From Methyloversatilis sp. (GTDB taxonomy: Bacteria; Pseudomonadota; Gammaproteobacteria; Burkholderiales; Rhodocyclaceae), in contig JAEUNO010000019.1 in the NCBI GenBank assembly GCA_016791045.1, forward strand, positions 62,001-126,000: DNA of 64,000 nucleotides, written 5' to 3'. Position 1 is the stretch's first letter. Every line of letters starts with the position of its first letter. Position numbers and translations under genes: made by a program. The notes beneath the pieces were generated by a model. That model ran no database searches, was not told where the DNA came from, and saw nothing but the letters and a program-made list of their open reading frames with translations. Positions 1 through 64,000 of the stretch are shown here, in pieces.

Positions 1-1346
1 AGATAGATGCTGGAGGCGATCAGCAGCGCCGCCCACGCCAGCATGGTCACCAGGCCGGGCAGTACCGGCGAGGCGATCCAGATGGCGGTGGCCAGCAGCA
101 GCACGCCGAAGAAGCGTTTCACGCCTTCCATCCAGGGCCCGGTGTGCGGCAGCAGCGAACGCGATGCCACACCGACCGCGATCAGCGGCACGCCCATGCC
201 GAGCGCCATGGCGAACAGCGCAAGCCCGCCAAGCACGGCGTCGCCGCTCTGCGCGATGTACAGCAGCGCACCCGCCAGCGGTGCCGCCACGCAGGGACCG
301 ACAATCAGCGCCGACGCGGCGCCCATCAGCAGCAGGCCGCCGATCGAGCCGCGCTGGTGGTTGGCCGTGTCGGACAGGCGTGACTGCAGCGCGGTCGGCA
401 GTTGCAGCTCATAGAAGCCGAACATCGACAGCGACAGCACGACGAACACCAGCGCAAAGCCGCCCAGCACCCAGGCGTTCTGCAGCGCAGCCGACAGCAG
501 GGTGCCGGACAGGCCCGCCGCCACGCCGGCCAGTGCGTAGGTCGCGGCCATGCCCAGCACGTAGGCCGCCGACAGCGCAAACGCGCGGCTGCGCGAAATG
601 TGCGCGCCGTGGCCGACGATGATGCCGGACAGGATGGGCACCATGGGCAGCACGCAGGGCGTGAAGCTCAGCAGCAGCCCGAAACCGAGGAAGCTCACCG
701 CGATCAGCCACAGATTGCCGCTGCGCATCAGGCCGGCGACCATCGACGACTCGTCGCCAGCCGGTGCGGCAGACGGAAGGGACGGTGGCGCCAGCGCAGG
801 CGCTGCCGCCGGTTCCGCCGCCGGCTCGCTGCGCCCGCCCAGCCCGCGCAGGCGGTCGAGCACCGACGCACCCGCTGGCTCGTCGAACCCGGCCGCATTC
901 ACCCGCACCCCGGGGTTGGCCGGGTCGAGCACCAGTATCTGTTCGGACGGCGGATAGCAGATACCGGCGTCGGCGCAGCCCTGCGAACGCACGGTCAGCG
1001 TGATCGGCGTGTCCTGTGCGGCGGTGAGCGGCAGGCGGATCGGCAGCACGCCGCGATGCACTTCGACGTCGCCGAAGATTTCGTCCTTCTTCATCTTGCC
1101 GGGCGGGATGTCGGCGACACCCAGCGCCGCCTGCTCCGCCGCGAAGCCCAGCTTGTCGCGGTACAGGTAGTAGCCGTCGGCGATGTCGAAGCGCACTTCG
1201 ACCGTCGTCGCATCGACCACCGTGGCCGACAGCCGGAACGCCTGCTCAAGCGGCAACAGCGCGGGCTCGGCCCGGGCCAGGACGCCGACCGACAGGATCA
1301 GCAGAAGGCTCAGCGCGCGCAACACGCGGGGCAGCAAGGGAATCAT
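1..1346 (-). CDS. dsbD: Thiol:disulfide interchange protein DsbD (partial, C-terminus beyond window)
   Basis: Membrane protein that passes electrons from cytoplasmic thioredoxin to periplasmic DsbC/DsbG and cytochrome c maturation. About 448 residues are visible from the ATG at 1346. Residues 1-26 look like a signal peptide. The periplasmic alpha domain has the C-ADAGI-C-YPP pair at C124 and C130, followed by an Ala/Pro-rich linker (about 172-198). The transmembrane beta domain starts near residue 205 with its redox cysteines in FTPC(231)VLP and VGPC(352)VAAP. The frame stays open to base 1, so the last helices and the thioredoxin-like gamma domain lie outside the window. It follows cutA by 43 bases on the same strand, the classical cutA-dsbD order. 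Confidence 0.95.
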   Translation of the reverse strand, partial: MIPLLPRVLRALSLLLILSVGVLARAEPALLPLEQAFRLSATVVDATTVEVRFDIADGYYLYRDKLGFAAEQAALGVADIPPGKMKKDEIFGDVEVHRGVLPIRLPLTAAQDTPITLTVRSQGCADAGICYPPSEQILVLDPANPGVRVNAAGFDEPAGASVLDRLRGLGGRSEPAAEPAAAPALAPPSLPSAAPAGDESSMVAGLMRSGNLWLIAVSFLGFGLLLSFTPCVLPMVPILSGIIVGHGAHISRSRAFALSAAYVLGMAATYALAGVAAGLSGTLLSAALQNAWVLGGFALVFVVLSLSMFGFYELQLPTALQSRLSDTANHQRGSIGGLLLMGAASALIVGPCVAAPLAGALLYIAQSGDAVLGGLALFAMALGMGVPLIAVGVASRSLLPHTGPWMEGVKRFFGVLLLATAIWIASPVLPGLVTMLAWAALLIASSIY

Positions 1347-1389
1347 CGGCAGCCCTTCACGGGCGGAACATTGGTGGGAAGAACTGGCA

Positions 1390-1731
1390 TCAGGCACTCG
1401 GGGCATCCGGTCGGGTGTGCTCACCGACCCAGGTCAGGTATTCATCCAGGCCGCGCTCGACCGGCACGGCAATGATTTCGGGCAGTTCGTAAGGATGGGC
1501 GGCACGCAATGCAGCCGCCAGCGCATCGTAGGCGGCTGCGCCTGTCTTGATGGTCAGCGGTACTTCCTGCGCGTCCTCGACCGCGCCCTGCCACCGGTAG
1601 ATGGACCGGACCGGCGCACCGATGCTGACACAGGCGGCCAGACCGCGCGCCACCAGATCGCGCGCGATGCGCGTGGCCGTGGCTTCGTCCGGCAGCGTGG
1701 TCAGCACCAGCAGCATGCGTGCGTCGCTCAT
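1390..1731 (-). CDS. cutA: Divalent-cation tolerance protein CutA
   Basis: Small trimeric ferredoxin-fold protein of the CutA1 family, 113 residues, the usual family length. The body shows the conserved core TTLPDEATATRIARDLV, LAACV, YRWQGAVEDAQEV and the C-terminal HPYELPEIIAVPV stretch. An ATG nine codons upstream exists, but I chose 1731 because it gives an ATGA overlap with the preceding hydrolase and the normal CutA N-terminus. The family is linked to copper tolerance and is often beside dsbD, as here; the exact biochemical role is unsettled. Confidence 0.95.
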   Translation of the reverse strand: MSDARMLLVLTTLPDEATATRIARDLVARGLAACVSIGAPVRSIYRWQGAVEDAQEVPLTIKTGAAAYDALAAALRAAHPYELPEIIAVPVERGLDEYLTWVGEHTRPDAPSA

Positions 1732-2393
1732 GGTCCGGCTGGCGCGGTGGCACGCCACCAGCGCTCGATCAGCAGGCGCAGCACATGCAGCCGACCGTGG
1801 AAGAAGTGGTCCGCTTCGCCGAGCACGCTGACCGGCAGGTTCTGCGGCGCGGCCCAGGCCAGCACGTGCGCCAGCGGCACGACCTGATCGCGCTCGCCAT
1901 GAATCACCAGCGCATCCTCGCGCACCGGACCCGGTGCGTAATGGCGGATGCCCTCGACCGTTCCGGCGGCCAGCCCGACCAGCACCATGCCGGCGACCGG
2001 CTCTCCGCGCACGGCCAGCGCATCGGCCACCCGGGTGGTCACGTAGGCGCCGAAGGAAAAGCCGGCGACGATGACCGGCAGCGGGCCGAAGCGCGCCCGT
2101 GCATGGTCGATCACCGCCAGCTGGTCATCGGTTTCGCCGCGCCCTTCATCGTGCGTGCCCTCGGTCCTGCCGACACCGCGGAACTGCGCGCGCAGCGCAA
2201 CGCAGCCCAGCTCGCGCAGCGCGCGCGCCACCGTCAGCACGACCTTGTTGTCCATCGTGCCGCCGTACAGCGGATGCGGATGACCGACCAGCGCAATCGC
2301 ACGCGGCGCGCCGTCCGGCAGTTCGGTCAGCGTTTCGATTGCGCCGACCGGGCCGGCGATCACGCCGCGTTCGGACTGTATGCGTGCGCTCAT
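1728..2393 (-). CDS. Alpha/beta hydrolase (COG2945-type)
   Basis: Soluble serine hydrolase of 221 residues. It has the family opening GHPHPLYGGTMDNKVV near residues 37-52, the nucleophile elbow GFSFG (about 110-114), a GERD acid-residue segment and a DHFFHGR histidine segment near the C-terminus, so the Ser-Asp-His triad appears complete. COG2945 proteins are predicted esterases or acyl-peptide hydrolases without a firmly known substrate. It overlaps cutA by ATGA and shares one base with the ferredoxin gene before it, indicating translational coupling. Confidence 0.88.
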   Translation of the reverse strand: MSARIQSERGVIAGPVGAIETLTELPDGAPRAIALVGHPHPLYGGTMDNKVVLTVARALRELGCVALRAQFRGVGRTEGTHDEGRGETDDQLAVIDHARARFGPLPVIVAGFSFGAYVTTRVADALAVRGEPVAGMVLVGLAAGTVEGIRHYAPGPVREDALVIHGERDQVVPLAHVLAWAAPQNLPVSVLGEADHFFHGRLHVLRLLIERWWRATAPAGP

Positions 2394-2701
2394 CAGACTT
2401 TCAGCCGCTCGACCACGCGGTCATTGACCAGATGTTCTTCGATGATCTCGTCGATGTCTTCCTGATCGACATAGGTGTACCAGACCGCTTCCGGGTAGAT
2501 GACCATGACCGGTCCTTCGCTGCAGCGGTCGAGGCAGCCCGCCATGTTGACGCGTGCCTTGCCTTCGCCCGACAGGCCGAGCGCCTTGACGCGCTTCTTG
2601 GCGTAGTCGCGCAGCCCGGCGGCACCCAGGCTGTTGCAGCACTGCTCACCTTCGGGCCGCTGGTTGCAGCAGAAAAACACATGGTGCTTGAAGTGGCTCA
2701 T
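2393..2701 (-). CDS. Thioredoxin-like [2Fe-2S] ferredoxin
   Basis: A 102-residue soluble protein of the thioredoxin-like [2Fe-2S] ferredoxin family. The N-terminus HHVFFCCNQRPEGEQCC and the later MAGCLDRCSEGP segment carry the cysteine clusters expected to hold the iron-sulphur centre. Such small proteins are widespread in proteobacteria; a specific partner is unknown. The stop shares one base with the start of the hydrolase gene (TGATG), so the two are probably co-translated. Confidence 0.87.
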   Translation of the reverse strand: MSHFKHHVFFCCNQRPEGEQCCNSLGAAGLRDYAKKRVKALGLSGEGKARVNMAGCLDRCSEGPVMVIYPEAVWYTYVDQEDIDEIIEEHLVNDRVVERLKV

Positions 2702-2755
2702 CGGCCGGCCTCCGGATAGGTAAGGAGTCGTATGTGGACGATCGTCAGACCGTGA

Positions 2756-3847
2756 TTATCGGTGATCGTGGGCGGCATGTCGGCTGCGTCCTTCGCGTGC
2801 CTGCAGCGCCATCAGGTACGGCAGGGCGAAATACGGCCACAGCGCCGACGCCAGCCGCGTCAGGCCGCTGAAGTTGAAGAAGTGTCCGGCTCGCCATGCA
2901 TCCGACACCGCCGACGGGTAAGGGTTGTCCGGCGCGAGATTCACCAGCGCGACACCCGCCAGCAGCGCCAGGGCAGCCAGCGCGAAACGCAGCGTGGCCG
3001 GGAGCCACAGCACGACGCCCAGCGCCAGCGCCCCGGCCAGGAGTCCGACCAGCGCACCGGGCGTGGCCCACAGCCAGGCACCGCCGCCGGGTACCAGCAC
3101 CGCACCCGACCCCGCCTTGACGGCCAGCGCGATGACGAAACCGCTGGCCAGCAGCCACAGGCTGCGGGCGCGCATGCTGTGCCAGCCGATCACGCCGACG
3201 CCCACCATGGCGCAGATGCAGGCGCCGATCTCGACCGCGCGGTAGCGGCGTTCGGTGAAATCGACCGGCGGCGGCAGGCCGAACAGGTCGCGCAGGTCAC
3301 CCAGACCGAACAGCGGCGTGTCGGGATCGATCTGCGCCACCCACCACAGACACAGCAGCACCAGCGCGATGTCGCCGGTGTGGCCGCGCACGATGCGCCG
3401 GGTGCGCCAGCGGGCCAGCGCGCCGCCATCATTGAGCACACCGCCCCAGCGCCAGCCGATCAGTGCGCCGATCGCGGCCCCGAGCAGGTTCGACAGCACG
3501 TCCAGATTCGACGGCACACGGCTCGGCAGGTAGTGCTGCAGCAGTTCCAGGCCGATCGACAGCCCGCTCGCCAGCACGATCGCCAGCAGCAGCGCCGGCG
3601 TGCGCCGCAACCCGGGCGCCGCAGCCGGCACCAGCAGGAAGCCGAGCGGCAGGTATCCCAGCGCATTGGCAACCACGTCGAAGCGCGTCCAGTAGCGCGG
3701 CCACGGCGCGGTCAGGAAATCGAGCAGGTGGTCGCCGGCGGCGCGGAACTCGCCGAGCGGGTGCAGGCTGGCGTAGGCGATCAGCAGCGCCCACGCGATG
3801 GCAAGGTGGCGTGCCAGCTGGGTGGTGTGCGGGCCGGATCGGATCAT
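2756..3847 (-). CDS. VanZ-family membrane protein
   Basis: Integral membrane protein of 363 residues. The N-terminal half has the VanZ-like pattern: a first helix, the ASLHPLGEFRA loop, a conserved DVVANALGYLPLGFLL helix and the PSNLDVLSNLLGA segment. The C-terminal half has several further hydrophobic helices. The frame can be extended 43 codons upstream, but the ATG at 3847 overlaps the preceding stop (ATGA) and begins the domain correctly. VanZ proteins are named for teicoplanin resistance, but most housekeeping homologues are of unknown function; no glycopeptide-resistance genes are nearby. Confidence 0.85.
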   Translation of the reverse strand: MIRSGPHTTQLARHLAIAWALLIAYASLHPLGEFRAAGDHLLDFLTAPWPRYWTRFDVVANALGYLPLGFLLVPAAAPGLRRTPALLLAIVLASGLSIGLELLQHYLPSRVPSNLDVLSNLLGAAIGALIGWRWGGVLNDGGALARWRTRRIVRGHTGDIALVLLCLWWVAQIDPDTPLFGLGDLRDLFGLPPPVDFTERRYRAVEIGACICAMVGVGVIGWHSMRARSLWLLASGFVIALAVKAGSGAVLVPGGGAWLWATPGALVGLLAGALALGVVLWLPATLRFALAALALLAGVALVNLAPDNPYPSAVSDAWRAGHFFNFSGLTRLASALWPYFALPYLMALQAREGRSRHAAHDHR

Positions 3848-4254
3848 GCCAGCAGCGCGGCCAGGGCGACGTAGCGCGCGCCCTTGCCCAGCCCCATCAT
3901 CAGCGCGCTGCGCCAGGGCGGCAGGCGCAGCCAGCCGGCTGCGACGCACAGCGCATCGCCGACGAACGGCGTCCACGACAGCAGCAGCACCGGCGTGCCG
4001 TGCCGGCGCACGAATTCGAGCCGTTCCGGCAGCGCCCGCCCGGGAATCAGCCGCCCCATCCAGTAACTCGCCATGCCGCCAGCCGTATTGCCCAGCGTGG
4101 CGAGCAGCACGGCCGCAACACGCTGTTCCGGATGTGCCGTGACGACCGCCATGAACATCGGCTCGGAGCCGACCGGCAGTACCGTCGCCGCGAGGAAGCT
4201 GGCGATGAACAGGCCGCCCAGACTGGCTTCGGCGCCGGGCATCCAGTCCATCAT
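3844..4254 (-). CDS. YqaA-family (SNARE-associated/DedA-like) small membrane protein
   Basis: Membrane protein of about 136 residues of the YqaA group (COG1238), a short relative of DedA flippase-like proteins. Visible features are SFLAATVLPVGSEP near the N-terminus, the GNTAGGMASYWMGR motif, and SWTPFVGDALCVAAGWLR, matching the re-entrant loops of the family. Two adjacent ATG codons (4254 and 4251) are possible starts; 26 upstream codons that remain open look non-coding. It is translationally coupled to the VanZ gene. The substrate is not known. Confidence 0.85.
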   Translation of the reverse strand: MMDWMPGAEASLGGLFIASFLAATVLPVGSEPMFMAVVTAHPEQRVAAVLLATLGNTAGGMASYWMGRLIPGRALPERLEFVRRHGTPVLLLSWTPFVGDALCVAAGWLRLPPWRSALMMGLGKGARYVALAALLA

Positions 4255-4367
4255 GGCGATGCGGCGCGCGCGCGCGGCATTTGCCGGCAGAGCGCGCGCG
4301 CTGCTAGGCTTGCGCCCTTGTGCGCCGGCCATTCCCGCGACGGCGCGCGCAAGGCTGTATCCCCATC

Positions 4368-5879
4368 ATGCACATCGACTACCTCGAAAAGATCCTGAAC
4401 GCGCAAGTGTACGACGTGGCGATCGAAACGCCGCTCGACCTCGCCCCGAACCTGTCGCGGCGCATCGGCAATACCGTGCTGTTCAAGCGAGAGGACATGC
4501 AGCCGGTGTTCTCGTTCAAGCTGCGCGGCGCCTACAACAAGCTGGCCAACATGTCGCCCGAGGCGCGCGCGCGCGGCGTCATCTGCGCCTCGGCCGGCAA
4601 TCACGCGCAGGGCGTGGCGCTGTCGGCGGCGAAGCTGGGATGTCGTGCGGTCATCGTCATGCCGACGACGACACCGCGCATCAAGGTCGATGCGGTCGCG
4701 GCACGCGGCGGAGAGGTGGTGCTGGCGGGCGAATCCTACGACGAAGCCTACGCCCATGCGCGCACGCTCGAAGCAGAACAGGGCCTGACCTTCGTGCACC
4801 CCTTCGACGATCCGGACGTGATCGCCGGTCAGGGCACGATAGGCGTCGAAATCCTGCGTCAGCATCCGAAACCGATCGACGCGGTGTTCTGCTGCGTGGG
4901 CGGCGGCGGGCTGGTGGCCGGCGTCGCGGCCTACATCAAGCGGCTGCGGCCGAACACCCGCATCATCGGCGTCGAAGCGTCGGACGCCGACGCGATGGCG
5001 CAGTCGCTGGCGGCCGGCCGGCGCATCCAGCTCGACAGCGTCGGGCTGTTCGCCGACGGCGCGGCGGTCAAGCTGGTCGGCGAGGAAACCTTCCGGCTGG
5101 CGCAACAGTATGTCGACGAAATGGTGCTGGTCGATACCGACGCCATCTGCGCGGCGATCAAGGACGTGTTCGAGGACACCCGCTCGATTCTCGAACCGGC
5201 CGGCGCGCTCGCGGTGGCCGGCGCCAAGGCCTGGGCGGCGAAGAACAACGTGAAGGGCGCGACGCTGGTGGCGATCGCCTCCGGCGCCAACATGAACTTC
5301 GACCGTCTGCGCTTCGTCGCCGAACGCGCCGAGATCGGCGAGTCGCGCGAAGCGGTGCTGGCGGTCACGCTGCCGGAGCGGCCCGGTGCGTACCGCGAGC
5401 TGGTGGCGCTGTTCGGGCGGCGCAACATCACCGAACTGAATTACCGCTACAAGGACGCGAAAGAGGCGCACGCCTTCGTCGGCGTGCAGGTGTCGGGGCG
5501 CGACGAGGCAGCCGAGCTGGTGCGCCATCTGGTGGCGAACGGCTATCCAGCGCTCGATCTGACCGACGACGAACTGGCCAAGCTGCACGTCCGCTACATG
5601 GTCGGCGGGCGCAGCCCGGAAGCCGGCCAGGAACAGGTATACCGCTTCGAGTTTCCGGAACGTCCGGGCGCGCTGATGAAGTTCCTCGAAGCGATGAGCC
5701 GCGACTGGAACATCAGCCTGTTCCATTACCGCAATCACGGCGCCGACTATGGTCGTGTGCTGGTCGGCATGCAGGTGCCGGCGGGCGATCGGGCCGCGTT
5801 GCAGGCCTTCCTCGACGCGCTCGGCTACGCCTACCGCGACGAAACCGACAACCCGGCCTACAAGCTCTTCCTCGGATGA
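4368..5879 (+). CDS. ilvA: Threonine ammonia-lyase, biosynthetic (threonine deaminase)
   Basis: PLP enzyme converting L-threonine to 2-oxobutanoate and ammonia, the first committed step to isoleucine. It has 503 residues, the size of the long biosynthetic form. The PLP lysine is K51 in SFKLRGAYNK, the phosphate-binding glycine loop is CVGGGGLVAG (about 182-191), and the C-terminus carries two ACT-like regulatory domains, one beginning at LPERPGAYRELV and one at FPERPGALMKFL, which bind isoleucine and valine. The start at 4368 gives the standard MHIDYLEKIL N-terminus. The stop overlaps the next gene's ATG. Confidence 0.97.
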   Translation: MHIDYLEKILNAQVYDVAIETPLDLAPNLSRRIGNTVLFKREDMQPVFSFKLRGAYNKLANMSPEARARGVICASAGNHAQGVALSAAKLGCRAVIVMPTTTPRIKVDAVAARGGEVVLAGESYDEAYAHARTLEAEQGLTFVHPFDDPDVIAGQGTIGVEILRQHPKPIDAVFCCVGGGGLVAGVAAYIKRLRPNTRIIGVEASDADAMAQSLAAGRRIQLDSVGLFADGAAVKLVGEETFRLAQQYVDEMVLVDTDAICAAIKDVFEDTRSILEPAGALAVAGAKAWAAKNNVKGATLVAIASGANMNFDRLRFVAERAEIGESREAVLAVTLPERPGAYRELVALFGRRNITELNYRYKDAKEAHAFVGVQVSGRDEAAELVRHLVANGYPALDLTDDELAKLHVRYMVGGRSPEAGQEQVYRFEFPERPGALMKFLEAMSRDWNISLFHYRNHGADYGRVLVGMQVPAGDRAALQAFLDALGYAYRDETDNPAYKLFLG

Positions 5880-6844
5880 AACCTTCGCTGTTCGCAGGGC
5901 TGGTGGCGCTGCTGTCCGGCGTACTGACCAGCGCCACCGCACTGGCCGGCCCGCTCGCCTACATCACGAACCAGGGCTCGCACGACGTCAGCGTGGTCGA
6001 TGTCGACACATCGCGCGTGATCGCCGCGCTGCCGGCCGGCAAGTCTCCAGCCGGCGTGTGGGTCAGCGAGGCGGCGGGCAAGGCCTTCATCAGCAGCCCG
6101 GACAGTGCCAGCATCACCGTCATCGATCTGGCGACACGTCAGGTCACCGGCAGCATCCCTGCCGGCAAGAGCCCGGTCGGCATCACCGTGACGCCGGACG
6201 GCCGACGACTGCTGGTGGCGGACTGGTTTTCGCACCGCGTGCTGGTGTTCGACGCGGCCACGCACGCCGCGCTGGGCGAGATCGCGGTCGGCAACGCACC
6301 GGCCGGACTGGTCGCCTCACCCGACAGTCGTACCGCGTGGGTGGCCAATCGCGACGACAACGTTGTCGGCGTGCTCGACCTCGCGCAGATGAAGCAGGTG
6401 TCGACGATTGCGGTCGGCAATCATCCGTTCGCACTGGAACTGTCGGCCGACGGGCGCACGCTGTATGCGCTGAACGTGTGGAGCAATGACGTGTCGGTGG
6501 TGGACATCGCACAGCAGCGCACCGTCGCGACGCTGCCGGTCGGCAAGGGGCCTTACGGCATCGCGTTTTCGGACGACGGCGCGCGCGCCTATGTGACCAA
6601 TCAGCAGGGCGACAGCGTGTCGGTCATCGACACCGCGCAACGTCAGGTCATCGCGACCTGGCCTTCGGTCGTTTATCCCGAGGGCGTCGCGGTGACCGGC
6701 AATACACTGCTGGTCGTCAGCTGGATGGACGATCTGGTCGGCGTGTTCGACGCGCAGACCGGTGCAGCGCGCGGCACCATCGAGCTGGGCCGCAACCCGC
6801 GCGGCTTCGGCCGCTTCATCCATCGCCCGCCGCCCGTACATTGA
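5876..6844 (+). CDS. Secreted YVTN-type beta-propeller repeat protein
   Basis: Protein of 322 residues with an N-terminal signal peptide (about 1-25, ending ATALA-GP). The rest is a series of roughly 42-residue repeats of the YVTN/YncE kind: AYITNQGSHDVSVVDVD, AFISSPDSASITVID, AWVANRDDNVVGVLD, LYALNVWSNDVSVVD and AYVTNQQGDSVSVID, consistent with a seven-bladed propeller. Propellers of this group are periplasmic binding or scaffold proteins and sometimes accompany quinoprotein dehydrogenases; no such enzyme is next to it here. It is coupled to ilvA by an ATGA overlap, which looks fortuitous rather than metabolic. Confidence 0.85.
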   Translation: MKPSLFAGLVALLSGVLTSATALAGPLAYITNQGSHDVSVVDVDTSRVIAALPAGKSPAGVWVSEAAGKAFISSPDSASITVIDLATRQVTGSIPAGKSPVGITVTPDGRRLLVADWFSHRVLVFDAATHAALGEIAVGNAPAGLVASPDSRTAWVANRDDNVVGVLDLAQMKQVSTIAVGNHPFALELSADGRTLYALNVWSNDVSVVDIAQQRTVATLPVGKGPYGIAFSDDGARAYVTNQQGDSVSVIDTAQRQVIATWPSVVYPEGVAVTGNTLLVVSWMDDLVGVFDAQTGAARGTIELGRNPRGFGRFIHRPPPVH

Positions 6845-6923
6845 TCGCTGCGGCGCTTGCGGCTATCGTCGCGGCCTTTGCAGCGCCCTGGCAGCAACCG
6901 TTTTTGACAACCGAGGAGACATC

Positions 6924-7451
6924 ATGCGCGCAGTTTCGGCGTTCATCATCATGCTGGCCGCATCCCTTGCCGCCACCTTCGCCCACGCCCACGGCCCGAC
7001 GCGCCAGAAGGCCTTCGAATCGATCACGATCAAGGCCAGCCCGGAAGCCGTCTGGGACAAGGTCGGCGACTTCACGAAGCTGCATGGCTGGCATCCCGCG
7101 GTCGAAAGCAGCACGGCCACCAATCGCAGCGAAGTCGGTTCGGTCCGCACCTTGAATCTCAAGGGTGGTGGTCAGGTCATCGAAACGCTGGAGTCCATCG
7201 ACCCGGCCGCGAAGAAGTTTTCCTATCGCGCCAAGGATGGCGGCGCGCTGCCGGTCACCAACTACAGCTCCAACATGACGGTGAAGGCCGGCGAAGGCGG
7301 CACCACGGTGGTGGAATGGCGCGGCGCCTTTTACCGCAAGTACATGAACAATGACCCGCCGAAGGGCGAGGACGACGAAGCCGCACTGAGCGCCATCACC
7401 GGTGTTTACAAGAGCGGTCTGGAAAACCTGAAGGCCGTGCTGGAAAAGTAG
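6924..7451 (+). CDS. Periplasmic SRPBCC (START-like) family protein
   Basis: Protein of 175 residues with a clear signal peptide (MRAVSAFIIMLAASLAATFAHA). The mature part is a polyketide-cyclase/START-like fold: ESITIKASPEAVWDKVGDF at its start, a GWHPAVESS strand and the long C-terminal helix (AALSAITGVYKSGLENLKAVL). The family binds hydrophobic ligands; secretion to the periplasm is less common. The ATG at 6924 has a GAGGAG ribosome site 7 bases upstream. It lies 79 bases after the propeller gene and before a strong terminator, so the two may share a transcript and a pathway. Confidence 0.8.
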   Translation: MRAVSAFIIMLAASLAATFAHAHGPTRQKAFESITIKASPEAVWDKVGDFTKLHGWHPAVESSTATNRSEVGSVRTLNLKGGGQVIETLESIDPAAKKFSYRAKDGGALPVTNYSSNMTVKAGEGGTTVVEWRGAFYRKYMNNDPPKGEDDEAALSAITGVYKSGLENLKAVLEK

Positions 7452-7470
7452 GCGGCCCGGGTGACGCGGA

Positions 7471-7497
7471 AGCCGGCGCCTGCGCCGGCTTTTTTTC
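7471..7497 (+). terminator. Rho-independent terminator after the SRPBCC gene
   Basis: Perfect 8-bp stem AGCCGGCG/CGCCGGCT with a 4-base loop, followed directly by a run of T. It ends the ilvA-propeller-SRPBCC run and separates it from the convergent cyclo-ligase gene. Confidence 0.85.
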
Positions 7498-7506
7498 GCC
7501 TTTCGA

Positions 7507-8091
7507 TCAGCGGTGGGGGCCGGACACGCCCGCTTCGGTGACGATCCAGTCCATCGGAATGTCGTGCGGTTGCGGATCGAGATCGTCGAGTCGCCCGTCC
7601 TCGATGGCGATGCCGACGGCGCGCGGCGAGGGCGTGAGCGCGGCCAGCGTGCGGTCGAAGTGGCCGGCGCCGTAACCGAGCCTGAACCCGCGCGCGTCGA
7701 AACCGTTGCACGGAATCAGCAGCAGCGCCGGCACCACCGACGGGCCTTCCGCCGGATAGGGGATGCCGTAACGATCGGTCGCCATCGGGCTTTCAGGTGT
7801 CCAGCGGCGGAAAGTCATCGGCTGGCCTTTTTCCCCGACCACCGGCAGTGCGGCCCAGCGCACGGCATCGCCGGCCAGCCAGTCGCGCACGACGGCCAGC
7901 GCATCGAATTCGCCGCGGTAGGGCCAGGTGAAGCCGATCGAGGCCGGTGCGAGCTGCGCCAGCAAAGCCTCCAGGTGGCCGGCGATGGCGGCATGCCATG
8001 GGGCCAGCGTGGCCGCCGGCATGGCTTCACGCCGGGTAACCAGCGTCAGGCGAAGTGCGCGCCGTCGGGCGCGATCGTCGGGAACATTCAC
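7507..8091 (-). CDS. fau: 5-formyltetrahydrofolate cyclo-ligase
   Basis: ATP-dependent enzyme turning 5-formyl-THF into 5,10-methenyl-THF, a folate salvage step. It has 194 residues, normal for the family. The N-terminal basic helix (DDRARRRALRLTLVTRRE) and the C-terminal ligand loop GYGAGHFDRTL, equivalent to the family GYGGGYYDR motif, are present, together with PALLLIPCNGFDARGFRLG. In many proteobacteria this gene follows zapA and the 6S RNA gene; here it sits about 34 kb away from them. Confidence 0.93.
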   Translation of the reverse strand: MNVPDDRARRRALRLTLVTRREAMPAATLAPWHAAIAGHLEALLAQLAPASIGFTWPYRGEFDALAVVRDWLAGDAVRWAALPVVGEKGQPMTFRRWTPESPMATDRYGIPYPAEGPSVVPALLLIPCNGFDARGFRLGYGAGHFDRTLAALTPSPRAVGIAIEDGRLDDLDPQPHDIPMDWIVTEAGVSGPHR

Positions 8092-8135
8092 GTGCGGGCG
8101 GTATCATGAGTATCAGCAAGCGAAAACGATAGCAG

Positions 8136-10109
8136 ATGCCCATGCAATTCAACCTCCGTGCGCAGGTCAAGCGCGCATGCCGCCCGCTCCTGTTGATGTT
8201 CGCGCTCTGCGCATCTGCGGCGCAGGCCAACGGTGACGCGGCCTTCGTCGCTGCACGCGACGCATTTTCCGCCGGCAACCGGCAGGCGTTCGAGCGCCAC
8301 GCGGCAGGGCTGCAGTCGCACGTTCTGGCGTCCTACATCGACTACTACCGGCTGCGCCTCGATCTCGACCGCGCCTCGCCCGACCGCGTCGCCGCCTTCC
8401 TCGAACAGCACGCCGGCACGCTCGTCGCCCAGCGCCTGCGTTCGGACTGGCTGCGCCAGCTCGCGAAAGCCGAGCAGTGGAGCGACTATCGCGCCGAGTA
8501 CGCACTGCTGCCGCAAAGCTCGCCAGCACCCGAAGCCGATCTGCGCTGTCACGCGCTGCGCGCCCGGCTTGATGCCGCCGAACAGGCCGCGCTCGCCGAC
8601 GCCAAGCTGCTGTGGGCGACGATGGACGAACCGCCGTCTGCCTGCGTGCCCGTGTTTGCCGCGCTGTTCGACGCCGGTCGCCTGACCGAAGACGAGGTGT
8701 GGCTGCGCGCACGCCGTCACATGGAATTGCGCCGGCCCGGCCTGGCGCGCAGCACGCTCGCCTTGCTGCCGGCATCCGCCCAGCCGCCGTCCGGCGCGCT
8801 GGACGACATCGTCGGCAACCCGACGCGCTGGCTCGATCGCCAGCCGGCCAACTTCTCGATCACCCGGCTCGGCCGCGAGCTGGCGCTGATGGCCATCGCG
8901 CGCCGTGCGCGCAGCGACGTGCGCGGCGCCGAACGCAGCCTCGAAGTGATCGCCCACCGCTTCAGCGCCGGGGAGCGGGGCTACGCCTTCGAGCAGCTCG
9001 GCTGGCAGGGCGCGCAGCAGCACGATACGCGCGCCGTGCAGTGGTGCCGGTCGGCCGATGATGCGCTGCAGGGCGAAGAAGCCCTGGCCTGGTGCGCGCG
9101 CGCCGCGCTGCGCGCGACGAACTGGAAACTGCTGCGCGACATCATCGGCCGCATGCCGCAGGCGCTGGCCGAAAAGCCTGAGTGGATCTACTGGGACGGC
9201 CGGGCGCGCAGCGCGACCGGACACGTCGATCAGGCCCACGCCGCGTGGCGGCGCATCGCCGGCGAGCCGCACTTCTACGGCCTGCTGGCGGCCGAGGAGC
9301 TGGACCAGCCGCACCGCCTGCCGCCGCAGGCCAGCGCCCCGTCCGTCGATGAGATCCGTCGTGTCGAGGCAACGCCGGCGATCGCGCGCGCGCTCAAGCT
9401 GTTCGAGCTCGACCTGCGCACCGAGGCGGTACGCGAATGGAACTGGGCCATCCGCGATGCCGATGACCGCGCCCTGCTCACCGCGGCGCACGTCGCGCTG
9501 CGCCACAAGCTGTGGGACCGCGCCATCAACAGCGCCGACCGCACGACGCTGGAGCACGACTACTCGCTGCGCTATCTGTCACCGATGCGCAGCGACGTCG
9601 AACCGCATGTGCGCGCCCGCTCGCTCGATCTGAGCTGGGTGTACGGGCTGATGCGACAGGAAAGCCGCTTCGTCACGCGCGCCAAATCCTCGGCGGGCGC
9701 GCAGGGCCTGATGCAGGTGATGCCGGCAACCGGCCAGTGGGTGGCGAAGAAGATCGGGCTGAACGGCTACAAGCCCTCCCAGATCGCCGACCCGGACACG
9801 AACCTGCTGCTCGGCACCAGCTACATGCGCCTGGTGCTGGACAGCCTGGACGATCACCCGGTGCTCGCCAGCGCCGGCTACAACGCCGGACCCGGACGGG
9901 CCAAGAAGTGGCGTGCCGCCAGGCCGCTCGAAGGCGCGATCTACGCGGAAACCATCCCGTTCAACGAAACGCGCGACTATGTGAAGAAAGTGATGGCCAA
10001 CGCGGTGCTGTACAGCCTGGTGTTCGGACTGCCGGACAGCCCCGGACTGAAGCAGCGCCTCGGCACCATACAGCCCGGTCCGGGCGCGCTGCCGGATGAC
10101 CCGATCTAG
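8136..10109 (+). CDS. Soluble lytic murein transglycosylase (Slt70-like)
   Basis: Periplasmic enzyme that cleaves the MurNAc-GlcNAc bond of peptidoglycan with formation of 1,6-anhydroMurNAc. Length is 657 residues. An N-terminal signal segment (about 1-32) precedes a long alpha-helical superhelical U-domain (about 33-480). The catalytic SLT domain follows: LMRQESRF with the catalytic Glu at about residue 509, then SSAGAQGLMQVMPATG and the SAGYNAGPGRAKKW motif. It starts 44 bases from the divergent cyclo-ligase gene. Assignment to the Slt family is secure. Confidence 0.93.
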   Translation: MPMQFNLRAQVKRACRPLLLMFALCASAAQANGDAAFVAARDAFSAGNRQAFERHAAGLQSHVLASYIDYYRLRLDLDRASPDRVAAFLEQHAGTLVAQRLRSDWLRQLAKAEQWSDYRAEYALLPQSSPAPEADLRCHALRARLDAAEQAALADAKLLWATMDEPPSACVPVFAALFDAGRLTEDEVWLRARRHMELRRPGLARSTLALLPASAQPPSGALDDIVGNPTRWLDRQPANFSITRLGRELALMAIARRARSDVRGAERSLEVIAHRFSAGERGYAFEQLGWQGAQQHDTRAVQWCRSADDALQGEEALAWCARAALRATNWKLLRDIIGRMPQALAEKPEWIYWDGRARSATGHVDQAHAAWRRIAGEPHFYGLLAAEELDQPHRLPPQASAPSVDEIRRVEATPAIARALKLFELDLRTEAVREWNWAIRDADDRALLTAAHVALRHKLWDRAINSADRTTLEHDYSLRYLSPMRSDVEPHVRARSLDLSWVYGLMRQESRFVTRAKSSAGAQGLMQVMPATGQWVAKKIGLNGYKPSQIADPDTNLLLGTSYMRLVLDSLDDHPVLASAGYNAGPGRAKKWRAARPLEGAIYAETIPFNETRDYVKKVMANAVLYSLVFGLPDSPGLKQRLGTIQPGPGALPDDPI

Positions 10110-10229
10110 GCGTCCGCCGGCACCGGATCGCGCCCCGGTATCGGCCGGCCGACGCCTTGATCCCGGTCACGCATCCCCCAACGGCGACGCTGGTAGCATG
10201 AGCGCCGTTGTTCAACCAGAGTGATCTCG

Positions 10230-11186
10230 ATGTCCCTTTCCACAGTTCTCCTGATCGGCGGCAGCGGTTTCATCGGCAGCCACGTCGCCCGCCTGCTTGC
10301 GGAGCGCAACATCCGCGTCATCGTGCCGACGCGCCGGCGCGACCGCGCGAAGCATCTCATTCTGTTGCCGACGGTCGATGTGGTCGAAGCGGATGTGCAC
10401 GATGCCGCCACGCTGAGCCGCCTGATGCAGGGCGCCGATGCCGTGGTGAATCTGGTCGGCATCCTGCATTCGCGCAGCGGCAGCCCGTGGGGCGCGGATT
10501 TCGAACGCGCGCACGTGGCGTTGCCACGCGCCCTTGCCGCAGCAGCAAAGGCCGCTGGCGTACCGCGCATGGTGCAGGTCAGCGCACTGGGTGCGGCCGC
10601 CGATGCGCCGTCGGAGTACCAGCGTTCGAAGGCGGCCGGCGAAGACGCCGTGCGCGCCAGCGGACTCGAATGGACGATATTCCGGCCCTCGCTGGTGTTC
10701 GGCGACGGCGAATGCTTCCTGCGCCTGTTCGCGGGGCTGCTGAAACTGTTTCCGGTGATGCCGCTGGCGGGTGCGGACACGCGCTATCAGCCGGTGGATG
10801 TGCGCGACGTGGCGCGCTGCATCGTGCATGCGCTCGACAACGACGACAGCATCGGTCAGGTGTATCCGCTGTGCGGACCCAGGGTCTACACGATGCGCGA
10901 ACTGGTGCAGCTGACCGGCCGCACCATCGGCCGCGATCCGTGCGTCATCGGCCTGCCCGGGCCGCTGGCATCGCTGCAGGCGCTGGCGCTCGAACTGGCA
11001 CCGGGTCCGACGCTGATGTCGCGCGACAATCTGCGTTCGATGAGCGTCGACAACGTCTGCGACGCGGGCTGCACGCTGCCGTTCGGCTTCACGCCGGCGC
11101 TGCTGGAAAGCGAGATCGGACGCTGCCTGGCCGACTTCACGCCAACCGACCGCTTCGAGCGCGCGCGCTCGAAGGCACGCAGATAG
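10230..11186 (+). CDS. NDUFA9-like complex I-associated NAD(P)-binding protein (atypical SDR)
   Basis: Rossmann-fold protein of about 318 residues. The nucleotide loop GGSGFIGSHVARLL lies at the N-terminus, followed by ADVHDAATLSRLMQGADAVVNLVGIL, the signature of the NDUFA9/YwnB-type extended atypical SDRs. The SALGAAADAPSEYQRSKAAGE segment replaces the classical YxxxK region. Bacterial members are annotated as complex I assembly or quinone-binding relatives, though a role is not proved. A GTG three codons upstream (10221) is an alternative start. It ends one base before cca. Confidence 0.85.
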   Translation: MSLSTVLLIGGSGFIGSHVARLLAERNIRVIVPTRRRDRAKHLILLPTVDVVEADVHDAATLSRLMQGADAVVNLVGILHSRSGSPWGADFERAHVALPRALAAAAKAAGVPRMVQVSALGAAADAPSEYQRSKAAGEDAVRASGLEWTIFRPSLVFGDGECFLRLFAGLLKLFPVMPLAGADTRYQPVDVRDVARCIVHALDNDDSIGQVYPLCGPRVYTMRELVQLTGRTIGRDPCVIGLPGPLASLQALALELAPGPTLMSRDNLRSMSVDNVCDAGCTLPFGFTPALLESEIGRCLADFTPTDRFERARSKARR

Positions 11187-11187
11187 C

Positions 11188-12432
11188 ATGCGCATCTACC
11201 GCGTCGGCGGCTCGGTTCGCGACGAGCTGATGCAGCTGCCGGCCGGCGACCGTGACTGGGTGGTGGTGGGCGCCACACCGGACGGCATGCGGGCCGCCGG
11301 CTACACGCCGGTCGGCCGCGACTTTCCGGTCTTCCTGCATCCCGACACGCATGAGGAATACGCGCTGGCGCGCACCGAGCGCAAGACCGCGCCCGGCTAC
11401 CGCGGCTTCGTGTTCCACGCCGACGCATCGGTCACGCTGGAAGAGGATCTGCAACGGCGCGACCTGACGATCAATGCGATCGCGCGGGCCGATGACGGCA
11501 CGCTGATCGATCCGTGCAACGGTCAGGCCGACATCGAGGCGCGCGTGCTGCGTCATGTCGGCCCCGCCTTTTCCGAAGACCCGGTACGCATCCTGCGGCT
11601 GGCCCGCTTCGCCGCCCGCTTCGTCGACTTCACCGTCGCGCCGGAAACGCAGGCGCTGATGCGCGGCATGGTGGAGGCGGGCGAAGCCGGCGCCCTGGTG
11701 GCCGAGCGCGTGTGGCAGGAGCTGTCGCGCGGCCTGATGGAAGCGCGACCTTCACGCATGCTCGAGGTGCTGCGCGATTGCGGCGCACTGGCCGTCGTGC
11801 TGCCCGAGGTCGATGCGCTGTTCGGCGTGCCGCAGCCGGAAAAGCATCATCCGGAAATCGATACCGGCATCCATCTGCTGCAGTGTCTGGACTGGGCCGC
11901 CGGCCACCAGGCGTCCCTGGCGACGCGCTGGGCGCTGGTGGCGCACGATCTGGGCAAGGGCACGACGCCGCGCGAAGAATGGCCACGCCACATCGCCCAC
12001 GAGGCGCGCAGCGTGAAGCTCGCGCACGCGCTGGCCGAGCGCCTGCGCGTGCCGACCGACATCGCCGACATCGGCCGGCTGGTCGCCCAGGAGCACACCA
12101 ACATCCACCGTGCCGCCCAGCTGCGCGCGGACACCATGGTGAAACTGCTGGAGCGGCTGGACGTGATGCGCAAGCCGGAACGGCTGGACGACATGCTGCT
12201 CGCCTGCGAAGCCGACCAGCGCAGCCGGCCCGGCTTCGACGCCGCCGGTTATCCGCAGGCCGTCATCGTGCGCCGGGCTGCCACGGCGTTCCGGGCGGTC
12301 GACGCGGGCGCGATCGCACGCGCGATGGCCGACAAAGGCAGAACGGGATCGCCGGACAGCGGACCCGCCATCGCGCGCGAAGTGCAGGCGGCGCGGATCG
12401 CTGCCGTGGCGGCGCTGCGCGCCGCCGACTGA
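11188..12432 (+). CDS. cca: Multifunctional CCA tRNA nucleotidyltransferase
   Basis: Adds or repairs the 3'-CCA of tRNA using CTP and ATP; the long gammaproteobacterial/betaproteobacterial form also has phosphohydrolase activity. It has 414 residues. The class II nucleotidyltransferase head is clear: VGGSVRDELM, the RRDLTINAIA motif and ILRLARFAARF. The C-terminal HD domain has the metal motif LVAHDLGKG and EHTNIHRAAQLRADT. It follows the NDUFA9-like gene by one base and converges on ruvB with a 4-base gap. Confidence 0.96.
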   Translation: MRIYRVGGSVRDELMQLPAGDRDWVVVGATPDGMRAAGYTPVGRDFPVFLHPDTHEEYALARTERKTAPGYRGFVFHADASVTLEEDLQRRDLTINAIARADDGTLIDPCNGQADIEARVLRHVGPAFSEDPVRILRLARFAARFVDFTVAPETQALMRGMVEAGEAGALVAERVWQELSRGLMEARPSRMLEVLRDCGALAVVLPEVDALFGVPQPEKHHPEIDTGIHLLQCLDWAAGHQASLATRWALVAHDLGKGTTPREEWPRHIAHEARSVKLAHALAERLRVPTDIADIGRLVAQEHTNIHRAAQLRADTMVKLLERLDVMRKPERLDDMLLACEADQRSRPGFDAAGYPQAVIVRRAATAFRAVDAGAIARAMADKGRTGSPDSGPAIAREVQAARIAAVAALRAAD

Positions 12433-12436
12433 GTGC

Positions 12437-13507
12437 TCAGCCGGCGGGTTTCGCGTCGTCCCACAGCGAGGCGATCGCCGGTGTGGGGGCGCCCAGGCCG
12501 AAGTGACGATAGATCGCCGCGGTGACGATGCGCCCGCGCGGCGTGCGCTGCAGATACCCCTGCTGGATCAGATACGGCTCGATCACGTCCTCTATCGTGT
12601 CACGTGATTCACCGACCGCGGCGGCGAGGTTGTCCACGCCGACCGGACCGCCATCGAACTTGTCGATCACGGCACCGAGCAGCTTGCGGTCCATCATGTC
12701 CAGACCGAGGCTGTCGACGTCGAGCATGGTCAGCGCGGCATCGGCCACTTCGCGCGAAATGGCGCCATCGGCCTTCACCTGCGCGTAGTCGCGGCAACGG
12801 CGCAGCAGGCGGTTGGCGATGCGAGGCGTGCCGCGCGAGCGGCGGGCGATCTCGACGCTGCCGTCGTCATCCATCGGACAGTCGAGCAGGCGCGCCGAGC
12901 GGCGCACGATCAGCGCCAGTTCGTCGGCGGTGTAGAACTCGAGCCGGGCGACGATGCCGAAGCGGTCGCGCAGCGGATTCGTCAGCATGCCGGCGCGTGT
13001 CGTGGCGCCGACCAGCGTGAATGGCGGCAGATCGAGCTTGATCGAGCGCGCCGCCGGACCCTCGCCGATCATGATGTCGATCTGGAAATCCTCCAGCGCC
13101 GGGTAGAGGATTTCCTCCACCACCGGGCTCAGGCGGTGGATTTCGTCGATGAACAGCACGTCGTTCGGTTCGAGGTTGCTGAGGATGGCCGCGAGGTCGC
13201 CGGCGCGTTCCAGCACCGGGCCCGAGGTCTGGCGCAGGTTCACGCCCATTTCGGCGGCGACGATGTGCGCCAGCGTCGTCTTGCCCAGACCAGGCGGGCC
13301 GAACAGCAGCACGTGATCGAGCGGCTCGCGCCGCGCACGCGCCGCGGCGACGAAAATGTCGAGTTGCTCGCGGATCTTGACCTGACCGATGTATTCGTCG
13401 AGCCGCTTCGGGCGCAGCGCGCGTTCCAGCGCGTCCTCCCTGACGTCGGCCGGCGCCGCCGACACCAGACGTTCGGCGGCTGCCTGCAGCGGATCGGTAT
13501 GGATCAT
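12437..13507 (-). CDS. ruvB: Holliday junction branch migration helicase RuvB
   Basis: AAA+ motor of the RuvABC resolvasome. The 356-residue product starts at the ATG at 13507 (MIHTDPLQ); the open frame upstream belongs to the antisense of rsuA. Features in order: [11 protein letters not shown], Walker [14 protein letters not shown], Walker [13 protein letters not shown], sensor 1 LVGATTRAG, the LRDRFGI arginine finger region, and the C-terminal winged helix ([16 protein letters not shown]) for DNA contact. ruvA and ruvC are not in the window; rsuA is immediately upstream. Confidence 0.97.
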
Positions 13508-13511
13508 GGCG

Positions 13512-14201
13512 TCACACCTCGGCCGGATCGAACCAGCGCCATTCGCCGGGCGCCAGATCGGCCGGCAGTTCGAGCCGGCCGACGGCCACGCGATGCAGCG
13601 CCTCGACCCGGTTGCCGGCAGCGGCCACCATGCGCTTGACCTGGTGGTACTTGCCCTCACCGATGGTGATGGCGATCCGGTGCTCGTCCAGCCGCTCGAC
13701 CGCATGTGCGGCCACCGACACGTCGGGCGCGTCGTTCAGTACCACGCCACCGCCCAGCGCCTTGATCATCGCGTCATCCACCGGGTGCTTCACGGTGGCG
13801 ACATAGCGCTTGAGCACGCCGTGCTTCGGTGACGTGAGCTTGTGGATCAGCTGGCCGTCGTCGGTCAGCAACAGCAGGCCGGTGGTGTCTTCGTCGAGCC
13901 GGCCGACGCACTGGATCGCGCGCACCACCAGCGGCGACGGCAGCAGCGAAAACACCGCCGGATGGTGCTTGGGCTTCTGCGAGCATTCGTGGCCGGCCGG
14001 CTTGTGCAGCATCACGTATGACGGCTCGTGATAGCGCCAGGCTTCGCCGTCGACGGTGTAGTCGAGGTCAGCCGTGTCCACATCGACGAACGGGTCGTCG
14101 ACCATTTCGCCGCGCACGGTGACGCGTTCGAGGCGCACCAGGGCGCGACATTCACGGCGGGTGCCGAAACCCTGGCTCTGCAGGATGCGTTCGAGCTGCA
14201 T
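13512..14201 (-). CDS. rsuA: 16S rRNA pseudouridine(516) synthase RsuA
   Basis: Converts U516 of 16S rRNA to pseudouridine. It has 229 residues from ATG 14201. The N-terminal S4-like RNA-binding domain ([21 protein letters not shown]) leads into the catalytic domain with the invariant Asp in [17 protein letters not shown]. The [13 protein letters not shown] and [23 protein letters not shown] segments are characteristic of the RsuA/RluE group. The gene begins one base after the stop of the MBL hydrolase and ends 4 bases before ruvB, so the three are probably one transcription unit. Confidence 0.92.
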
Positions 14202-14202
14202 G

Positions 14203-14841
14203 TCAGCGTTGTCCAACGTGTGGGTTGTAGTGGCGTTCTTCGCCGAAGGTCGACATCGGGCCGTGGCCGGGAATGAAGCGGATGTCGTCACCCAGCGGAA
14301 ACAGTTTTTCGCGGATCGAGCGGATCAGGTCGGCGTGGTTGCCGCGCGGAAAGTCGGTGCGGCCGATCGACCCGGCGAACAGCACATCGCCGACCTGGGC
14401 CAGCCGGCCGACGCGGTCGACGAACACCACATGACCCGGCGTGTGGCCCGGGCAATGCACGACGTCGAGCGTCACGTTGCCGACCGTGACGGTGTCGCCG
14501 TCGGCCAGCCAGCGCGTCGGCACGAAGGGCCGGCACGGCGGAAAGCCGAACATCTGCGACTGCACCGGAAAGCCGTCGATCCAGAACTTGTCGTCCGGGT
14601 GCGGGCCTTCGATCGGCAGGTCGAACTGTTCGGACAGATCCAGCGTGGCGCCGGCGTGATCGAGATGGCCGTGCGTCACCAGTACCTTTTCCAGCGTGAC
14701 GCCCTGTCGCTCGACCTCGGCCAGGACGCGTTCGAGGTTGCCGCCCGGATCGACCACGGCGCCCTTCATGGTTTCGTCGCACCACAGCAGGGTGCAGTTC
14801 TGTTCGAACGGGGTGACCGGAATGATGGCGTGACGGAGCAT
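14203..14841 (-). CDS. MBL-fold metallo-hydrolase (glyoxalase II-like, YcbL type)
   Basis: Metallo-beta-lactamase fold hydrolase of 212 residues. The metal ligands are visible: THGHLDHAG (HxHxDH), the CPGHTPGH histidine, the GDVLFAGSIGRTD aspartate and the final IPGHGP histidine. Length and layout match YcbL, a type II glyoxalase lacking the C-terminal substrate domain, so hydrolysis of S-lactoylglutathione or a similar thioester is plausible but not shown. The ATG at 14841 gives the typical MLRHAIIPVTPFEQN N-terminus. Confidence 0.9.
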   Translation of the reverse strand: MLRHAIIPVTPFEQNCTLLWCDETMKGAVVDPGGNLERVLAEVERQGVTLEKVLVTHGHLDHAGATLDLSEQFDLPIEGPHPDDKFWIDGFPVQSQMFGFPPCRPFVPTRWLADGDTVTVGNVTLDVVHCPGHTPGHVVFVDRVGRLAQVGDVLFAGSIGRTDFPRGNHADLIRSIREKLFPLGDDIRFIPGHGPMSTFGEERHYNPHVGQR

Positions 14842-14955
14842 GCGGGGAAACGAGAAAGGCAACGACCGCCCATTGTACGTGGTGGGTGCGCGAGGCATCC
14901 GCCACATGCGGGGCGAGATGCGACTGGCGCGCGCTGCGGGCAGCGGTTACGGTCG

Positions 14956-15699
14956 ATGGACGTGACCACAGCGGGGCAGCACATCGTGATCGACCTTCAT
15001 TTCTGGCCCACACCCAACGGCTACAAGGTGTTGATGTTTCTCGAAGAATCCGGCATCGAATACCGCATCGTGCCGGTGAACATCGGCGCCGGGGAACAGT
15101 TCCGGCCGGAATTTCTCGCCATTTCGCCGAACAACCGCATGCCGGCCATCGTCGACCATGCGCCGGCGGATGGCGGCGCACCGCTGTCGGTGTTCGAATC
15201 CGGCGCCATCCTGCTCTATCTGGCCGAAAAGACCGGTCAGTTCATGCCGGGCGGGCTGCGCCAGCGGGTGCAGACGCTGGAGTGGCTGTTCTGGCAGGTC
15301 GGCGGGCTCGGCCCGATGGCCGGCCAGAATCACCATTTCGTGCAGTACGCGCCGGAACCGATCGCCTACGCGATCCGCCGCTACGTCGACGAAACCTCGC
15401 GCCTGTACGGTGTGCTGAACAAACACCTGGCCGATCGCGACTTCATCGCCGGCGGACAGTACGGCATCGCCGACATGGCAAGCTACCCGTGGACCGTGCC
15501 GCACAAGCGCCAGCAGATGAATCTCGATGACTTCCCGCATCTGAAGCGCTGGCACGAAGCCATCCGCGACCGTGCGGCCACCGTGCGGGCGTATCTGCGG
15601 GGCGTGCAGATCAGCGACAGACCGGTGGTCGATGAAGTCTCCAGCAAGCTGCTGTTCGGGCAGAACGCCGACACCGTTGGCAAGGTTCAGGGCGTCTGA
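14956..15699 (+). CDS. Glutathione S-transferase family protein (YfcG/YghU-like)
   Basis: Cytosolic GST of 247 residues. The thioredoxin-like N-terminal domain has FWPTPNGYKVLMFLEE, the ISPNNRMPAIVD cis-proline segment and VFESGAILLYLAEKTG, the glutathione gamma-Glu contact. The C-terminal helical domain has WQVGGLGPMAGQNHHF, typical of the YfcG/YghU nu-class disulfide-bond oxidoreductases. Probable activity is glutathione-dependent disulfide reduction. The ATG at 14956 is used; the frame is open further upstream only through antisense of the MBL gene. Confidence 0.9.
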   Translation: MDVTTAGQHIVIDLHFWPTPNGYKVLMFLEESGIEYRIVPVNIGAGEQFRPEFLAISPNNRMPAIVDHAPADGGAPLSVFESGAILLYLAEKTGQFMPGGLRQRVQTLEWLFWQVGGLGPMAGQNHHFVQYAPEPIAYAIRRYVDETSRLYGVLNKHLADRDFIAGGQYGIADMASYPWTVPHKRQQMNLDDFPHLKRWHEAIRDRAATVRAYLRGVQISDRPVVDEVSSKLLFGQNADTVGKVQGV

Positions 15700-15907
15700 C
15701 GCGGCGACGCCATGCAAGATGTTCGACGCGCTGCACGATGAAGCGCGGATCGGCCTGTGCTAGGCTTTCCAGCACTGCGTCGGAGTCTTTCGACATTGAA
15801 TCGCAGACCACCGCGGAGCCCGGCATATGCGGGTTTCCGCCCCTCCGGTTGGTCATTCGATGTCAGCAGACCCCGGTCGCATCTGTCCAGTCCTTCGGGA
15901 GAAAGCA

Positions 15908-16114
15908 ATGAGTGCCGAAAAGCTGATTCACGACGCCGCCGACGAGTGCGAATGGGACCCGGATACCGTCGTCAGCATCCTTGCCGAGTTCATCGACGAA
16001 TTCACCGACCCGGATGATTTCAAGGCCTTCCTCGAAGCCCGCGTGGCCGAAGAGGCGGTCGATGATTACGACGAGGACGAAGAAGAGGAAAGCGCGGGCG
16101 CCGACGATTACTGA
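15908..16114 (+). CDS. Small acidic protein of unknown function
   Basis: A 68-residue protein that I do not recognise. It starts at the ATG at 15908 with a GGGAGAAAG ribosome site just upstream. The first 50 residues look helical (MSAEKLIHDAADECEWD, then LAEFIDEFTDPDDFKAFLEARVAEE); the last 18 are almost all acidic (DDYDEDEEEESAGADDY). Such tails can act as nucleic-acid mimics, but nothing more specific can be said. An ATG 27 codons upstream is open but lacks a ribosome site. Confidence 0.65.
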   Translation: MSAEKLIHDAADECEWDPDTVVSILAEFIDEFTDPDDFKAFLEARVAEEAVDDYDEDEEEESAGADDY

Positions 16115-16136
16115 GCGGCCGCAGGCGGGTGAGACT

Positions 16137-16523
16137 TCAGCGCGGCGAACCGACGGCGAAATCGCCGTCGAGATAGAACCAGCGACCGTTCTCGCGGACG
16201 AAGCGGCTTGTTTCATGCAGCCGGTGCGCGCGTCCGCCGAGCTTGCTGCGGGCGACGAATTCCACCGTGCCGTGATCGGCGTCCTGCATCGCGCAGCGCC
16301 GCACGTCCAGCCCCAGCCACTTAAGGCCTGCCTCATCGGGCGTCAATGCGGCCGGACGTGTCGTCGGATGCCAGGTGGCGAGCAGGTAATCGGTCAGGCC
16401 GAGCACATAGGCGCTGTAGCGCGAGCGCATCAGGGCTTCGGGGCTCGGAGCCGGCTCGCCGGCGTGATGACGTGTGCAGCAGTCGGCCGCGACCTGACCG
16501 CTGCCGCACACGCACAGGCTCAT
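16137..16523 (-). CDS. ychJ: YchJ-family (UPF0225) protein with SEC-C motif
   Basis: Protein of 128 residues. The N-terminal SEC-C type zinc motif CVCGSGQVAADCC is followed by the family body PEALMRSRYSAYVLGLTDYLLATWHPTTRP, then an NTF2-like beta region ending in RFVRENGRWFYLDGDF. The function is unknown; SEC-C motifs bind zinc and often protein partners. Its ATG overlaps the stop of the preceding lipoprotein gene (ATGA). Confidence 0.9.
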   Translation of the reverse strand: MSLCVCGSGQVAADCCTRHHAGEPAPSPEALMRSRYSAYVLGLTDYLLATWHPTTRPAALTPDEAGLKWLGLDVRRCAMQDADHGTVEFVARSKLGGRAHRLHETSRFVRENGRWFYLDGDFAVGSPR

Positions 16524-16963
16524 TGCGCCCGTGTCACCCGGGTGTTGCCGCTGGCGCCGACCAGACGGACGCGCTCGCCGATCGCGAACTTCTCGTCGCC
16601 TTCCTGCACCACGGCAATCACGTTGCCGGTGTCGAGCCGTATCGTGATTTCCTGCCCCTTGCGGCGGGTCGCACCTTCCTCGATGAAGGCGCCGGCCACA
16701 CCGCCGACCACGGCGCCGGCGATGGCGCCTGCAGTGGATCCCTGACCACCGGCCAGGCCGCCCACCGCTGCGCCCGCAGCGGTGCCGATGTTCGACTTCG
16801 TGCCCTCGATCGTGATGGCCCGGACGCCTTCGACCGTTCCCTGTCGGACCGACATTTCGCGCCGCGCCTGTTCGCGCGAATAGGTGTCTCCCGACAGGCT
16901 GGACTGGCAACCTGCGAGAACGATGCCGGCCAGCAACAGGGCGGGCAGTGCGATGCGATTCAT
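16520..16963 (-). CDS. Glycine-zipper 2TM outer-membrane lipoprotein (SlyB-like)
   Basis: Lipoprotein of 147 residues. Signal peptide with lipobox LAGC (Cys19), then a soluble stretch and the glycine-zipper pair (AAGAAVGGLAGGQ...AGAIAGAVVGGVAG) at about residues 63-92. The C-terminus is a small beta domain (GQEITIRLDTGNVIAVVQ...RVRLV). Members of the SlyB/PcpY group sit in the outer membrane and react to envelope stress. Start at ATG 16963. It overlaps ychJ downstream. Confidence 0.88.
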   Translation of the reverse strand: MNRIALPALLLAGIVLAGCQSSLSGDTYSREQARREMSVRQGTVEGVRAITIEGTKSNIGTAAGAAVGGLAGGQGSTAGAIAGAVVGGVAGAFIEEGATRRKGQEITIRLDTGNVIAVVQEGDEKFAIGERVRLVGASGNTRVTRAQ

Positions 16964-17084
16964 GATGCTTCTCCGTATGCGGCCGCGACATCGCGGCCAT
17001 GCTGACCTTTTACCGCGCGCCGCACGGCACGTCAGCCGGCCAATGGTGAGCGCATGTTTCGGCCTCCGAAGGTTACCCGGACGC

Positions 17085-18023
17085 TCAGAATGCCAGCGCC
17101 GTGCCGAAGGCGGCACGATGACGCGCGGCGATGTCTTCGCGCGTCGGCAGGTGGTTCTGCCCGCCCCGGCTGGCGATCTTGATCGATCCCATGACCGACG
17201 CCAGACGCGCCGAGGCGATGATGTCGGCACCGCGCGACAGGCCGTACAGCAGGCCGCCGCGATAGGCATCGCCGCAACCGGTCGGGTCGGCCAGTGCGTC
17301 GGCCGGCACGCAGGCCACTTCGGTCACCGAGCCGCCCGCGTAGACGCGCGAACCTTCGGCGCCGCGCGTCACGATGAGCGCCTCGACCCGTTCCGCGATC
17401 TGCGCTTCGGTCAAACCGGTGCGCTCGCACAACAGGCGGGCTTCATAGTCATTGACCGTGCACCAGCGTGCAAGATCCAGGAAGTTCAGCAGATCGTCGC
17501 CGCCGAACATCGGCAGCCCCTGACCCGGATCGAACACGAACGGGATGCCGGCGTCGGCAAACTGGCGCGCGTGCGAAATCATGCCGTCCCGACCATCCGG
17601 CGCAATGATGCCCAGCTTGACGCCGCTGGCGTCGGACACCCTGTTTTCGTGCGACACGTTCATCGCACCCGGGTGGAAGGCGGTGATCTGGTTGTCGTCG
17701 AGATCGGTCGTGATGAAGGCCTGCGCGGTGAATGCGGTGTCGATCCGTCGCACATGGGTGGCCGGAATGGCGAGCGACGCGAGGCGATCCATGTAGGGGC
17801 CGGCGTCGTGGCCGACCGTGGCCATGATCAGCGGCTCGCCGCCGAGCAGCTTCAGGTTGTAGGCGATGTTGCCGGCACAGCCCCCGAATTCGCGCCGCAT
17901 GTCGGGCACCAGGAAAGCCACGTTCAGGATGTGGATCTGGTCGGGCAGGATGTGCTGCTTGAAACGATCGGGGAACACCATGATCGTGTCGTAGGCGATG
18001 GAGCCGCAGATGAGGACGGACAT
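17085..18023 (-). CDS. PfkB-family carbohydrate/adenosine kinase
   Basis: Ribokinase-fold kinase of 312 residues. The first motif FGGCAGNIAYNLKLLGG (about 46-62) and the second motif DPTGCGDAYRGGLLYG with the catalytic Asp and anion hole (about 248-263) are both intact. The N-terminus (ICGSIAYDTIMVFPDRF) and overall layout resemble adenosine kinase-like members common in betaproteobacteria; the true substrate may be adenosine or a sugar. It follows the glycosyltransferase gene by 51 bases on the same strand. Confidence 0.9.
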   Translation of the reverse strand: MSVLICGSIAYDTIMVFPDRFKQHILPDQIHILNVAFLVPDMRREFGGCAGNIAYNLKLLGGEPLIMATVGHDAGPYMDRLASLAIPATHVRRIDTAFTAQAFITTDLDDNQITAFHPGAMNVSHENRVSDASGVKLGIIAPDGRDGMISHARQFADAGIPFVFDPGQGLPMFGGDDLLNFLDLARWCTVNDYEARLLCERTGLTEAQIAERVEALIVTRGAEGSRVYAGGSVTEVACVPADALADPTGCGDAYRGGLLYGLSRGADIIASARLASVMGSIKIASRGGQNHLPTREDIAARHRAAFGTALAF

Positions 18024-18074
18024 GAAGGCAGACCGGTGGCGAAAATCGCGAGTATACGGGCTTCCGTCACCGTT

Positions 18075-19307
18075 TCAGCGTTGCGAGCGCGCGCTGCGCA
18101 GGGCCTCGGCATGGTGCACCGTGGCGCGCAACCGGGCGGCAAAGGTGTCCACCACGCTGTCCCAGCCCAGTTGCTCGACGCTGGCGCGCGCATGCACCGC
18201 CATGCCGGCGCGCAGCTCGTCATCGAGCCCGGCGCGCACCGCCTGCGCGATGAAGGTGTTTTCGTCGCCCGGCGCGGCCAGCAGTCCGTTGTGCTCCGGC
18301 ACCACCAGTTCGGCCGCAGCCGCCTGCGCATAGCTCACCACCGGCAGTCCGCTCGCCAGCGCCTCGGTCAGCACGTTGCCGAAGGTTTCCGTCAGGCTGC
18401 CGAACAGGAACAGGTCCGCGCTGGCGTAATGCGTGGCCAGATCGTCGCCGGTGCGCATGCCGGCAAACAGGTGATGCGGATACTGCCGCGCCAGCGACTC
18501 GCGCGCCGGCCCGTCGCCCACCCACAGCATGCGCGCGTCCGGGCGCTGCGCGCGCAGCGCCTCGAAGGCGCGCGCCACGAGGTCGAGGTTCTTTTCCGGC
18601 GCCAGCCGGCTGACGAAGGCCACCACCGGGTCGCGCTCGCCGACGCCCCAGGCGGTGCGCAGTGCCGCGCTGCGCCGCTGCGGCGAAAACAGCCGCGTGT
18701 CGACGCCGCGCGCCACCACCTCGACGTTGCGGTAACCGCAGTCGATCAGCTGAGTCTGCATGGCACGGGTCGGCACGAAGGTTTCGTGGCCCATGTTGTG
18801 GAAGCGGCGCAGGTAGGCGGAAATCGGGCGCTTGAGCCAGCGGATGCCGTAATGCGCGCTGTAGGCGTCGAAATTGGTGCGAAAGTCGCTGGTCACCGGC
18901 AGCTTCAACTTGCGTGCGCCCGCCATCGCGGACCAGCCGAGCGGGCCTTCGGTGACCAGGTGCACCAGGTCCGGCCGCTCGACCGCCCACAGCCGGGCCA
19001 GCTTCTGCTTGGCAGGCAGGCCGACGCGCAGCGTTCCGTAGCGCGGAATGGGCATGCCGCGCGCAAGCACTTCGTGCAGCGCGCCCGACTGCATCGCGGT
19101 ATCGTCCGCGTGCTGGCGCGGCCGGATCAGCTGGATGCGATGACCGCGCGCCAGCAGGCCGTCGAGCATGCGCTTGAGGCTCATCGCAACACCGTTGATT
19201 TCCGGCGGATAGGTTTCGGTCACCACGGCGATGCGCAGCGGTTCATCTGCCGCGTGCAGTCGTTCCACGGTGAAGGCGAGTTCGTCGTCGGCGTCGTCCG
19301 GTCGCAT
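18075..19307 (-). CDS. Glycosyltransferase, GT4 family
   Basis: Retaining GT-B glycosyltransferase of about 410 residues. The N-terminal domain opens with IAVVTETYPPEINGVAMSL, and the C-terminal domain carries VSRLAPEKNLDLV and the E-x7-E motif LTETFGNVLTEALASGLPVV. This arrangement is that of GDP-mannose-dependent or diacylglycerol alpha-glycosyltransferases that build glycolipids. Donor and acceptor cannot be told from sequence. The start at 19307 (MRPDDADD) is preferred; an ATG at 19373 in the same frame is possible and would nearly touch the divergent TlpA gene. Confidence 0.87.
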   Translation of the reverse strand: MRPDDADDELAFTVERLHAADEPLRIAVVTETYPPEINGVAMSLKRMLDGLLARGHRIQLIRPRQHADDTAMQSGALHEVLARGMPIPRYGTLRVGLPAKQKLARLWAVERPDLVHLVTEGPLGWSAMAGARKLKLPVTSDFRTNFDAYSAHYGIRWLKRPISAYLRRFHNMGHETFVPTRAMQTQLIDCGYRNVEVVARGVDTRLFSPQRRSAALRTAWGVGERDPVVAFVSRLAPEKNLDLVARAFEALRAQRPDARMLWVGDGPARESLARQYPHHLFAGMRTGDDLATHYASADLFLFGSLTETFGNVLTEALASGLPVVSYAQAAAAELVVPEHNGLLAAPGDENTFIAQAVRAGLDDELRAGMAVHARASVEQLGWDSVVDTFAARLRATVHHAEALRSARSQR

Positions 19308-19433
19308 GCGCGCAGTGTCGCGACTGGCCAATGCAGCACCATGACGGCACGGTGACGCAACCATGACAGCCACTTGATGTCCACCCGTGCAACGAAAACC
19401 GGCCGTCGAACAAAAGGGAAGACGAAAACTTCG

Positions 19434-19958
19434 ATGTGGGCGACACTTCGCAGCGCCGCAACGGGCGCGCTGCCACTCCTTCTGCTCTGGCTTGCCCTGT
19501 GCGGCACGGCGTCAGCCGCCGGGTCGGTGGCCGGATGGGTCACCGAACCACCGACGGCGGCCCCGGTCGGTGACGATGTGCGGCTGGCGCAGGAGCTCGC
19601 CCGCCATGCCGGCCAGCCGCTGGTGATCAATTTCTGGGCGTCGTGGTGCGAGCCGTGTCGCGACGAAATGCCTGCGCTGGCGCGCCTGCCGGAGAAACTG
19701 GCGGGCACCGGGCTGGTCGTGCTGACGGTGGCGGTGGCTGACCGCGAAGCCGACGCCGCGCTGTTCATGCAGCGCGCCCGCCTTGCGCTGCCGGTGCTGC
19801 ATGACCGCGACCAGCGGCTGAGCCGGCTGTGGGGGGCGCGTCTGCTGCCCTGTACGGTGATCCTGGACCGGCAGCATCGCATCGTGGCGCGTGCGCAGGG
19901 TGTGATCGAATGGGAGGACGACGCAGTGCTGGAGCGGCTGCGGGGTCTGCTGAAATAG
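19434..19958 (+). CDS. TlpA/ResA-type periplasmic thioredoxin-like protein
   Basis: Protein of about 174 residues with an uncleaved or cleavable N-terminal hydrophobic segment (GALPLLLLWLALCGTASA). The thioredoxin domain has the active site WASWCEPC (CxxC) and the cis-proline-containing RLLPCTVILDR segment. Such proteins reduce apocytochrome c or other periplasmic disulphides. ATG 19434 has GGAAGACG upstream; an ATG at 19377 would add a strongly basic leader. It is followed within 25 bases by the transglutaminase-like gene. Confidence 0.85.
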   Translation: MWATLRSAATGALPLLLLWLALCGTASAAGSVAGWVTEPPTAAPVGDDVRLAQELARHAGQPLVINFWASWCEPCRDEMPALARLPEKLAGTGLVVLTVAVADREADAALFMQRARLALPVLHDRDQRLSRLWGARLLPCTVILDRQHRIVARAQGVIEWEDDAVLERLRGLLK

Positions 19959-19983
19959 CTATCGAATGGATCGGAGTGTCATC

Positions 19984-21081
19984 ATGGATCGTCGTCGTTT
20001 CATCCAGTCTTCCGCACTGGCCGGCCTGTCCGGCGTGCTGCCGCGGACGGGCTCTGCCGCACAGCCCGTCTTCAATCCGTCGCCGGACGCCGGCTGGCGC
20101 ACCTTCGAGGTGACCACCGTCGTCAAGCCGGTCACGCGCGGCGAGGTGGCCACGGCGTGGATTCCGTTGCCGTCGATCGACAACCCGGACTGGATCAAGC
20201 CGCTGGCCAGCGACTGGCAGGGCAACGCCGCGCGCGCCGGCATCGCGGAAGACACCGTGTATGGCGCCAAGATGCTGGTGGCGCAGTGGCGCGCCGGTCA
20301 GGAGGCGCCGGTGATCGAACTGGTGAACCGCTTCGCGACACGCGACCGCGCGGTCGATTTCAGCCGGCCGGGCGCCGTCGCGCCGCTCGATGCGCAATCG
20401 CACAAGCTCTACACGCAGGCCACCGAACTGCTGCCGACCGACGGCATCGTGCGCGACACCGCGCTCAAGATCACCCAGGGTGCGGGCAACGACATCGAGC
20501 GCGCCCGTGCGCTGTACGAGTGGATCTGCGACCACACCGAACGCAACCCGAAAACGCGCGGCTGCGGTCTGGGCGACATCCGCAGCATGCTGGAGAGCGG
20601 CAACCTGAGCGGCAAGTGCGCCGACCTGAATGCGCTGTACGTCGGCCTGGCCCGCGCCGCCGGCCTGCCGGCGCGCGACGTGTACGGCGTGCGCGTGGCG
20701 GATTCGAAGTTCGGCTACAAAAGTCTGGGCAAGGCGGGTGACATCACGAAGGCGCAGCACTGCCGCGCCGAAGTGTGGCTGGCCGGTTTCGGCTGGGTGC
20801 CGGTCGATCCGGCCGACGTGCGCAAGGTGGTGCTGGAAGAGCGCCCCGGCCTGACGCTGCAGGACGACGTGGTGGTGGCCGCGCGCAAGGCACTGTTCGG
20901 TTCGTGGGAAATGAACTGGCTGGCCTACAACGTGGCGCACGACCTGAAGCTGCCGGAAGCGACCGGGCCGGCCATTCCCTTCCTGATGTATCCGCAGCTG
21001 GAAACATCTGCGGGGCGCGCCGACAGCCTCGATGCGACGAGCTTCGTCTATGCCATCACGTCGAAGGAAGTGACCGCCTGA
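19984..21081 (+). CDS. Tat-exported transglutaminase-like protein
   Basis: Protein of 365 residues. The N-terminus MDRRRFIQSSALAGLSG is a Tat-type signal with twin arginines. The transglutaminase-like core shows the Cys of SGKCADLNALYVGLARAAG, the His of QHCRAEVWLAGFGWVPVDPADV and its Asp, giving a complete Cys-His-Asp triad. Related bacterial proteins act as amidases or peptidases rather than cross-linkers. It lies between TlpA and an ABC exporter on the same strand, so processing or export of a peptide is possible, but that link is inference. Confidence 0.85.
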   Translation: MDRRRFIQSSALAGLSGVLPRTGSAAQPVFNPSPDAGWRTFEVTTVVKPVTRGEVATAWIPLPSIDNPDWIKPLASDWQGNAARAGIAEDTVYGAKMLVAQWRAGQEAPVIELVNRFATRDRAVDFSRPGAVAPLDAQSHKLYTQATELLPTDGIVRDTALKITQGAGNDIERARALYEWICDHTERNPKTRGCGLGDIRSMLESGNLSGKCADLNALYVGLARAAGLPARDVYGVRVADSKFGYKSLGKAGDITKAQHCRAEVWLAGFGWVPVDPADVRKVVLEERPGLTLQDDVVVAARKALFGSWEMNWLAYNVAHDLKLPEATGPAIPFLMYPQLETSAGRADSLDATSFVYAITSKEVTA

Positions 21082-21130
21082 GCCTGACTGCGTCAGCCGG
21101 CGCGGCCGTCCGGCGCGCCGGTCCGTCATC

Positions 21131-22843
21131 GTGAACGACTCCCGCCTCCTGCGCGCCGACGCGCACTTCCGCCTGACCGACGTCCCGCGCGCCATCCGGT
21201 TCTTTCTGGACACGGACCGGCGACGCTATCTGCTGTTCATCTGCGTGCTCGGCGTGGTGCAGTTCTACCCGATGCTGCCGCCCTTCCTGATCGGTCAGGT
21301 CGCCGACTTCCTGATCGGCTGGCAGCGCGGCGATTCGCTGACGCCGATGTACACGCTGATCGCCACGCTGGGTGTGGCCCATGCGGTGGTTGCGCTGGTG
21401 CGGCTGTCCACCAAGCGGGTGATCGGCCGCATGTCGATCGATGCGCGCATGCGCGCCAAGGTGTGGGGCTTCGAGCGGCTGCTCGGCTTTTCGCTCGGCT
21501 GGCACCAGAAGGAGAGCACCGGCAACAAGGCACAGCGCGTGCTGACCGGCGCCGACGCGGTGCGCGACTGGACCAGCGATCTGGTGAATGCGCTGCTCAC
21601 GGCCTCCGGTGCCTTCTTCGGCGCGCTGATCGCCTGCATGCTGCTGCATCCGGCCACGGTGTTCTTCTTCCTGTATTACTGCGGCGTACTCGGCTTCATC
21701 GAGTGGTACTTCTACCGGCGCATCGCGAAGCTGTCGGACCAGATCAACGCGTCGATGGAAAACGCCAGCGGCAGTTTCGTCGAAAGCGCCGCCAACATCC
21801 TGTCGGTGAAGGCGATGAACGCCGGTGCCGACATGACGGCGCGGGTCGCCGCACGCGAACAGGCGGCGCGCGACTTCGCCTACCGCCGGCTGCGGCTGAC
21901 CAACACCAAGTGGATGCTGTTCCAGCTGCATACCGCGCTGGCCTGGTCGCTCTACATACTGGGCGTCGCCTGGGGCGTGATGGAAGGCGGACTGTCGGTC
22001 GGGCTGGTGCTCACCTACACCGCCTACTTCAATACGCTGCGCGAAGCGTCGATGGACATGACCGACCGCGTGCAGACCATGATCGAACGCACTTCCAATC
22101 TCGGCCGCATGATGCCGCTGTTCGCGCCGCAGACCGCGCAGCACGGCACGCTGGACTGGCCGGCCGACTGGCAGGTGCTGCACGCCGAAGCGCTCACCTT
22201 TGCGCACGACGGCCGGCGCGTGCTCGGCCCGCTCGATTTCACAATTCGGCGCGGCGAGCACATCGGCATCGCCGGGCGTTCGGGGTCCGGCAAGAGCACG
22301 CTGGTCAAGCTGCTGCTCGCGCTCTACCCGCCGGAATCGGGACGGCTGGCGGTCGACGAGGTGCCGCTGGCCGACATCAGGCACGAGGCGCTGCTGCACC
22401 AGATCGCTGTGGTGCCGCAGGAAACCGAACTGTTCAGCCTGTCGCTGCGCGACAACCTGACGCTGGGCCGAGACGTGAGCGAACTCGACCTGCTGAATGC
22501 CTGCCGCATCGCGCAGCTCGACGACGTGATCGCGCTGCTGCCCGACGGTCTCGACAGTCCGGTCGGGGAGAAAGGACACAGCTTGTCCGGTGGCCAGCGC
22601 CAGCGCGTCGGCCTCGCGCGTGCCGTGCTGCGCGACGCGCCCGTGCTGCTGCTGGACGAAGCCACGTCGGCGCTCGATGCCGACACCGAAGCGCGCGTGA
22701 TCGACGCGCTGATGAGCGATCACGCGCCCGGCCGCACGGTCATCCTGATCGCGCACCGACCGCGCGCCTTCGAGCGCATGGGCCGCGTGCTGACGATGGA
22801 CACCGGGCAATTGGTTGGCCCCTCAGAGGCGGTGCCTGCCTGA
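21131..22843 (+). CDS. ABC exporter, fused permease-ATPase
   Basis: Half-transporter of 570 residues: an exporter-type membrane domain of six helices (about 30-320) followed by a nucleotide-binding domain. Walker A is GRSGSGKST (about 378-386), the signature LSGGQRQR and the Walker B/D-loop LLLDEATSALDADTEAR. A PQET Q-loop is present. It resembles MsbA/lipid and multidrug exporters; a substrate cannot be assigned. It starts 49 bases after the transglutaminase gene. Confidence 0.9.
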   Translation: MNDSRLLRADAHFRLTDVPRAIRFFLDTDRRRYLLFICVLGVVQFYPMLPPFLIGQVADFLIGWQRGDSLTPMYTLIATLGVAHAVVALVRLSTKRVIGRMSIDARMRAKVWGFERLLGFSLGWHQKESTGNKAQRVLTGADAVRDWTSDLVNALLTASGAFFGALIACMLLHPATVFFFLYYCGVLGFIEWYFYRRIAKLSDQINASMENASGSFVESAANILSVKAMNAGADMTARVAAREQAARDFAYRRLRLTNTKWMLFQLHTALAWSLYILGVAWGVMEGGLSVGLVLTYTAYFNTLREASMDMTDRVQTMIERTSNLGRMMPLFAPQTAQHGTLDWPADWQVLHAEALTFAHDGRRVLGPLDFTIRRGEHIGIAGRSGSGKSTLVKLLLALYPPESGRLAVDEVPLADIRHEALLHQIAVVPQETELFSLSLRDNLTLGRDVSELDLLNACRIAQLDDVIALLPDGLDSPVGEKGHSLSGGQRQRVGLARAVLRDAPVLLLDEATSALDADTEARVIDALMSDHAPGRTVILIAHRPRAFERMGRVLTMDTGQLVGPSEAVPA

Positions 22844-22891
22844 TGGGTGGTGCGCCGCTGCGGCCGGGATGCGGCGGCGTGCGAAGGTCCG

Positions 22892-23041
22892 TGTTGGGCA
22901 TCGCTGCGCTCACCCCAACCTACGAAAGGATGGTGCTGGGCGGGTACCTCCACCGGGGTATTGCGGCGAGTGGGCGGGGCAGCGGATGCTTCAGGCTAGT
23001 GCGGTAACAACAGGTTGGGGTGAGCGCAGCGATGCCCAACA
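22892..23041. repeat. 29-bp perfect inverted repeat (possible miniature repeat element)
   Basis: The arm TGTTGGGCATCGCTGCGCTC... at 22892-22920 reappears as an exact reverse complement at 23013-23041, separated by 92 bases with no gene. The arms contain a motif resembling short dispersed repeats common in proteobacterial genomes. The unit lies between the ABC exporter stop and the truncated haemoglobin ribosome site and could form a long hairpin in RNA. Whether other copies exist cannot be seen from this window. Confidence 0.8.
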
Positions 23042-23064
23042 AGCAGCCTCAACCAGGAGACCCC

Positions 23065-23469
23065 ATGAACAGCGGCGCGACCCGACCGCCCAGCATGTTC
23101 CAGCAGATCGGTGGCGAAGCGCCGCTGCGCCGGCTGGTCAATGCCTTCTACGACATCGTCGAAACCCACCCGGACGGGGCGCCGGTACACGCGCTGCACC
23201 AGCACGGTTTCGGCGTGGCCCACCTGCGCGAGGCGCAGTTCGAGTTCCTGTGCGGCTTTCTCGGCGGCCCCCGCTACTACGCCGAACGCATGGGACATTC
23301 CAACCTGCGGCAGATGCACGCGCACGTCGCCATCGGTCAGGAAGAAGTCGTGTCCTGGCTGCGCTGCATGGTGCATGCCATCGAGGAGACCGGCATTCCG
23401 ATGGACGTCGCGCCGAAGCTGATGCAGCACCTGACCCGCGCGGCCGAAGCGCTGAAGAACAGGCCCTGA
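23065..23469 (+). CDS. Group II truncated haemoglobin
   Basis: Haem protein of 134 residues with the 2-on-2 globin fold; these bind O2 or NO and take part in oxygen delivery or nitrosative stress defence. It shows MFQQIGGEAPLRRLVNAFYDIV at the N-terminus, the FLCGFLGGPRYYAERMGH segment with the YY pair, and LRQMHAHVAIG carrying the proximal His region. The ATG at 23065 has AGGAGA five bases upstream. It stands just after the inverted repeat and converges with the PEP-CTERM gene. Confidence 0.92.
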   Translation: MNSGATRPPSMFQQIGGEAPLRRLVNAFYDIVETHPDGAPVHALHQHGFGVAHLREAQFEFLCGFLGGPRYYAERMGHSNLRQMHAHVAIGQEEVVSWLRCMVHAIEETGIPMDVAPKLMQHLTRAAEALKNRP

Positions 23470-23501
23470 GCAGACATGCACCCCGGCCGGCGGGGCGTCA
23501 A

Positions 23502-23530
23502 CGAAAAAGGGGCAGCCGAAGCTGCCCCAA
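23502..23530 (-). terminator. Rho-independent terminator for the PEP-CTERM gene
   Basis: Stem GGGGCAGC/GCTGCCCC with a CGAA loop. On the minus strand it is followed by five T (the AAAAA at 23504-23508 of the plus strand), so it serves the gene ending at 23579. The opposite side has no T run. Confidence 0.8.
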
Positions 23531-23578
23531 GGCGAAAGTACGTCACGCAGACGGTCGCAGGACCCGTGCGTCGACGAC

Positions 23579-24400
23579 TCAGGCCATGCGGCGGCGCATG
23601 AACGCCATACCGGCCAGGCCGAGGCCCAGCAAACCCAGTGCGCCCGGTTCCGGGATCGGCTGACCGATCGCTTCACGGAAGGTGGTCGCCAGCACGACGC
23701 GGTCGATCAGGATGTTGTCGCCCGAATCCAGATTCGCGGTGCGGATGCCGACGCGCGTGATCTGGTTGATGCCCGAATTGCCGACAAAGGTGGCGTCCGG
23801 CGTGCCCAGGTCTCCGGCGGTCGGGTTCACCCAGGCGTCGAAGTTGGTGTAGTTGCCGGCGGCGTTGCGGTACAGATGGCCGACGATCTGATAGGTCTGA
23901 CCAAGCATCACGTTGCTGGACGCCAGAAAAGTGCCGTTGCTGCCGGTGGTGCGCACGAACAGGTCGTTGCGCGACGCATCGTTGGTCACCTCATTGCCCT
24001 TCAGACCGAGCGTCGGACGATTCAGACCTTCGTTGGCCGCGCCGTTCTGCAGCCACAGGCCCAGAAAGTCGTTGTTGCCGATGTCCGAACCGGTCGCCAC
24101 CTGAATGAAGAAGCTGACGAACACGCTGTCGCCGGTGAAGGCCGATGACAGGGCGCGGTGCGCGGCGTTGCCGGCGTTCGCGGTGAAGGACGCGGCGCGA
24201 TTGCCGTCCAGATCGACCGCCGGATCACTGACCGACGCCGCACCGGTGGCACTCCAGCCGCCATTCCAGCCGGTACCGCCGTTGGCGCCGTTGAGTGCGC
24301 CGGTGGCATAGGAAAAACCATCCGAGGCGATGATGGCAGCGGAAGCCTGGCTGGCTGAAGCGGCGAGGGCGAGTGCCAGAGCGATTTTTGACAGTTTCAT
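23579..24400 (-). CDS. PEP-CTERM sorting domain protein
   Basis: Secreted protein of 273 residues. The signal peptide (MKLSKIALALALAASASQASA) is followed by a beta-rich, Gly/Asn-rich domain starting IIASDGFSYATGALNGANGG. The C-terminus is a classical PEP-CTERM tag: PIPEPGALGLLGLGLAGMAF then RRR, recognised and cleaved by exosortase (EpsH/XrtA) in bacteria with an exopolysaccharide system. No exosortase gene is in the window. The binding or structural role of the ectodomain is unknown. Confidence 0.92.
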   Translation of the reverse strand: MKLSKIALALALAASASQASAAIIASDGFSYATGALNGANGGTGWNGGWSATGAASVSDPAVDLDGNRAASFTANAGNAAHRALSSAFTGDSVFVSFFIQVATGSDIGNNDFLGLWLQNGAANEGLNRPTLGLKGNEVTNDASRNDLFVRTTGSNGTFLASSNVMLGQTYQIVGHLYRNAAGNYTNFDAWVNPTAGDLGTPDATFVGNSGINQITRVGIRTANLDSGDNILIDRVVLATTFREAIGQPIPEPGALGLLGLGLAGMAFMRRRMA

Positions 24401-24694
24401 TGAGATATCCCGATCGTGGCGGGCGAACCGCCGAAGCGTGCCCGCGTCATCTTTGTGTGGCGACTCGACGTCCATCGCTTCGAGCCTGACAGCAGACATT
24501 GAGCAATCGCCGTGCCACATCCGGGGATGGTGTTTGTTTTCATGCACTTGCAATTGCAAACAACTGCGCACACTAACTATCAACCGGTGCTGTAAAGCCT
24601 CCCGACAGGGTCTGCAGGCCGGTACACTGCTCACCTTGCCAACCCTGCTTGCCGTATTCCGGCCCGGCGCTGTCATCCGCGCGGGCACCCCACG

Positions 24695-25711
24695 ATGATT
24701 CCGACCGACCCCGCCGGCACCCGTCTGCAGCCTTCCTCACGACGCATCGGCCCGCCCGCCTGCGTCAGCATCGTCATCCCCGCCTACAACGAAGCGGGCG
24801 CCCTGGCCGCCACGCTCGACATGATTGCCCGCCACCTGTCGGCGCTGACGCCCGTTTTCGAGCTGGTGGTGGTCGATGACGGCAGCCGCGACGCGACGGC
24901 ACGGATCGCCTGCGAGTGCGCGGTTCGCCTGCCGGTCACGCTGGTGCGCTTTTCGCGCAATTTCGGCAAGGAGGCGGCGATTTCCGCCGGGCTGCAGTAC
25001 GCGCGCGGCGACGTGGTGGTGTGCATGGATGCCGACGGCCAGCATTCGGCCGAACTGCTGGGCGACATGCTGGCGCGCTGGCGCGACGGCTACGACATGG
25101 TCTATGCGGTGCGCGCCGACCGCAGCGAACAGGGCCTGTTCAACCGGCTCGGCTCCAGGGTTTTCTATGGTCTGATGAACATGGGCGGCCGGCTCGACAT
25201 TCCGCCCAATGCCGGCGACTTCCGGCTGATGGACCGCTGCGTCGTCGATGCCCTGCTCGCGCTGCCGGAACGCCAGCGCTTCATGAAGGGCATGTACGCC
25301 TGGGTCGGCTTCCGTTCGATCGGCATTCCCTACACGCCACTGCCGCGCGCGGCCGGCGTCACCACCTTCAACCGGCTCAACCTGATGCGGCTGGCGTGGA
25401 CCGGCCTGACCAGCTTTTCGGTACTGCCGCTGCGCATGGCCAGCCTGACCGGGCTGCTGTTGTCGACGCTGGCCTTTGCCTACGGCCTGTATGAAGTGAT
25501 CGAAAAGCTGGTGTTCGGCATCGACCTCCCCGGCTGGCCGACCGTGGTGGTCAGCATCATGTTCTTCTCCGGCGTGCAGCTGCTGTTCATCGGCATCCTC
25601 GGCGAATACCTGGCGCGGGTGTACGAAGAGGTGAAGGGCCGGCCGCCCTATGTCGTGGCGGAACTCGTGCGGCGCGAGCCGGTGGTGCACGCAGACCGGC
25701 TCGAAGACTGA
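24695..25711 (+). CDS. GT2 family polyprenyl-phosphate glycosyltransferase (ArnC/DPM1-like)
   Basis: Membrane glycosyltransferase of 338 residues. The GT-A domain has VSIVIPAYNEAGAL, VVDDGSRDAT, the FSRNFGKEAAISAGLQYARGD segment and the metal site CMDADGQH. Two C-terminal transmembrane helices (about 235-260 and 275-300) follow, the layout of enzymes that charge undecaprenyl phosphate with a sugar. The next gene encodes a GtrA-type flippase candidate two bases downstream, the standard pairing for such a system. Confidence 0.9.
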   Translation: MIPTDPAGTRLQPSSRRIGPPACVSIVIPAYNEAGALAATLDMIARHLSALTPVFELVVVDDGSRDATARIACECAVRLPVTLVRFSRNFGKEAAISAGLQYARGDVVVCMDADGQHSAELLGDMLARWRDGYDMVYAVRADRSEQGLFNRLGSRVFYGLMNMGGRLDIPPNAGDFRLMDRCVVDALLALPERQRFMKGMYAWVGFRSIGIPYTPLPRAAGVTTFNRLNLMRLAWTGLTSFSVLPLRMASLTGLLLSTLAFAYGLYEVIEKLVFGIDLPGWPTVVVSIMFFSGVQLLFIGILGEYLARVYEEVKGRPPYVVAELVRREPVVHADRLED

Positions 25712-25713
25712 AC

Positions 25714-26097
25714 ATGCGCGCCTCCGTGCTGCTGTTCCTCATCGTCGGCGGCTGCGCCGCGGGCGTGCACTATCTGGTCACGCTGGCGGCGGATGCCGCG
25801 ACCGCCATGGATCCGGCGTGGTCCAACCTGATCGGCTTCGTGTGCGCCTTTCCGGTCAGCTACCTCGGCCACCGGCGCTTTTCGTTCGCCGGCACGCAAG
25901 CCCGTCACCGGCAGGCGCTGCCGCGGCTGCTGGCGGTGTCGTGCACCGCCTTCGTCGGCAACCAGCTGATGCTGACCGCGCTGCTGCGCTACACGCCGCT
26001 GCCGTTGTGGATCGCGCTGGCCATCGTGCTGGTGTGCGTCGCGCTCAGCACCTGGGTGCTGGGCCGCTACTGGGCGTTCGCGCACCGCACGGCATGA
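25714..26097 (+). CDS. GtrA-family membrane protein
   Basis: Protein of 127 residues with four predicted membrane helices. It shows the family pattern FLIVGGCAAGVHYLVT, NLIGFVCAFPVSYLGHRRFSF and WVLGRYWAF at the end. GtrA proteins are thought to flip polyprenyl-phosphate sugars across the inner membrane. Placed between the GT2 gene and the deacetylase gene, and sharing ATGA with the latter. Confidence 0.88.
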   Translation: MRASVLLFLIVGGCAAGVHYLVTLAADAATAMDPAWSNLIGFVCAFPVSYLGHRRFSFAGTQARHRQALPRLLAVSCTAFVGNQLMLTALLRYTPLPLWIALAIVLVCVALSTWVLGRYWAFAHRTA

Positions 26098-26873
26098 AGA
26101 CGGTCTATCTGACGGCCGACGACTATGGCTGCCACCCGGCCGTCGATGCGGCGGTGCTCGACCTCATCGACGCCGGCCGCCTCAGCGGCGCAGCCTGCAT
26201 GACGCGTGCGCCGGGCTGGCCGGCTGCAGCCGCGCGCATCGGCTCCCGCCGCAGCGCCGCCGGGTTTGGCCTGCACCTGGATTTCACCGAATTCGCGCCG
26301 GCACGACGCAGCCTGTGGCCGCTGATTGTTCTGAGCCAGAGCCGCCGCCTCGATCAGAGGCCGCTGCGCGACGAGATCGCCACCCAGTGCGCACGGTTCG
26401 AAGACGCCACGGGCCATGCACCGGATTACGTCGATGGTCACCAGCATGTACACCAGCTGCCGCAGATCCGTGACGCGCTGATCGACGCGCTGCTGACGCG
26501 CTATGGCAGCCGACTGCCCTGGCTGCGCATCAGCGGCGCGCGCCCGGGCGACGGCTTCAAGCCGCGTTTCATTGCCGCGCTCGGTGCGCCGGCGCTGCTG
26601 CGCCGCGCGCGCGCCGAAGGTTTCCGCGTCATGCCGCGCCTGCTGGGCGCCTACGGCTTCGACTGCGATGCCGCCGGCTACCGCACGCGGCTGGCGCGCT
26701 GGTTCGCCATGGCCGATGACGGCGACGCGGTGATGTGCCATCCGGCCACGCAGGCGGTGCCGGGCGATCCGATCGGCCGCGCACGGGCAATCGAACACCG
26801 CGTGCTGGCGGGGAGTGACTTCCAGGCGCTGCTCGCGGCAAGCGGCATTCAGATCAGGCCGCTGCGACCGTGA
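26094..26873 (+). CDS. ChbG/HpnK (YdjC)-family carbohydrate deacetylase
   Basis: Protein of 259 residues with the YdjC metal-dependent deacetylase fold. The N-terminal LTADDYGCHPAVDAAV has the DD metal site; GLHLDFTEF and YVDGHQHVHQLP supply the histidine ligands. Family members remove acetyl groups from N-acetylated sugars (ChbG) or act in hopanoid tailoring (HpnK). Neighbours suggest that the substrate may be a sugar on a lipid carrier or glycolipid, but this is inferred. Confidence 0.87.
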   Translation: MKTVYLTADDYGCHPAVDAAVLDLIDAGRLSGAACMTRAPGWPAAAARIGSRRSAAGFGLHLDFTEFAPARRSLWPLIVLSQSRRLDQRPLRDEIATQCARFEDATGHAPDYVDGHQHVHQLPQIRDALIDALLTRYGSRLPWLRISGARPGDGFKPRFIAALGAPALLRRARAEGFRVMPRLLGAYGFDCDAAGYRTRLARWFAMADDGDAVMCHPATQAVPGDPIGRARAIEHRVLAGSDFQALLAASGIQIRPLRP

Positions 26874-26993
26874 ACAGCTGGCATCCGGCCACTCACCCTT
26901 GACGCCCCGCTTTCCAACCCATTCATCGACTGCACTGTCAGCGCGCGCGCAGGCAGCGCGTTATGCCTCTGCCCCCGTTTACCGGCCCGCTCC

Positions 26994-28622
26994 ATGCACC
27001 CTGTGACACCGACCGCTACAACGTTTCACCCTGCAACACGCAGCCTCCCGCGCCTGACTGCACATGTCACGGGACTCGCCCTGTTCGCACTCATCGCGTT
27101 GCACATCGCACTGACCTTCGGCCAGCACGGCATCAGCAACGACGAGTGGGTGCAGCACACCTACGGCCGGCTGCTGCTCGACTACTACGCGTCCGGGCTG
27201 ACCGACATGTCGGCCTTCCACTACAAGGACCTGTATCTGTACGGCGGGCTGTTCGACCTGATCGCGGCCGCGCTCGAACGCGTGCTGCCGATGAATGTGT
27301 GGGACATGCGCCACCTGCTGTCGGCTGCATTCGGTTTTGCCGGCATGGTCGCCGTGTATCGGCTGGCGCGGCACCTGCTGAACGACACCGCCGCCTGCAT
27401 CGCGGTGGCGCTGCTGATGCTCACCGGTGCGTGGAGCGGCGCGCTGTTCACCCACACGAAAGACATCCCGTTCGCCGCCTGCATGGCGTGGGTGACCTGG
27501 TACACGACGCTCATCGTGGCGCGCCTGCCGGCGCCGCCACGCAATCTGGTGCTGAAGCTGGGCGTGGCGATCGGCTGCGCCTTCGGGCTGCGTGTCGGTG
27601 CGGTGTTCGGCGTCATGGTGCTCGGGCTCGGCATGCTCGCATCGATGGCGCTGGTCGACGGCGACTGGCGCGCCCGCCTCGCGCACCTGGGTCGCTCGTT
27701 GCGTGCGCTGCTGCCCGCCGTACCGGTCGCGCTGGCACTGATCGCGCTGTTCTGGCCGTGGGCGGCGCAGGCGCCGGGCAATCTGATCAAGGCGCTGACC
27801 ACCTTTTCGCATGTCACCTTCTCGATCCAGACCGTGCTCGACGGCCAGGTCATGGCGATCACCGAGGTGCCGCGCAGCTACCTGCCGATCTATCTTGCGG
27901 TGCGGCTACCGGAACTGGCGCTGGCCGGACTCGCTGCCGCGCTCGGCGTGGCGCTGTTGGCCACGCGGCAGCGCCCGTGGCGACAGTACCTGCCCTGGCT
28001 GACGGTCATTCTGGCGGCGCTGCTGCCGCTGGCGCTGGCCATCGCGACCCGGCCGGCGCTGTACAACGGCATCCGCCACTTCACCTTCCTGCTGCCGCCG
28101 CTGGCGGTGCTGGCCGCCGCCGGTTTGTACGCCCTGTGGCGGCACGCACGCGCTTCGCGCAGTCTGGCGGCTGCCTTCATCGCGCTGTGCCTGATCGGGG
28201 CGCTCGATCCGCTGGTTGCACTGGCGCGGCTGCATCCGTATCACTACGTCAATTACAACCGGCTGGCCGGCGGCTTCGAAGCGGCGGTCGCCGGGCGCTG
28301 GGAAGCCGATTACTGGTCGGACGGCGTGCGCGAAGCCAGCGGCCTGCTGCGCGACCATCTGAAGGGCACGACCCGGCCGGGCGAGCCCTGGCGGGTCGCG
28401 GTGTGTGCCGACCCGGTCGAAGCCGACGCCTGGCTCGGCCCGGAATTCGTCATCACCCGCGACTGGGTGAGCGCCGACTTCTTCATTTCGACCACGCACA
28501 TGGACTGCGACAGCGTGCTGGCCGGCCGGGTCATCGGCCAGGTGGCACGCGAAGGCCTGCCACTGACGATACTGAAGGACCGGCGCATGCTGACGGCCGA
28601 ACAGCGCCGGCTGCTGCGCTAG
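26994..28622 (+). CDS. Polytopic membrane glycosyltransferase-like protein (GT39/ArnT type)
   Basis: Large membrane protein of 542 residues with about ten hydrophobic segments. The N-terminal loop after the first helix (FGQHGISNDEWVQHTYGRLLLDYY) carries an acidic pair as in dolichyl-phosphate-mannose mannosyltransferase-like GT-C enzymes. A conserved MLTGAWSGALFTHTKDIPFAA loop follows. The C-terminal 120 residues are soluble. It probably transfers a polyprenyl-linked sugar to an exported acceptor, fitting the GT2-GtrA genes before it. It starts 120 bases after the deacetylase gene. Confidence 0.7.
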   Translation: MHPVTPTATTFHPATRSLPRLTAHVTGLALFALIALHIALTFGQHGISNDEWVQHTYGRLLLDYYASGLTDMSAFHYKDLYLYGGLFDLIAAALERVLPMNVWDMRHLLSAAFGFAGMVAVYRLARHLLNDTAACIAVALLMLTGAWSGALFTHTKDIPFAACMAWVTWYTTLIVARLPAPPRNLVLKLGVAIGCAFGLRVGAVFGVMVLGLGMLASMALVDGDWRARLAHLGRSLRALLPAVPVALALIALFWPWAAQAPGNLIKALTTFSHVTFSIQTVLDGQVMAITEVPRSYLPIYLAVRLPELALAGLAAALGVALLATRQRPWRQYLPWLTVILAALLPLALAIATRPALYNGIRHFTFLLPPLAVLAAAGLYALWRHARASRSLAAAFIALCLIGALDPLVALARLHPYHYVNYNRLAGGFEAAVAGRWEADYWSDGVREASGLLRDHLKGTTRPGEPWRVAVCADPVEADAWLGPEFVITRDWVSADFFISTTHMDCDSVLAGRVIGQVAREGLPLTILKDRRMLTAEQRRLLR

Positions 28623-28645
28623 GGTGTGTTGCCATTGAATCGCCC

Positions 28646-30334
28646 ATGAGCCGCACCGATCCGCCGGTCGCCCGACATTTCCGCCAGATCCTGATGTGGC
28701 CGCTGCGGCTGATGCCGCTGCGCAGCGGTGATCAGGTGCAGCGCCACCCGCAGGCCCTGGCCGCCATCACCGACGGCAATCCCTGGCGCGAACAGCGCGA
28801 CGAATTCACCGGTTCGCCGGCCGACTTCCACGAGCGGCACTACCGCGAGTTCGTCACCTTCCTGCCGCATGTGCAGCGCTTCCTGTATGGCCAGGGGCGC
28901 TCGAGTTCGACCCAGCCCGGCTACGGCGAATCGCCGATCCGCGTATTCCGGCGCAACGATGTGGCCGCGGTGCGGCTCGGCTGTGAAGACGGCAGCACGC
29001 TCGACCTCGCGGTACAGCACATCGACCTGTACTTCTTCTACGACGTGGATGTGGTCATCCTCGCGATGGAGGTGCATGCCGACAACCTGCCGCTGGCCCG
29101 CGTGCAGGAGCTGCTGTTCCGCTTCGGGCGGGCCTTTCCGGCGAAGTGGAGCAACGGCGACACGGACGGCCGCGCGGCGCAGTGCATGCGCACCGTGCAG
29201 TGGGTCGGCCACGACGGTGCGGTGCTGGCCGAGTCCGACTATGCCGACCGCGAACGCTATCTGCGCCATGCCTGGGAGCACCGCGCCTCATGCATCGGCC
29301 GCCACTGGGAATATCTGCTGCAGCCCATGGTGCTGCACCACTCGGAAGCAGTCGGCGACATCCGCTACCGGCAGCTGGAATACCACCGGCTGCCGAAGAT
29401 GACCTTTCTGTCCTTCGACGATCCGTTCGCGCTGAACCGCGAGGATTTCGTGCGCCTCGGTCAAGCCACCCAGCCGGACGACGGCCATCCGCTGCCGTAT
29501 TCGGAACAGGTGATGGACGAGTTCGAACGCACCGCCTGCTACGACCGTTTCTGGGTGCCGGCGCGACGCAGCGACAACGCCAGCACGCGCGTCATCTGCA
29601 CCGGCCCCTCGATGGTGATGGTGGGCAAGCACGGCCTGGCCGGCTATTCCGACCCGCAGAACGGCCTGCTGGCGGAGTTCCGCCACCAGTACTTCCTGAT
29701 CGGTCTGATCGCGCACTTCCACCGCGCGTCGCTGCTGATGCTGATGGACCGGCTGGTGGTCGCGGTCAGCCTGCTCGACGCCGACGACGTCGATTCGCGC
29801 CGCCGCTTCAAGCGCGGCATCCGCCAGACGATGGAAATCTTCCTGCGCTTCAACCACCGCTACTGGTTCGGCGAAGTATCGAAGCAGTCGATGGCCAAGG
29901 ATCTGTTCGACCTGTGGACCCGCAACCTCGGAAACGAGGCGCTGTACAACGAGCTGCGCGCCGAGGTGCTGGACATGGACAACTACCTCGAAGCGGACGA
30001 CAGCCGGCGCCAGAACGAAACGCTGCTGCGCCTCACCGTAGTGACCATCTTCGGTCTGGTCGGCACCATCGTCACCGGCTTCCTCGGCATGAACATCTTC
30101 GACGGCCCGCCAGCCACATTGGCCGGCAAGATCGGCGCCGTGCTGGTGGTGACCGTACCGACCTTGCTGCTCGCCTTCTACACGCTGAAGAAATCGAGTG
30201 CGCTGTCGGAATTCTTCGACGCTGTGTCGGACGACACGCTGACCCGGCGGCAGAAGTTCAAGTCCTTCCTGCGCATCTGGCGCGGACGACCGACCGGACG
30301 GCGACGCAACGAGCTGCGGGCGCGCAAACCCTGA
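28646..30334 (+). CDS. Large CorA-like membrane protein
   Basis: Protein of 562 residues. The first about 430 residues are soluble and resemble no family that I can name with certainty. The end looks like a CorA-type channel: a long helical region (DDVDSRRRFKRGIRQTMEIFLRFNHRYWF ... LYNELRAEVLDMDNYLEADDSRR), then helix 1 ending GFLGMNIFDGPP, which contains the GMN signature, and a second helix. The N-terminal domain is about 200 residues longer than in normal CorA. It could be a divalent-ion channel with an added sensing domain. A ZntB-like role is an alternative. Confidence 0.72.
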   Translation: MSRTDPPVARHFRQILMWPLRLMPLRSGDQVQRHPQALAAITDGNPWREQRDEFTGSPADFHERHYREFVTFLPHVQRFLYGQGRSSSTQPGYGESPIRVFRRNDVAAVRLGCEDGSTLDLAVQHIDLYFFYDVDVVILAMEVHADNLPLARVQELLFRFGRAFPAKWSNGDTDGRAAQCMRTVQWVGHDGAVLAESDYADRERYLRHAWEHRASCIGRHWEYLLQPMVLHHSEAVGDIRYRQLEYHRLPKMTFLSFDDPFALNREDFVRLGQATQPDDGHPLPYSEQVMDEFERTACYDRFWVPARRSDNASTRVICTGPSMVMVGKHGLAGYSDPQNGLLAEFRHQYFLIGLIAHFHRASLLMLMDRLVVAVSLLDADDVDSRRRFKRGIRQTMEIFLRFNHRYWFGEVSKQSMAKDLFDLWTRNLGNEALYNELRAEVLDMDNYLEADDSRRQNETLLRLTVVTIFGLVGTIVTGFLGMNIFDGPPATLAGKIGAVLVVTVPTLLLAFYTLKKSSALSEFFDAVSDDTLTRRQKFKSFLRIWRGRPTGRRRNELRARKP

Positions 30335-30397
30335 CGCAGGCCGGCGGCAGGAACGGGGGGCCCGCGCACGGGCGCAGCCCCCGCTGTCAAACCGCGC

Positions 30398-32410
30398 TCA
30401 ATCCGCCTCGCCGCTCTCCGGTGCGGCCACCGGCAGCTCAGGCACCGGCGCGTCTGCCGCCGGCGTCTCGGGCGGCAGTTCCGCCTCGGCGATCTCTTCC
30501 GCCAGCTCTTCCTCGGACACCTGTGCCGCACCGGCCAGCGCGGCCAGATCGCCGACCCAGCGGGCGCGCGCGTCATTGTCGAGCAGATTGAGCTGGTCGA
30601 TCTCGACCTCGACACGCGAACGCGGGTCGCGCGCCGGCAGGCTGGGCGAACGCAGCACCAGCGGCACATGCTCCAGCCGCACCAGCGATTCGCGCAGCAC
30701 GATGGCCGGCCACACGGTATGGCCTTCGCGCGCCTGCTGGCGCAGCCAGCGCAGGCACCAGTAACGCTCCATGCCGCGCTGGAAGTCGGCGTAGGCCGCG
30801 TAGGCCAGTTCGAAATCGCGCAGCGCCGACAGCAGCGCTTCGGACTTCGGCGGAAACACCGGCTCCTCGCCGCGCAGCAGCGCAATCATCTGCCACTGAT
30901 TCACCAGGTCGACATAGCGGCGCAGCGGCGAAGTGGACCACGCGTAGCAGTCGACGCCCAGCCCCTCGTGCGGCGCGGCGACCGTGGTCATGCGCACCTT
31001 GCCTGCGCCCTGGGCGCGATACAGCGCCGGAATGCCGGCATCGCGCAGATCGCTGCCCCAGGTGTTGTTGGCGACGATCATCAGTTCGGCGACCAGCTTG
31101 TCGAGCGGGCTGCCGCGCGCGCGGCGCTGGATGTCGACGCGGCCTTCGCCGTCTTCCGTCGTCTGTGCCCAGTCGACGTAGAAATTGAAATCCATCTGGC
31201 CCGCGTTGGCCGACGGCTTGCCGCGCCCGGCTTCCAGCACTTCGGCCAGGCGCCACAGCAGCAGCAGTTCGTCGCGCCACTCGAATTCGGGCAGTTCGCC
31301 GCCGGTGATCGTGTCTTCGTTGAACAGCGGCTCGATCTCGTGGTGGCGCAGATTGGCGGCCACGGCAACCTGTTCGATGCGGCTTTCCTTCGCCGTGACG
31401 CGCAGGTCGGTCTCGACGTCGAGATAGAGCGACAGCGCCGGACAGCTGCGGCCGGCCTGCAGCGTGTAGGTGTCCACCGCCTCGTCCGGCAGCATGGTGA
31501 TCTTGCGGCCGGGGAAGTACACCGTGGACAGCCGGCTGCGCGCGATGTCGCCCAGTGGCGTGCCTGGCTGGATGCCGAGCGACGGCGCTGCAATATGTAT
31601 ACCGATGCGCCAGCCGCCGCCGGCCTTCGGCTGCACCGAAAAGGCATCGTCGATTTCGGTCGTGGTCGCGTCGTCGATCGAGAAGGCGCGCACGCCGGCC
31701 TCGGGCAGATCGCCGGCCGGCGGCACCTCGTGCGTCGGAAAGTCGGTACCGCGCGGAAAGTATTCGAACAGGAAGCGCCCGAGGTGGTACTCGTGGCTGG
31801 ACGCAAATGCGCCGGCCTTCGCCATCAGGCCGACCACCGACAGGCCGGCCGACGCCGCGGCGGCCTCGACCGCCTTGGTTTCGAGCCGGTTGCGGTCCGG
31901 CTTGTACAGGATCTGCGCGCTGCAGGCCGCGATGTCGGGCGGCGTGCGCCCGGCGAGCAGCTCGGCGACCCAGCCATCGACCTGCTCCTGCTGCAGGCGC
32001 TTCTTTTCCAGCCCGGCCAGTGCGGCTTTCAGGATGTCGGGCGGCGCCTTGCGGAAGCGGCCCTTGCCCTTGCGGTGGAAATACACCGGCGCGGCGTGCA
32101 GGCACAGCAGGATGGCGGCGGCCTGTTCGGCCGTGGGTGCGGCGCCGTGATACTCGCGCGCCAGTTCCTCGAATGGAAACTCGTCGTCGCCGCACACGTC
32201 CCACAGAAAAGTGGCGTCGAGGTCGGCCGCCTGCAGCTCGGCCGAAGCCAGCAGGACGGCCGGATCCGGGCTGGCGAAACGCAGCAGCACGTTGGCGGCC
32301 TTCACCTTTGAACGCTTGCCGCTCGGCAGTTCGACCTGCAGCGAGGACACGCTGTCGGTCATCACGGAGCCGGCGCGGAAGTGGCCGTCCTCTTCGAAAA
32401 GAACATTCAT
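30398..32410 (-). CDS. RNB-domain exoribonuclease (RNase II/R family)
   Basis: 3'-5' exoribonuclease of 670 residues. The catalytic RNB domain begins near residue 240, with the metal-binding motif IDDATTTEIDDAF at D246, D247, D254 and D255, followed by YFPGRKITMLPDEAVD and the TSPLRRYVDLVNQWQ motif about residue 500. The N-terminal cold-shock-like region is short. The C-terminus is Glu/Ala/Pro-rich. Betaproteobacteria often carry this shorter RNase II relative besides RNase R. It is divergent from mgtE. Confidence 0.92.
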   Translation of the reverse strand: MNVLFEEDGHFRAGSVMTDSVSSLQVELPSGKRSKVKAANVLLRFASPDPAVLLASAELQAADLDATFLWDVCGDDEFPFEELAREYHGAAPTAEQAAAILLCLHAAPVYFHRKGKGRFRKAPPDILKAALAGLEKKRLQQEQVDGWVAELLAGRTPPDIAACSAQILYKPDRNRLETKAVEAAAASAGLSVVGLMAKAGAFASSHEYHLGRFLFEYFPRGTDFPTHEVPPAGDLPEAGVRAFSIDDATTTEIDDAFSVQPKAGGGWRIGIHIAAPSLGIQPGTPLGDIARSRLSTVYFPGRKITMLPDEAVDTYTLQAGRSCPALSLYLDVETDLRVTAKESRIEQVAVAANLRHHEIEPLFNEDTITGGELPEFEWRDELLLLWRLAEVLEAGRGKPSANAGQMDFNFYVDWAQTTEDGEGRVDIQRRARGSPLDKLVAELMIVANNTWGSDLRDAGIPALYRAQGAGKVRMTTVAAPHEGLGVDCYAWSTSPLRRYVDLVNQWQMIALLRGEEPVFPPKSEALLSALRDFELAYAAYADFQRGMERYWCLRWLRQQAREGHTVWPAIVLRESLVRLEHVPLVLRSPSLPARDPRSRVEVEIDQLNLLDNDARARWVGDLAALAGAAQVSEEELAEEIAEAELPPETPAADAPVPELPVAAPESGEAD

Positions 32411-32571
32411 GAAGCGGGTACGGAAGAACTCGGACCGCGATTATCGCGGATAAGCGCCGCCCGGGGTCTGCGCGTTGTCGCATTGCGGCAAAAACCCGGA
32501 GACGGCGGACGGTCGGCGGCTACAATCGCCTGCCAGCCGCTGCACCGATCACCCAGCCTGAACGACACCCT

Positions 32572-34014
32572 GTGGCCGAACACGACGAAATCCTGCCGCT
32601 TGATGCAATGCAACGTCGCCTGAAAGAGGTGAGGTCGCTGCTCGACCGTCAGAAGCGCGTCGAAAGCCTGCTGCACCGTCAGGAAATGCCGCGCCACGAT
32701 CTGGTGGAAACGCTGGTCGTCAAGCAGCACCACAGCGAGCTGACGAAGAAGCTGGACACGATGCACCCGGCCGACATCGCCTACATCCTCGAGGCGCTGC
32801 CGCCGGAAGACCGGCTGCTGGTGTGGGATCTGGTGCGCGCCGACCGCGACGGCGAAATCCTGCTCGAAGTGTCCGACGCGGTGCGCGAATCGCTGATCGA
32901 CGCGATGGAGCCGAAGGAACTGGTGGCCGCGGTCGAACAGCTGGACGCCGACGAACTGGCCGATCTTGCGCCCGATCTGCCGACCGAGGTGATGCAGGAC
33001 GTGTTCAGCGCGCTCGACGTGGAAGAGCGCGAACAGCTGCGGTCCGCCATGTCCTACCCGGACGACTCGGTCGGCGCGCTGATGGATTTCGACATGGTCA
33101 CCGTGCGCGAGGACGTGACCCTCGAAGTGGTGCTGCGCTATCTGCGCCGCTTCGATGAACTGCCCGACCACACCGACCAGATCTTCGTCGTCGACCGCGA
33201 AGAAAAGCTGCGCGGCGTGCTGTCGCTGAGCGCCCTGCTGATCAACGACGGCGAGGTCGAGGTGGCGGCCGTGATGCGCGAACACCCGCTGGTGCTGCAC
33301 GCGTCCGACGACGCTGAATCGGCGGCCCAGGCGTTCGAGCGTTACGACCTCGTGTCGGCGCCGGTGATCGATCACCACGACCAGCTGATCGGCCGGCTGA
33401 CCGTGAACGAGGTGATGGACTTCATCCGCGAACAGTCGGAAGAAGAGTTGCTGGCGCAGGCCGGCCTGCGCGAGGAAGAAGACATCTTCGCGCCCATCAT
33501 GGATTCGGTGCGCAACCGCTGGGCCTGGCTGGCCATCAATCTGGGCACCGCCTTCTTCGCGTCGCGCGTCATCGGCGCCTTCGAAGGCTCGATCGAAAAA
33601 CTGGTCGCGCTGGCGGCACTGATGCCCATCGTGGCCGGCATCGGCGGCAATTCGGGCAACCAGACCATCACGATGATCGTGCGTGCGATCGCGCTCGGCC
33701 AGATCGCACCCGACGCGGCACGCCGGCTCTACCGCAAGGAGATGGGCGTGGCACTGATCAATGGCATCGTCTGGGGCGGCCTGCTCGGCCTGCTCGCTGC
33801 CTGGCTGTACGATTCGTGGGCGCTGGGTGCCGTGATGAGCGCGGCGATGACGCTGAACCTGCTGCTGGCCGCGTTCATCGGCGTGTCGGTGCCGATGGTG
33901 ATGGCACGGCTGGGTCGTGACCCGGCAGTCGGCGGGTCGGTGCTGATCACCGCGGTCACCGACTCCGGCGGCTTCTTCATCTTTCTCGGGCTGGCCACCC
34001 TGTTTCTGCTCTGA
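32572..34014 (+). CDS. mgtE: Magnesium transporter MgtE
   Basis: Mg2+ channel of 480 residues. Layout in order: N-terminal superhelical domain (LHPADIAYILEALPPEDR and LPTEVMQDVFSALD), two CBS domains (about 140-260), a plug helix, and five transmembrane helices from about residue 310 with the conserved GIGGNSGNQ and PxVG-type (GRDPAVGGSVLITAVTDSGGFFIFLG) pore signature. Start codon is GTG at 32572, and no strong ribosome site is seen. I see no Mg2+ riboswitch upstream. Confidence 0.95.
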   Translation: MAEHDEILPLDAMQRRLKEVRSLLDRQKRVESLLHRQEMPRHDLVETLVVKQHHSELTKKLDTMHPADIAYILEALPPEDRLLVWDLVRADRDGEILLEVSDAVRESLIDAMEPKELVAAVEQLDADELADLAPDLPTEVMQDVFSALDVEEREQLRSAMSYPDDSVGALMDFDMVTVREDVTLEVVLRYLRRFDELPDHTDQIFVVDREEKLRGVLSLSALLINDGEVEVAAVMREHPLVLHASDDAESAAQAFERYDLVSAPVIDHHDQLIGRLTVNEVMDFIREQSEEELLAQAGLREEEDIFAPIMDSVRNRWAWLAINLGTAFFASRVIGAFEGSIEKLVALAALMPIVAGIGGNSGNQTITMIVRAIALGQIAPDAARRLYRKEMGVALINGIVWGGLLGLLAAWLYDSWALGAVMSAAMTLNLLLAAFIGVSVPMVMARLGRDPAVGGSVLITAVTDSGGFFIFLGLATLFLL

Positions 34015-34026
34015 TCGGGACCGACC

Positions 34027-34554
34027 ATGCGCATCCGGTTATTCACTGCCAGCCTAGCCCTGATGGTCGCCGGCGCCTGCGCCGAAGCGGCCGACCGCGC
34101 ACTGGTCATCACCTGTGCCGAAGCGGGCGCGCTCGAACTGAGTGTGCCGGACAGCTGGACCGTCGAGGAAAGCCGGCACGATGTGCGCATGCCGCCGACC
34201 CTGACCGTGTCGGCGCCCGACGGCACGGCGCAGTGGGTGGTGACGGCAGTGTGGAAGGCGGCCGACCGCAAGCCGCCGTCGACGCTGGATGAAATCCGCA
34301 CCCGCGTGGCGCGCACCGCGCAGACCGTCGGCGCGGCCGATGCACCGCTGCAACCGGTGCCGTCAGGCAGCCCCGTCGGCTATTTCTTCGACGCCGGTGG
34401 TTCCATCACGCCCGAGCCCTTCTCCATGCTGCGTCAGGGCATGCTGAAGGTGGGTGAGCTGACGGTGAGCTTCACCGCGATGGGCGCCGCCGGCCGCAGC
34501 GCCGATCAGGACGCGCTGGTGGAGCGACTGGCCCGGGCGACGCATCGCCGATGA
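34027..34554 (+). CDS. Small secreted protein of unknown function
   Basis: Protein of 175 residues with a signal peptide (MRIRLFTASLALMVAGACAEA). The mature part is beta-rich (ALELSVPDSWTVEES...TLTVSAPDGTAQWVVTAVW) and ends in a helix (DALVERLARA). I do not recognise a family. It begins 12 bases after mgtE and may be co-transcribed with it. Confidence 0.75.
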   Translation: MRIRLFTASLALMVAGACAEAADRALVITCAEAGALELSVPDSWTVEESRHDVRMPPTLTVSAPDGTAQWVVTAVWKAADRKPPSTLDEIRTRVARTAQTVGAADAPLQPVPSGSPVGYFFDAGGSITPEPFSMLRQGMLKVGELTVSFTAMGAAGRSADQDALVERLARATHRR

Positions 34555-34567
34555 CCCACGACGCGGT

Positions 34568-35386
34568 TCAGGCGTTCCACAGCTTCCAGAGCATGCGCAC
34601 GGCCAGCGCGACCAGCAGCAGCGAAAACAGACGCTTGATCAGCGGCACCGGCAGCCGGTGTGCGGCGCGCGCGCCGAGCGGTGTCGTGAACAGGCTGCCC
34701 GCGACGATGGCGACCAGCGCCGGCAGGTGCACATAGCCCAGCACCTGCGGCGGCATGTCCGGCACGCCCCAGCCATTGAAGATGTAGCCGGCCGTGCCGC
34801 CCAGCGCGATCGGCAGGCCGAGCGCGGCCGAGGTGCCGATGGCCTGGCGGATGTCACGGTTGCACCAGGTCAGGAAGGGCACCGTCAGCGCGCCGCCGCC
34901 GATGGCAACCAGCGCCGACACCACGCCGATGCCGCCACCGGCTGCGATCAAACCGCCCGCTCCGGGCAACTGACGGGCGGGCTTCGGCTTGAAACCGATC
35001 AGCATGGTCAGTGCGACGTAGCCGATGAACACCGCGAAGATCAGCGACAGCACCTGGGTCGACACTTCGCGCGCGATGAAGGTGCCCAGCAAGGTGCCGA
35101 TCAGCACACCGATGGTCATCGTGCGCACGGTCGGCCAGTCGACGGCGCCATGCGCATGGTGGGTGCGCAGGCTGATCGCGGCCGACGCGACGATGGCCGC
35201 CATCGAGGTGCCGAGCGCCAGATGCAGGATGTGGTCGGGCGTGACGTGCAGCCGTTCGAACAGGCTGACCAGAATCGGCACCAGCAGCGCGCCGCCGCCG
35301 ATGCCCAGCAATCCGGCCAGGAAGCCGGTGACGGTGCCCAGCAGCAGGCAGGCGAGCACGAATTCGGTATCGGGGAAGAACGTCAT
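34568..35386 (-). CDS. TauE/SafE-family membrane transporter
   Basis: Membrane protein of 272 residues with about eight helices in two repeats. Each repeat has the family signature: GFLAGLLGIGGGALLVPIL near the N-terminus and VSALVAIGGGALTVPFLTW in the middle. TauE/SafE proteins export sulfite, sulfoacetate or related organic anions. ATG 35386 was chosen; the further upstream open frame is not coding-like. No sulphur-compound gene lies beside it, so the substrate is open. Confidence 0.88.
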   Translation of the reverse strand: MTFFPDTEFVLACLLLGTVTGFLAGLLGIGGGALLVPILVSLFERLHVTPDHILHLALGTSMAAIVASAAISLRTHHAHGAVDWPTVRTMTIGVLIGTLLGTFIAREVSTQVLSLIFAVFIGYVALTMLIGFKPKPARQLPGAGGLIAAGGGIGVVSALVAIGGGALTVPFLTWCNRDIRQAIGTSAALGLPIALGGTAGYIFNGWGVPDMPPQVLGYVHLPALVAIVAGSLFTTPLGARAAHRLPVPLIKRLFSLLLVALAVRMLWKLWNA

Positions 35387-35461
35387 GGTGCGGACATCAT
35401 GGTGCGCTGCAAAAACCGCTATCTGAACACAGGCCGCAGTGCGACCGCAAAACCTGCGTTG

Positions 35462-35494
35462 CGCAGAAACAAACAGGGCACCCGCAGGTGCCCT
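35462..35494 (-). terminator. Probable terminator of the panE-like gene
   Basis: Stem CAGGGCACC/GGTGCCCTG with loop CGCA at 35472-35493. On the minus strand it is followed by a T-rich TTTGTTT run. It ends the panE-tct unit ending at 35520. Confidence 0.7.
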
Positions 35495-35519
35495 GTGATG
35501 GCAACGGCTGCGCAGCGGG

Positions 35520-36524
35520 TCAACCGGCGATGGCCAGCTTGCCGCGCTTGTCCGACAGCGTGCGCGCCAGCAGCGACACCAGCGCATAGACCGCGTCGAT
35601 GTTCGGCGTCGGGATGCCGGTGATGCGCCCCAGTTCGCGCACCGAACCGACCAGCGCCTCGAATTCGAGCGGCCGGCCGGCTTCGACGTCCTGCAGCATC
35701 GAAGTCTTGTGCGCGCCGACCGCTTCAGCCCCGGCGATGCGCTTGTCGAGCGCGATCTTGAATTCCACGCCGAGCTTTTCGCCGACCGACTGCGCCTCGC
35801 GCATCATGTTGGCCGCCAGTTCGCGGGTCAGCGGGAAGCGGCAGATGTCTTCCAGCGTGGCGTGCGTCAGTGCCGAAATCGGGTTGAAGCTCAGATTGCC
35901 CCACAGCTTCACCCACATTTCGGAGCGGATGTCCTTCGACACCGGCGACTTGAAGCCGGCGGCGATCATCGCCTGCGACAGCGCCTCGATGCGCGGCGAA
36001 CGCGAGCCGTCGAGCTCGCCCAGCGTGAAGCGATTGCCTTCGATCAGCTTGATGACGCCCGGCTCGACCAGTTCGGACGCCGGATACACCACGCTGCCGA
36101 TGACCCGCTCGACTTCGATGTTCGCGGCGACGATGCCGTCCGGGTCCACAGAAGTGACCGGCGTGCCTTCGTAGTCGCCGGCCAGCTTGTGGAAGTACCA
36201 CCACGGAATGCCGTTCTGCATCGTCACGACCATCGTGTCCGGGCCGAACAGTGCGCGCATGTCGGCCGCGACGTCCTTCACCTGATGCGCCTTGAGTGTC
36301 AGCAGGATCACGTCCTGCACGCCGGCGTCCGTCATCTTCTGCACGCCGCGGATGTCCGGCGCATGCTCGACCGTACCGTCTTCCAGCATCAGTGACATGC
36401 CCTTCGCCTGGATGGCGGCGAGGTTGGGGCCACGCGCGATGCAGGTGACTTCATTGCCGGCACGCGACAGCTTCACGGCCAGATACCCCCCGATGGCGCC
36501 CGCGCCAACGACTGCAATCTTCAT
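35520..36524 (-). CDS. 2-Dehydropantoate 2-reductase family protein (candidate oxalyl-CoA reductase, PanE2-like)
   Basis: NADPH-dependent reductase of the ApbA/PanE fold, 334 residues. The N-terminal Rossmann loop VGAGAIGGYLAVKLSRAG is followed by LLTLKAHQVKDV with the catalytic-region Lys, and TMQNGIPWWYFHKL. The C-terminal helical domain has EMWVKLWGNLSFNPISALTHAT, the conserved Lys and Asn. Biosynthetic PanE makes pantoate. Here the gene lies immediately after a Tct importer and an acyl-CoA synthetase, as PanE2 homologues do in oxalate-using methylotrophs, where the substrate is oxalyl-CoA. Specificity is inferred from context. Confidence 0.8.
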   Translation of the reverse strand: MKIAVVGAGAIGGYLAVKLSRAGNEVTCIARGPNLAAIQAKGMSLMLEDGTVEHAPDIRGVQKMTDAGVQDVILLTLKAHQVKDVAADMRALFGPDTMVVTMQNGIPWWYFHKLAGDYEGTPVTSVDPDGIVAANIEVERVIGSVVYPASELVEPGVIKLIEGNRFTLGELDGSRSPRIEALSQAMIAAGFKSPVSKDIRSEMWVKLWGNLSFNPISALTHATLEDICRFPLTRELAANMMREAQSVGEKLGVEFKIALDKRIAGAEAVGAHKTSMLQDVEAGRPLEFEALVGSVRELGRITGIPTPNIDAVYALVSLLARTLSDKRGKLAIAG

Positions 36525-36622
36525 TGTTTCATCTCCCTCGAGGACGCGGCGGCACGCCGGACACCGGTCGCGCCGCCGCCAGCCGCGCCCGGCCATCGTG
36601 CGGCGGGCGCGGCGGTTTCAGG

Positions 36623-38119
36623 TCACGCGCGGCTGCGCAGATAGTGCTTAAGCGCCGGCACGATGGGCCACAGCAGCATCACGAAGGACAGCGCCATCAG
36701 GCCGCCGACCAGCGGATTCGCCCAGAAGATCGACAGACTGCCCTGCGACAGCAGCATCGACTGGCGGAAGCTCGATTCGGCCATGTCGCCCAGCACCAGG
36801 GCGAGCACCAGCGGCGCCAGCGGATAGCGCAGCTTCTTGAACAGATAGCCGAACACGCCGAACACCAGCATCATCACCACGTCGAAGATCGAACTGTGCA
36901 CCGTGTAGGCACCGATGGCGCAGATGACGATGATGACCGGGCCGATGACCGAGAACGGGATGCGCAGGATGGCCGCCCACCACGGCACCGTCGTCAGCAC
37001 GACGATCAGGCCGACGATGTTGCCCAGATACATCGAGGCGATCAGGCCCCACACGAAGTCGGGCTTTTCGGTGAACAGCAGCGGACCGGGCTGCAGGCCC
37101 CAGATCAGCAGACCGCCCAGCAGCACGGCGGCGGTCGGCGAACCCGGAATGCCCAGCGTGAGCATCGGCAGCAGGGCCGAGGTACCGGCCGCGTGCGCCG
37201 CGGTTTCCGGTGCCACCACACCTTCGATGTTGCCCTTGCCGAACGAGTCCTTGTCCTTCGCGCCGCGACGGGCCAGGCCGTAGGCCATGAAGGAGGCCGG
37301 TGTCGCACCGCCCGGCGTGACGCCCATCCAGCAGCCGACCAGCACCGAACGGATCGAGGTTTTCCAGTAGCGAAGCAGTTCGGCCCAGGTCTTCAGCACC
37401 ACGTCGAGCTGGATCTTCGCGCTCTTGCCCTTGAATGCCAGACCTTCTTCCATGGTGAGCAGGATTTCACCGATGCCGAACAGGCCGATGACCGCGATCA
37501 GGAAGTCGAAGCCCTTCAGCAGTTCGGTCACGCCATAGGTCATGCGCAGCGTGCCGGTCACCGTATCCATGCCGACCGCGGCCAGCGCAAAGCCGAGCGC
37601 CATGACGGCCAGCGTCTTGGCCGGTGGTTCCTTGCTCATGCCGACGAAGGAGCAGAAGGTGAGCATCTGCACCGCGAACATTTCCGCCGCACCGAACTTC
37701 AGCGCGAATCGCGCCACCATGGGCGCGAGGAAGGTGATCAGCAGCACCGCGAAGAAGGCGCCGACGAAGGAGGACGTGAAGGCTGCCGTCAGTGCGGCGC
37801 CGGCACGGCCCTGCTGCGCCATCGGATAGCCGTCGAAAGTGGTTGCCACCGACCACGGCTCACCCGGAATGTTGAACAGGATCGACGTGATCGCCCCGCC
37901 GAACAGCGCGCCCCAGTAGATGCAGGACAGCATGATGATGGCCGAGGTCTGGTCCATCGAAAAGGTCAGCGGCAGCAGGATGGCGATGCCGTTGGCACCG
38001 CCCAGGCCGGGCAGCACGCCGATCAGGATGCCCAGCGTGATGCCGAGCACCATGAAGCCCAGGTTGGGCAGCGTCATGGCGACGCTGAACCCGTGCATGA
38101 GGTTGTTGAGTTCTTCCAT
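36623..38119 (-). CDS. tctA: Tripartite tricarboxylate transporter, large permease (TctA)
   Basis: Large permease of 498 residues with about twelve membrane helices. It shows the family signature GVLPGLGGANGIAILLPLTF and the central GVTPGGATPASFMAYGLARR plus ETAAHAAGTSALLPMLTLGIPGSPTAAVLLGGL, the two halves of the repeated substrate site. It partners TctB and TctC to import tricarboxylates or other carboxylates with sodium or proton gradient. It follows tctB by 30 bases. Confidence 0.95.
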   Translation of the reverse strand: MEELNNLMHGFSVAMTLPNLGFMVLGITLGILIGVLPGLGGANGIAILLPLTFSMDQTSAIIMLSCIYWGALFGGAITSILFNIPGEPWSVATTFDGYPMAQQGRAGAALTAAFTSSFVGAFFAVLLITFLAPMVARFALKFGAAEMFAVQMLTFCSFVGMSKEPPAKTLAVMALGFALAAVGMDTVTGTLRMTYGVTELLKGFDFLIAVIGLFGIGEILLTMEEGLAFKGKSAKIQLDVVLKTWAELLRYWKTSIRSVLVGCWMGVTPGGATPASFMAYGLARRGAKDKDSFGKGNIEGVVAPETAAHAAGTSALLPMLTLGIPGSPTAAVLLGGLLIWGLQPGPLLFTEKPDFVWGLIASMYLGNIVGLIVVLTTVPWWAAILRIPFSVIGPVIIVICAIGAYTVHSSIFDVVMMLVFGVFGYLFKKLRYPLAPLVLALVLGDMAESSFRQSMLLSQGSLSIFWANPLVGGLMALSFVMLLWPIVPALKHYLRSRA

Positions 38120-38149
38120 CTCGGTCTCGGAGGATCAGTTCTTGTGGTG

Positions 38150-38662
38150 TCACAGACCGAGCATCAGCTCGATCGGACCTTTGGGAAGCGGCACGAGAAA
38201 CCAGCGCTCGAACAGCAGGAAAGCGCCCAGCGGCACGCCGATCGAGGTGATCGCCGTGGCCAGCCAGCCGAATTTGCCATGCACCTTCATGAAGAAGGCG
38301 ATCAGCACAAGCGACGACAGGTAGATGCCCAGGAACACGACCGCCGCCACGTAGATGGTCAGCGGCACCAGCATCTGCATCACCGAGCGCAGTTCCGTCC
38401 AGCTGGCGAACTGCGGCTGCGCGCGCTTGAACTTCATCAGCGCGGTGATCAGGATCCATCCGCTCGACGCGAGCAGGATGCAGCCGATGTAGAACGGAAA
38501 GTAGCCGGCGCGCGGGCCTTCGCCCTCTTCCCAGCCGATGCCGACGCGGATGCTGTCGATGACCGCGATGATTCCCATGACGAACAGGAACAGCGCGACC
38601 AGTAGTTCCGGCCAGCGGTTGGACAAGCCGGCTTCAGCGGCTTCCTCGGATCGCTCCATCAC
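38150..38662 (-). CDS. tctB: Tripartite tricarboxylate transporter, small permease (TctB)
   Basis: Four-helix membrane protein of 170 residues, the small TctB subunit. The helices are near residues 20-45, 75-100, 105-130 and 133-155. It holds the transporter together with TctA. It sits between tctA and a hairpin that follows tctC. Confidence 0.88.
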   Translation of the reverse strand: MMERSEEAAEAGLSNRWPELLVALFLFVMGIIAVIDSIRVGIGWEEGEGPRAGYFPFYIGCILLASSGWILITALMKFKRAQPQFASWTELRSVMQMLVPLTIYVAAVVFLGIYLSSLVLIAFFMKVHGKFGWLATAITSIGVPLGAFLLFERWFLVPLPKGPIELMLGL

Positions 38663-38715
38663 GAATCTCCAGAATGAAAACAGGGCGCATGCATCTTTGC
38701 GGCGGGCGAATAAAT

Positions 38716-38746
38716 GAACACGGGCGGGATTGACCCGCCCGTGTTC
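38716..38746 (-). terminator. Strong hairpin between tctC and tctB (attenuator or mRNA stabiliser)
   Basis: Perfect 13-bp inverted repeat GAACACGGGCGGG/CCCGCCCGTGTTC with a 5-base loop, in the gap after tctC. On the minus strand only a short T-rich stretch follows, so it is probably not a full terminator. Such a hairpin would give more tctC mRNA than tctB-tctA mRNA, as is usual for binding proteins. Confidence 0.65.
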
Positions 38747-38765
38747 CTGACATGCTTGAGGCGGA

Positions 38766-39770
38766 TTACTTGGCGAGGAAGCCGGCGTCCTTCATCAGGC
38801 CGTAGTGCATCGCTTCCGTCTTGCCCACCCAGTCGGCGAATTCCTTGCCGCTCATGAAGGTCTGCTTGAATGCACCCTTCTTCATGAAGTCGGCCCATTC
38901 CGGTGTCTCGCGCACCTTCTTGAACAGATTGACGTAGAAGTCCACCTGCTCCTGGGTGACCCCCGGGGCGAGGAAAATGCCGCGCAGCATCAGGTATTCG
39001 ATCGGCACACCGGCGCTCTTGCAGGTCGGAATGTCGGCCCAGGACTGCGTGTCGGTCACCTTTTCGGTGTACGTCAGCTTTTCGGTGTCCATGATGCACA
39101 GCGGGCGCAGCTTGCCGCCACGCCAGTGGGCTTCGGCTTCGATCGGGTTGTTGACGGTCGAATTGACATGGCCGCCAACCAGTTGCACCGCCACGTCGCC
39201 GCCGCCCTTGAACGGCATGTAGATCATCTTCTTGCCGGTGGCCTTGTCGATCATCGCGGTGATGATCTGGTCTTCCTGCTTCGAACCGGTACCGGCCATC
39301 TTGAACGTGCTGGCCGGCTTGGCCTTGATGTCGTCGATGTATTCCTTGGCCGTCTTGTACGGCGCATCGGCATTCACCCACAGCACGAACTGGTCGAGTG
39401 CGAGCATCGCGCCCGGCGTCAGGTCACGCCAGTTGAACGGAACACCGGTCGCCAGCGGCGTGGTGAACAGGTTCGAAAGCGTGATGATGATCTTGTGCGG
39501 GTTGCCCTTGGCACCCTTCAACTCCAGAAAGCCTTCGGCACCCGCGCCGCCCGACTTGTTGACGACGACCAGCGGTTGCTCCATCAGCTTGTTCTTGGCC
39601 ACGATGCCCTGGATGAAACGGGCCATCTGGTCGGCGCCGCCACCTGTGCCGGCCGGCACGACGAACTCGACCGGCTTGGTCGGTTCCCACGCGTGTGCCG
39701 CACCGGTCAGACCGATCGCTGCAACTGCAGACACCAGGGCTCTTGCGGCCCAGTTCTTGAACTCGATCAT
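38766..39770 (-). CDS. tctC: Tripartite tricarboxylate transporter substrate-binding protein (TctC/Bug family)
   Basis: Periplasmic solute receptor of 334 residues. Signal peptide (about 1-27, ending AAHA-WEP) and the Bug-family body: VEFVVPAGTGGGADQMARFIQ with the ligand-binding GTGGGADQ loop, VNKSGGAGAEGFLELKGAKG and PFKGGGDVAVQLVGGHVN. Bug proteins bind carboxylates such as citrate, glutamate, nicotinate or oxalate-like compounds. The ligand is not determined by sequence. It is 54 bases from the acyl-CoA synthetase gene. Confidence 0.94.
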   Translation of the reverse strand: MIEFKNWAARALVSAVAAIGLTGAAHAWEPTKPVEFVVPAGTGGGADQMARFIQGIVAKNKLMEQPLVVVNKSGGAGAEGFLELKGAKGNPHKIIITLSNLFTTPLATGVPFNWRDLTPGAMLALDQFVLWVNADAPYKTAKEYIDDIKAKPASTFKMAGTGSKQEDQIITAMIDKATGKKMIYMPFKGGGDVAVQLVGGHVNSTVNNPIEAEAHWRGGKLRPLCIMDTEKLTYTEKVTDTQSWADIPTCKSAGVPIEYLMLRGIFLAPGVTQEQVDFYVNLFKKVRETPEWADFMKKGAFKQTFMSGKEFADWVGKTEAMHYGLMKDAGFLAK

Positions 39771-39824
39771 TGCACTCTCCTCAGTGGATATTGTTGATGA
39801 CAGTACTGCGGGGAAGGTCGTGGA

Positions 39825-41351
39825 TCAGACACCCAGACCCAGTTTCTGTGCCAGCCCGATGCGTTGCAGCTTGCCGGTTGCACCCTTGGGAATTTCGTCC
39901 ATGAACAGGATCTTGCGCGGCACCTTGAAGTCGGCGAGCTTCGTCGCGGCGAAAGCCTGAATGTCCTTGTCGGTTGCGCTCTGACCTTCACGCAGCACGA
40001 CGACGGCGCCGACTTCCTCGCCCAGCTTGGGATGCGGGATGCCGAAGGTCACGACCTGGGCCACTGCGGGGTGGTCCATCAGCACTTCGTCGACTTCGCG
40101 CGGCGAAATCTTTTCGCCGCCGCGGTTGATGATTTCCTTCAGACGGCCGGTCAGCGACAGATAGCCTTCGGCATCCTTGCTGCCCTGGTCACCGGTACGG
40201 AACCAGCCGTGGGTGAAGCCTTCCTTGTTCGCCTTCTCGTTGTTCTCGTAACCCGGGGTGACGTTGGCACCGCGGATGACGATTTCGCCGATCTCGCCCG
40301 CCGGCAGAATGTTGCCGTCGTCGTCCATGATTTCCACTTCGGGACCGGCGGCCAGACCGACGGCGCCCGGCTTGCGCGCGCGCGGCGGCAGCGGGTTGGA
40401 CGCCATCTGATGCGACGCCTCGGTCATGCCGTAGGCCTCGATCAGCGGTGCGCCGAACACCTCTTCCAGCTCGCGGATGACCTGCGGCGGAATCGACGAC
40501 GAGGATGAACGCAGGAAGCGCAGCGGGTTGCGGGCAATCGTTTCCTTGTTGCGTGATGCGCGCGACAGGATGGCCTGGTGCATCGTCGGCACCGCGGTGT
40601 ACCAGGTCGGATGCGCTTCATCCATCCAGGAGAAGAACTTCAGCGCATCGAAGCCCGGCGTGCAGAACACCGACGCACCGGCGGACAGCGGCGCCATGAT
40701 GCCGGCGATCAGGCCGTGGATGTGGAACAGCGGCATGATGTTCAGACCGCGGTCCTTTTCGGTGAAGGCGAGCGTCGCGCAGATGTTCTGTGCCGACGCC
40801 GACACGTTGCGCTGGGTCAGCGGAACGATTTTCGGGCGTGAGGTCGTGCCCGAGGTGTGCAGCACGAGTGCCACATCGTCCGGCTGAGCGTTGCCCGGGT
40901 GCGCCGGTGCGGACACGTCGGCTGCTTCGCGCGGCTCCAGCACGAAGTCTCCGGCGGCATCCTGCGCCACCAGATCGATGACGCGCACACCCAGCTTCTT
41001 CGCCACCTCGATGGCCGGCGACACGCTGCCGCGATCGACCACCAGCGCCTTGGCGTTCAGATCGGACAGGTAGAACTCGAATTCTTCCGCGCGATAGCCG
41101 GCGTTGAGCGGGGCGGCCGTGGCACCGGCGGCGATGCTGATGAATGCGCTGGCCATGTCCGGGCCGTTCGGCAGCACGATGGCGACGCGATCGTTGCGAC
41201 CGATGCCGAGCGCGTTCAGGCGCGCGATGGTGCGTGCCATCAGGGCACGCAGCTGACCGAAGCTCAGGTCCGAACGTGCCGGCGCGGACAGCGCGACGGA
41301 TGCATCGGCACCGGTGGAAAACAGCTCGATCAGCGTGGAAGTGGCCGACAT
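39825..41351 (-). CDS. AMP-forming acyl-CoA synthetase, oxalate-CoA ligase-like
   Basis: Adenylate-forming enzyme of 508 residues that activates a carboxylic acid with ATP and CoA. Motifs in order: P-loop HTSGTTSRPKIVPLTQ (about 170-185), YGMTEASHQM (about 310), GWFRTGDQG, GRLKEIINRGGEKISPREV and the catalytic Lys in PKGATGKLQRIG. The TTSRPK form of the P-loop is typical of the oxalate-CoA ligases AAE3 and Pcs60, more than of fatty acid ligases. Start at 41351 (MSATSTL). A TetR-like palindrome is about 145 bases upstream. Substrate remains inferred. Confidence 0.85.
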   Translation of the reverse strand: MSATSTLIELFSTGADASVALSAPARSDLSFGQLRALMARTIARLNALGIGRNDRVAIVLPNGPDMASAFISIAAGATAAPLNAGYRAEEFEFYLSDLNAKALVVDRGSVSPAIEVAKKLGVRVIDLVAQDAAGDFVLEPREAADVSAPAHPGNAQPDDVALVLHTSGTTSRPKIVPLTQRNVSASAQNICATLAFTEKDRGLNIMPLFHIHGLIAGIMAPLSAGASVFCTPGFDALKFFSWMDEAHPTWYTAVPTMHQAILSRASRNKETIARNPLRFLRSSSSSIPPQVIRELEEVFGAPLIEAYGMTEASHQMASNPLPPRARKPGAVGLAAGPEVEIMDDDGNILPAGEIGEIVIRGANVTPGYENNEKANKEGFTHGWFRTGDQGSKDAEGYLSLTGRLKEIINRGGEKISPREVDEVLMDHPAVAQVVTFGIPHPKLGEEVGAVVVLREGQSATDKDIQAFAATKLADFKVPRKILFMDEIPKGATGKLQRIGLAQKLGLGV

Positions 41352-41494
41352 ACAGACTCCGTAAGACAGTGTGAAATTCAGGAAGCCGCGCAGGGCGCGC
41401 TTCGGGGTTCCGCAGACGCAAGCCGACAGGTCACCGCGGGCAAGCACTGTTCCGCAAAAGCAAAACAACGGGGCTCGTGAGTTTCGTTCATAAC

Positions 41495-41506
41495 GAACGA
41501 TCGTTC
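41495..41506. promoter_or_regulatory. Putative TetR-type operator
   Basis: Perfect 12-bp palindrome GAACGATCGTTC. Its shape is that of TetR/AcrR operators that control acyl-CoA metabolism genes. It lies about 145 bases upstream of the acyl-CoA synthetase start. No TetR gene is in the window, so the regulator would be encoded elsewhere. Confidence 0.5.
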
Positions 41507-41631
41507 AAGCGATGCCCGGTTCAATCGGTCAGCTTATGCACAACTTTGCTGCAAAGGCACTGAGTTGGAGCAGTCTGTGGCAGATAAGCCACAAGACCTG
41601 GGCTGCGATGTGTCTCATCCACAGCCAGAGG

Positions 41632-41649
41632 CGGTCACCTCGGTGACCG
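41632..41649 (-). repeat. Inverted repeat downstream of the 6S RNA-like locus
   Basis: Eight-base perfect arms CGGTCACC/GGTGACCG with a two-base loop. On the minus strand it comes about 50 bases after the 6S RNA-like sequence. There is no T run, so a terminator role is uncertain. Confidence 0.4.
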
Positions 41650-41698
41650 TACCGCGCGCCCGGGGTGGTGGGCTGTCGGTAAGGGGGACCCCCGCGCA

Positions 41699-41897
41699 TG
41701 TCGCTAGGCCGGCATCCTGAACCGAGGGTTCAGAGCGGCTGCGTTCCTGCCGCATCAGGCCAGCCCGTGAAGGGCCGGCACAACAGCGGCGTCCTAGGTT
41801 CGCAACCTCATGCCAATCAACATTGGTTCAAGGAATCTATGACCTTGGCGAACACCGCAGGGGATTGATGCTCAGGGCGTTCAGCCCTGACGCGACC
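41699..41897 (-). ncRNA. ssrS: 6S RNA-like gene downstream of zapA
   Basis: 6S RNA binds the housekeeping RNA polymerase holoenzyme and lowers transcription in stationary phase. The locus begins about 5 bases after the zapA stop and runs about 190-200 bases on the minus strand. The start and end can pair (GGTCGC with GCGAC). Near the middle is a terminal hairpin GCCGGCCC-TTCA-GGGCTGGC, and near the end TGAACCCTCGGTTCAG-GATGCCGGC resembles the 3' part of known 6S RNAs (E. coli has TTGAACCAAGGGTTCAAGG). The position after zapA is the standard proteobacterial synteny. Exact ends are approximate. Confidence 0.72.
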
Positions 41898-41902
41898 GGC
41901 AT

Positions 41903-42220
41903 CTAGAAAAGCTTTTCCTGACTGGAAAGCACCTCTTCGATGCGCGATTGCATGGAATTTATTCTACGCCGCAGCGGCACCAAATCAACACCGCCGGTCG
42001 CCTGCATCTGAAAAATTTCGTGTGCCAGATTGAGCGCGCACATCACCGCAAGCCGTTCGCCGGACGCGCGCGTCGTTTCCGCCAGATCACGCATGCGGCG
42101 TTCGACCAGTTCGACCGACGCGTTCAGCGCGTCGCGATCGCCTTCCCGGCATTGCACCCGGTACTCGCGTCCGAGTATCGTGATTTCAGTGGTTTCCGCC
42201 TGCGCGGGTTCGCGACTCAT
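41903..42220 (-). CDS. zapA: Cell division protein ZapA
   Basis: FtsZ-ring stabiliser of 105 residues. The N-terminal beta part (EITILGREYRVQCREGDRDAL) and the long coiled-coil C-terminus (LNAS..VERRMRDLAETTR...LRRRINSMQSRIEEVL) fit ZapA. It overlaps the upstream small coiled-coil gene by ATGA and is followed by the 6S RNA-like sequence. Confidence 0.93.
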   Translation of the reverse strand: MSREPAQAETTEITILGREYRVQCREGDRDALNASVELVERRMRDLAETTRASGERLAVMCALNLAHEIFQMQATGGVDLVPLRRRINSMQSRIEEVLSSQEKLF

Positions 42221-42411
42221 TCCTGTGGCAACCTTTCAAGCAGACTGCTCACCTTCTCGCGCGCCGCTTCGATCTTGTCGCCGAGCACCCTGTTCTCGCC
42301 TTCCAGCGCCGCCACACGGTTGCGCAGGACGATGTTTTCATCGTGCAGCGCCCCGAATCGACCCAGCAGGATGTCGAGGCGGTCGCCCAGTTGATTGATG
42401 TCGTGGTCCAT
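42217..42411 (-). CDS. Small coiled-coil protein upstream of zapA (TIGR02449/ZapB-like)
   Basis: Protein of 64 residues, almost wholly a coiled coil: MDHDINQLGDRLDILLGRFGALHDENIVLRNRVAALEGENRVLG with leucines at heptad spacing. The size and position before zapA match the conserved TIGR02449-type proteins, and ZapB in E. coli is a similar short coiled-coil divisome factor. ATGA overlap with zapA implies equal production, so a role with ZapA is likely. I do not claim true ZapB orthology. Confidence 0.75.
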   Translation of the reverse strand: MDHDINQLGDRLDILLGRFGALHDENIVLRNRVAALEGENRVLGDKIEAAREKVSSLLERLPQE

Positions 42412-42478
42412 CGGCGAACTATAGGGGGGCGCCCATCGGGCGGTCAAGACAAGCGCCGACCGGGCGGCAGCGCAAAAG

Positions 42479-42507
42479 AAAAAGCCACTCGCAGGAGTGG
42501 CTTTTTC
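42479..42507 (-). terminator. Rho-independent terminator of the small secreted protein gene
   Basis: Long stem AAAAAGCCACTC/GAGTGGCTTTTT with loop GCAG, having a T run on both strands. It ends the gene at 42545 on the minus strand and could also stop readthrough from the opposite side. Confidence 0.85.
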
Positions 42508-42544
42508 CGGTGGGCGGCGGGGACAAACCCGCCGGATCCTGCGA

Positions 42545-42799
42545 TCAACGCGACAGTTCGGCCGTATCGATGCGCTTGTCGGTGGATGTTTCGGCGACAC
42601 GGCCGCCGTCCACCTTGCGGGTGAATACCCAGCGCGACGGCGTCCGCACGAAGGCGTAGCCGGTCCTGGCATCGATGAACACCTTGTAATCTTCGGGGTG
42701 TCCGACCGCCTTCGACGACTCGGTGGTGTCGGCCGATGCCGCAAAGGCCGAAAGCGAAAGGCTCGCAGCAAGCAAGATACGGAGTGCAGTGGTTTTCAT
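42545..42799 (-). CDS. Small secreted protein of unknown function
   Basis: Protein of 84 residues with a signal peptide (MKTTALRILLAASLSLSAFAASA-DTT). The mature 61 residues include DYKVFIDARTGYAFVRTPSRWVFTRKV. I do not know a family. It has its own strong terminator and lies alone, so it is probably a monocistronic gene. Confidence 0.75.
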   Translation of the reverse strand: MKTTALRILLAASLSLSAFAASADTTESSKAVGHPEDYKVFIDARTGYAFVRTPSRWVFTRKVDGGRVAETSTDKRIDTAELSR

Positions 42800-43013
42800 G
42801 ATGAAGCTCCCAGCAAGTTAAAAAGCAGTTGTTGGATTGAATGTAGTGCACTGCAACAACTCTTTCAACCCCGCGCCAGTATTGGATCGTGAAGAAAATC
42901 TTGTTTTATTTTTGCGGCGCAGCACAGTGGATCGCAAGCTCAGCACAGTGTGTCAGCGCTGCGACTCGGCCCCGCGCGCCGGCCTGTCCAAGTGATGTCA
43001 CAGGCGGCACACC

Positions 43014-43595
43014 ATGAGCGGAATGTTCCGTTTGAGTGATCCGCTCCAGCTCTATCTGGTGCGCCATCCGAAGCCGGCCGTGGCGCCGGGGCTCTGTTAT
43101 GGCGTGACGGACCTGGACGTGGCCGAAGATCCGGTGGCCTGCGCCGACCGACTGCGCCCGCTCCTGCCGGCCGATGCGCGCACCGTCAGCAGCCCGCTGC
43201 AACGCGCGCGATTGCTGGCCCACGCCCTGCATCCGGCCGTCGAGACGGACGTGCGGCTGCGCGAACTGGACTTCGGCGACTGGGAAATGAAGCCGTTCGG
43301 CGAGATCCCGGCGCACGGCTTCGACACCTGGGGCAATGCCCTGATCGACTTCCGGGCGCCGTCCGGCGAGTTGTACGCCGACATGGCCGCGCGTGTCTGG
43401 GCCGCCTTCGAGGCGCACCGGCACGGCACCGACGCACTGGTGCTGGTCGGCCACAACGGGCCGATGCGCGCGCTGACCGGCACCCTGCTCGGTCTGCCGC
43501 CCGAGCGCTGGCTGAATCTCGAATTCGACTTCGGCCACCTGACGCACCTGGCAATCGGTCCGCTCGGCGCCAAACTGCGCGCATTCAACCGCTGA
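43014..43595 (+). CDS. Histidine phosphatase (phosphoglycerate mutase/CobC-like)
   Basis: Phosphatase of 193 residues. The catalytic LVRHPKPAVAPGLCYG has the RHP form in place of RHG, the SSPLQRARLLAHAL segment has the second Arg, RELDFGDWE follows and the VLVGHNGPMRAL motif holds the second His. Order and length match alpha-ribazole phosphatase (CobC), but cobalamin genes are not nearby; other small phosphomonoesters are possible. Confidence 0.87.
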   Translation: MSGMFRLSDPLQLYLVRHPKPAVAPGLCYGVTDLDVAEDPVACADRLRPLLPADARTVSSPLQRARLLAHALHPAVETDVRLRELDFGDWEMKPFGEIPAHGFDTWGNALIDFRAPSGELYADMAARVWAAFEAHRHGTDALVLVGHNGPMRALTGTLLGLPPERWLNLEFDFGHLTHLAIGPLGAKLRAFNR

Positions 43596-43639
43596 GCGGG
43601 CTGCACCTATAATCCGCGCTTCTCTGCACCTGACCCGCC

Positions 43640-45388
43640 ATGACTTCAGTCCAGGTTTCCAGCCGCGCGATCTATGTGCGCCTGCTCGGTTATGTGCGTC
43701 CCTACTGGGTGGCTTTCGCCGTTGCACTGCTCTGCATGGCGCTCACGGCGGCCGCCGAACCGGTCTTTCCGGCCATCATGAAATCGCTGCTCGACGGCGG
43801 TTTCGGCGGCAGTGACCCGGATGCCGTGTGGTTCTATCCGGTGCTCATCGTCGCGCTGTTCGCGGCGCGCGGCATTTTCGGCTTCATCGCCGACTACGCC
43901 TTCGCCTGGGCCGCCAACAACGTCGTACTCGACCTGCGCCGCGCGATGTTCGGCCGCCTGCTGGCCCTGCCGACCGAATTCTTCGACAACCACAACTCCG
44001 GCGCGCTGATTTCCAAGGTCGCCTACGACGTGCAGGGCGTGACGCAGGCGGCGACCAATGTCATTACCGTGTTCGTGCGCGACACGCTGACGGTGGCCGG
44101 CCTGCTGGCCTGGCTGCTGTGGCTGGACTGGAAACTCACGCTCATCGTGCTCGGTATGCTGCCGCTGATCGCCATCGTGGTGCGCCTGAGTTCGCGCCGC
44201 ATCCGCGAATCGGCGCGCGGCGCGCAGACCGCCATGGGCAGCATCGCGCACACGCTGGAAGAAACCATCGAGGCGCACAAGGTGGTCAAGATCTTCGGCG
44301 GCCAGGACTATGAGATGGGCCGTTTCGATGCCGCCTGCCGCAAGCAGCGGCGGCAGAACATGCGCAACATCGTCGCCGCATCGCTGGTGTCGCCGATGAC
44401 CCAGGTGCTGACCGCGATGGCGCTCGGCATCGTCATCGCGGTGGCGCTGCACGACTCGGCGAGCAATCGCACGACGGTCGGCAGCTTCATGGGCTTCGTC
44501 ACCGCCATGCTGATGCTGCTGGCGCCGCTGAAGCGGCTGACCGACGTCAATGCGCCGCTGCAGCGCGGGCTGGCGGCGGCGGAAAGCGTGTTCCAGCTGA
44601 TCGACGAACAGGCCGAACGCGATACCGGGACGGTCGAAATCGAGCGTGCGCGGGGACGCATCGACTTCGACCAGCTCGGCTTCGGCTATCCGGGACGCGA
44701 CGAACGCGTGCTGCAGCACATCGATCTGGCCATTGCACCGGGCGAGACGGTGGCGCTGGTTGGCGCCTCCGGCTCCGGCAAGACCACACTGGCCCATCTG
44801 CTGGCGCGCTTCTACACGCCGGGCAGCGGGCGCATCCTGCTCGATGGTCACGACATCCAGAACATCCGGCTGGCCAGCCTGCGGGCCAACATGGCACTGG
44901 TGAGCCAGGACGTGGTGCTGTTCAACGACACCGTGGCGGCCAACATCGCCTACGGCGCGCTGCGCGACACCGATCGCGGCGACATCGAAGCCGCCGCGCG
45001 CGCGGCCTACGCGCTCGACTTCATCCAGGCCATGCCGGAAGGCTTCGACACGCTGATCGGCGAGAACGGCGTCAAGCTGTCCGGCGGCCAGCGCCAGCGT
45101 CTGGCGATCGCGCGCGCGCTGCTGAAGGACGCTCCGGTGCTCATTCTCGACGAGGCGACGTCGGCGCTCGATACCGAATCGGAGCGGCAGGTGCAGGCGG
45201 CGCTCGAAGTGCTGATGAAGAACCGCACCACGCTGGTCATCGCGCATCGGCTGTCCACGATCGAACGGGCCGACCGCATCGTCGTGATGGACCGCGGGCG
45301 CATCGCCGAGATCGGTCGCCACGCAGAGCTGCTGGCAGCCGGCGGCATGTACGCCAACCTCTACCACTCGCAGCTCGGCGGCGACTGA
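43640..45388 (+). CDS. msbA: Lipid A flippase MsbA (ABC exporter)
   Basis: Inner-membrane ABC exporter that flips lipid A core. It has 582 residues: six transmembrane helices (about 15-330), then the ATPase. Walker A GASGSGKTT (about 374-382), signature LSGGQRQRLAIARALL and Walker B LILDEATSALDTESER are intact. The membrane domain has the MsbA-type DLRRAMFGRLLALPTEFFDNHNSG elbow helix. It is 44 bases after the histidine phosphatase stop. Confidence 0.92.
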   Translation: MTSVQVSSRAIYVRLLGYVRPYWVAFAVALLCMALTAAAEPVFPAIMKSLLDGGFGGSDPDAVWFYPVLIVALFAARGIFGFIADYAFAWAANNVVLDLRRAMFGRLLALPTEFFDNHNSGALISKVAYDVQGVTQAATNVITVFVRDTLTVAGLLAWLLWLDWKLTLIVLGMLPLIAIVVRLSSRRIRESARGAQTAMGSIAHTLEETIEAHKVVKIFGGQDYEMGRFDAACRKQRRQNMRNIVAASLVSPMTQVLTAMALGIVIAVALHDSASNRTTVGSFMGFVTAMLMLLAPLKRLTDVNAPLQRGLAAAESVFQLIDEQAERDTGTVEIERARGRIDFDQLGFGYPGRDERVLQHIDLAIAPGETVALVGASGSGKTTLAHLLARFYTPGSGRILLDGHDIQNIRLASLRANMALVSQDVVLFNDTVAANIAYGALRDTDRGDIEAAARAAYALDFIQAMPEGFDTLIGENGVKLSGGQRQRLAIARALLKDAPVLILDEATSALDTESERQVQAALEVLMKNRTTLVIAHRLSTIERADRIVVMDRGRIAEIGRHAELLAAGGMYANLYHSQLGGD

Positions 45389-45486
45389 GCCGAACCCGTC
45401 ATTTCCCGCCGCACGGCCGCATCGGCTTATAGTGGTCGGGCCGAGCCGCGCGCCTACTGCGCCGGCAGCACTCGAGAGGTCACACC

Positions 45487-45618
45487 ATGAGCAAGGAACG
45501 AAACAGCGTCAAGGCGGTAAAGAAGCAGCCGGCGTCGACACCGAAGGAAAAGAAGGCCGCCAAGCAGGCGAAGAAAAATGCGTCGGAACTGATGCAGCCG
45601 CTGATCAAGCCGAACTGA
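45487..45618 (+). CDS. Small lysine-rich protein (43 residues)
   Basis: Protein of 43 residues, too short to be found by simple searches. It starts ATG 45487 with GAGAGG about eight bases upstream. The sequence is very basic: KAVKKQPASTPKEKKAAKQ, then AKKNASELMQPLIKPN. The tail with LMQPLIK looks like a small helix. Function is unknown; a nucleic-acid binding or membrane-associated role is possible. The ribosome site and composition speak for a real gene. Confidence 0.65.
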   Translation: MSKERNSVKAVKKQPASTPKEKKAAKQAKKNASELMQPLIKPN

Positions 45619-45626
45619 TTGAAACG

Positions 45627-46124
45627 TCATTCGACCCGGATCGCGCGGATGCCGAGCGAGAAAGTGCCCGCCTGACGGTCGGCGATCATCAGGCCGATCT
45701 GGCGTGCGCGTGACGGATCGAGCGGCGGCGCACCCATCACGTTGCGACCTCGGAAGGTGGCGCGAAACGCCGCCACCGGCAGGTGCACCGTGGCCCACTG
45801 ACCCGCCGGGGGTTCAAAGCTGATCTGGTGGCTCAGACCGTCGAAATCGTCGTCGCAGCGCAGACTGAGCTTGTAGCGCTTGCCGTCGCCGAGCACCACG
45901 AGCGCATAGTGGGTCGCACCCGGTTCGGCGATGTTTCCGGGCTGGGCGCGCACCGAGGCGAAGCCGCCGTTGCGTTCCAGCGACAGAATGCCTTCGAACA
46001 CCGCGTGCCCGGCCGGGTCGGGTCGCAGCCTGCTGCGCGACATGCCGCCCATCACGCCATCATCGATCGGCGACCAGTCATCGACTGCGCCGGCGTTGCC
46101 GAAATCAAATAGTTTGCGCGCCAT
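45627..46124 (-). CDS. CIA30-family protein
   Basis: Protein of 165 residues with the CIA30 (complex I intermediate-associated) beta-sandwich fold: LFDFGNAGAVDDWSPIDDGVMGGMSRSRL near the N-terminus, then NGGFASVRAQ and TFRGRNVMGAPPLDPSRARQIGLMIADRQ. The eukaryotic relative assists complex I assembly; bacterial ones are little studied. The ATG at 46124 gives the best N-terminus. It converges with the small lysine-rich gene. Confidence 0.88.
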   Translation of the reverse strand: MARKLFDFGNAGAVDDWSPIDDGVMGGMSRSRLRPDPAGHAVFEGILSLERNGGFASVRAQPGNIAEPGATHYALVVLGDGKRYKLSLRCDDDFDGLSHQISFEPPAGQWATVHLPVAAFRATFRGRNVMGAPPLDPSRARQIGLMIADRQAGTFSLGIRAIRVE

Positions 46125-46221
46125 GGGCGCATTGTAAGGTGCTTGGCGCGGCGGGCAATCGTCGCGCGCTGAAGCGTCGCTCAAGCCGGCTGTCGGACCG
46201 CCGCATCCGCCTGCTGTCCGT

Positions 46222-48696
46222 TCAGTCATCCAGCTTCACCGCCCGCACCGCCGCGACACCGAGTGCACCACGCGCACCGAGTATCGCCGCGAGCGTCGAA
46301 GCGGCCAGCATGGCGAGCACGATGACGGCCAGCCAGCCCCAGGGCACCACCCAGTCCATGCTCCAGTGGAAGGACTGGCGATTCACCAATTCGATCAGCA
46401 GCGCGCTCATCGCGAACCCCGCGACCAGACCCAGCAGCAGCCCGGGCAGCGCGGACAGCAGACCTTCGGCTGCCAGCTGTGCAGCGATCTGCCGGCGCGT
46501 GCAGCCGAGATGGCGCAACAGCCCGAATTCGCGCGCGCGCGCGCTGGCCGACGCTGCAAACGCCGCCGCGATGCCGGCCAGACCGATCAGCGCCGACGCC
46601 GCCTCCAGCGCATAGGTGGCGGCGAAAGTGCGGTCGAACACGCCGAGCGACAGGCGGCGCACCTCGTCGCTCGACGTCAGTTCCAGCGCTTCGCCCTTGC
46701 CGCTGGCATCGCGCAGCGCTTGCGCGACAGTCCCTTCATCGGACCCTGCGTCGAGCCACAGCCCGAAATCGTCGGACACCGTGTCGCCGGTCAGCGCGCG
46801 GTAGCGCGCCAGATCGATCACCACCGCGCCGTGCTGGCGCGCGTAGTCGCGCCACAGACCGGCGACCTGCACGCGCAGCCGCTGTCCGGCGAGCGGCAGT
46901 TCGACTTCGCGGCCGGCCGTCCAGCCATACAGATCCGCCATCGCCTCGGACGCCCACACCTGAGGCAGCGCACCCGGTGCCACCGATACGCCGACGCGCG
47001 GCAGCACGCGCCCGGCATCATCCGGCAGCGGCCGGGCGATCAGCGCCACCGCCGGCAGGTCCGCGCTCAGCAGCAGGCTCTGATGCCGGATGGCTTCCAG
47101 CCGGTCGACACCGGGCACTGCGGCCAGCCGCGCTTCGATGTCGTCCGGCCATGGCCGATCACGATCGCCGCGCAGGTACAGCTCGGCCGGCAGCACATCG
47201 GTCAGCCAGCGGTCGACCGAGCTGCGGAAGGACGACACCATCACGGCCATCGCGACGATCAATGCCGTGGCGGCGAGCACGCCGGCCGCACTGCGCGACG
47301 CGAACCCGGGCTCGGCCATCAGCCGCGCCCGCGCCAGATCCAGCGGCACCGCCGATGACGCCGGCACACGCCGCGCCAGCGCCCGGGCCAGTGGCGGCAC
47401 GGCGAGCACGGCGGCCACCAGCACGCAGGCGATCGCCGCATAGCCGCCGAGCGGCAGACCAGCCAGCGGCGGCAGCGACGCGGCGACCAGCGCCAGCAAC
47501 AGCGCACTCAGTGCCGCCACGGTGCGGCGGTCGTTGCCCAGCGTGCGCAGCGCAGGACCGAAATGACCGGCCCGCAGCGCCTGAGCCGGCGCAATCAGCA
47601 GCGCGTCGCGCGCCGGCCAGCCTGCGCCGGCGGCCGCGCTGGCCACGCCGAGCAGGCCGAAACCCACGCTGGCAGCGAGATCGAACGACAGTGCCGGCGC
47701 CACGCCTGACACCAGACCGGCGCCCAGATCGGCACCGATCAGCGTCAGCACGAGCGCCGCCAGTGCGTGTCCGAGCGCGATGCCCAGCAGCGCGCCGCAC
47801 GCGCCCAGCAGCGCCCCCTCGCCGATCAGCATCCGCAACAGCTGCGCGCGCGTCAGTCCGGCCGCCCGCAGGAAGGCGATCTCCGCCGTGCGCCGCGCAA
47901 TCGCCGCGGCCTGGGTCGCCGCCACCAGAAAGCTGCCGACCGCCAGCGCGATCAGCGCCAGCAGACCCAGATTGACGCGATAGGCGCGCGACAGCCGGTC
48001 CGCCCGCTCCAGGGCCTGCGCGGGCGTCTGCCACTGCACGCCCGGCGGCAGCACGGCTGCGATGCGCGCGATCGCCTCGGCGCGATTCACGCCTTCGCGC
48101 AGGCGCAGCGCGACGCGGCTGATCTGACCGAGGGTGGCCAGCCGCCCCTGCGCTTCTCCGATGTCCATCACGGCCAGAACGGCACCACTGCCGGCCGACG
48201 GCAGCCAGCCCGCAACGGTGAATGCCGTGTTGTCGCGACCGAGTTCCAGCGTCTGCCCCGGCTGGACGCCGAGCGCCTGACCTGCGGCATGACTCAGAAA
48301 GATCGTTCCCGGCTCCATCAGCCGTCCGATGTCGCCCGCCGGCGGCAGCAAGGTCGGCTGCACCGCCGCCGCGCGAAAGGCGTCGAGGCCGATGACGCGC
48401 AGCTTCAGCGCGCGCGCGCCGAGCGCAACGTCGAGTTCGCGCTCGACCAGCGGGCTGGCGTGCGCCACGTCGGGCAGGCGGGCGAGCAGGGGATAGACGG
48501 ATTCGTCCATGCCGCGCGCCGCCACCACTTCCAGATCGGCCGAGCCCGACACCGCACGCAGGCCGGATTCGAACTCGTCGAGCGCCGCCCGATGAATGGC
48601 GGACACCGCGACGCCGAGCGCCACGCCGAGCGCGATGGCCAGCAGCGCAAGCCGGCTCGCGCCACGCCAGGCCGAGCGGCACAGCAGCTCAAGCAT
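46222..48696 (-). CDS. FtsX-like ABC transporter permease (YbbP-type)
   Basis: Membrane protein of 824 residues with two FtsX permease units: an N-terminal helix followed by a large periplasmic domain (to about 240), then clustered helices, a central block of helices and a second periplasmic domain, and four final helices. This is the two-repeat layout of YbbP. The ATG at 48696 overlaps the ATPase stop by 8 bases, so ATPase and permease form one transporter. YbbA/YbbP and relatives export lipoproteins or small molecules; the substrate is unknown. Confidence 0.87.
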   Translation of the reverse strand: MLELLCRSAWRGASRLALLAIALGVALGVAVSAIHRAALDEFESGLRAVSGSADLEVVAARGMDESVYPLLARLPDVAHASPLVERELDVALGARALKLRVIGLDAFRAAAVQPTLLPPAGDIGRLMEPGTIFLSHAAGQALGVQPGQTLELGRDNTAFTVAGWLPSAGSGAVLAVMDIGEAQGRLATLGQISRVALRLREGVNRAEAIARIAAVLPPGVQWQTPAQALERADRLSRAYRVNLGLLALIALAVGSFLVAATQAAAIARRTAEIAFLRAAGLTRAQLLRMLIGEGALLGACGALLGIALGHALAALVLTLIGADLGAGLVSGVAPALSFDLAASVGFGLLGVASAAAGAGWPARDALLIAPAQALRAGHFGPALRTLGNDRRTVAALSALLLALVAASLPPLAGLPLGGYAAIACVLVAAVLAVPPLARALARRVPASSAVPLDLARARLMAEPGFASRSAAGVLAATALIVAMAVMVSSFRSSVDRWLTDVLPAELYLRGDRDRPWPDDIEARLAAVPGVDRLEAIRHQSLLLSADLPAVALIARPLPDDAGRVLPRVGVSVAPGALPQVWASEAMADLYGWTAGREVELPLAGQRLRVQVAGLWRDYARQHGAVVIDLARYRALTGDTVSDDFGLWLDAGSDEGTVAQALRDASGKGEALELTSSDEVRRLSLGVFDRTFAATYALEAASALIGLAGIAAAFAASASARAREFGLLRHLGCTRRQIAAQLAAEGLLSALPGLLLGLVAGFAMSALLIELVNRQSFHWSMDWVVPWGWLAVIVLAMLAASTLAAILGARGALGVAAVRAVKLDD

Positions 48697-49375
48697 CGAC
48701 GTGCGCGTCGGCCGGATGCAGGCGGCCGTCGCGGCCCAGCCTGAGCACCCGGTCAGCGGTGGCCGCAACCGTCGCCGAATGGGTCACCAGCAGGCCGCAG
48801 GCCCCGCCCGACTTCACGGCATCGCGCAGCAGCGCGGCGATCCGCTCGGCGTTGTCGGCGTCCAGATTGCCGGTCGGCTCGTCCGCCAGCAGCAGGCGCG
48901 GCCGGTGCACCAGTGCGCGCGCGATCGCCACGCGCTGCAGTTCGCCACCGGACAGCTGCGTCGGGCTATCGTCGGCACGATTCGCCAGCCCGACCGCGGC
49001 CAGCTGCGCGCACGCCCGCTCGCGGCGCTCGCGCAGCGACACACCGGCCAGCGCCAGCGGCAGCGCCACGTTGTCGCGCAGGCTCAGCCAGGGCAGCACA
49101 TGGAAGGCCTGGAAAACGAAGCCGACGCGGGTGCGCCGCCACAGGGTGGCGGCGTCATCGTCCAGCGCCGACACCTCGACGCCGTCGAAACGCACAGAAC
49201 CTGCATCGGGACGATCGAGTGCCGCGACGACGTTGAGCAGCGTGGATTTGCCGGAGCCGGATTCACCGATCACCGCGACGTATTCGCCGGCGGCGATGTC
49301 GAGGTCGAGCGCCTGCAGCAGCACGCGCGGCGGCGTGCCCGGCAGGGTCTTGTCGAGGGCGGTCAGGGAAAGCAC
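48689..49375 (-). CDS. ABC transporter ATP-binding protein (LolD/YbbA-like)
   Basis: ATPase of 228 residues with Walker A GESGSGKSTLL (about 37-47), Q-loop VFQAFHVLPWL, signature LSGGELQRVAIARAL, Walker B LLLADEPTGNLD and the VTHS switch. The MacB/LolD/YbbA form is shown by the LSGGE and ADEPTGNLD segments. It is coupled to the FtsX-type permease downstream. Confidence 0.93.
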   Translation of the reverse strand: MLSLTALDKTLPGTPPRVLLQALDLDIAAGEYVAVIGESGSGKSTLLNVVAALDRPDAGSVRFDGVEVSALDDDAATLWRRTRVGFVFQAFHVLPWLSLRDNVALPLALAGVSLRERRERACAQLAAVGLANRADDSPTQLSGGELQRVAIARALVHRPRLLLADEPTGNLDADNAERIAALLRDAVKSGGACGLLVTHSATVAATADRVLRLGRDGRLHPADAHVDA

Positions 49376-49405
49376 GGCGGATGGACTGCGCGCCGCGCCG
49401 TACGT

Positions 49406-50962
49406 TCAGGCACGCGTGGCGAGAAACTGGCGGAATTCGGCGGCATCCATCGGCCGCGCGTACAGGAAGCCCTGCGCGATCTGCACGCCCTGCTCGCGCA
49501 GATAGCTCGCCTGCTGCTCCGTCTCGACCCCTTCAGCCACCATCTGCAGCTTGCGCGTGCGGGCGATTTCGGCGATGTGCGGCACCAGCGGGGCATGCGG
49601 CGAATCGGCGCCGATGGTGCCGACGAAGGCGCGGTCGATCTTCAGCGCGTCGACCGGCAGGTCATGCAGGTAGGACAGACTGGAATAGCCGGTCCCGAAG
49701 TCGTCGAGCAGCACCTTGTGGCCGGCTTCGCGCAGCTGCGCCAGCACGAGGCCGGCTGAACCGGCCTGGATCAGGTTGCGTTCGGTCAGCTCGAGTTCGA
49801 TCTGGCTGCGCCGGATGCCGTTGCCGTCGAGCACGTCGGACAGCAGCTCGCTCAGGCCGCCGCTTTCCAGATCGTGCGATGCGACGTTGAGCGACACCGT
49901 CAGTTCGGGCCGGCGCTGCAGCAGGTCGCCGATCTCGGCAATCGCGGTACGCAGCACGCGCGCGGTGATTTCATGTTCGAAGCCGGAGTGTTCGGCCAGA
50001 TGCACCAGATCGTCGGTGCTCATGACCGGCTCATTCTGGTCGGGCCAGCGCACCAGCAGTTCGGCGCCCACGCAGCGGCCGTCGGACAGCCGTATCTGCG
50101 GGTGGTAGGCCACCCGCAACTCGCCACGCCGGATGGCCGCCAGCAATGCGGTGGCGGGCGAGAAGAACTGACGGGTAAACCGGCGCACCGCCCACACCAT
50201 CAGCGTACTGACCAGTACGCCGAACAGCGTGGTCATCACCAGCGGCTCGGTCCAGGCCGCGAGCAGCTGGGCGCGCGACTGGGCCGCCACCGCCACGATG
50301 GGCAGCTGACCCGACTGGGCGACGGCGTAAAGACGGTCGCCCTGGATGTGCTCGCGGCCGGTCATCGCGGTATCGATCATGCTCGACAGCAGCGGCTCGT
50401 CGACGACTGCGAGCGGCAGCCAGTCGGTGATGCTCAGCACGACCAGCCGGGTGTCGGCGACGCTGCGCACCTGGAAATGGCTGGCATGGATCAACGCCAG
50501 ATGCGATCCGCGACCGATGGCGACCGATGGTCGTGCGTCGTCGAGCGGATGCGTCAGCCGGAACCATATCTGGCGTCCCTTGCCGTCGGTCCAGTCGGCG
50601 GCGGGCAGCGAACGGATACCGTTTTCCGCGCCTGAACCCATGCTGCTGCACTGGATCCGGCCGTCCCGGGTGTAGGCGATCTCGCGCACGAAGGGCGTGC
50701 AGTAGGCGATCTGTCGCATGCGCTCGATATGGGCCGGCGAGCACGGGGTGTCCGGAACCGTATCGAGGCCGTGCAGCTCGGACTGCGCCTCGTCGAATAC
50801 CTGATCGGCGCGCAGCAGGGCCTGCTGCGCCAGTGCATCGAGGTGCAGCGTTTCGACCCTGAGCGTATAGCTCCAGGAAAAATAGAGCGCTGCAGCGAGC
50901 GGCAGCAGCCCGGCAAACAGGGCAGCGACCGTCAGCAGCGTGATGAATGCGCGGCGTCGCAT
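49406..50962 (-). CDS. CSS-motif EAL-domain c-di-GMP phosphodiesterase
   Basis: Inner-membrane enzyme of 518 residues that degrades cyclic di-GMP. An N-terminal helix (about 5-30) and another near residue 235 flank a periplasmic CSS-motif domain with cysteines in PCSPAHIERMRQIAYCTPF and the RIQCSSMG triple, where disulphide state tunes activity. The EAL domain follows (about 270-518): GAELLVRW, SLNVASHDL, LELTERNL, DDFGTGYSSLSYL, LKIDRAFV and VAEGVETEQQ, so catalytic and metal residues are present. Confidence 0.92.
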   Translation of the reverse strand: MRRRAFITLLTVAALFAGLLPLAAALYFSWSYTLRVETLHLDALAQQALLRADQVFDEAQSELHGLDTVPDTPCSPAHIERMRQIAYCTPFVREIAYTRDGRIQCSSMGSGAENGIRSLPAADWTDGKGRQIWFRLTHPLDDARPSVAIGRGSHLALIHASHFQVRSVADTRLVVLSITDWLPLAVVDEPLLSSMIDTAMTGREHIQGDRLYAVAQSGQLPIVAVAAQSRAQLLAAWTEPLVMTTLFGVLVSTLMVWAVRRFTRQFFSPATALLAAIRRGELRVAYHPQIRLSDGRCVGAELLVRWPDQNEPVMSTDDLVHLAEHSGFEHEITARVLRTAIAEIGDLLQRRPELTVSLNVASHDLESGGLSELLSDVLDGNGIRRSQIELELTERNLIQAGSAGLVLAQLREAGHKVLLDDFGTGYSSLSYLHDLPVDALKIDRAFVGTIGADSPHAPLVPHIAEIARTRKLQMVAEGVETEQQASYLREQGVQIAQGFLYARPMDAAEFRQFLATRA

Positions 50963-51125
50963 CAGGGCGTTCTTCGATCAGCAGTCGCTTGAGCGACTTT
51001 ATTGTGTGTGCACGATGCCGAAGTGTAAGCGCATCGTGTCGTTTCACTTGCGTGGGCTGCGTGAAATTCACGATGCGTCGTGACGGGCGAACGCATGTAC
51101 GTCGCCCAGGACCCACTGCGGCGTG

Positions 51126-52040
51126 TCACATCAGCCGCAGCATCAACTCGATGCGCGCCTGTACCGGCGTGAGCACGCCGGCGCCGGGCAACACAGCGCC
51201 GGGGGTGTCGATGACACGGCCGCGCGCGGTCCGGCTGGTGCGCAGAACGGCCACGCCGCCGGCCTGCGCACGCAGCAGCGCCGCCTCGAGCGGCGCGCCG
51301 AGGGTGCCGTTGCCGGTCCCCGCTGCGACGATTCCGCGCGCGCCGAGCGCGCACAGCGCATCGACCAGCGCGCCGTCGGCGCCGGCGTGGTTGAGCACGA
51401 TGTCGACGCGCGGCCAGTCGTCGTGCGGCACATGTGCCAGACCCAGCGCTTCGCCGTGCGGCCAGTCGCGCAGGCGGCGCAGCGCGCCTTCTTCGATGTA
51501 GGCGAGCGGCCCGGCATCACCTGAATCGAAAGCGTTGACGCGATACGGATGCGCCTTGCGCACCTCGCAGCCGGCGTGAATGGTGCCCGCCATGCAGACC
51601 AGCACGCCTCTGGCCTCCTGCGAGGAGGCCAGCCGCACGGCGTCGAGCAGGTTCTGCGGTCCGTCGGCGGCCAGCGCGCCGGCCGGGCGCATCGCGGCGG
51701 TCAGCACGACCGGTCGGGTCGGCGCCAGCACGCGGTGGAGGAAGTAGGCGGTTTCTTCCAGCGTGTCGGTGCCGTGGGTGACGACAATGCCTGCCACCTC
51801 CTCGCGCGCGAGGTGATGCGCCAGCCGCTGCGCCAGCGCACGCCAGACGGCGAAAGTCATGTCCTTGCTGTCGATCTGTGCGACCTGCTCGGCATCGATC
51901 GGAAACGCGGCCAGCGGCGGCACCGCCGCAATCAGATCCGCCACGCCGATGGTGCCGGCAACATAGCCGGTGTTGTCGGCTGCGCTGCGCGCCTGACCGG
52001 CGATGGTTCCACCGGTGCCGAGGATGACGATGCGTTTCAT
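51126..52040 (-). CDS. L-asparaginase (type I/II family)
   Basis: Amidohydrolase of 304 residues converting asparagine to aspartate and ammonia. The catalytic threonine lies in ILGTGGTIAG (about T12) and the second in VVTHGTDTLEETAYFL (about T89). No signal peptide is apparent, so it is probably cytoplasmic. Start at ATG 52040; the open frame beyond is not convincing. It is divergent from dbpA. Confidence 0.93.
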   Translation of the reverse strand: MKRIVILGTGGTIAGQARSAADNTGYVAGTIGVADLIAAVPPLAAFPIDAEQVAQIDSKDMTFAVWRALAQRLAHHLAREEVAGIVVTHGTDTLEETAYFLHRVLAPTRPVVLTAAMRPAGALAADGPQNLLDAVRLASSQEARGVLVCMAGTIHAGCEVRKAHPYRVNAFDSGDAGPLAYIEEGALRRLRDWPHGEALGLAHVPHDDWPRVDIVLNHAGADGALVDALCALGARGIVAAGTGNGTLGAPLEAALLRAQAGGVAVLRTSRTARGRVIDTPGAVLPGAGVLTPVQARIELMLRLM

Positions 52041-52145
52041 CGGTTCGCTGCCTGTCGGATGCTGTCGGCGCATTCTGGTGGAGCGGCGCGCCACGGCGCA
52101 AGGGCGAGTCACGCGCCGGCCCGGCACGGGCCCTTATAATCGTGC

Positions 52146-53588
52146 ATGACCGAATCCACAGCTTCCGAATCCACCGCCCCCGACGTCGCACCGCCGGCGG
52201 TGACCGAAACCGCTTTCGACACCTTGCCGCTGGCGCCCGAGACGCTCGCCAACCTGAGCACGCTCGGCTACCTCGCGATGACGCCGGTGCAGGCGGCGAC
52301 ACTGCCGCTGGCGCTGGCCGGGCGTGACCTGATCGCACAGGCGAAGACCGGCAGTGGCAAGACGGCGGCGTTTGCACTGCCCTTGCTGGCCAAGCTCAAT
52401 CCGCGCTGGTTTTCCCCACAGGCGCTGGTGCTGTGCCCGACGCGCGAACTGGCTGATCAGGTGGCGAAGGAAATCCGCCGTCTGGCGCGCGCCACCGACA
52501 ACATCAAGGTGGTGACGCTGTGCGGCGGTGCGAAGATGGGGCCGCAGATCGGCAGTCTGGAGCACGGTGCGCATGTGGCCGTCGGCACGCCGGGCCGCAT
52601 CATGGATCACCTGGAACGCGGCACGCTGGATATGCGCGGCCTGAACATGCTGGTGCTTGACGAAGCCGACCGCATGCTCGACATGGGCTTCTTCGACGAC
52701 ATCACGTGGATCGCGCAACAGTGCCCGGCCGCGCGCCAGACCCTGCTGTTTTCGGCCACTTTCCCGCCGGGCATCGAAAAGCTGGCATCGCAGTTCCTGC
52801 GCACGCCGGAGCGGGTGCAGGTCGCGACGCAGCATGCGGCCGGCAAGATCCGCCAGCGCTTCTACGAAATCGACAACACCGAACGGCTCGACGCCGTGGC
52901 GCAGCTGCTGCGCCACTTCCGGCCGGTCAGCACGCTGGCGTTCTGCAACACCAAGGCACGCTGCCGCGAACTGGCGGACCGCCTGAGCGCGCAGGGTTTC
53001 GAGGCGCTGGCCCTGTATGGCGACATGGAACAGCGCGAACGCGATCAGGTGCTGGTGCGTTTCGCGCACCGCAGTGCGTCGGTGCTGGTGGCGACCGATG
53101 TCGCCGCGCGCGGGCTGGACATCGACAAGCTCGAAGCGGTGATCAACGTCGACGTGACCCCCGACCCCGAGGTGCACGTGCATCGCATCGGACGCACCGG
53201 GCGCGGTGACGCCGAAGGCTGGGCACTCAGTCTGGTCAGCCGCAACGAGATGGGCCGGGCCTTGCGCATCGAAAAGGCACAGGGTGTGGCGCTCGAATGG
53301 CAGCCGCTGGCGGCACTGGAGCCGGCCGGACATGCGCCACTGGTGCCGCCGATGGCCACCTTGCAGATTCTCGGCGGGCGCAAGGAAAAGATCCGGCCGG
53401 GTGACGTGCTGGGCGCGCTGACCGGCGAAGCCGGCTTCACCCGCGAGCAGGTGGGCCGGATCGACGTGACCGACTACCTGACCTATGTCGCGGTGGAACG
53501 CAATATTGCCGACGAGGTGGTGCGCCGGCTCGATGGCGGGCGCGTGAAGGGGCGCGACGTGAAGGTGAAGCGGCTCGGCAACGACTGA
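52146..53588 (+). CDS. dbpA: ATP-dependent RNA helicase DbpA
   Basis: DEAD-box helicase of 480 residues active in 50S ribosome assembly on 23S rRNA helix 92. Motifs: AQAKTGSGKTAAF (I), PTRELADQV (Ia), LVLDEADRMLDMGF (II), FSATFP (III), TDVAARGLDI (V), HRIGRTGRG (VI). The C-terminal 75 residues form the DbpA RNA-binding domain (MATLQILGGRKEKIRPGDVLG... VKVKRLGND), which gives rRNA specificity and identifies the gene. Confidence 0.96.
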   Translation: MTESTASESTAPDVAPPAVTETAFDTLPLAPETLANLSTLGYLAMTPVQAATLPLALAGRDLIAQAKTGSGKTAAFALPLLAKLNPRWFSPQALVLCPTRELADQVAKEIRRLARATDNIKVVTLCGGAKMGPQIGSLEHGAHVAVGTPGRIMDHLERGTLDMRGLNMLVLDEADRMLDMGFFDDITWIAQQCPAARQTLLFSATFPPGIEKLASQFLRTPERVQVATQHAAGKIRQRFYEIDNTERLDAVAQLLRHFRPVSTLAFCNTKARCRELADRLSAQGFEALALYGDMEQRERDQVLVRFAHRSASVLVATDVAARGLDIDKLEAVINVDVTPDPEVHVHRIGRTGRGDAEGWALSLVSRNEMGRALRIEKAQGVALEWQPLAALEPAGHAPLVPPMATLQILGGRKEKIRPGDVLGALTGEAGFTREQVGRIDVTDYLTYVAVERNIADEVVRRLDGGRVKGRDVKVKRLGND

Positions 53589-54494
53589 TCAGGGCGACGG
53601 CGGCCCGCCACGCGCGCCGGGCGACGCCTCCAGCCGGTCGAGCGCGTCGGCGGCGAGGCGGCGGCCGTACTCGATCAGCGGCGACGCCAGATGAAATTCA
53701 TGAAACCGGCAGGTGTTCTTCGGCACGCTGATGACCACATCGGGCCAGAACACCGCGAGATTGCGGCGCGTCAGGGCGGCCTGCATGGTTTCCAGCGAAC
53801 GCATCAGCACATCCGACATGGCCAGCCCTGATTCGGCGACCTTCACCGCGCCATTTCCGTTGCCGCCGGGCAGGTAGCTGCGCAGACGCGCCAGCAGGCC
53901 GGTGTCGTTGTCCGCACGCTGCAGCGGAGGAGGCTCGACGGATTCGCCATTCAGATCGACGATGACCGTCAGATCGGTCAGCGTGCGCAGGGTCGGCGCC
54001 ACCGGAACCGGATTCAGCAGCCCGCCGTCGACCAGCAGGCGACCGCGGTAGGCGTGCGGCGTGAACACCGACGGCACGGCCATCGAGGCACGGATCGCTT
54101 CGAACAGCGAGCCGTCCGACAGCCACACTTCCCGCCCGCGTTCGATGTCGACCGCGACCGCCGTGTAGTCCAGCGGCAGGTCTTCGATATTGCATTCACC
54201 GACCAGCTCGCGCAGACGCTGGATCAACACTTCGCCGCGGATCAGGCCGCCACCGGACAGCGTGAGGTCGAGCAGGCGGAGCATGTCCGACTGACCCAGC
54301 GCGGTCACCCACTTTTCGTAGGCATCGAGTCCGCCCAGCGCGTGAATGCCACCGACCAGCGCACCCATCGACGAGCCCGAAATGGCACGGATGTCGTAGC
54401 CGCGCGATTCCAGTTCGCGGATGACGCCGATGTGCGCCAGCCCGCGTGCGCCGCCGGAGCCGAGCACAAGCGATACGGTCGGTCGGCTGCCCAT
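53589..54494 (-). CDS. Patatin-like phospholipase (RssA type)
   Basis: Serine lipase of 301 residues with the patatin fold. The oxyanion loop VLGSGGARGLAHIG, the nucleophile ISGSSMGALVGG (GxSxG) and the catalytic Asp in VDGGLLNPVP are visible. No signal or membrane segment. RssA-like proteins act on membrane phospholipids or lysophospholipids. The ATG at 54494 is preferred; eight more codons are open. It begins just after the stop of the metallopeptidase-like gene. Confidence 0.9.
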   Translation of the reverse strand: MGSRPTVSLVLGSGGARGLAHIGVIRELESRGYDIRAISGSSMGALVGGIHALGGLDAYEKWVTALGQSDMLRLLDLTLSGGGLIRGEVLIQRLRELVGECNIEDLPLDYTAVAVDIERGREVWLSDGSLFEAIRASMAVPSVFTPHAYRGRLLVDGGLLNPVPVAPTLRTLTDLTVIVDLNGESVEPPPLQRADNDTGLLARLRSYLPGGNGNGAVKVAESGLAMSDVLMRSLETMQAALTRRNLAVFWPDVVISVPKNTCRFHEFHLASPLIEYGRRLAADALDRLEASPGARGGPPSP

Positions 54495-54499
54495 CGGAT

Positions 54500-55003
54500 T
54501 CAGGCGGGCCCGCCGCACAGGTCGAGCTGCGTCAGGTGCAGCCGCAGATCGAATTCATACTGGTGATAGTGCGGTTCCATATGTGTACACAGCTGGTAGA
54601 ACGCCTTGTCATGCTCGCGCGACTTCAGATGGGCCAGTTCGTGCACGACGATCATCTTCAGGAACTCCGGCGGCGCATCGCGGAACAGTGTGGCAACCCG
54701 CAGTTCGTGCTTGGCCTTCAGCTTGCCGCCCTGCACGCGCGACACCGTGGTGTGCGTGCCGAGTGCCCGGGCCGTCAGACCGAGGCTGCTGTCGTACAGC
54801 ACCTTGTTGATCGGCGCGCCATTGCGCAGATGGCGCTGTTTCAGCGCCATCACGTAATCGTACAGTGCGCTGTCGCTGCGCACCGCATGGGTGTCCGGGT
54901 AACGCGCCTTCAGTGTTTCGGCGAGGCGGCCCTGCTCGATCAGCGCGCGCACCTGATCCTGGATGTGCGGCGGGTAGCCGGCCAGGTACGTGAGGGTATG
55001 CAT
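54500..55003 (-). CDS. YgjP-like zinc metallopeptidase domain protein
   Basis: Protein of 167 residues with a VVHELAHLKSREHDKAF zinc site (HExxH followed by a nearby His) near residues 117-133, placing it in the YgjP-like (M48-related) family. The N-terminal part is helical. Catalytic activity has not been shown for many relatives. It overlaps nothing but stops 5 bases before the patatin gene. Confidence 0.85.
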   Translation of the reverse strand: MHTLTYLAGYPPHIQDQVRALIEQGRLAETLKARYPDTHAVRSDSALYDYVMALKQRHLRNGAPINKVLYDSSLGLTARALGTHTTVSRVQGGKLKAKHELRVATLFRDAPPEFLKMIVVHELAHLKSREHDKAFYQLCTHMEPHYHQYEFDLRLHLTQLDLCGGPA

Positions 55004-55046
55004 TCAGGTCAGGCCGGGACGGCGCGCACGCCGTCCGCCGTCTCGC

Positions 55047-55619
55047 TCAGTCGCGGAAGGCCTCGACCGGAATCTCGATGTAGACGATGTCGCTGATGCC
55101 GGGCAGGTACTTGGTCATGCCGAAGTCGGAGCGCTTGATCGTGGTGGAAATGTCGGCGCCGCACAGTGCCTTCTTGTTGATCGGATGCGTGCCGCAGGCG
55201 AAGCCTTTCACATCGAGCTTGACCGGCCTCGTGACCCCGAGCAGCGTCAGATCGCCTTCGGCACCGACCAGCTTGTCGCCATCGAACATGAGCTTCGTGG
55301 ATTTGAAGGTCATGGCAGGAAACTGCTCGGAATTGAAGAAGTCCTCGCCGCGCATGTGCTTGTCCCATGCTTCGAGCCCCATGTCGATCGAGGCGGTGTC
55401 GATCTTGACCTCGATGCTGCCGCTGTTCTGCGACGGCACCAGCATGATCTTGCCGCTGGCGCTGTTGAAGCGGCCGCGCTGGGTCGAAAAGCCGAGGTGG
55501 TTGATTTCGAAGGTCGGGAAGGTGTGGCGGGAGTCGATGGTGTAGCTGTCGGCGGCAATCGCACCGGTGGTCAGCGAGGCGCCCATCAACAGGCCGAACA
55601 GAGCGGAAGTGAATTTCAT
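55047..55619 (-). CDS. YceI-family periplasmic lipid-binding protein
   Basis: Protein of 190 residues with a signal peptide (about 1-22, AIA-ADSY). The YceI lipocalin-like barrel shows YTIDSRHTFPTFEINHLGFSTQRGRF and DLTLLGVTRPVKLDVKGFACG. YceI proteins bind polyisoprenoids such as ubiquinone-type lipids. It follows a second, different YceI gene by 37 bases, and both lie near ubiK and ubiB in the wider window. Confidence 0.92.
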   Translation of the reverse strand: MKFTSALFGLLMGASLTTGAIAADSYTIDSRHTFPTFEINHLGFSTQRGRFNSASGKIMLVPSQNSGSIEVKIDTASIDMGLEAWDKHMRGEDFFNSEQFPAMTFKSTKLMFDGDKLVGAEGDLTLLGVTRPVKLDVKGFACGTHPINKKALCGADISTTIKRSDFGMTKYLPGISDIVYIEIPVEAFRD

Positions 55620-55656
55620 GTGGGTTCCAGAATTGTGTTGAATGGAAAACAGCGGC

Positions 55657-56241
55657 TTACTTGCCTGCTACAGCCAGCTTGAAACGGATCTGCACCTCGT
55701 CGGCGACCACCGAGGTATCGCCCCAGGCGCCGGTGCCGACGCCGAATTCGAGGCGCTTGAGCGGGAAGCTGCCCTCCAGCAGCGCGCCGGTGCCGTCAGG
55801 CTTCAGCGTGAAGGGTGCAGCAACCTCGCGTGTCTTGCCCTTGATGCTCATCTGCCCGCGCACCTCGTAGCGGTTGTTGCCGAGCGGCTTGACCGAACTC
55901 GACACGAAGCGGGCCGTCGGGTGCTGCTTGACGTCGAACCAGTTCTTGCCCTTGACCTCGTCGTTCGCTTCCGGCCCGCCCGCATCGATCGACGCCAGTT
56001 CGATGTCGAGCGTGGCGCTGCCGGCTTCCGGCTTCGCGAGATCGAAGTCGAGCGTGGCCGAAAAGCGGGTGAACCGGCCGTCGACCGCTACGCCCATCTG
56101 CTGCGACACGAAGGCGAGCGAACTCTTTTCCGGCACGACACGCGAATAACTGCCTGCCGCCTGCACGGCGGACGACATCAGCGCAAGGCCGGCGCCCAGC
56201 GTCAACACGCGGCGCGCGAGCGGCGAAATTCCCTGCTTCAT
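55657..56241 (-). CDS. YceI-family periplasmic protein (second copy)
   Basis: Protein of 194 residues with a signal peptide ending SAVQA. YceI barrel: YSRVVPEKSSLAFVSQQMGVAVDGRF near the start, then ATARF... type strands and GQMSIKGKTREVAAPFTL. It shares only the family fold with its neighbour, so the two are old paralogues. Both are expected in the periplasm and bind long isoprenoid or fatty lipids. Confidence 0.9.
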   Translation of the reverse strand: MKQGISPLARRVLTLGAGLALMSSAVQAAGSYSRVVPEKSSLAFVSQQMGVAVDGRFTRFSATLDFDLAKPEAGSATLDIELASIDAGGPEANDEVKGKNWFDVKQHPTARFVSSSVKPLGNNRYEVRGQMSIKGKTREVAAPFTLKPDGTGALLEGSFPLKRLEFGVGTGAWGDTSVVADEVQIRFKLAVAGK

Positions 56242-56331
56242 CGACTGCTCCAGACTGTGAAAGACACCGGTGTGATGTCAGCGGCGTCAAAAAATTCCAC
56301 CGCGAGGCCTGACCGCCTCACGGCCGGGTGG

Positions 56332-56580
56332 TCAGCCGGCGCGCGCGGCAAGCTGCTTTTCCAGCTCGGACACCCGCGCTTCGAGCCCCTCGAGCTGCGC
56401 CCGGGTACGGGCCAGAACATCCTTCTGCACATCGAATTCCTCGCGCGTGACCAGGTCGAGGCGCGAAAACATGGCGCTTGCCATCGCCTTGGCGTTCTTC
56501 TCCAGATCCCTGGCCGGGCTGGCGGCGAGCAGTTCGGAAAAGCGCGACGACAGTTCTTCGAGCATCTTCGGATTCAGCAT
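56332..56580 (-). CDS. ubiK: Ubiquinone biosynthesis accessory factor UbiK
   Basis: Coiled-coil protein of 82 residues, formerly YqiC/BMFP. The N-terminal amphipathic helix MLNPKMLEELSSRFSELLAASPARDLEKNAKAMASAMFSRL and C-terminal coiled coil (ARTRAQLEGLEARVSELEKQL) match the family. UbiK binds UbiJ to help Coq-complex hydroxylases. UbiB is at the right end of the window. Confidence 0.9.
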   Translation of the reverse strand: MLNPKMLEELSSRFSELLAASPARDLEKNAKAMASAMFSRLDLVTREEFDVQKDVLARTRAQLEGLEARVSELEKQLAARAG

Positions 56581-56766
56581 AGGTCTATCTCCAGGCGATG
56601 GTCGGTACAACGCAGTGCAGCGGGTCTGCGCCGACCGGGAAGCTCCGCATTGTGCCGTCACGCCGCGGAACGCGCGATCCCGGCGTGACCGAATTCACGA
56701 CGAATGGGTGCAGATGCCGCGCGGCGGGCACCGATAGTGCGCAAAGCAGCCCCGCTGGAGCGGCCA

Positions 56767-56783
56767 CGCACCGCATTGGTGCA
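56767..56783. promoter_or_regulatory. NtrC-like binding site
   Basis: CGCACC-GCATT-GGTGCA, an inverted repeat that differs from the consensus TGCACC-N5-GGTGCA by one base. It lies about 140 bases before the predicted start of transcription, the usual enhancer distance for NtrC acting on sigma-54 promoters. Confidence 0.75.
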
Positions 56784-56886
56784 AAGCCGGATCGAAGTGC
56801 GTGCATTTGGGGCGGGCGATCCCGCCCGCCCGTCTCCGATATTCGTTGTACTGCATCAAATCATTGAAAAACAAGGCGTAAGTTCG

Positions 56887-56905
56887 TCTGGCACGGTCTG
56901 TGCAA
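56887..56905 (+). promoter_or_regulatory. Sigma-54 (RpoN) promoter of the TorF-glnK-amtB operon
   Basis: TGGCACGGTCTGTGCA with GG at 56890-56891 and GC at 56902-56903, giving the required 10-base spacing of the -24/-12 elements. Transcription should start near 56915, 31 bases before the porin ATG. Together with the NtrC-like site it indicates control by nitrogen limitation. Confidence 0.8.
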
Positions 56906-56945
56906 GACAAGCCGGGCAGTTTCCCTAAATCAAGGAGTGAACCCA

Positions 56946-58119
<1,174 letters not shown>

Positions 58120-58132
58120 GGGAGAACACAAG

Positions 58133-59572
58133 ATGAAACGTTTCCTGGGCATCCTGTGCGCAACCCTGGCTATCGGCCTGGCTGCGCCTGTCATGGCAGA
58201 AGATCCCCCGGCAGCTCCGGCTGTCGTCACCGAAGAAGCAGCGGCTGCACCGGCGGATGCGGCAGTTGAAGCACCGATGGCGGCGGAAGCTGCGCCGGCC
58301 GAGGCAGCCGCAGAAGCTGCACCGGCTGAAGAAGTGAAGGCGGCGGTGCATAAGGGCGACATCGCCTGGATGCTGGTCGCCACCATCATCGTGCTGTTCA
58401 TGGCGCTGCCCGGCCTGGCACTGTTCTACGGCGGCATGGTGCGCGCCAAGAACATGCTGTCGGTGCTGATGCAGGTCATGGTGGTGTTTTCGCTGATCGG
58501 CATCCTGTGGATCGTCTATGGCTACAGCCTCGCCTTCACCGAGGCGACGCCGTTCATCGGTTCGCTGGACAAGCTGTTCCTCAGCGGTGTGACGGTTGAT
58601 TCCCTGTCCGACACGTTCAGCGCGGACGTGAAGATTCCGGAATATCTGTTCATCGTGTTCCAGCTGACGTTTGCCGGCATCACCGCCGCGCTGATCGTCG
58701 GATCGTTCGCCGAGCGGGTGAAGTTCTCCGCGGTGCTGCTGTTCAGCGTGCTGTGGTTCACCTTCTCCTACATCCCGATCGCTCACATGGTGTGGGGCGC
58801 CGGCGGTTACCTGCTGGGTCATGGCGCGCTGGACTTCGCGGGCGGCACCGTGGTGCACATCAATGCCGGTGTGGCCGGTCTGGTGGGTGCCTACATGGTC
58901 GGCAAGCGCATCGGCTACGGCAAGGAATCGATGGCGCCGCATTCGCTGGTGCTGACGATGGTCGGTGCATCGATGCTGTGGGTGGGCTGGTTCGGCTTCA
59001 ACGCCGGCTCCAACCTGGAAGCGAACGCCGGCACGGTGCTCGCCGCGCTCAACACGATGGTTGCCGCTGCTGCAGGCATCGTGGCGTGGGTGGCTGCGGA
59101 AGCCGTGTTCAAGGGCAAGCCGTCGATGCTCGGTGCGGCGTCCGGTTCGATCGCCGGTCTGGTGGCGATCACGCCGGCCTGCGGTACGGTCGGCCCGATC
59201 GGCGCGCTGGTCATCGGTCTGCTGGCGGGCGTGATCTGCCTGTGGGGCGTCAATGGCCTCAAGCACATGCTTGGCGCGGATGATTCGCTCGACGTGTTCG
59301 GCGTGCATGGTGTCGGCGGCATCGTCGGTGCTGTTCTGACCGGCGTGTTCACCGCACCGTCGCTCGGCGGAACCGGTGCCGATGACTTCTCGATCGGTTC
59401 GCAGGTCACCGTCCAGGTGATGAGCGTCGTGATCACGATCATCTGGTCGGCCGTCGTGTCCTTCATCGCCTTCAAGCTGGTGGATATCTTCATCGGCCTG
59501 CGTGTGCCGGAAGACGAAGAGCGCGAAGGTCTGGACGTGACTGCGCATGGCGAAACCGCCTACCGCATCTGA
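58133..59572 (+). CDS. amtB: Ammonium transporter AmtB
   Basis: Ammonium channel of 479 residues. The signal peptide (MKRFLGILCATLAIGLAAPVMA) is followed by a low-complexity Ala/Glu/Pro segment (about 23-70) before the first helix of the Amt fold (HKGDIAWMLVATIIVLFMALPGLALFYGGMVRAKN). Eleven helices follow with DFAGGTVVHINAGVAGLV (first pore His) and DVFGVHGVGGIVGA (second pore His). The extra N-terminal linker is unusual. Downstream there is a strong terminator. Confidence 0.95.
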   Translation: MKRFLGILCATLAIGLAAPVMAEDPPAAPAVVTEEAAAAPADAAVEAPMAAEAAPAEAAAEAAPAEEVKAAVHKGDIAWMLVATIIVLFMALPGLALFYGGMVRAKNMLSVLMQVMVVFSLIGILWIVYGYSLAFTEATPFIGSLDKLFLSGVTVDSLSDTFSADVKIPEYLFIVFQLTFAGITAALIVGSFAERVKFSAVLLFSVLWFTFSYIPIAHMVWGAGGYLLGHGALDFAGGTVVHINAGVAGLVGAYMVGKRIGYGKESMAPHSLVLTMVGASMLWVGWFGFNAGSNLEANAGTVLAALNTMVAAAAGIVAWVAAEAVFKGKPSMLGAASGSIAGLVAITPACGTVGPIGALVIGLLAGVICLWGVNGLKHMLGADDSLDVFGVHGVGGIVGAVLTGVFTAPSLGGTGADDFSIGSQVTVQVMSVVITIIWSAVVSFIAFKLVDIFIGLRVPEDEEREGLDVTAHGETAYRI

Positions 59573-59599
59573 ACCGCACACTCTCTCCTCTGCAAAGTT

Positions 59600-59627
59600 C
59601 GGGCACCTTCGGGTGCCCGTTTTTTTT
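59600..59627 (+). terminator. Rho-independent terminator of the amtB operon
   Basis: Stem CGGGCACC/GGTGCCCG with UUCG tetraloop, followed by eight T. It closes the TorF-glnK-amtB unit. Confidence 0.92.
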
Positions 59628-59780
59628 CGGGTGCGACCCCTGTCACGGAAAGTTCGTGCGATGGCGCGGGCAGTGTTCGAAATCGCACGGAATACCGGGC
59701 GATCGCGGCGATATTCTGGGCTTTGTCCGCGGCCGGACCACGCGACACTCAGCCCCTGATGCGTTCGAGGAAGAATCACC

Positions 59781-59969
59781 ATGCCGACTCCAGTCAATCG
59801 ATTCCTGCGCGCCGGACGCCGATCTGCAACCCGGCAGGCCACGCCGCTGTGCGCCGTGGCGGCCGTTGCATCCATGGCAGCCGGCCTGCCGACCGGCATC
59901 ACGCTGGCGCTCGGCGGGCTGGCGATCGTCAGCTATGTGCTCCGACCCGCGCCGACCGTACAGATCTGA
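59781..59969 (+). CDS. Small hydrophobic protein of unknown function
   Basis: Protein of 62 residues. A basic N-terminus (MPTPVNRFLRAGRRSATRQ) precedes a hydrophobic section with a probable helix (ITLALGGLAIVSYVLR). The ribosome site GAGGAAGAA is well placed. I do not recognise it. It may be a small membrane protein, but expression is not certain. Confidence 0.5.
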   Translation: MPTPVNRFLRAGRRSATRQATPLCAVAAVASMAAGLPTGITLALGGLAIVSYVLRPAPTVQI

Positions 59970-60168
59970 ACGCCCGTGTCGCCGCCACAGCGGGCCGTGA
60001 CGCCAACCGCCCCGGACCGGCAGGCCACATGTCCTGTACATCGACTGCCGCCTCTGATGCGTTGATCGTCCCATTCATGTCGAAGGTTCGTCAGCCGGGT
60101 TAGCATCGCGGCCGATGCACCGCGCGGCGCAGCCCGGCGCCGACGTTCAGTCAAGGATGAGGACGCTT

Positions 60169-60897
60169 GTGAACACTTTTGCCGCACACCTGCTGGCGGG
60201 ACTGATTGCCCTGACGGCAAGCGGTCTGGCTGCGGCCGGCTCCGCTGCCGCCAACGACCCCCCTGTTGCAGAGGCTGATGCCTTCCCGGCCGAGGAACGC
60301 GACCGGCTTCGCCAGCGCGCCAGCGATCTGAAGAATCAGGCACGCGAACTGCGGCGCAAGGCCGATGCCGATCGGGCGGCCGCGGACGCGCTCTGCTGGC
60401 AGCGCACGCTGGTGTCGTCCTGCATCGAAGAAGCGGATGAAGCCCTGCGCCTTCGCGTGACCGACGCGCGCAAGCTCGAGTTGGAGGCGCGCGACATCGA
60501 ACGGGACGTGCGCACGCGGTCCGCGCAGGCGCGCCGGGCGGAGAAGCAGCGGACCGCCGATGAACGCCGGCTGAAGTCGATCGAAATGAGCGTGAAGACG
60601 CGAGAAACCGAGCAGGCGCTGTCTCGGCAGCGCGAGCAGGAAGCAAGGGAGCGCGCACAGAAGGACGCCGACGCGGAAGCACGCGCACGGCTGAAGGCAC
60701 AGGACGCCGCCCGGAAGGATGCCGAACAGGCCGCCGGACGACAACGCGAGGACGCCCGCGCCGCCCAGCGTGCGGCAGACCAGCGGCGCCACGCCGACAA
60801 GATCGACGAACGGGTGCGCCGGAAGGAAGCGCAGCGCCTGCAGCGCGAAGCCGAAGCGGCCGCCAAGGCCGCGACTCAGCCTCAGCCCGCGCAGTAG
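60169..60897 (+). CDS. Secreted coiled-coil protein of unknown function
   Basis: Protein of about 242 residues. The signal peptide (NTFAAHLLAGLIALTASGLAAAG) is followed by a long charged helix rich in Arg, Glu, Lys and Ala (from DRLRQRASDLKNQARELRRKAD to the end), interrupted by LCWQRTLVSSC with two cysteines. I prefer the GTG at 60169 because GAGGA precedes it by 5 bases; an ATG at 60157 in frame is the alternative. Function is unknown; the composition suggests a periplasmic coiled-coil rod. Confidence 0.7.
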   Translation: MNTFAAHLLAGLIALTASGLAAAGSAAANDPPVAEADAFPAEERDRLRQRASDLKNQARELRRKADADRAAADALCWQRTLVSSCIEEADEALRLRVTDARKLELEARDIERDVRTRSAQARRAEKQRTADERRLKSIEMSVKTRETEQALSRQREQEARERAQKDADAEARARLKAQDAARKDAEQAAGRQREDARAAQRAADQRRHADKIDERVRRKEAQRLQREAEAAAKAATQPQPAQ

Positions 60898-60900
60898 CGG

Positions 60901-62403
60901 TCAGCGCGGCGGCGGGGTATGACCGGTTGCGGCGTGATGCGTGCCGGCGGCGGCATGGTGATGCAGCGCTGCGTGGTCCGGCTCGTGCGGCAGACGATGG
61001 CCCACCCATTGCGGCAGCAGTGAGCCGACGATCATTCCGGTTGCGCTGACCGCCAGACCGATCAGCTGGGCCGGCACCGCACTGGCCTCACCGACCAGCA
61101 CCTCGATCAGCAACCATGACCCGAGGCCGCCGATGATCGCGGCCAGCGCGCCCTGGGTGGTGGCGCGCTTCCAGAACGCACCGAAGAACAGCGGCACGAA
61201 GGCACCGGCCAGCGTCACCTTGTAGGCGTTCTCGACCATTTCGAAAATGCCCGCTTCGGAATTCAGCGCCACCACCAGCACGATGCCGGCAAAGCCGACG
61301 ATGGCACCGCGCATGACGAACAGCAGCTGGCGATCACCCATCCGCGGGTAGAAACCCTTGACGATGTTTTCCGCGAAGGTGACCGACGGTGCCAGCAGCG
61401 TGGCGGACGAACAGCTCATGATGGCCGACAGCACCGCACCGAAAAACAGGATCTGCGCGATCAGCGGCGTGTGCTGCATGACCAGCGTCGGCAGCACGCG
61501 CTGCGAATCCTCCTCGATCAGCGCGTTGAAGGTACCGGGGTCGATCAGCGTCGCCGAATAGGCGATGAACATCGGCACGAAGCAGAAGCAGAAGTAGATC
61601 GATGCGCCGAGCACCGAGCCGCCGATCGCGACCTTCGCGCTCTTCGCCGATGTGATGCGCTGGAACACGTCCTGCTGCGGGACGGAGCCCAGCATCATGG
61701 TCAGCCAGGCGCCGAGGAAGGTGATCCACAGCCACGGATCGGCCGGCGGAAAGAAATCGAGCTTGCCGGCGGCCGAGGCGTGGTCGATGACCGGCGCCAC
61801 CCCCCCGGTCAGGCCGCTGATGACGTAGGCGATGTAGAGCAGGCCGCCCATCGACACCGCCATCTGCACGAAATCCAGGATGGCCACCGAGAACATGCCA
61901 CCGAAGGTGGTGTAGGTCAGCACGATGAGGGCACCGAGCACCATGCCGGTTTCCTGACTGACCGCGCCATCGGTCACCATGAAGAAGATGAGGCCCATGG
62001 CCTTGATCTGCGCCGCCACCCAGCCCAGATAGGACACGACGATGCACAGCGACGTGATGACTTCGACGGTACGGTTGTAGCGCAGGCGATAGTAGTCGCC
62101 GACGGTCATGATGTTCAGCCTGTACAGCTTGGTCGAATAGAAGATGCCGGCGATGATCAGGCACATCGATGCGCCGAACGGATCGGCGACCACGCCGCCG
62201 AGGCCTTCGGTAACGAACTGCGCCGACACCCCGAACACCGCCTCGGCACCGAACCAGGTGGCGAATACCGTGGCCGTCACCACCGGCAGCGGCAGGCTGC
62301 GGCCGGCAACGGCGAAATCCCTGGCGTTATGGACCCGTGTCGCGGCGTACAGACCGATGCCGACCGACACCATCAGATAGAGCACTACGAACCAGATCAG
62401 CAT
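60901..62403 (-). CDS. Sodium:solute symporter (SSS family)
   Basis: Membrane transporter of 500 residues with about thirteen helices. It shows FVVLYLMVSVGIGLYAATRVHNARDFAVAGRSLP, the SSS first repeat, VFATWFGAEAVFGVSAQFVTEGLGG, and the sodium-site helix region (SCSSATLLAPSVTFAENIV). The C-terminus is His-rich, including HHHAAAGTHHAATGH, which could bind metal. Substrate may be an amino acid, carboxylate or other solute; it is not clear from sequence. Confidence 0.88.
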   Translation of the reverse strand: MLIWFVVLYLMVSVGIGLYAATRVHNARDFAVAGRSLPLPVVTATVFATWFGAEAVFGVSAQFVTEGLGGVVADPFGASMCLIIAGIFYSTKLYRLNIMTVGDYYRLRYNRTVEVITSLCIVVSYLGWVAAQIKAMGLIFFMVTDGAVSQETGMVLGALIVLTYTTFGGMFSVAILDFVQMAVSMGGLLYIAYVISGLTGGVAPVIDHASAAGKLDFFPPADPWLWITFLGAWLTMMLGSVPQQDVFQRITSAKSAKVAIGGSVLGASIYFCFCFVPMFIAYSATLIDPGTFNALIEEDSQRVLPTLVMQHTPLIAQILFFGAVLSAIMSCSSATLLAPSVTFAENIVKGFYPRMGDRQLLFVMRGAIVGFAGIVLVVALNSEAGIFEMVENAYKVTLAGAFVPLFFGAFWKRATTQGALAAIIGGLGSWLLIEVLVGEASAVPAQLIGLAVSATGMIVGSLLPQWVGHRLPHEPDHAALHHHAAAGTHHAATGHTPPPR

Positions 62404-62504
62404 GCACGCCCCGGAGCAACATTTCACGGCGCGGCACGACACCGCGCAGGCTCAATGATAACGGCGCACAACCCTTGCGGGCACTGGATTTGCGGGGTTT
62501 TCGC

Positions 62505-63101
62505 TCAGGCGTCGAGGCGCCGCGGCGGCAGCATGGGCAGACCGGCGAGAGCGGTCATCTCCAGCACCACCAGACCATCGACGCGCAGGCCCGACAGATG
62601 CATGCGCAGATGGGTCACCAGCGCACTGCGTAAGGTTTCGTCGACACCGAACAGGCGATCGGGCACCGACAGCGTGACGCGCGGCTGAGCCGCCTCGATA
62701 TGCCAGCCCAGTGCACCCGCCAGCACGCCGGAGCAGGCGTCGATGACGATGTTGCCGACCTCTGCGAGTGCGTCCTGTTCGAGTTCGCCCGGCTCGGCAA
62801 CATCACCCGGCAGACCGAGCATGCGCCGCACCAGCGCCAGACCCCCGATCTGCGGCAGCACCAGCATGGCTTCGGCGCCGCAACCGTCGGTGGTGCGCAT
62901 GCGCTGGGCGACGCCGCACAGGCAGCTGTCGAGGCTGGCCAGGCAGATATCGAGACGGGCGCGGTCGGCCAGTTCGACATGCGAAACCGACATGCCCACC
63001 TGCTCGGACACGATCTGCGTGAAGGTGGACGCAGCACCATGCACCGATCGGCTCATCGAGCCGGCCAGTTCGCCGAATGCCTTCATGTGTGGAGGAATCA
63101 T
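62505..63101 (-). CDS. CheC/CheX-like chemotaxis phosphatase
   Basis: Protein of 198 residues in the CheC/FliY/CheX family, which removes phosphate from CheY. The helix LAEVGNIVIDACSGVLAGAL with the characteristic Glu and Asn (about residues 112-131) and the beta-hairpin region LPQIGGLALVRRMLG are seen. A second ExxN motif is not obvious, so it may be CheX-like or degenerate. It stands alone, with no other chemotaxis gene in the window. Confidence 0.75.
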   Translation of the reverse strand: MIPPHMKAFGELAGSMSRSVHGAASTFTQIVSEQVGMSVSHVELADRARLDICLASLDSCLCGVAQRMRTTDGCGAEAMLVLPQIGGLALVRRMLGLPGDVAEPGELEQDALAEVGNIVIDACSGVLAGALGWHIEAAQPRVTLSVPDRLFGVDETLRSALVTHLRMHLSGLRVDGLVVLEMTALAGLPMLPPRRLDA

Positions 63102-63237
63102 GCTCCCGCCCCTGCGCTGCCCCGTGCCAGCCCCGCCGCCGCTACCGTGGTCGTTTTCATCGTTGGCATCTCCCGGTATGAACAGGGGCTAACGACTTTC
63201 GTGGCGACATCTTTAGGGAAGACATCCCGAGCGCAGC

Positions 63238-64000
63238 TCAGGCGAAGGCGTGCCACACCTCGAAGCCGATCAGCAGTGCGACCAGCAGGCACAGGAACTG
63301 TATCCAGCGCAGCTGCCGGCGGCTGCGCTGTTCGAGATCGACCGCCTCCTGGCGCACGTCCTGCGCCGCGGACTGGCTCAGCACCTTGTGCGCCAGCCGC
63401 GGCAGCTCCGGCATCATCATCGCCCACGCCGGCGCCTCGTCGAGCAGCTTGCGGCGCAGCGCGCGCCAGCCGACCTGTTCGCTCATCCAGCGTTCCAGAA
63501 AGGGCTTGGCGGTTTTCCACAGATCCAGCTCCGGGTCGAGCTGGCGCCCCAGACCTTCGATGTTGAGCAGGGTTTTCTGCAGCAGCACCAGCTGCGGCTG
63601 GATTTCGACATTGAACCGGCGCGACACCTGGAACAGCCGCAGCAGCGTGCGGCCGAACTCGATTTCCTTCAGCGGCTTGTCGAAGATGGGTTCGCAGACG
63701 GCACGGATCGACGCCTCGAACTCATCCACCCGGGTACCGCGCGGCACCCAGCCGGCATCGACGTGCGCCTGCGCCACGCGCTTGTAGTCACGCTGGAAGA
63801 ACGCGAGGAAGTTCTGCGCCAGGTAGTTCTTGTCCACATCGGTCAGCGTACCCATGATGCCGAAATCGAGTGCGATGTACTGGCCGTCGGGCGCGACGAA
63901 AATGTTGCCCGGGTGCATGTCGGCGTGGAAGAAGCCATCGCGGAACACCTGGGTGAAGAAGATTTCTACACCGGCGCGCGACAGCGCCGCCATGTCGACA
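63238..64000 (-). CDS. ubiB: UbiB-family protein kinase-like ubiquinone biosynthesis protein (partial)
   Basis: Only the C-terminal 253 residues lie in the window; the 5' part is beyond base 64000. It shows the atypical kinase motifs [17 protein letters not shown] (catalytic loop with Asn) and [14 protein letters not shown] (the Mg2+ Asp), and two C-terminal membrane helices near the end ([24 protein letters not shown]). UbiB family members support ubiquinone synthesis through ATPase activity. Confidence 0.95.

Follow-up and report, generated by a model that had tools for sequence, protein, structure and literature searches.

Five co-directional genes in a Methyloversatilis sp. genome very probably constitute one unit for the uptake and assimilation of oxalate, with the substrate and the direction deduced from sequence and gene context. 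The window, which is the whole stretch of 64,000 nt that was analysed, carries the unit on the minus strand at 35520-41351, where an AMP-forming CoA ligase, TctC, TctB, TctA, and a PanE-family reductase are encoded in open frames separated by 30-103 bp. An earlier note on this DNA had described these genes as a possible module that imports oxalate, activates it, and reduces it to glyoxylate. The open frames and the Pfam assignment of each product confirmed the five genes, their positions, and their shared direction, and the TTSRPK P-loop ascribed to the synthetase is present in the ligase as HTSGTTSRPK. The genes of the unit are as follows.

41351-39825, minus strand: AMP-forming CoA ligase, predicted oxalyl-CoA synthetase, 508 aa, P0001 (Pfam AMP-binding, 5.7e-76)
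39770-38766, minus strand: TctC periplasmic binding protein, predicted oxalate receptor, P0002 (Pfam TctC, 5.4e-24)
38662-38150, minus strand: TctB small membrane subunit, GTG start, P0003 (Pfam TctB, 9.8e-19)
38119-36623, minus strand: TctA large membrane subunit, P0004 (Pfam TctA, 1.5e-150)
36524-35520, minus strand: PanE-family reductase, predicted oxalyl-CoA reductase, P0005 (Pfam ApbA, 1.3e-26; ApbA_C, 4.5e-30)

In the proposed route, TctC would capture periplasmic oxalate, and TctA and TctB would carry it into the cell. The ligase would couple oxalate to CoA with conversion of ATP to AMP, a chemistry known from its family, and PanE would use NAD(P)H to reduce oxalyl-CoA to glyoxylate, with release of CoA, as its kin suggest. 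The glyoxylate may then enter the serine cycle via serine-glyoxylate aminotransferase or be consumed by malate synthase. Sequence and context support this reading overall, for each of its steps.

Within the genus, 12 of the 13 Methyloversatilis genomes carry a ligase and a PanE of the window type, and the complete five-gene order was found in all seven 20-kb Methyloversatilis stretches examined (L162-L168). The unit is also present in Methyloversatilis thermotolerans 3t (L021). We also compared 82 ligase loci, which represent close kin and not a random draw because only the best 80 of 572 relatives were kept. In 74 of them, a PanE gene lies no more than 9 kb from the ligase. In seven of the eight loci without PanE (L027, L033, L040, L056, L065, L081, L085), the contig breaks off next to the ligase or importer genes, and L093 is the sole PanE-less locus with room for the gene. 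The frequent pairing of PanE with the ligase, both in these loci and in the genus, and the conserved gene order indicate that chance does not account for the clustering of the five genes. In 32 of the 82 loci, the 9-kb range around the ligase also includes a recurrent gene for an FAH-family hydrolase.

The ligase is predicted to be an oxalate--CoA ligase related to AAE3 and Pcs60. Its best sequence matches in the PDB were 5ie0 (AAE3, 471 bits), 6qjz (442 bits), and 8aff (Pcs60, 385 bits), all of which are full-length oxalyl-CoA synthetases, and a fragment of Pcs60 scored 281 bits. AAE3 thus scored 250 bits higher than the best non-oxalate enzyme in the PDB (220 bits), which supports the kinship proposed in the earlier note and makes the oxalate--CoA ligases of plants (AAE3) and yeast (Pcs60/Fat2) the closest solved relatives. 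The closest paralogue in the same genome scored 227 bits. NCBIfam assigned no name over its cut-off, the best being FadD7 with 426 bits versus the required 650. In an alignment of 88 members of the ligase clade, from which frames longer than 620 aa or with less than 80% coverage were omitted, H210, H212, R281, S282, S284, H314, and N319 were identical in all 88. The AAE3 counterparts of His210, His212, and His314 in the alignment are His214, His216, and His319, of which His214 and His319 are active-site histidines. H314 was absent from all 11 paralogue letters shown (of 12 paralogues), whereas H210 is not specific to the clade and is present in 9 of the 12 paralogues. A second AAE3-like ligase with 52-55% identity is encoded in 6 of the 13 Methyloversatilis genomes. 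It was set aside as a spare oxalate ligase because, in the two loci read for genes (L154, L155), it adjoins giant frames that by eye resemble NRPS genes.

The reductase is predicted to be an oxalyl-CoA reductase. In a tree of 61 of the 103 PanE rows, hand-picked for spread, the window PanE belongs to a clade of 33 ligase-linked PanE rows (SH-aLRT 99), which also includes the PanE of M. rhodesianum (L079), a genus-mate of M. extorquens AM1, with 64% identity to the window PanE. A 16-row clade (SH-aLRT 96) holds the PanEs of oxc, oxlT, frc, and gcl loci, and a long-branch PanE from a TRAP-transporter locus (L205) is also placed by both oxalate clades (fork 87). The window PanE thus groups with the PanEs of oxalate loci and apart from E. 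coli PanE, in agreement with the earlier proposal of a PanE2-like reductase. Four Methyloversatilis PanEs of a second type likewise fell outside its clade.

TctA, TctB, and TctC all exceeded their Pfam cut-offs and make up a full tripartite tricarboxylate transporter set, which is predicted to be an oxalate importer. TctA of the unit is the only PF01970 match in its genome, which is 92% complete. Among 150 genomes of the order, 34 close TctA relatives were found outside this genome, and 24 of them adjoin oxalate genes: 15 lie within 4 kb of oxc, 6 are next to an Frc homologue, and 3 are next to the ligase found in the unit. The other 10 lie beside no oxalate gene; in these unlinked loci TctC was 50-51% identical in four, 59-70% identical in five, and out of view in one. 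Because Azospirillum (77%) and a Sinorhizobium operon (62%) also carry TctA kin at a distance from known oxalate genes, TctA identity alone was rejected as an oxalate marker. TctC separates oxalate-linked from unlinked loci better than TctA, although incompletely. In 82 of the 93 TctC rows, 19 positions were near-invariant in 63 TctCs linked to the ligase, oxc, or frc and differed for the most part in 7 unlinked sisters, a signature that partly reflects kinship because the groups were in part defined by a 58% identity threshold. In a tree of 86 of the 93 rows, the unlinked group of ~50% identity branches within the larger group on long branches, the order of which is unsettled.

The importer slot of the 82 ligase loci (best 80 of 572 relatives) was occupied by Tct in 35 and by OxlT in 16; no locus had both and 31 had neither, about one-third of the latter being on cut contigs. 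The mutual exclusion of Tct and OxlT gave a Fisher p of 4e-5 without correction for kinship, and the locus counts are not independent since most Tct loci are betaproteobacterial. OxlT was called by TIGR04259 in the one member scanned (630 bits versus a cut-off of 335) and by similarity to that member in the others. In 20 oxc loci that had been hand-picked out of 74 before their content was known, the window-type TctA was present in 14, TctC only in one more, and neither the window-type Tct nor OxlT in three; in L152, oxc, frc, an ADP-forming ligase, and TctCBA are all co-directional. This Tct type adjoins the oxalate enzymes of two different routes. The alternation with OxlT, together with the 24 of 34 close relatives beside oxalate genes, supports the claim that Tct imports oxalate. 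That such an importer would be new, as the earlier note supposed, is consistent with the available excerpts of open-licence PMC papers, in which no claim of a Tct oxalate carrier was found and the only mention found names oxalate among the ligands that Tct receptors might conceivably bind (PMC2864759). The novelty would lie in a Tct-family oxalate importer that is also found beside oxc-frc, and in oxalate use without Oxc and Frc.

The reported lack of oxc and frc was borne out in the genus: none of the 13 Methyloversatilis genomes contained oxc (TIGR03254) or frc (TIGR03253) over the cut-off. In the window's own genome, the one TPP_enzyme_N protein found was acetolactate synthase, and two CoA transferases of the Pfam family of frc scored 214 and 210 versus 504. 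Since no genome has either gene over the cut-off while 12 of 13 have the ligase and PanE, the unit is probably assimilation-only and feeds glyoxylate to the serine cycle. Given that the genus is without Oxc and Frc, oxalate would be a carbon supplement used alongside an energy source such as methanol and not a sole fuel. M. universalis FAM5 growing on methanol expresses genes of the serine cycle and the glyoxylate shunt (PMC5023235, excerpt), and the accessible parts of open-licence PMC papers yielded no data on growth of Methyloversatilis on oxalate. We slightly favor a broader view, in which many aerobic Burkholderiales-type bacteria import oxalate mainly through this Tct subfamily for two chemically different routes (ligase-PanE and Oxc-Frc), and in which the Tct of Methyloversatilis supplies an assimilation-only module that replenishes serine-cycle glyoxylate during growth on one-carbon compounds, without any oxalate dissimilation.

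Other readings of the unit were weighed against this evidence. Its main substrate may be a small dicarboxylate other than oxalate, such as malonate, mesoxalate, or tartronate, which would be imported by Tct, converted to its CoA ester by the ligase, and reduced by PanE, with oxalate as a side substrate. In favor of this reading, the substrates of Tct importers include many carboxylates, the solved relatives of the ligase that rank next, at ~220 bits, include malonyl-CoA synthetases, and a simple oxalate route offers the FAH-family hydrolase no evident function. However, the 250-bit lead of AAE3 over non-oxalate enzymes, the presence of OxlT near the ligase in 16 loci, the window-type Tct beside oxc, and the kin of PanE at oxalate loci make another substrate unlikely. 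The reverse direction, in which surplus glyoxylate is oxidised to oxalyl-CoA and discarded as oxalate, would need the ligase to run backwards; moreover, Tct systems are importers and no Oxc over the cut-off is present to draw oxalyl-CoA onward, so that we give this direction hardly any credence. It draws some plausibility from M. extorquens PanE, an enzyme assayed with glyoxylate and reported to be reversible (PMC9485241), and from C. necator, which is thought to use ApbA2 in this manner as a minor route on glycolate (PMC7486775), both according to excerpts.

It is also very unlikely that PanE is an ordinary ketopantoate reductase in a cluster whose parts function together only in part. NCBIfam does place the protein in a 2-dehydropantoate 2-reductase subfamily (NF005089, 462 bits versus a cut-off of 223), and in its own genome and two near relatives the window-type PanE is the sole PanE found, for which reason it may have a role in pantothenate synthesis in these three genomes. 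On the other hand, a further PanE, of a different type and 24-34% identical over the matched parts, is encoded in 10 of the 13 Methyloversatilis genomes, including the one without the unit, and the window PanE is 100% identical in genome G004, which carries both types. A dedicated pantothenate enzyme is also difficult to reconcile with the pairing of PanE and ligase in 74 of 82 loci and with the position of E. coli PanE and the four second-type PanEs outside its clade.

A route from oxalate to glyoxylate via ligase and PanE is already known from M. extorquens PanE2 and an engineered yeast pathway. A 2012 study by Schneider reportedly described oxalyl-CoA reduction by way of PanE2 in M. extorquens AM1 and is said to have also used an oxalyl-CoA synthetase mutant. 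As in the oxalate unit of the window, CoA-activated oxalate is reduced by a PanE-family enzyme to glyoxylate, which enters the serine cycle; in contrast, the AM1 system has an OxlT-like importer instead of Tct. AM1 also has oxc and frc, which supply energy, whereas neither was found over the cut-off in the 13 Methyloversatilis genomes. In Methylobacterium/Methylorubrum relatives, the genes for OxlT, FAH, PanE, and the ligase are adjacent (L013, L076, L079, L083, L096, L097). TctABC transporters resemble the unit in having all three subunits with the binding protein first, but the predicted ligand of the window Tct is oxalate. Oxc-Frc operons share the oxalyl-CoA intermediate and, in Burkholderiales-type genomes, often have the same Tct beside oxc, but there CoA is transferred from formyl-CoA and oxalyl-CoA is decarboxylated by enzymes missing in Methyloversatilis. 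According to excerpts of the respective papers, the AM1 oxalyl-CoA reduction route is cited in PMC7486775 and PMC9485241, M. extorquens PanE/PanE2 was assayed in vitro (PMC8411744, PMC9485241), and deletion of apbA2 slows growth of C. necator on oxalate (PMC7486775). The plant AAE3 route delivers oxalyl-CoA to a decarboxylase (PMC8004701, PMC6994688, excerpts), whereas the window unit encodes a reductase. The engineered yeast pathway, which consists of FAT2 and panE2 (PMC12686821, PMC10127448, excerpts), is the same two-enzyme chain from oxalate to glyoxylate, but it is synthetic and its oxalate is made in the cell, whereas the window unit is natural and includes an importer.

Oxalate uptake by aerobic bacteria is poorly known, and the Tct type is a concrete, testable candidate. 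Oxalate is a common plant and fungal acid, and the host is a methanol-using bacterium; the unit, if correctly read, would link plant and fungal oxalate to methylotrophs. The available part of a 2023 survey based on four marker genes (oxdC, oxc, frc, oxlT) states that oxlT, thought to import oxalate, was identified in only two aerobic strains (PMC10192776). If our reading is true, genome surveys could find oxalate users that lack all four of these genes.

The following elements lie between or beside the genes of the unit.

34568-35386, minus strand: TauE/SafE-family membrane protein, neighbour behind PanE (Pfam TauE, 7.3e-54)
35496-35473, minus strand: 10-pair terminator-like hairpin 3' of PanE (pattern match only; class not above chance)
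38746-38716, minus strand: 13-pair hairpin between TctC and TctB (pattern match only; class not above chance)
41495-41506, no strand: 12-bp palindrome GAACGATCGTTC, 5' of the ligase
41685-41866, minus strand: 6S RNA gene (Rfam RF00013, 50.2 bits versus a cut-off of 46.4)

The hairpin scan gave four sites versus a mean of 4.2 in shuffled sequences, which is no excess. The 13-pair hairpin is possibly an attenuator that would let TctC outnumber the membrane parts, and the 10-pair hairpin is the probable end of the unit. The TauE/SafE gene is probably outside the unit. It was rejected as a member, though not disproven, on the grounds that the hairpin separates it from PanE and that it tracks ZapA-like and EVE-like genes, one of which was present in 12 of 18 loci with TauE/SafE versus 3 of 65 without (83 loci, names assigned by eye). 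The palindrome was a weak candidate for an operator and was rejected, as it occurred in 4 of the 10 Methyloversatilis upstream regions compared, namely those of the window and three near relatives. Farther upstream, the 6S RNA gene serves as a flanking landmark outside the unit.

The unit was delimited by open frames and Pfam matches in a genome of 3.54 Mb (completeness 92%) as follows.

41351 to 35520, minus strand: AMP-forming CoA ligase, TctC, TctB, TctA and PanE-family reductase, in this order
Upstream of the unit: 6S RNA

The limits proposed in the earlier note coincide with the first base of the ligase gene and the last base of the PanE gene. Pattern matching detected a 13-pair hairpin separating TctC from TctB and a 10-pair hairpin 3' of PanE; in a scan against shuffled sequence, such sites were not commoner than in the shuffles. 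A TauE/SafE gene lies behind the unit (34568-35386), and one is likewise present in an Azospirillum oxalate locus, between oxlT and PanE.

We compared 82 ligase loci, comprising the best 80 of 572 relatives from a genome scan and two plasmid loci. PanE was found within 9 kb of the ligase in 74 of them; contig ends cut seven of the eight loci lacking PanE, and one (L093) was uncut. Within the same distance, Tct genes were present in 35 loci (the full TctCBA set in 33), OxlT in 16, both together in none and neither in 31, and no oxc or frc was detected in any of the 82. The M. bullatum OxlT copy scored 630 bits with TIGR04259 (cut-off 335), and its top PDB match was the solved oxalate:formate antiporter (221 bits); the remaining OxlT calls were made by similarity to this copy. 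The ligase–PanE pair of Rhodobacteraceae SC52 has an ABC importer ahead of it, and the Tct genes preceding the ligase in another locus (L066) are more distantly related (39% identity for TctC, 45% for TctA). Thus the two enzymes are constant while the importer is exchanged, as is expected if the importers bring in the same substrate. An FAH-family hydrolase gene also recurs by the ligase–PanE pair (within 9 kb in 32 of the 82 loci, e.g. L013:8137-8910). It was also seen by oxc in three of 20 fetched oxc loci (L134, L135, L137), and in Phyllobacterium it follows PanE and the transhydrogenase genes (L206:10320-11093).

The importer was also approached from the oxc side. Of 399 genomes in the order, 74 had oxc, and 20 of the oxc loci were fetched. 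Fourteen carried TctA of the window type (56-80% identity, 13 of them at least 72%); of the other six, one had TctC alone, two had OxlT and three had neither. One locus (L152) contains oxc, frc, an ADP-forming CoA ligase and TctC-TctB-TctA consecutively on the same strand, and this ligase (L152:12981-15113) might be another enzyme producing oxalyl-CoA. When the window TctA was searched in 150 genomes of the order, 34 places were found outside its own genome, 15 of them within 4 kb of an oxc. Fetching the other 19 revealed an adjoining ligase in three, an adjoining Frc homologue in six, and neither of these nor oxc in ten, at some of which the contig ends. The six Frc homologues showed 47-51% identity and 377-419 bits, and the one scanned (in L184) passed TIGR03253. 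Some evidence counts against an oxalate importer: TctA kin are also found at a distance from oxalate genes, in Azospirillum brasilense (77%) and Sinorhizobium (62%), in the latter case within an operon that includes pdxA and genes for dihydroxyacetone kinase.

TctCs of the window type at oxc or frc loci (n = 20) were 60-74% identical to the window TctC; at the ten unlinked TctA places, identity was 50-51% in four and 59-70% in five, and TctC was out of view in one. Nineteen positions were near-invariant in 63 linked TctCs and mostly differed in seven unlinked sisters, the groups being set partly by identity; of the other eight unlinked rows, most had this signature too. The signature includes T42, A46 and Q165, which we take to fall in ligand-loop stretches of the fold. 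In L016 and L184, a TPP enzyme that resembles, at scores under the cut-offs, acetolactate synthase or 2-hydroxyacyl-CoA lyase adjoins an Frc homologue; the two lie near Tct genes in L184, and in L016 PanE and a ligase subunit of the SucC type are close by. Three loci have a TerC-family gene close to Tct or PanE (L171:9625-10329, by annotation; L184:13049-13774 and L016:6008-6766, by eye), which might relate to oxalate's ability to bind metals.

The window ligase shares 98% identity with the copy in a binned Methyloversatilis sp. genome and 89% with its M. thermotolerans 3t counterpart, which makes the host a Methyloversatilis. In a PDB sequence search, its three best distinct relatives were oxalate--CoA ligases (5ie0, 471 bits; 6qjz, 442; 8aff, 385), followed by a shorter Pcs60 chain (281), with the top non-oxalate enzyme at 220. 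We take 5ie0 to be Arabidopsis AAE3 and 8aff to be yeast Pcs60. Counted from the alignment, AAE3 His214, His216 and His319 correspond to H210, H212 and H314 of the window ligase; His214 and His319 presumably contact oxalate. These residues and R281, S282, S284 and N319 were identical in all 88 ligase clade members. Among 12 paralogues compared, H210 occurred in nine and H212 in three, and H314 in none of the 11 shown. No NCBIfam name for the window ligase was above cut-off (FadD7, 426 against 650). A second AAE3-like ligase (52-55% identical) is present in six of 13 Methyloversatilis genomes, the window's not among them, and adjoins very long NRPS-like frames in the two loci read (L154 in G007, L155 in G004).

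The proposed role of the reductase depended on its standing apart from biosynthetic PanE, and it does so in a tree of 61 of the 103 PanE rows. The window PanE belongs to a clade of 33 exclusively ligase-linked PanEs, including those of Methylobacterium and Methylorubrum (SH-aLRT 99). A second clade of 16 (SH-aLRT 96) contains ten more ligase-linked and two oxc-linked PanEs, along with PanEs from Azospirillum (next to oxlT), Cupriavidus metallidurans (accompanied by an Frc-like gene), Skermanella (with transhydrogenase genes) and Phyllobacterium (near gcl and transhydrogenase). Both clades are joined by a long-branched PanE whose locus, L205, is of a different kind (fork 87). Outside (97), likewise on long branches, lie E. 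coli PanE and four second-type Methyloversatilis PanEs. The window PanE was 51% identical to the C. metallidurans and 64% to the M. rhodesianum protein. A C. necator strain deleted for apbA2 is reported to grow more slowly with oxalate, and ApbA2 shares 51% identity with PanE2 of M. extorquens (PMC7486775), for which in vitro characterisation is published (PMC8411744, PMC9485241).

The ligand of TctC, the substrates, the direction and the physiological use are deduced from what the comparison showed: gene content, homology, co-occurrence, the exchange of importers and the lack of oxc and frc. It is most likely that Tct imports oxalate, that the ligase would convert it to oxalyl-CoA at the expense of two phosphate bonds, and that PanE would yield glyoxylate from oxalyl-CoA. 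This two-step chemistry is already known from M. extorquens, for which the papers named above cite it. The same chemistry is described as engineered in yeast (PMC12686821). No paper naming a Tct oxalate carrier was found in searches of open-licence PMC papers; one lists oxalate among ligands that Tct-type receptors might bind (PMC2864759). We therefore regard the unit as a variation on a known route.

A ligase and PanE of the unit type were present in 12 of the 13 Methyloversatilis genomes; G007, which lacks them, carries a PanE of the second kind alone, and ten of the 13 genomes have that kind. The absence of oxc and frc noted earlier from the window extends to all 13 genomes, neither being above cut-off in any. 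In the window's genome and two others (G008, G009) the unit PanE was the sole PanE found, so that pantothenate synthesis there may either depend on it as well or use another enzyme. The single TPP_enzyme_N protein found in the window's genome, 92% complete, is acetolactate synthase, and thus no glyoxylate carboligase was seen there by this search. M. universalis FAM5 on methanol and methylamine is reported to express serine cycle and glyoxylate shunt genes, among them Sga, isocitrate lyase and malate synthase (PMC5023235), which suggests a ready glyoxylate sink in a relative of the host. Since oxalate would by our reckoning provide little energy without Oxc and formate oxidation, it is likelier to supplement one-carbon growth than to serve as the sole substrate.
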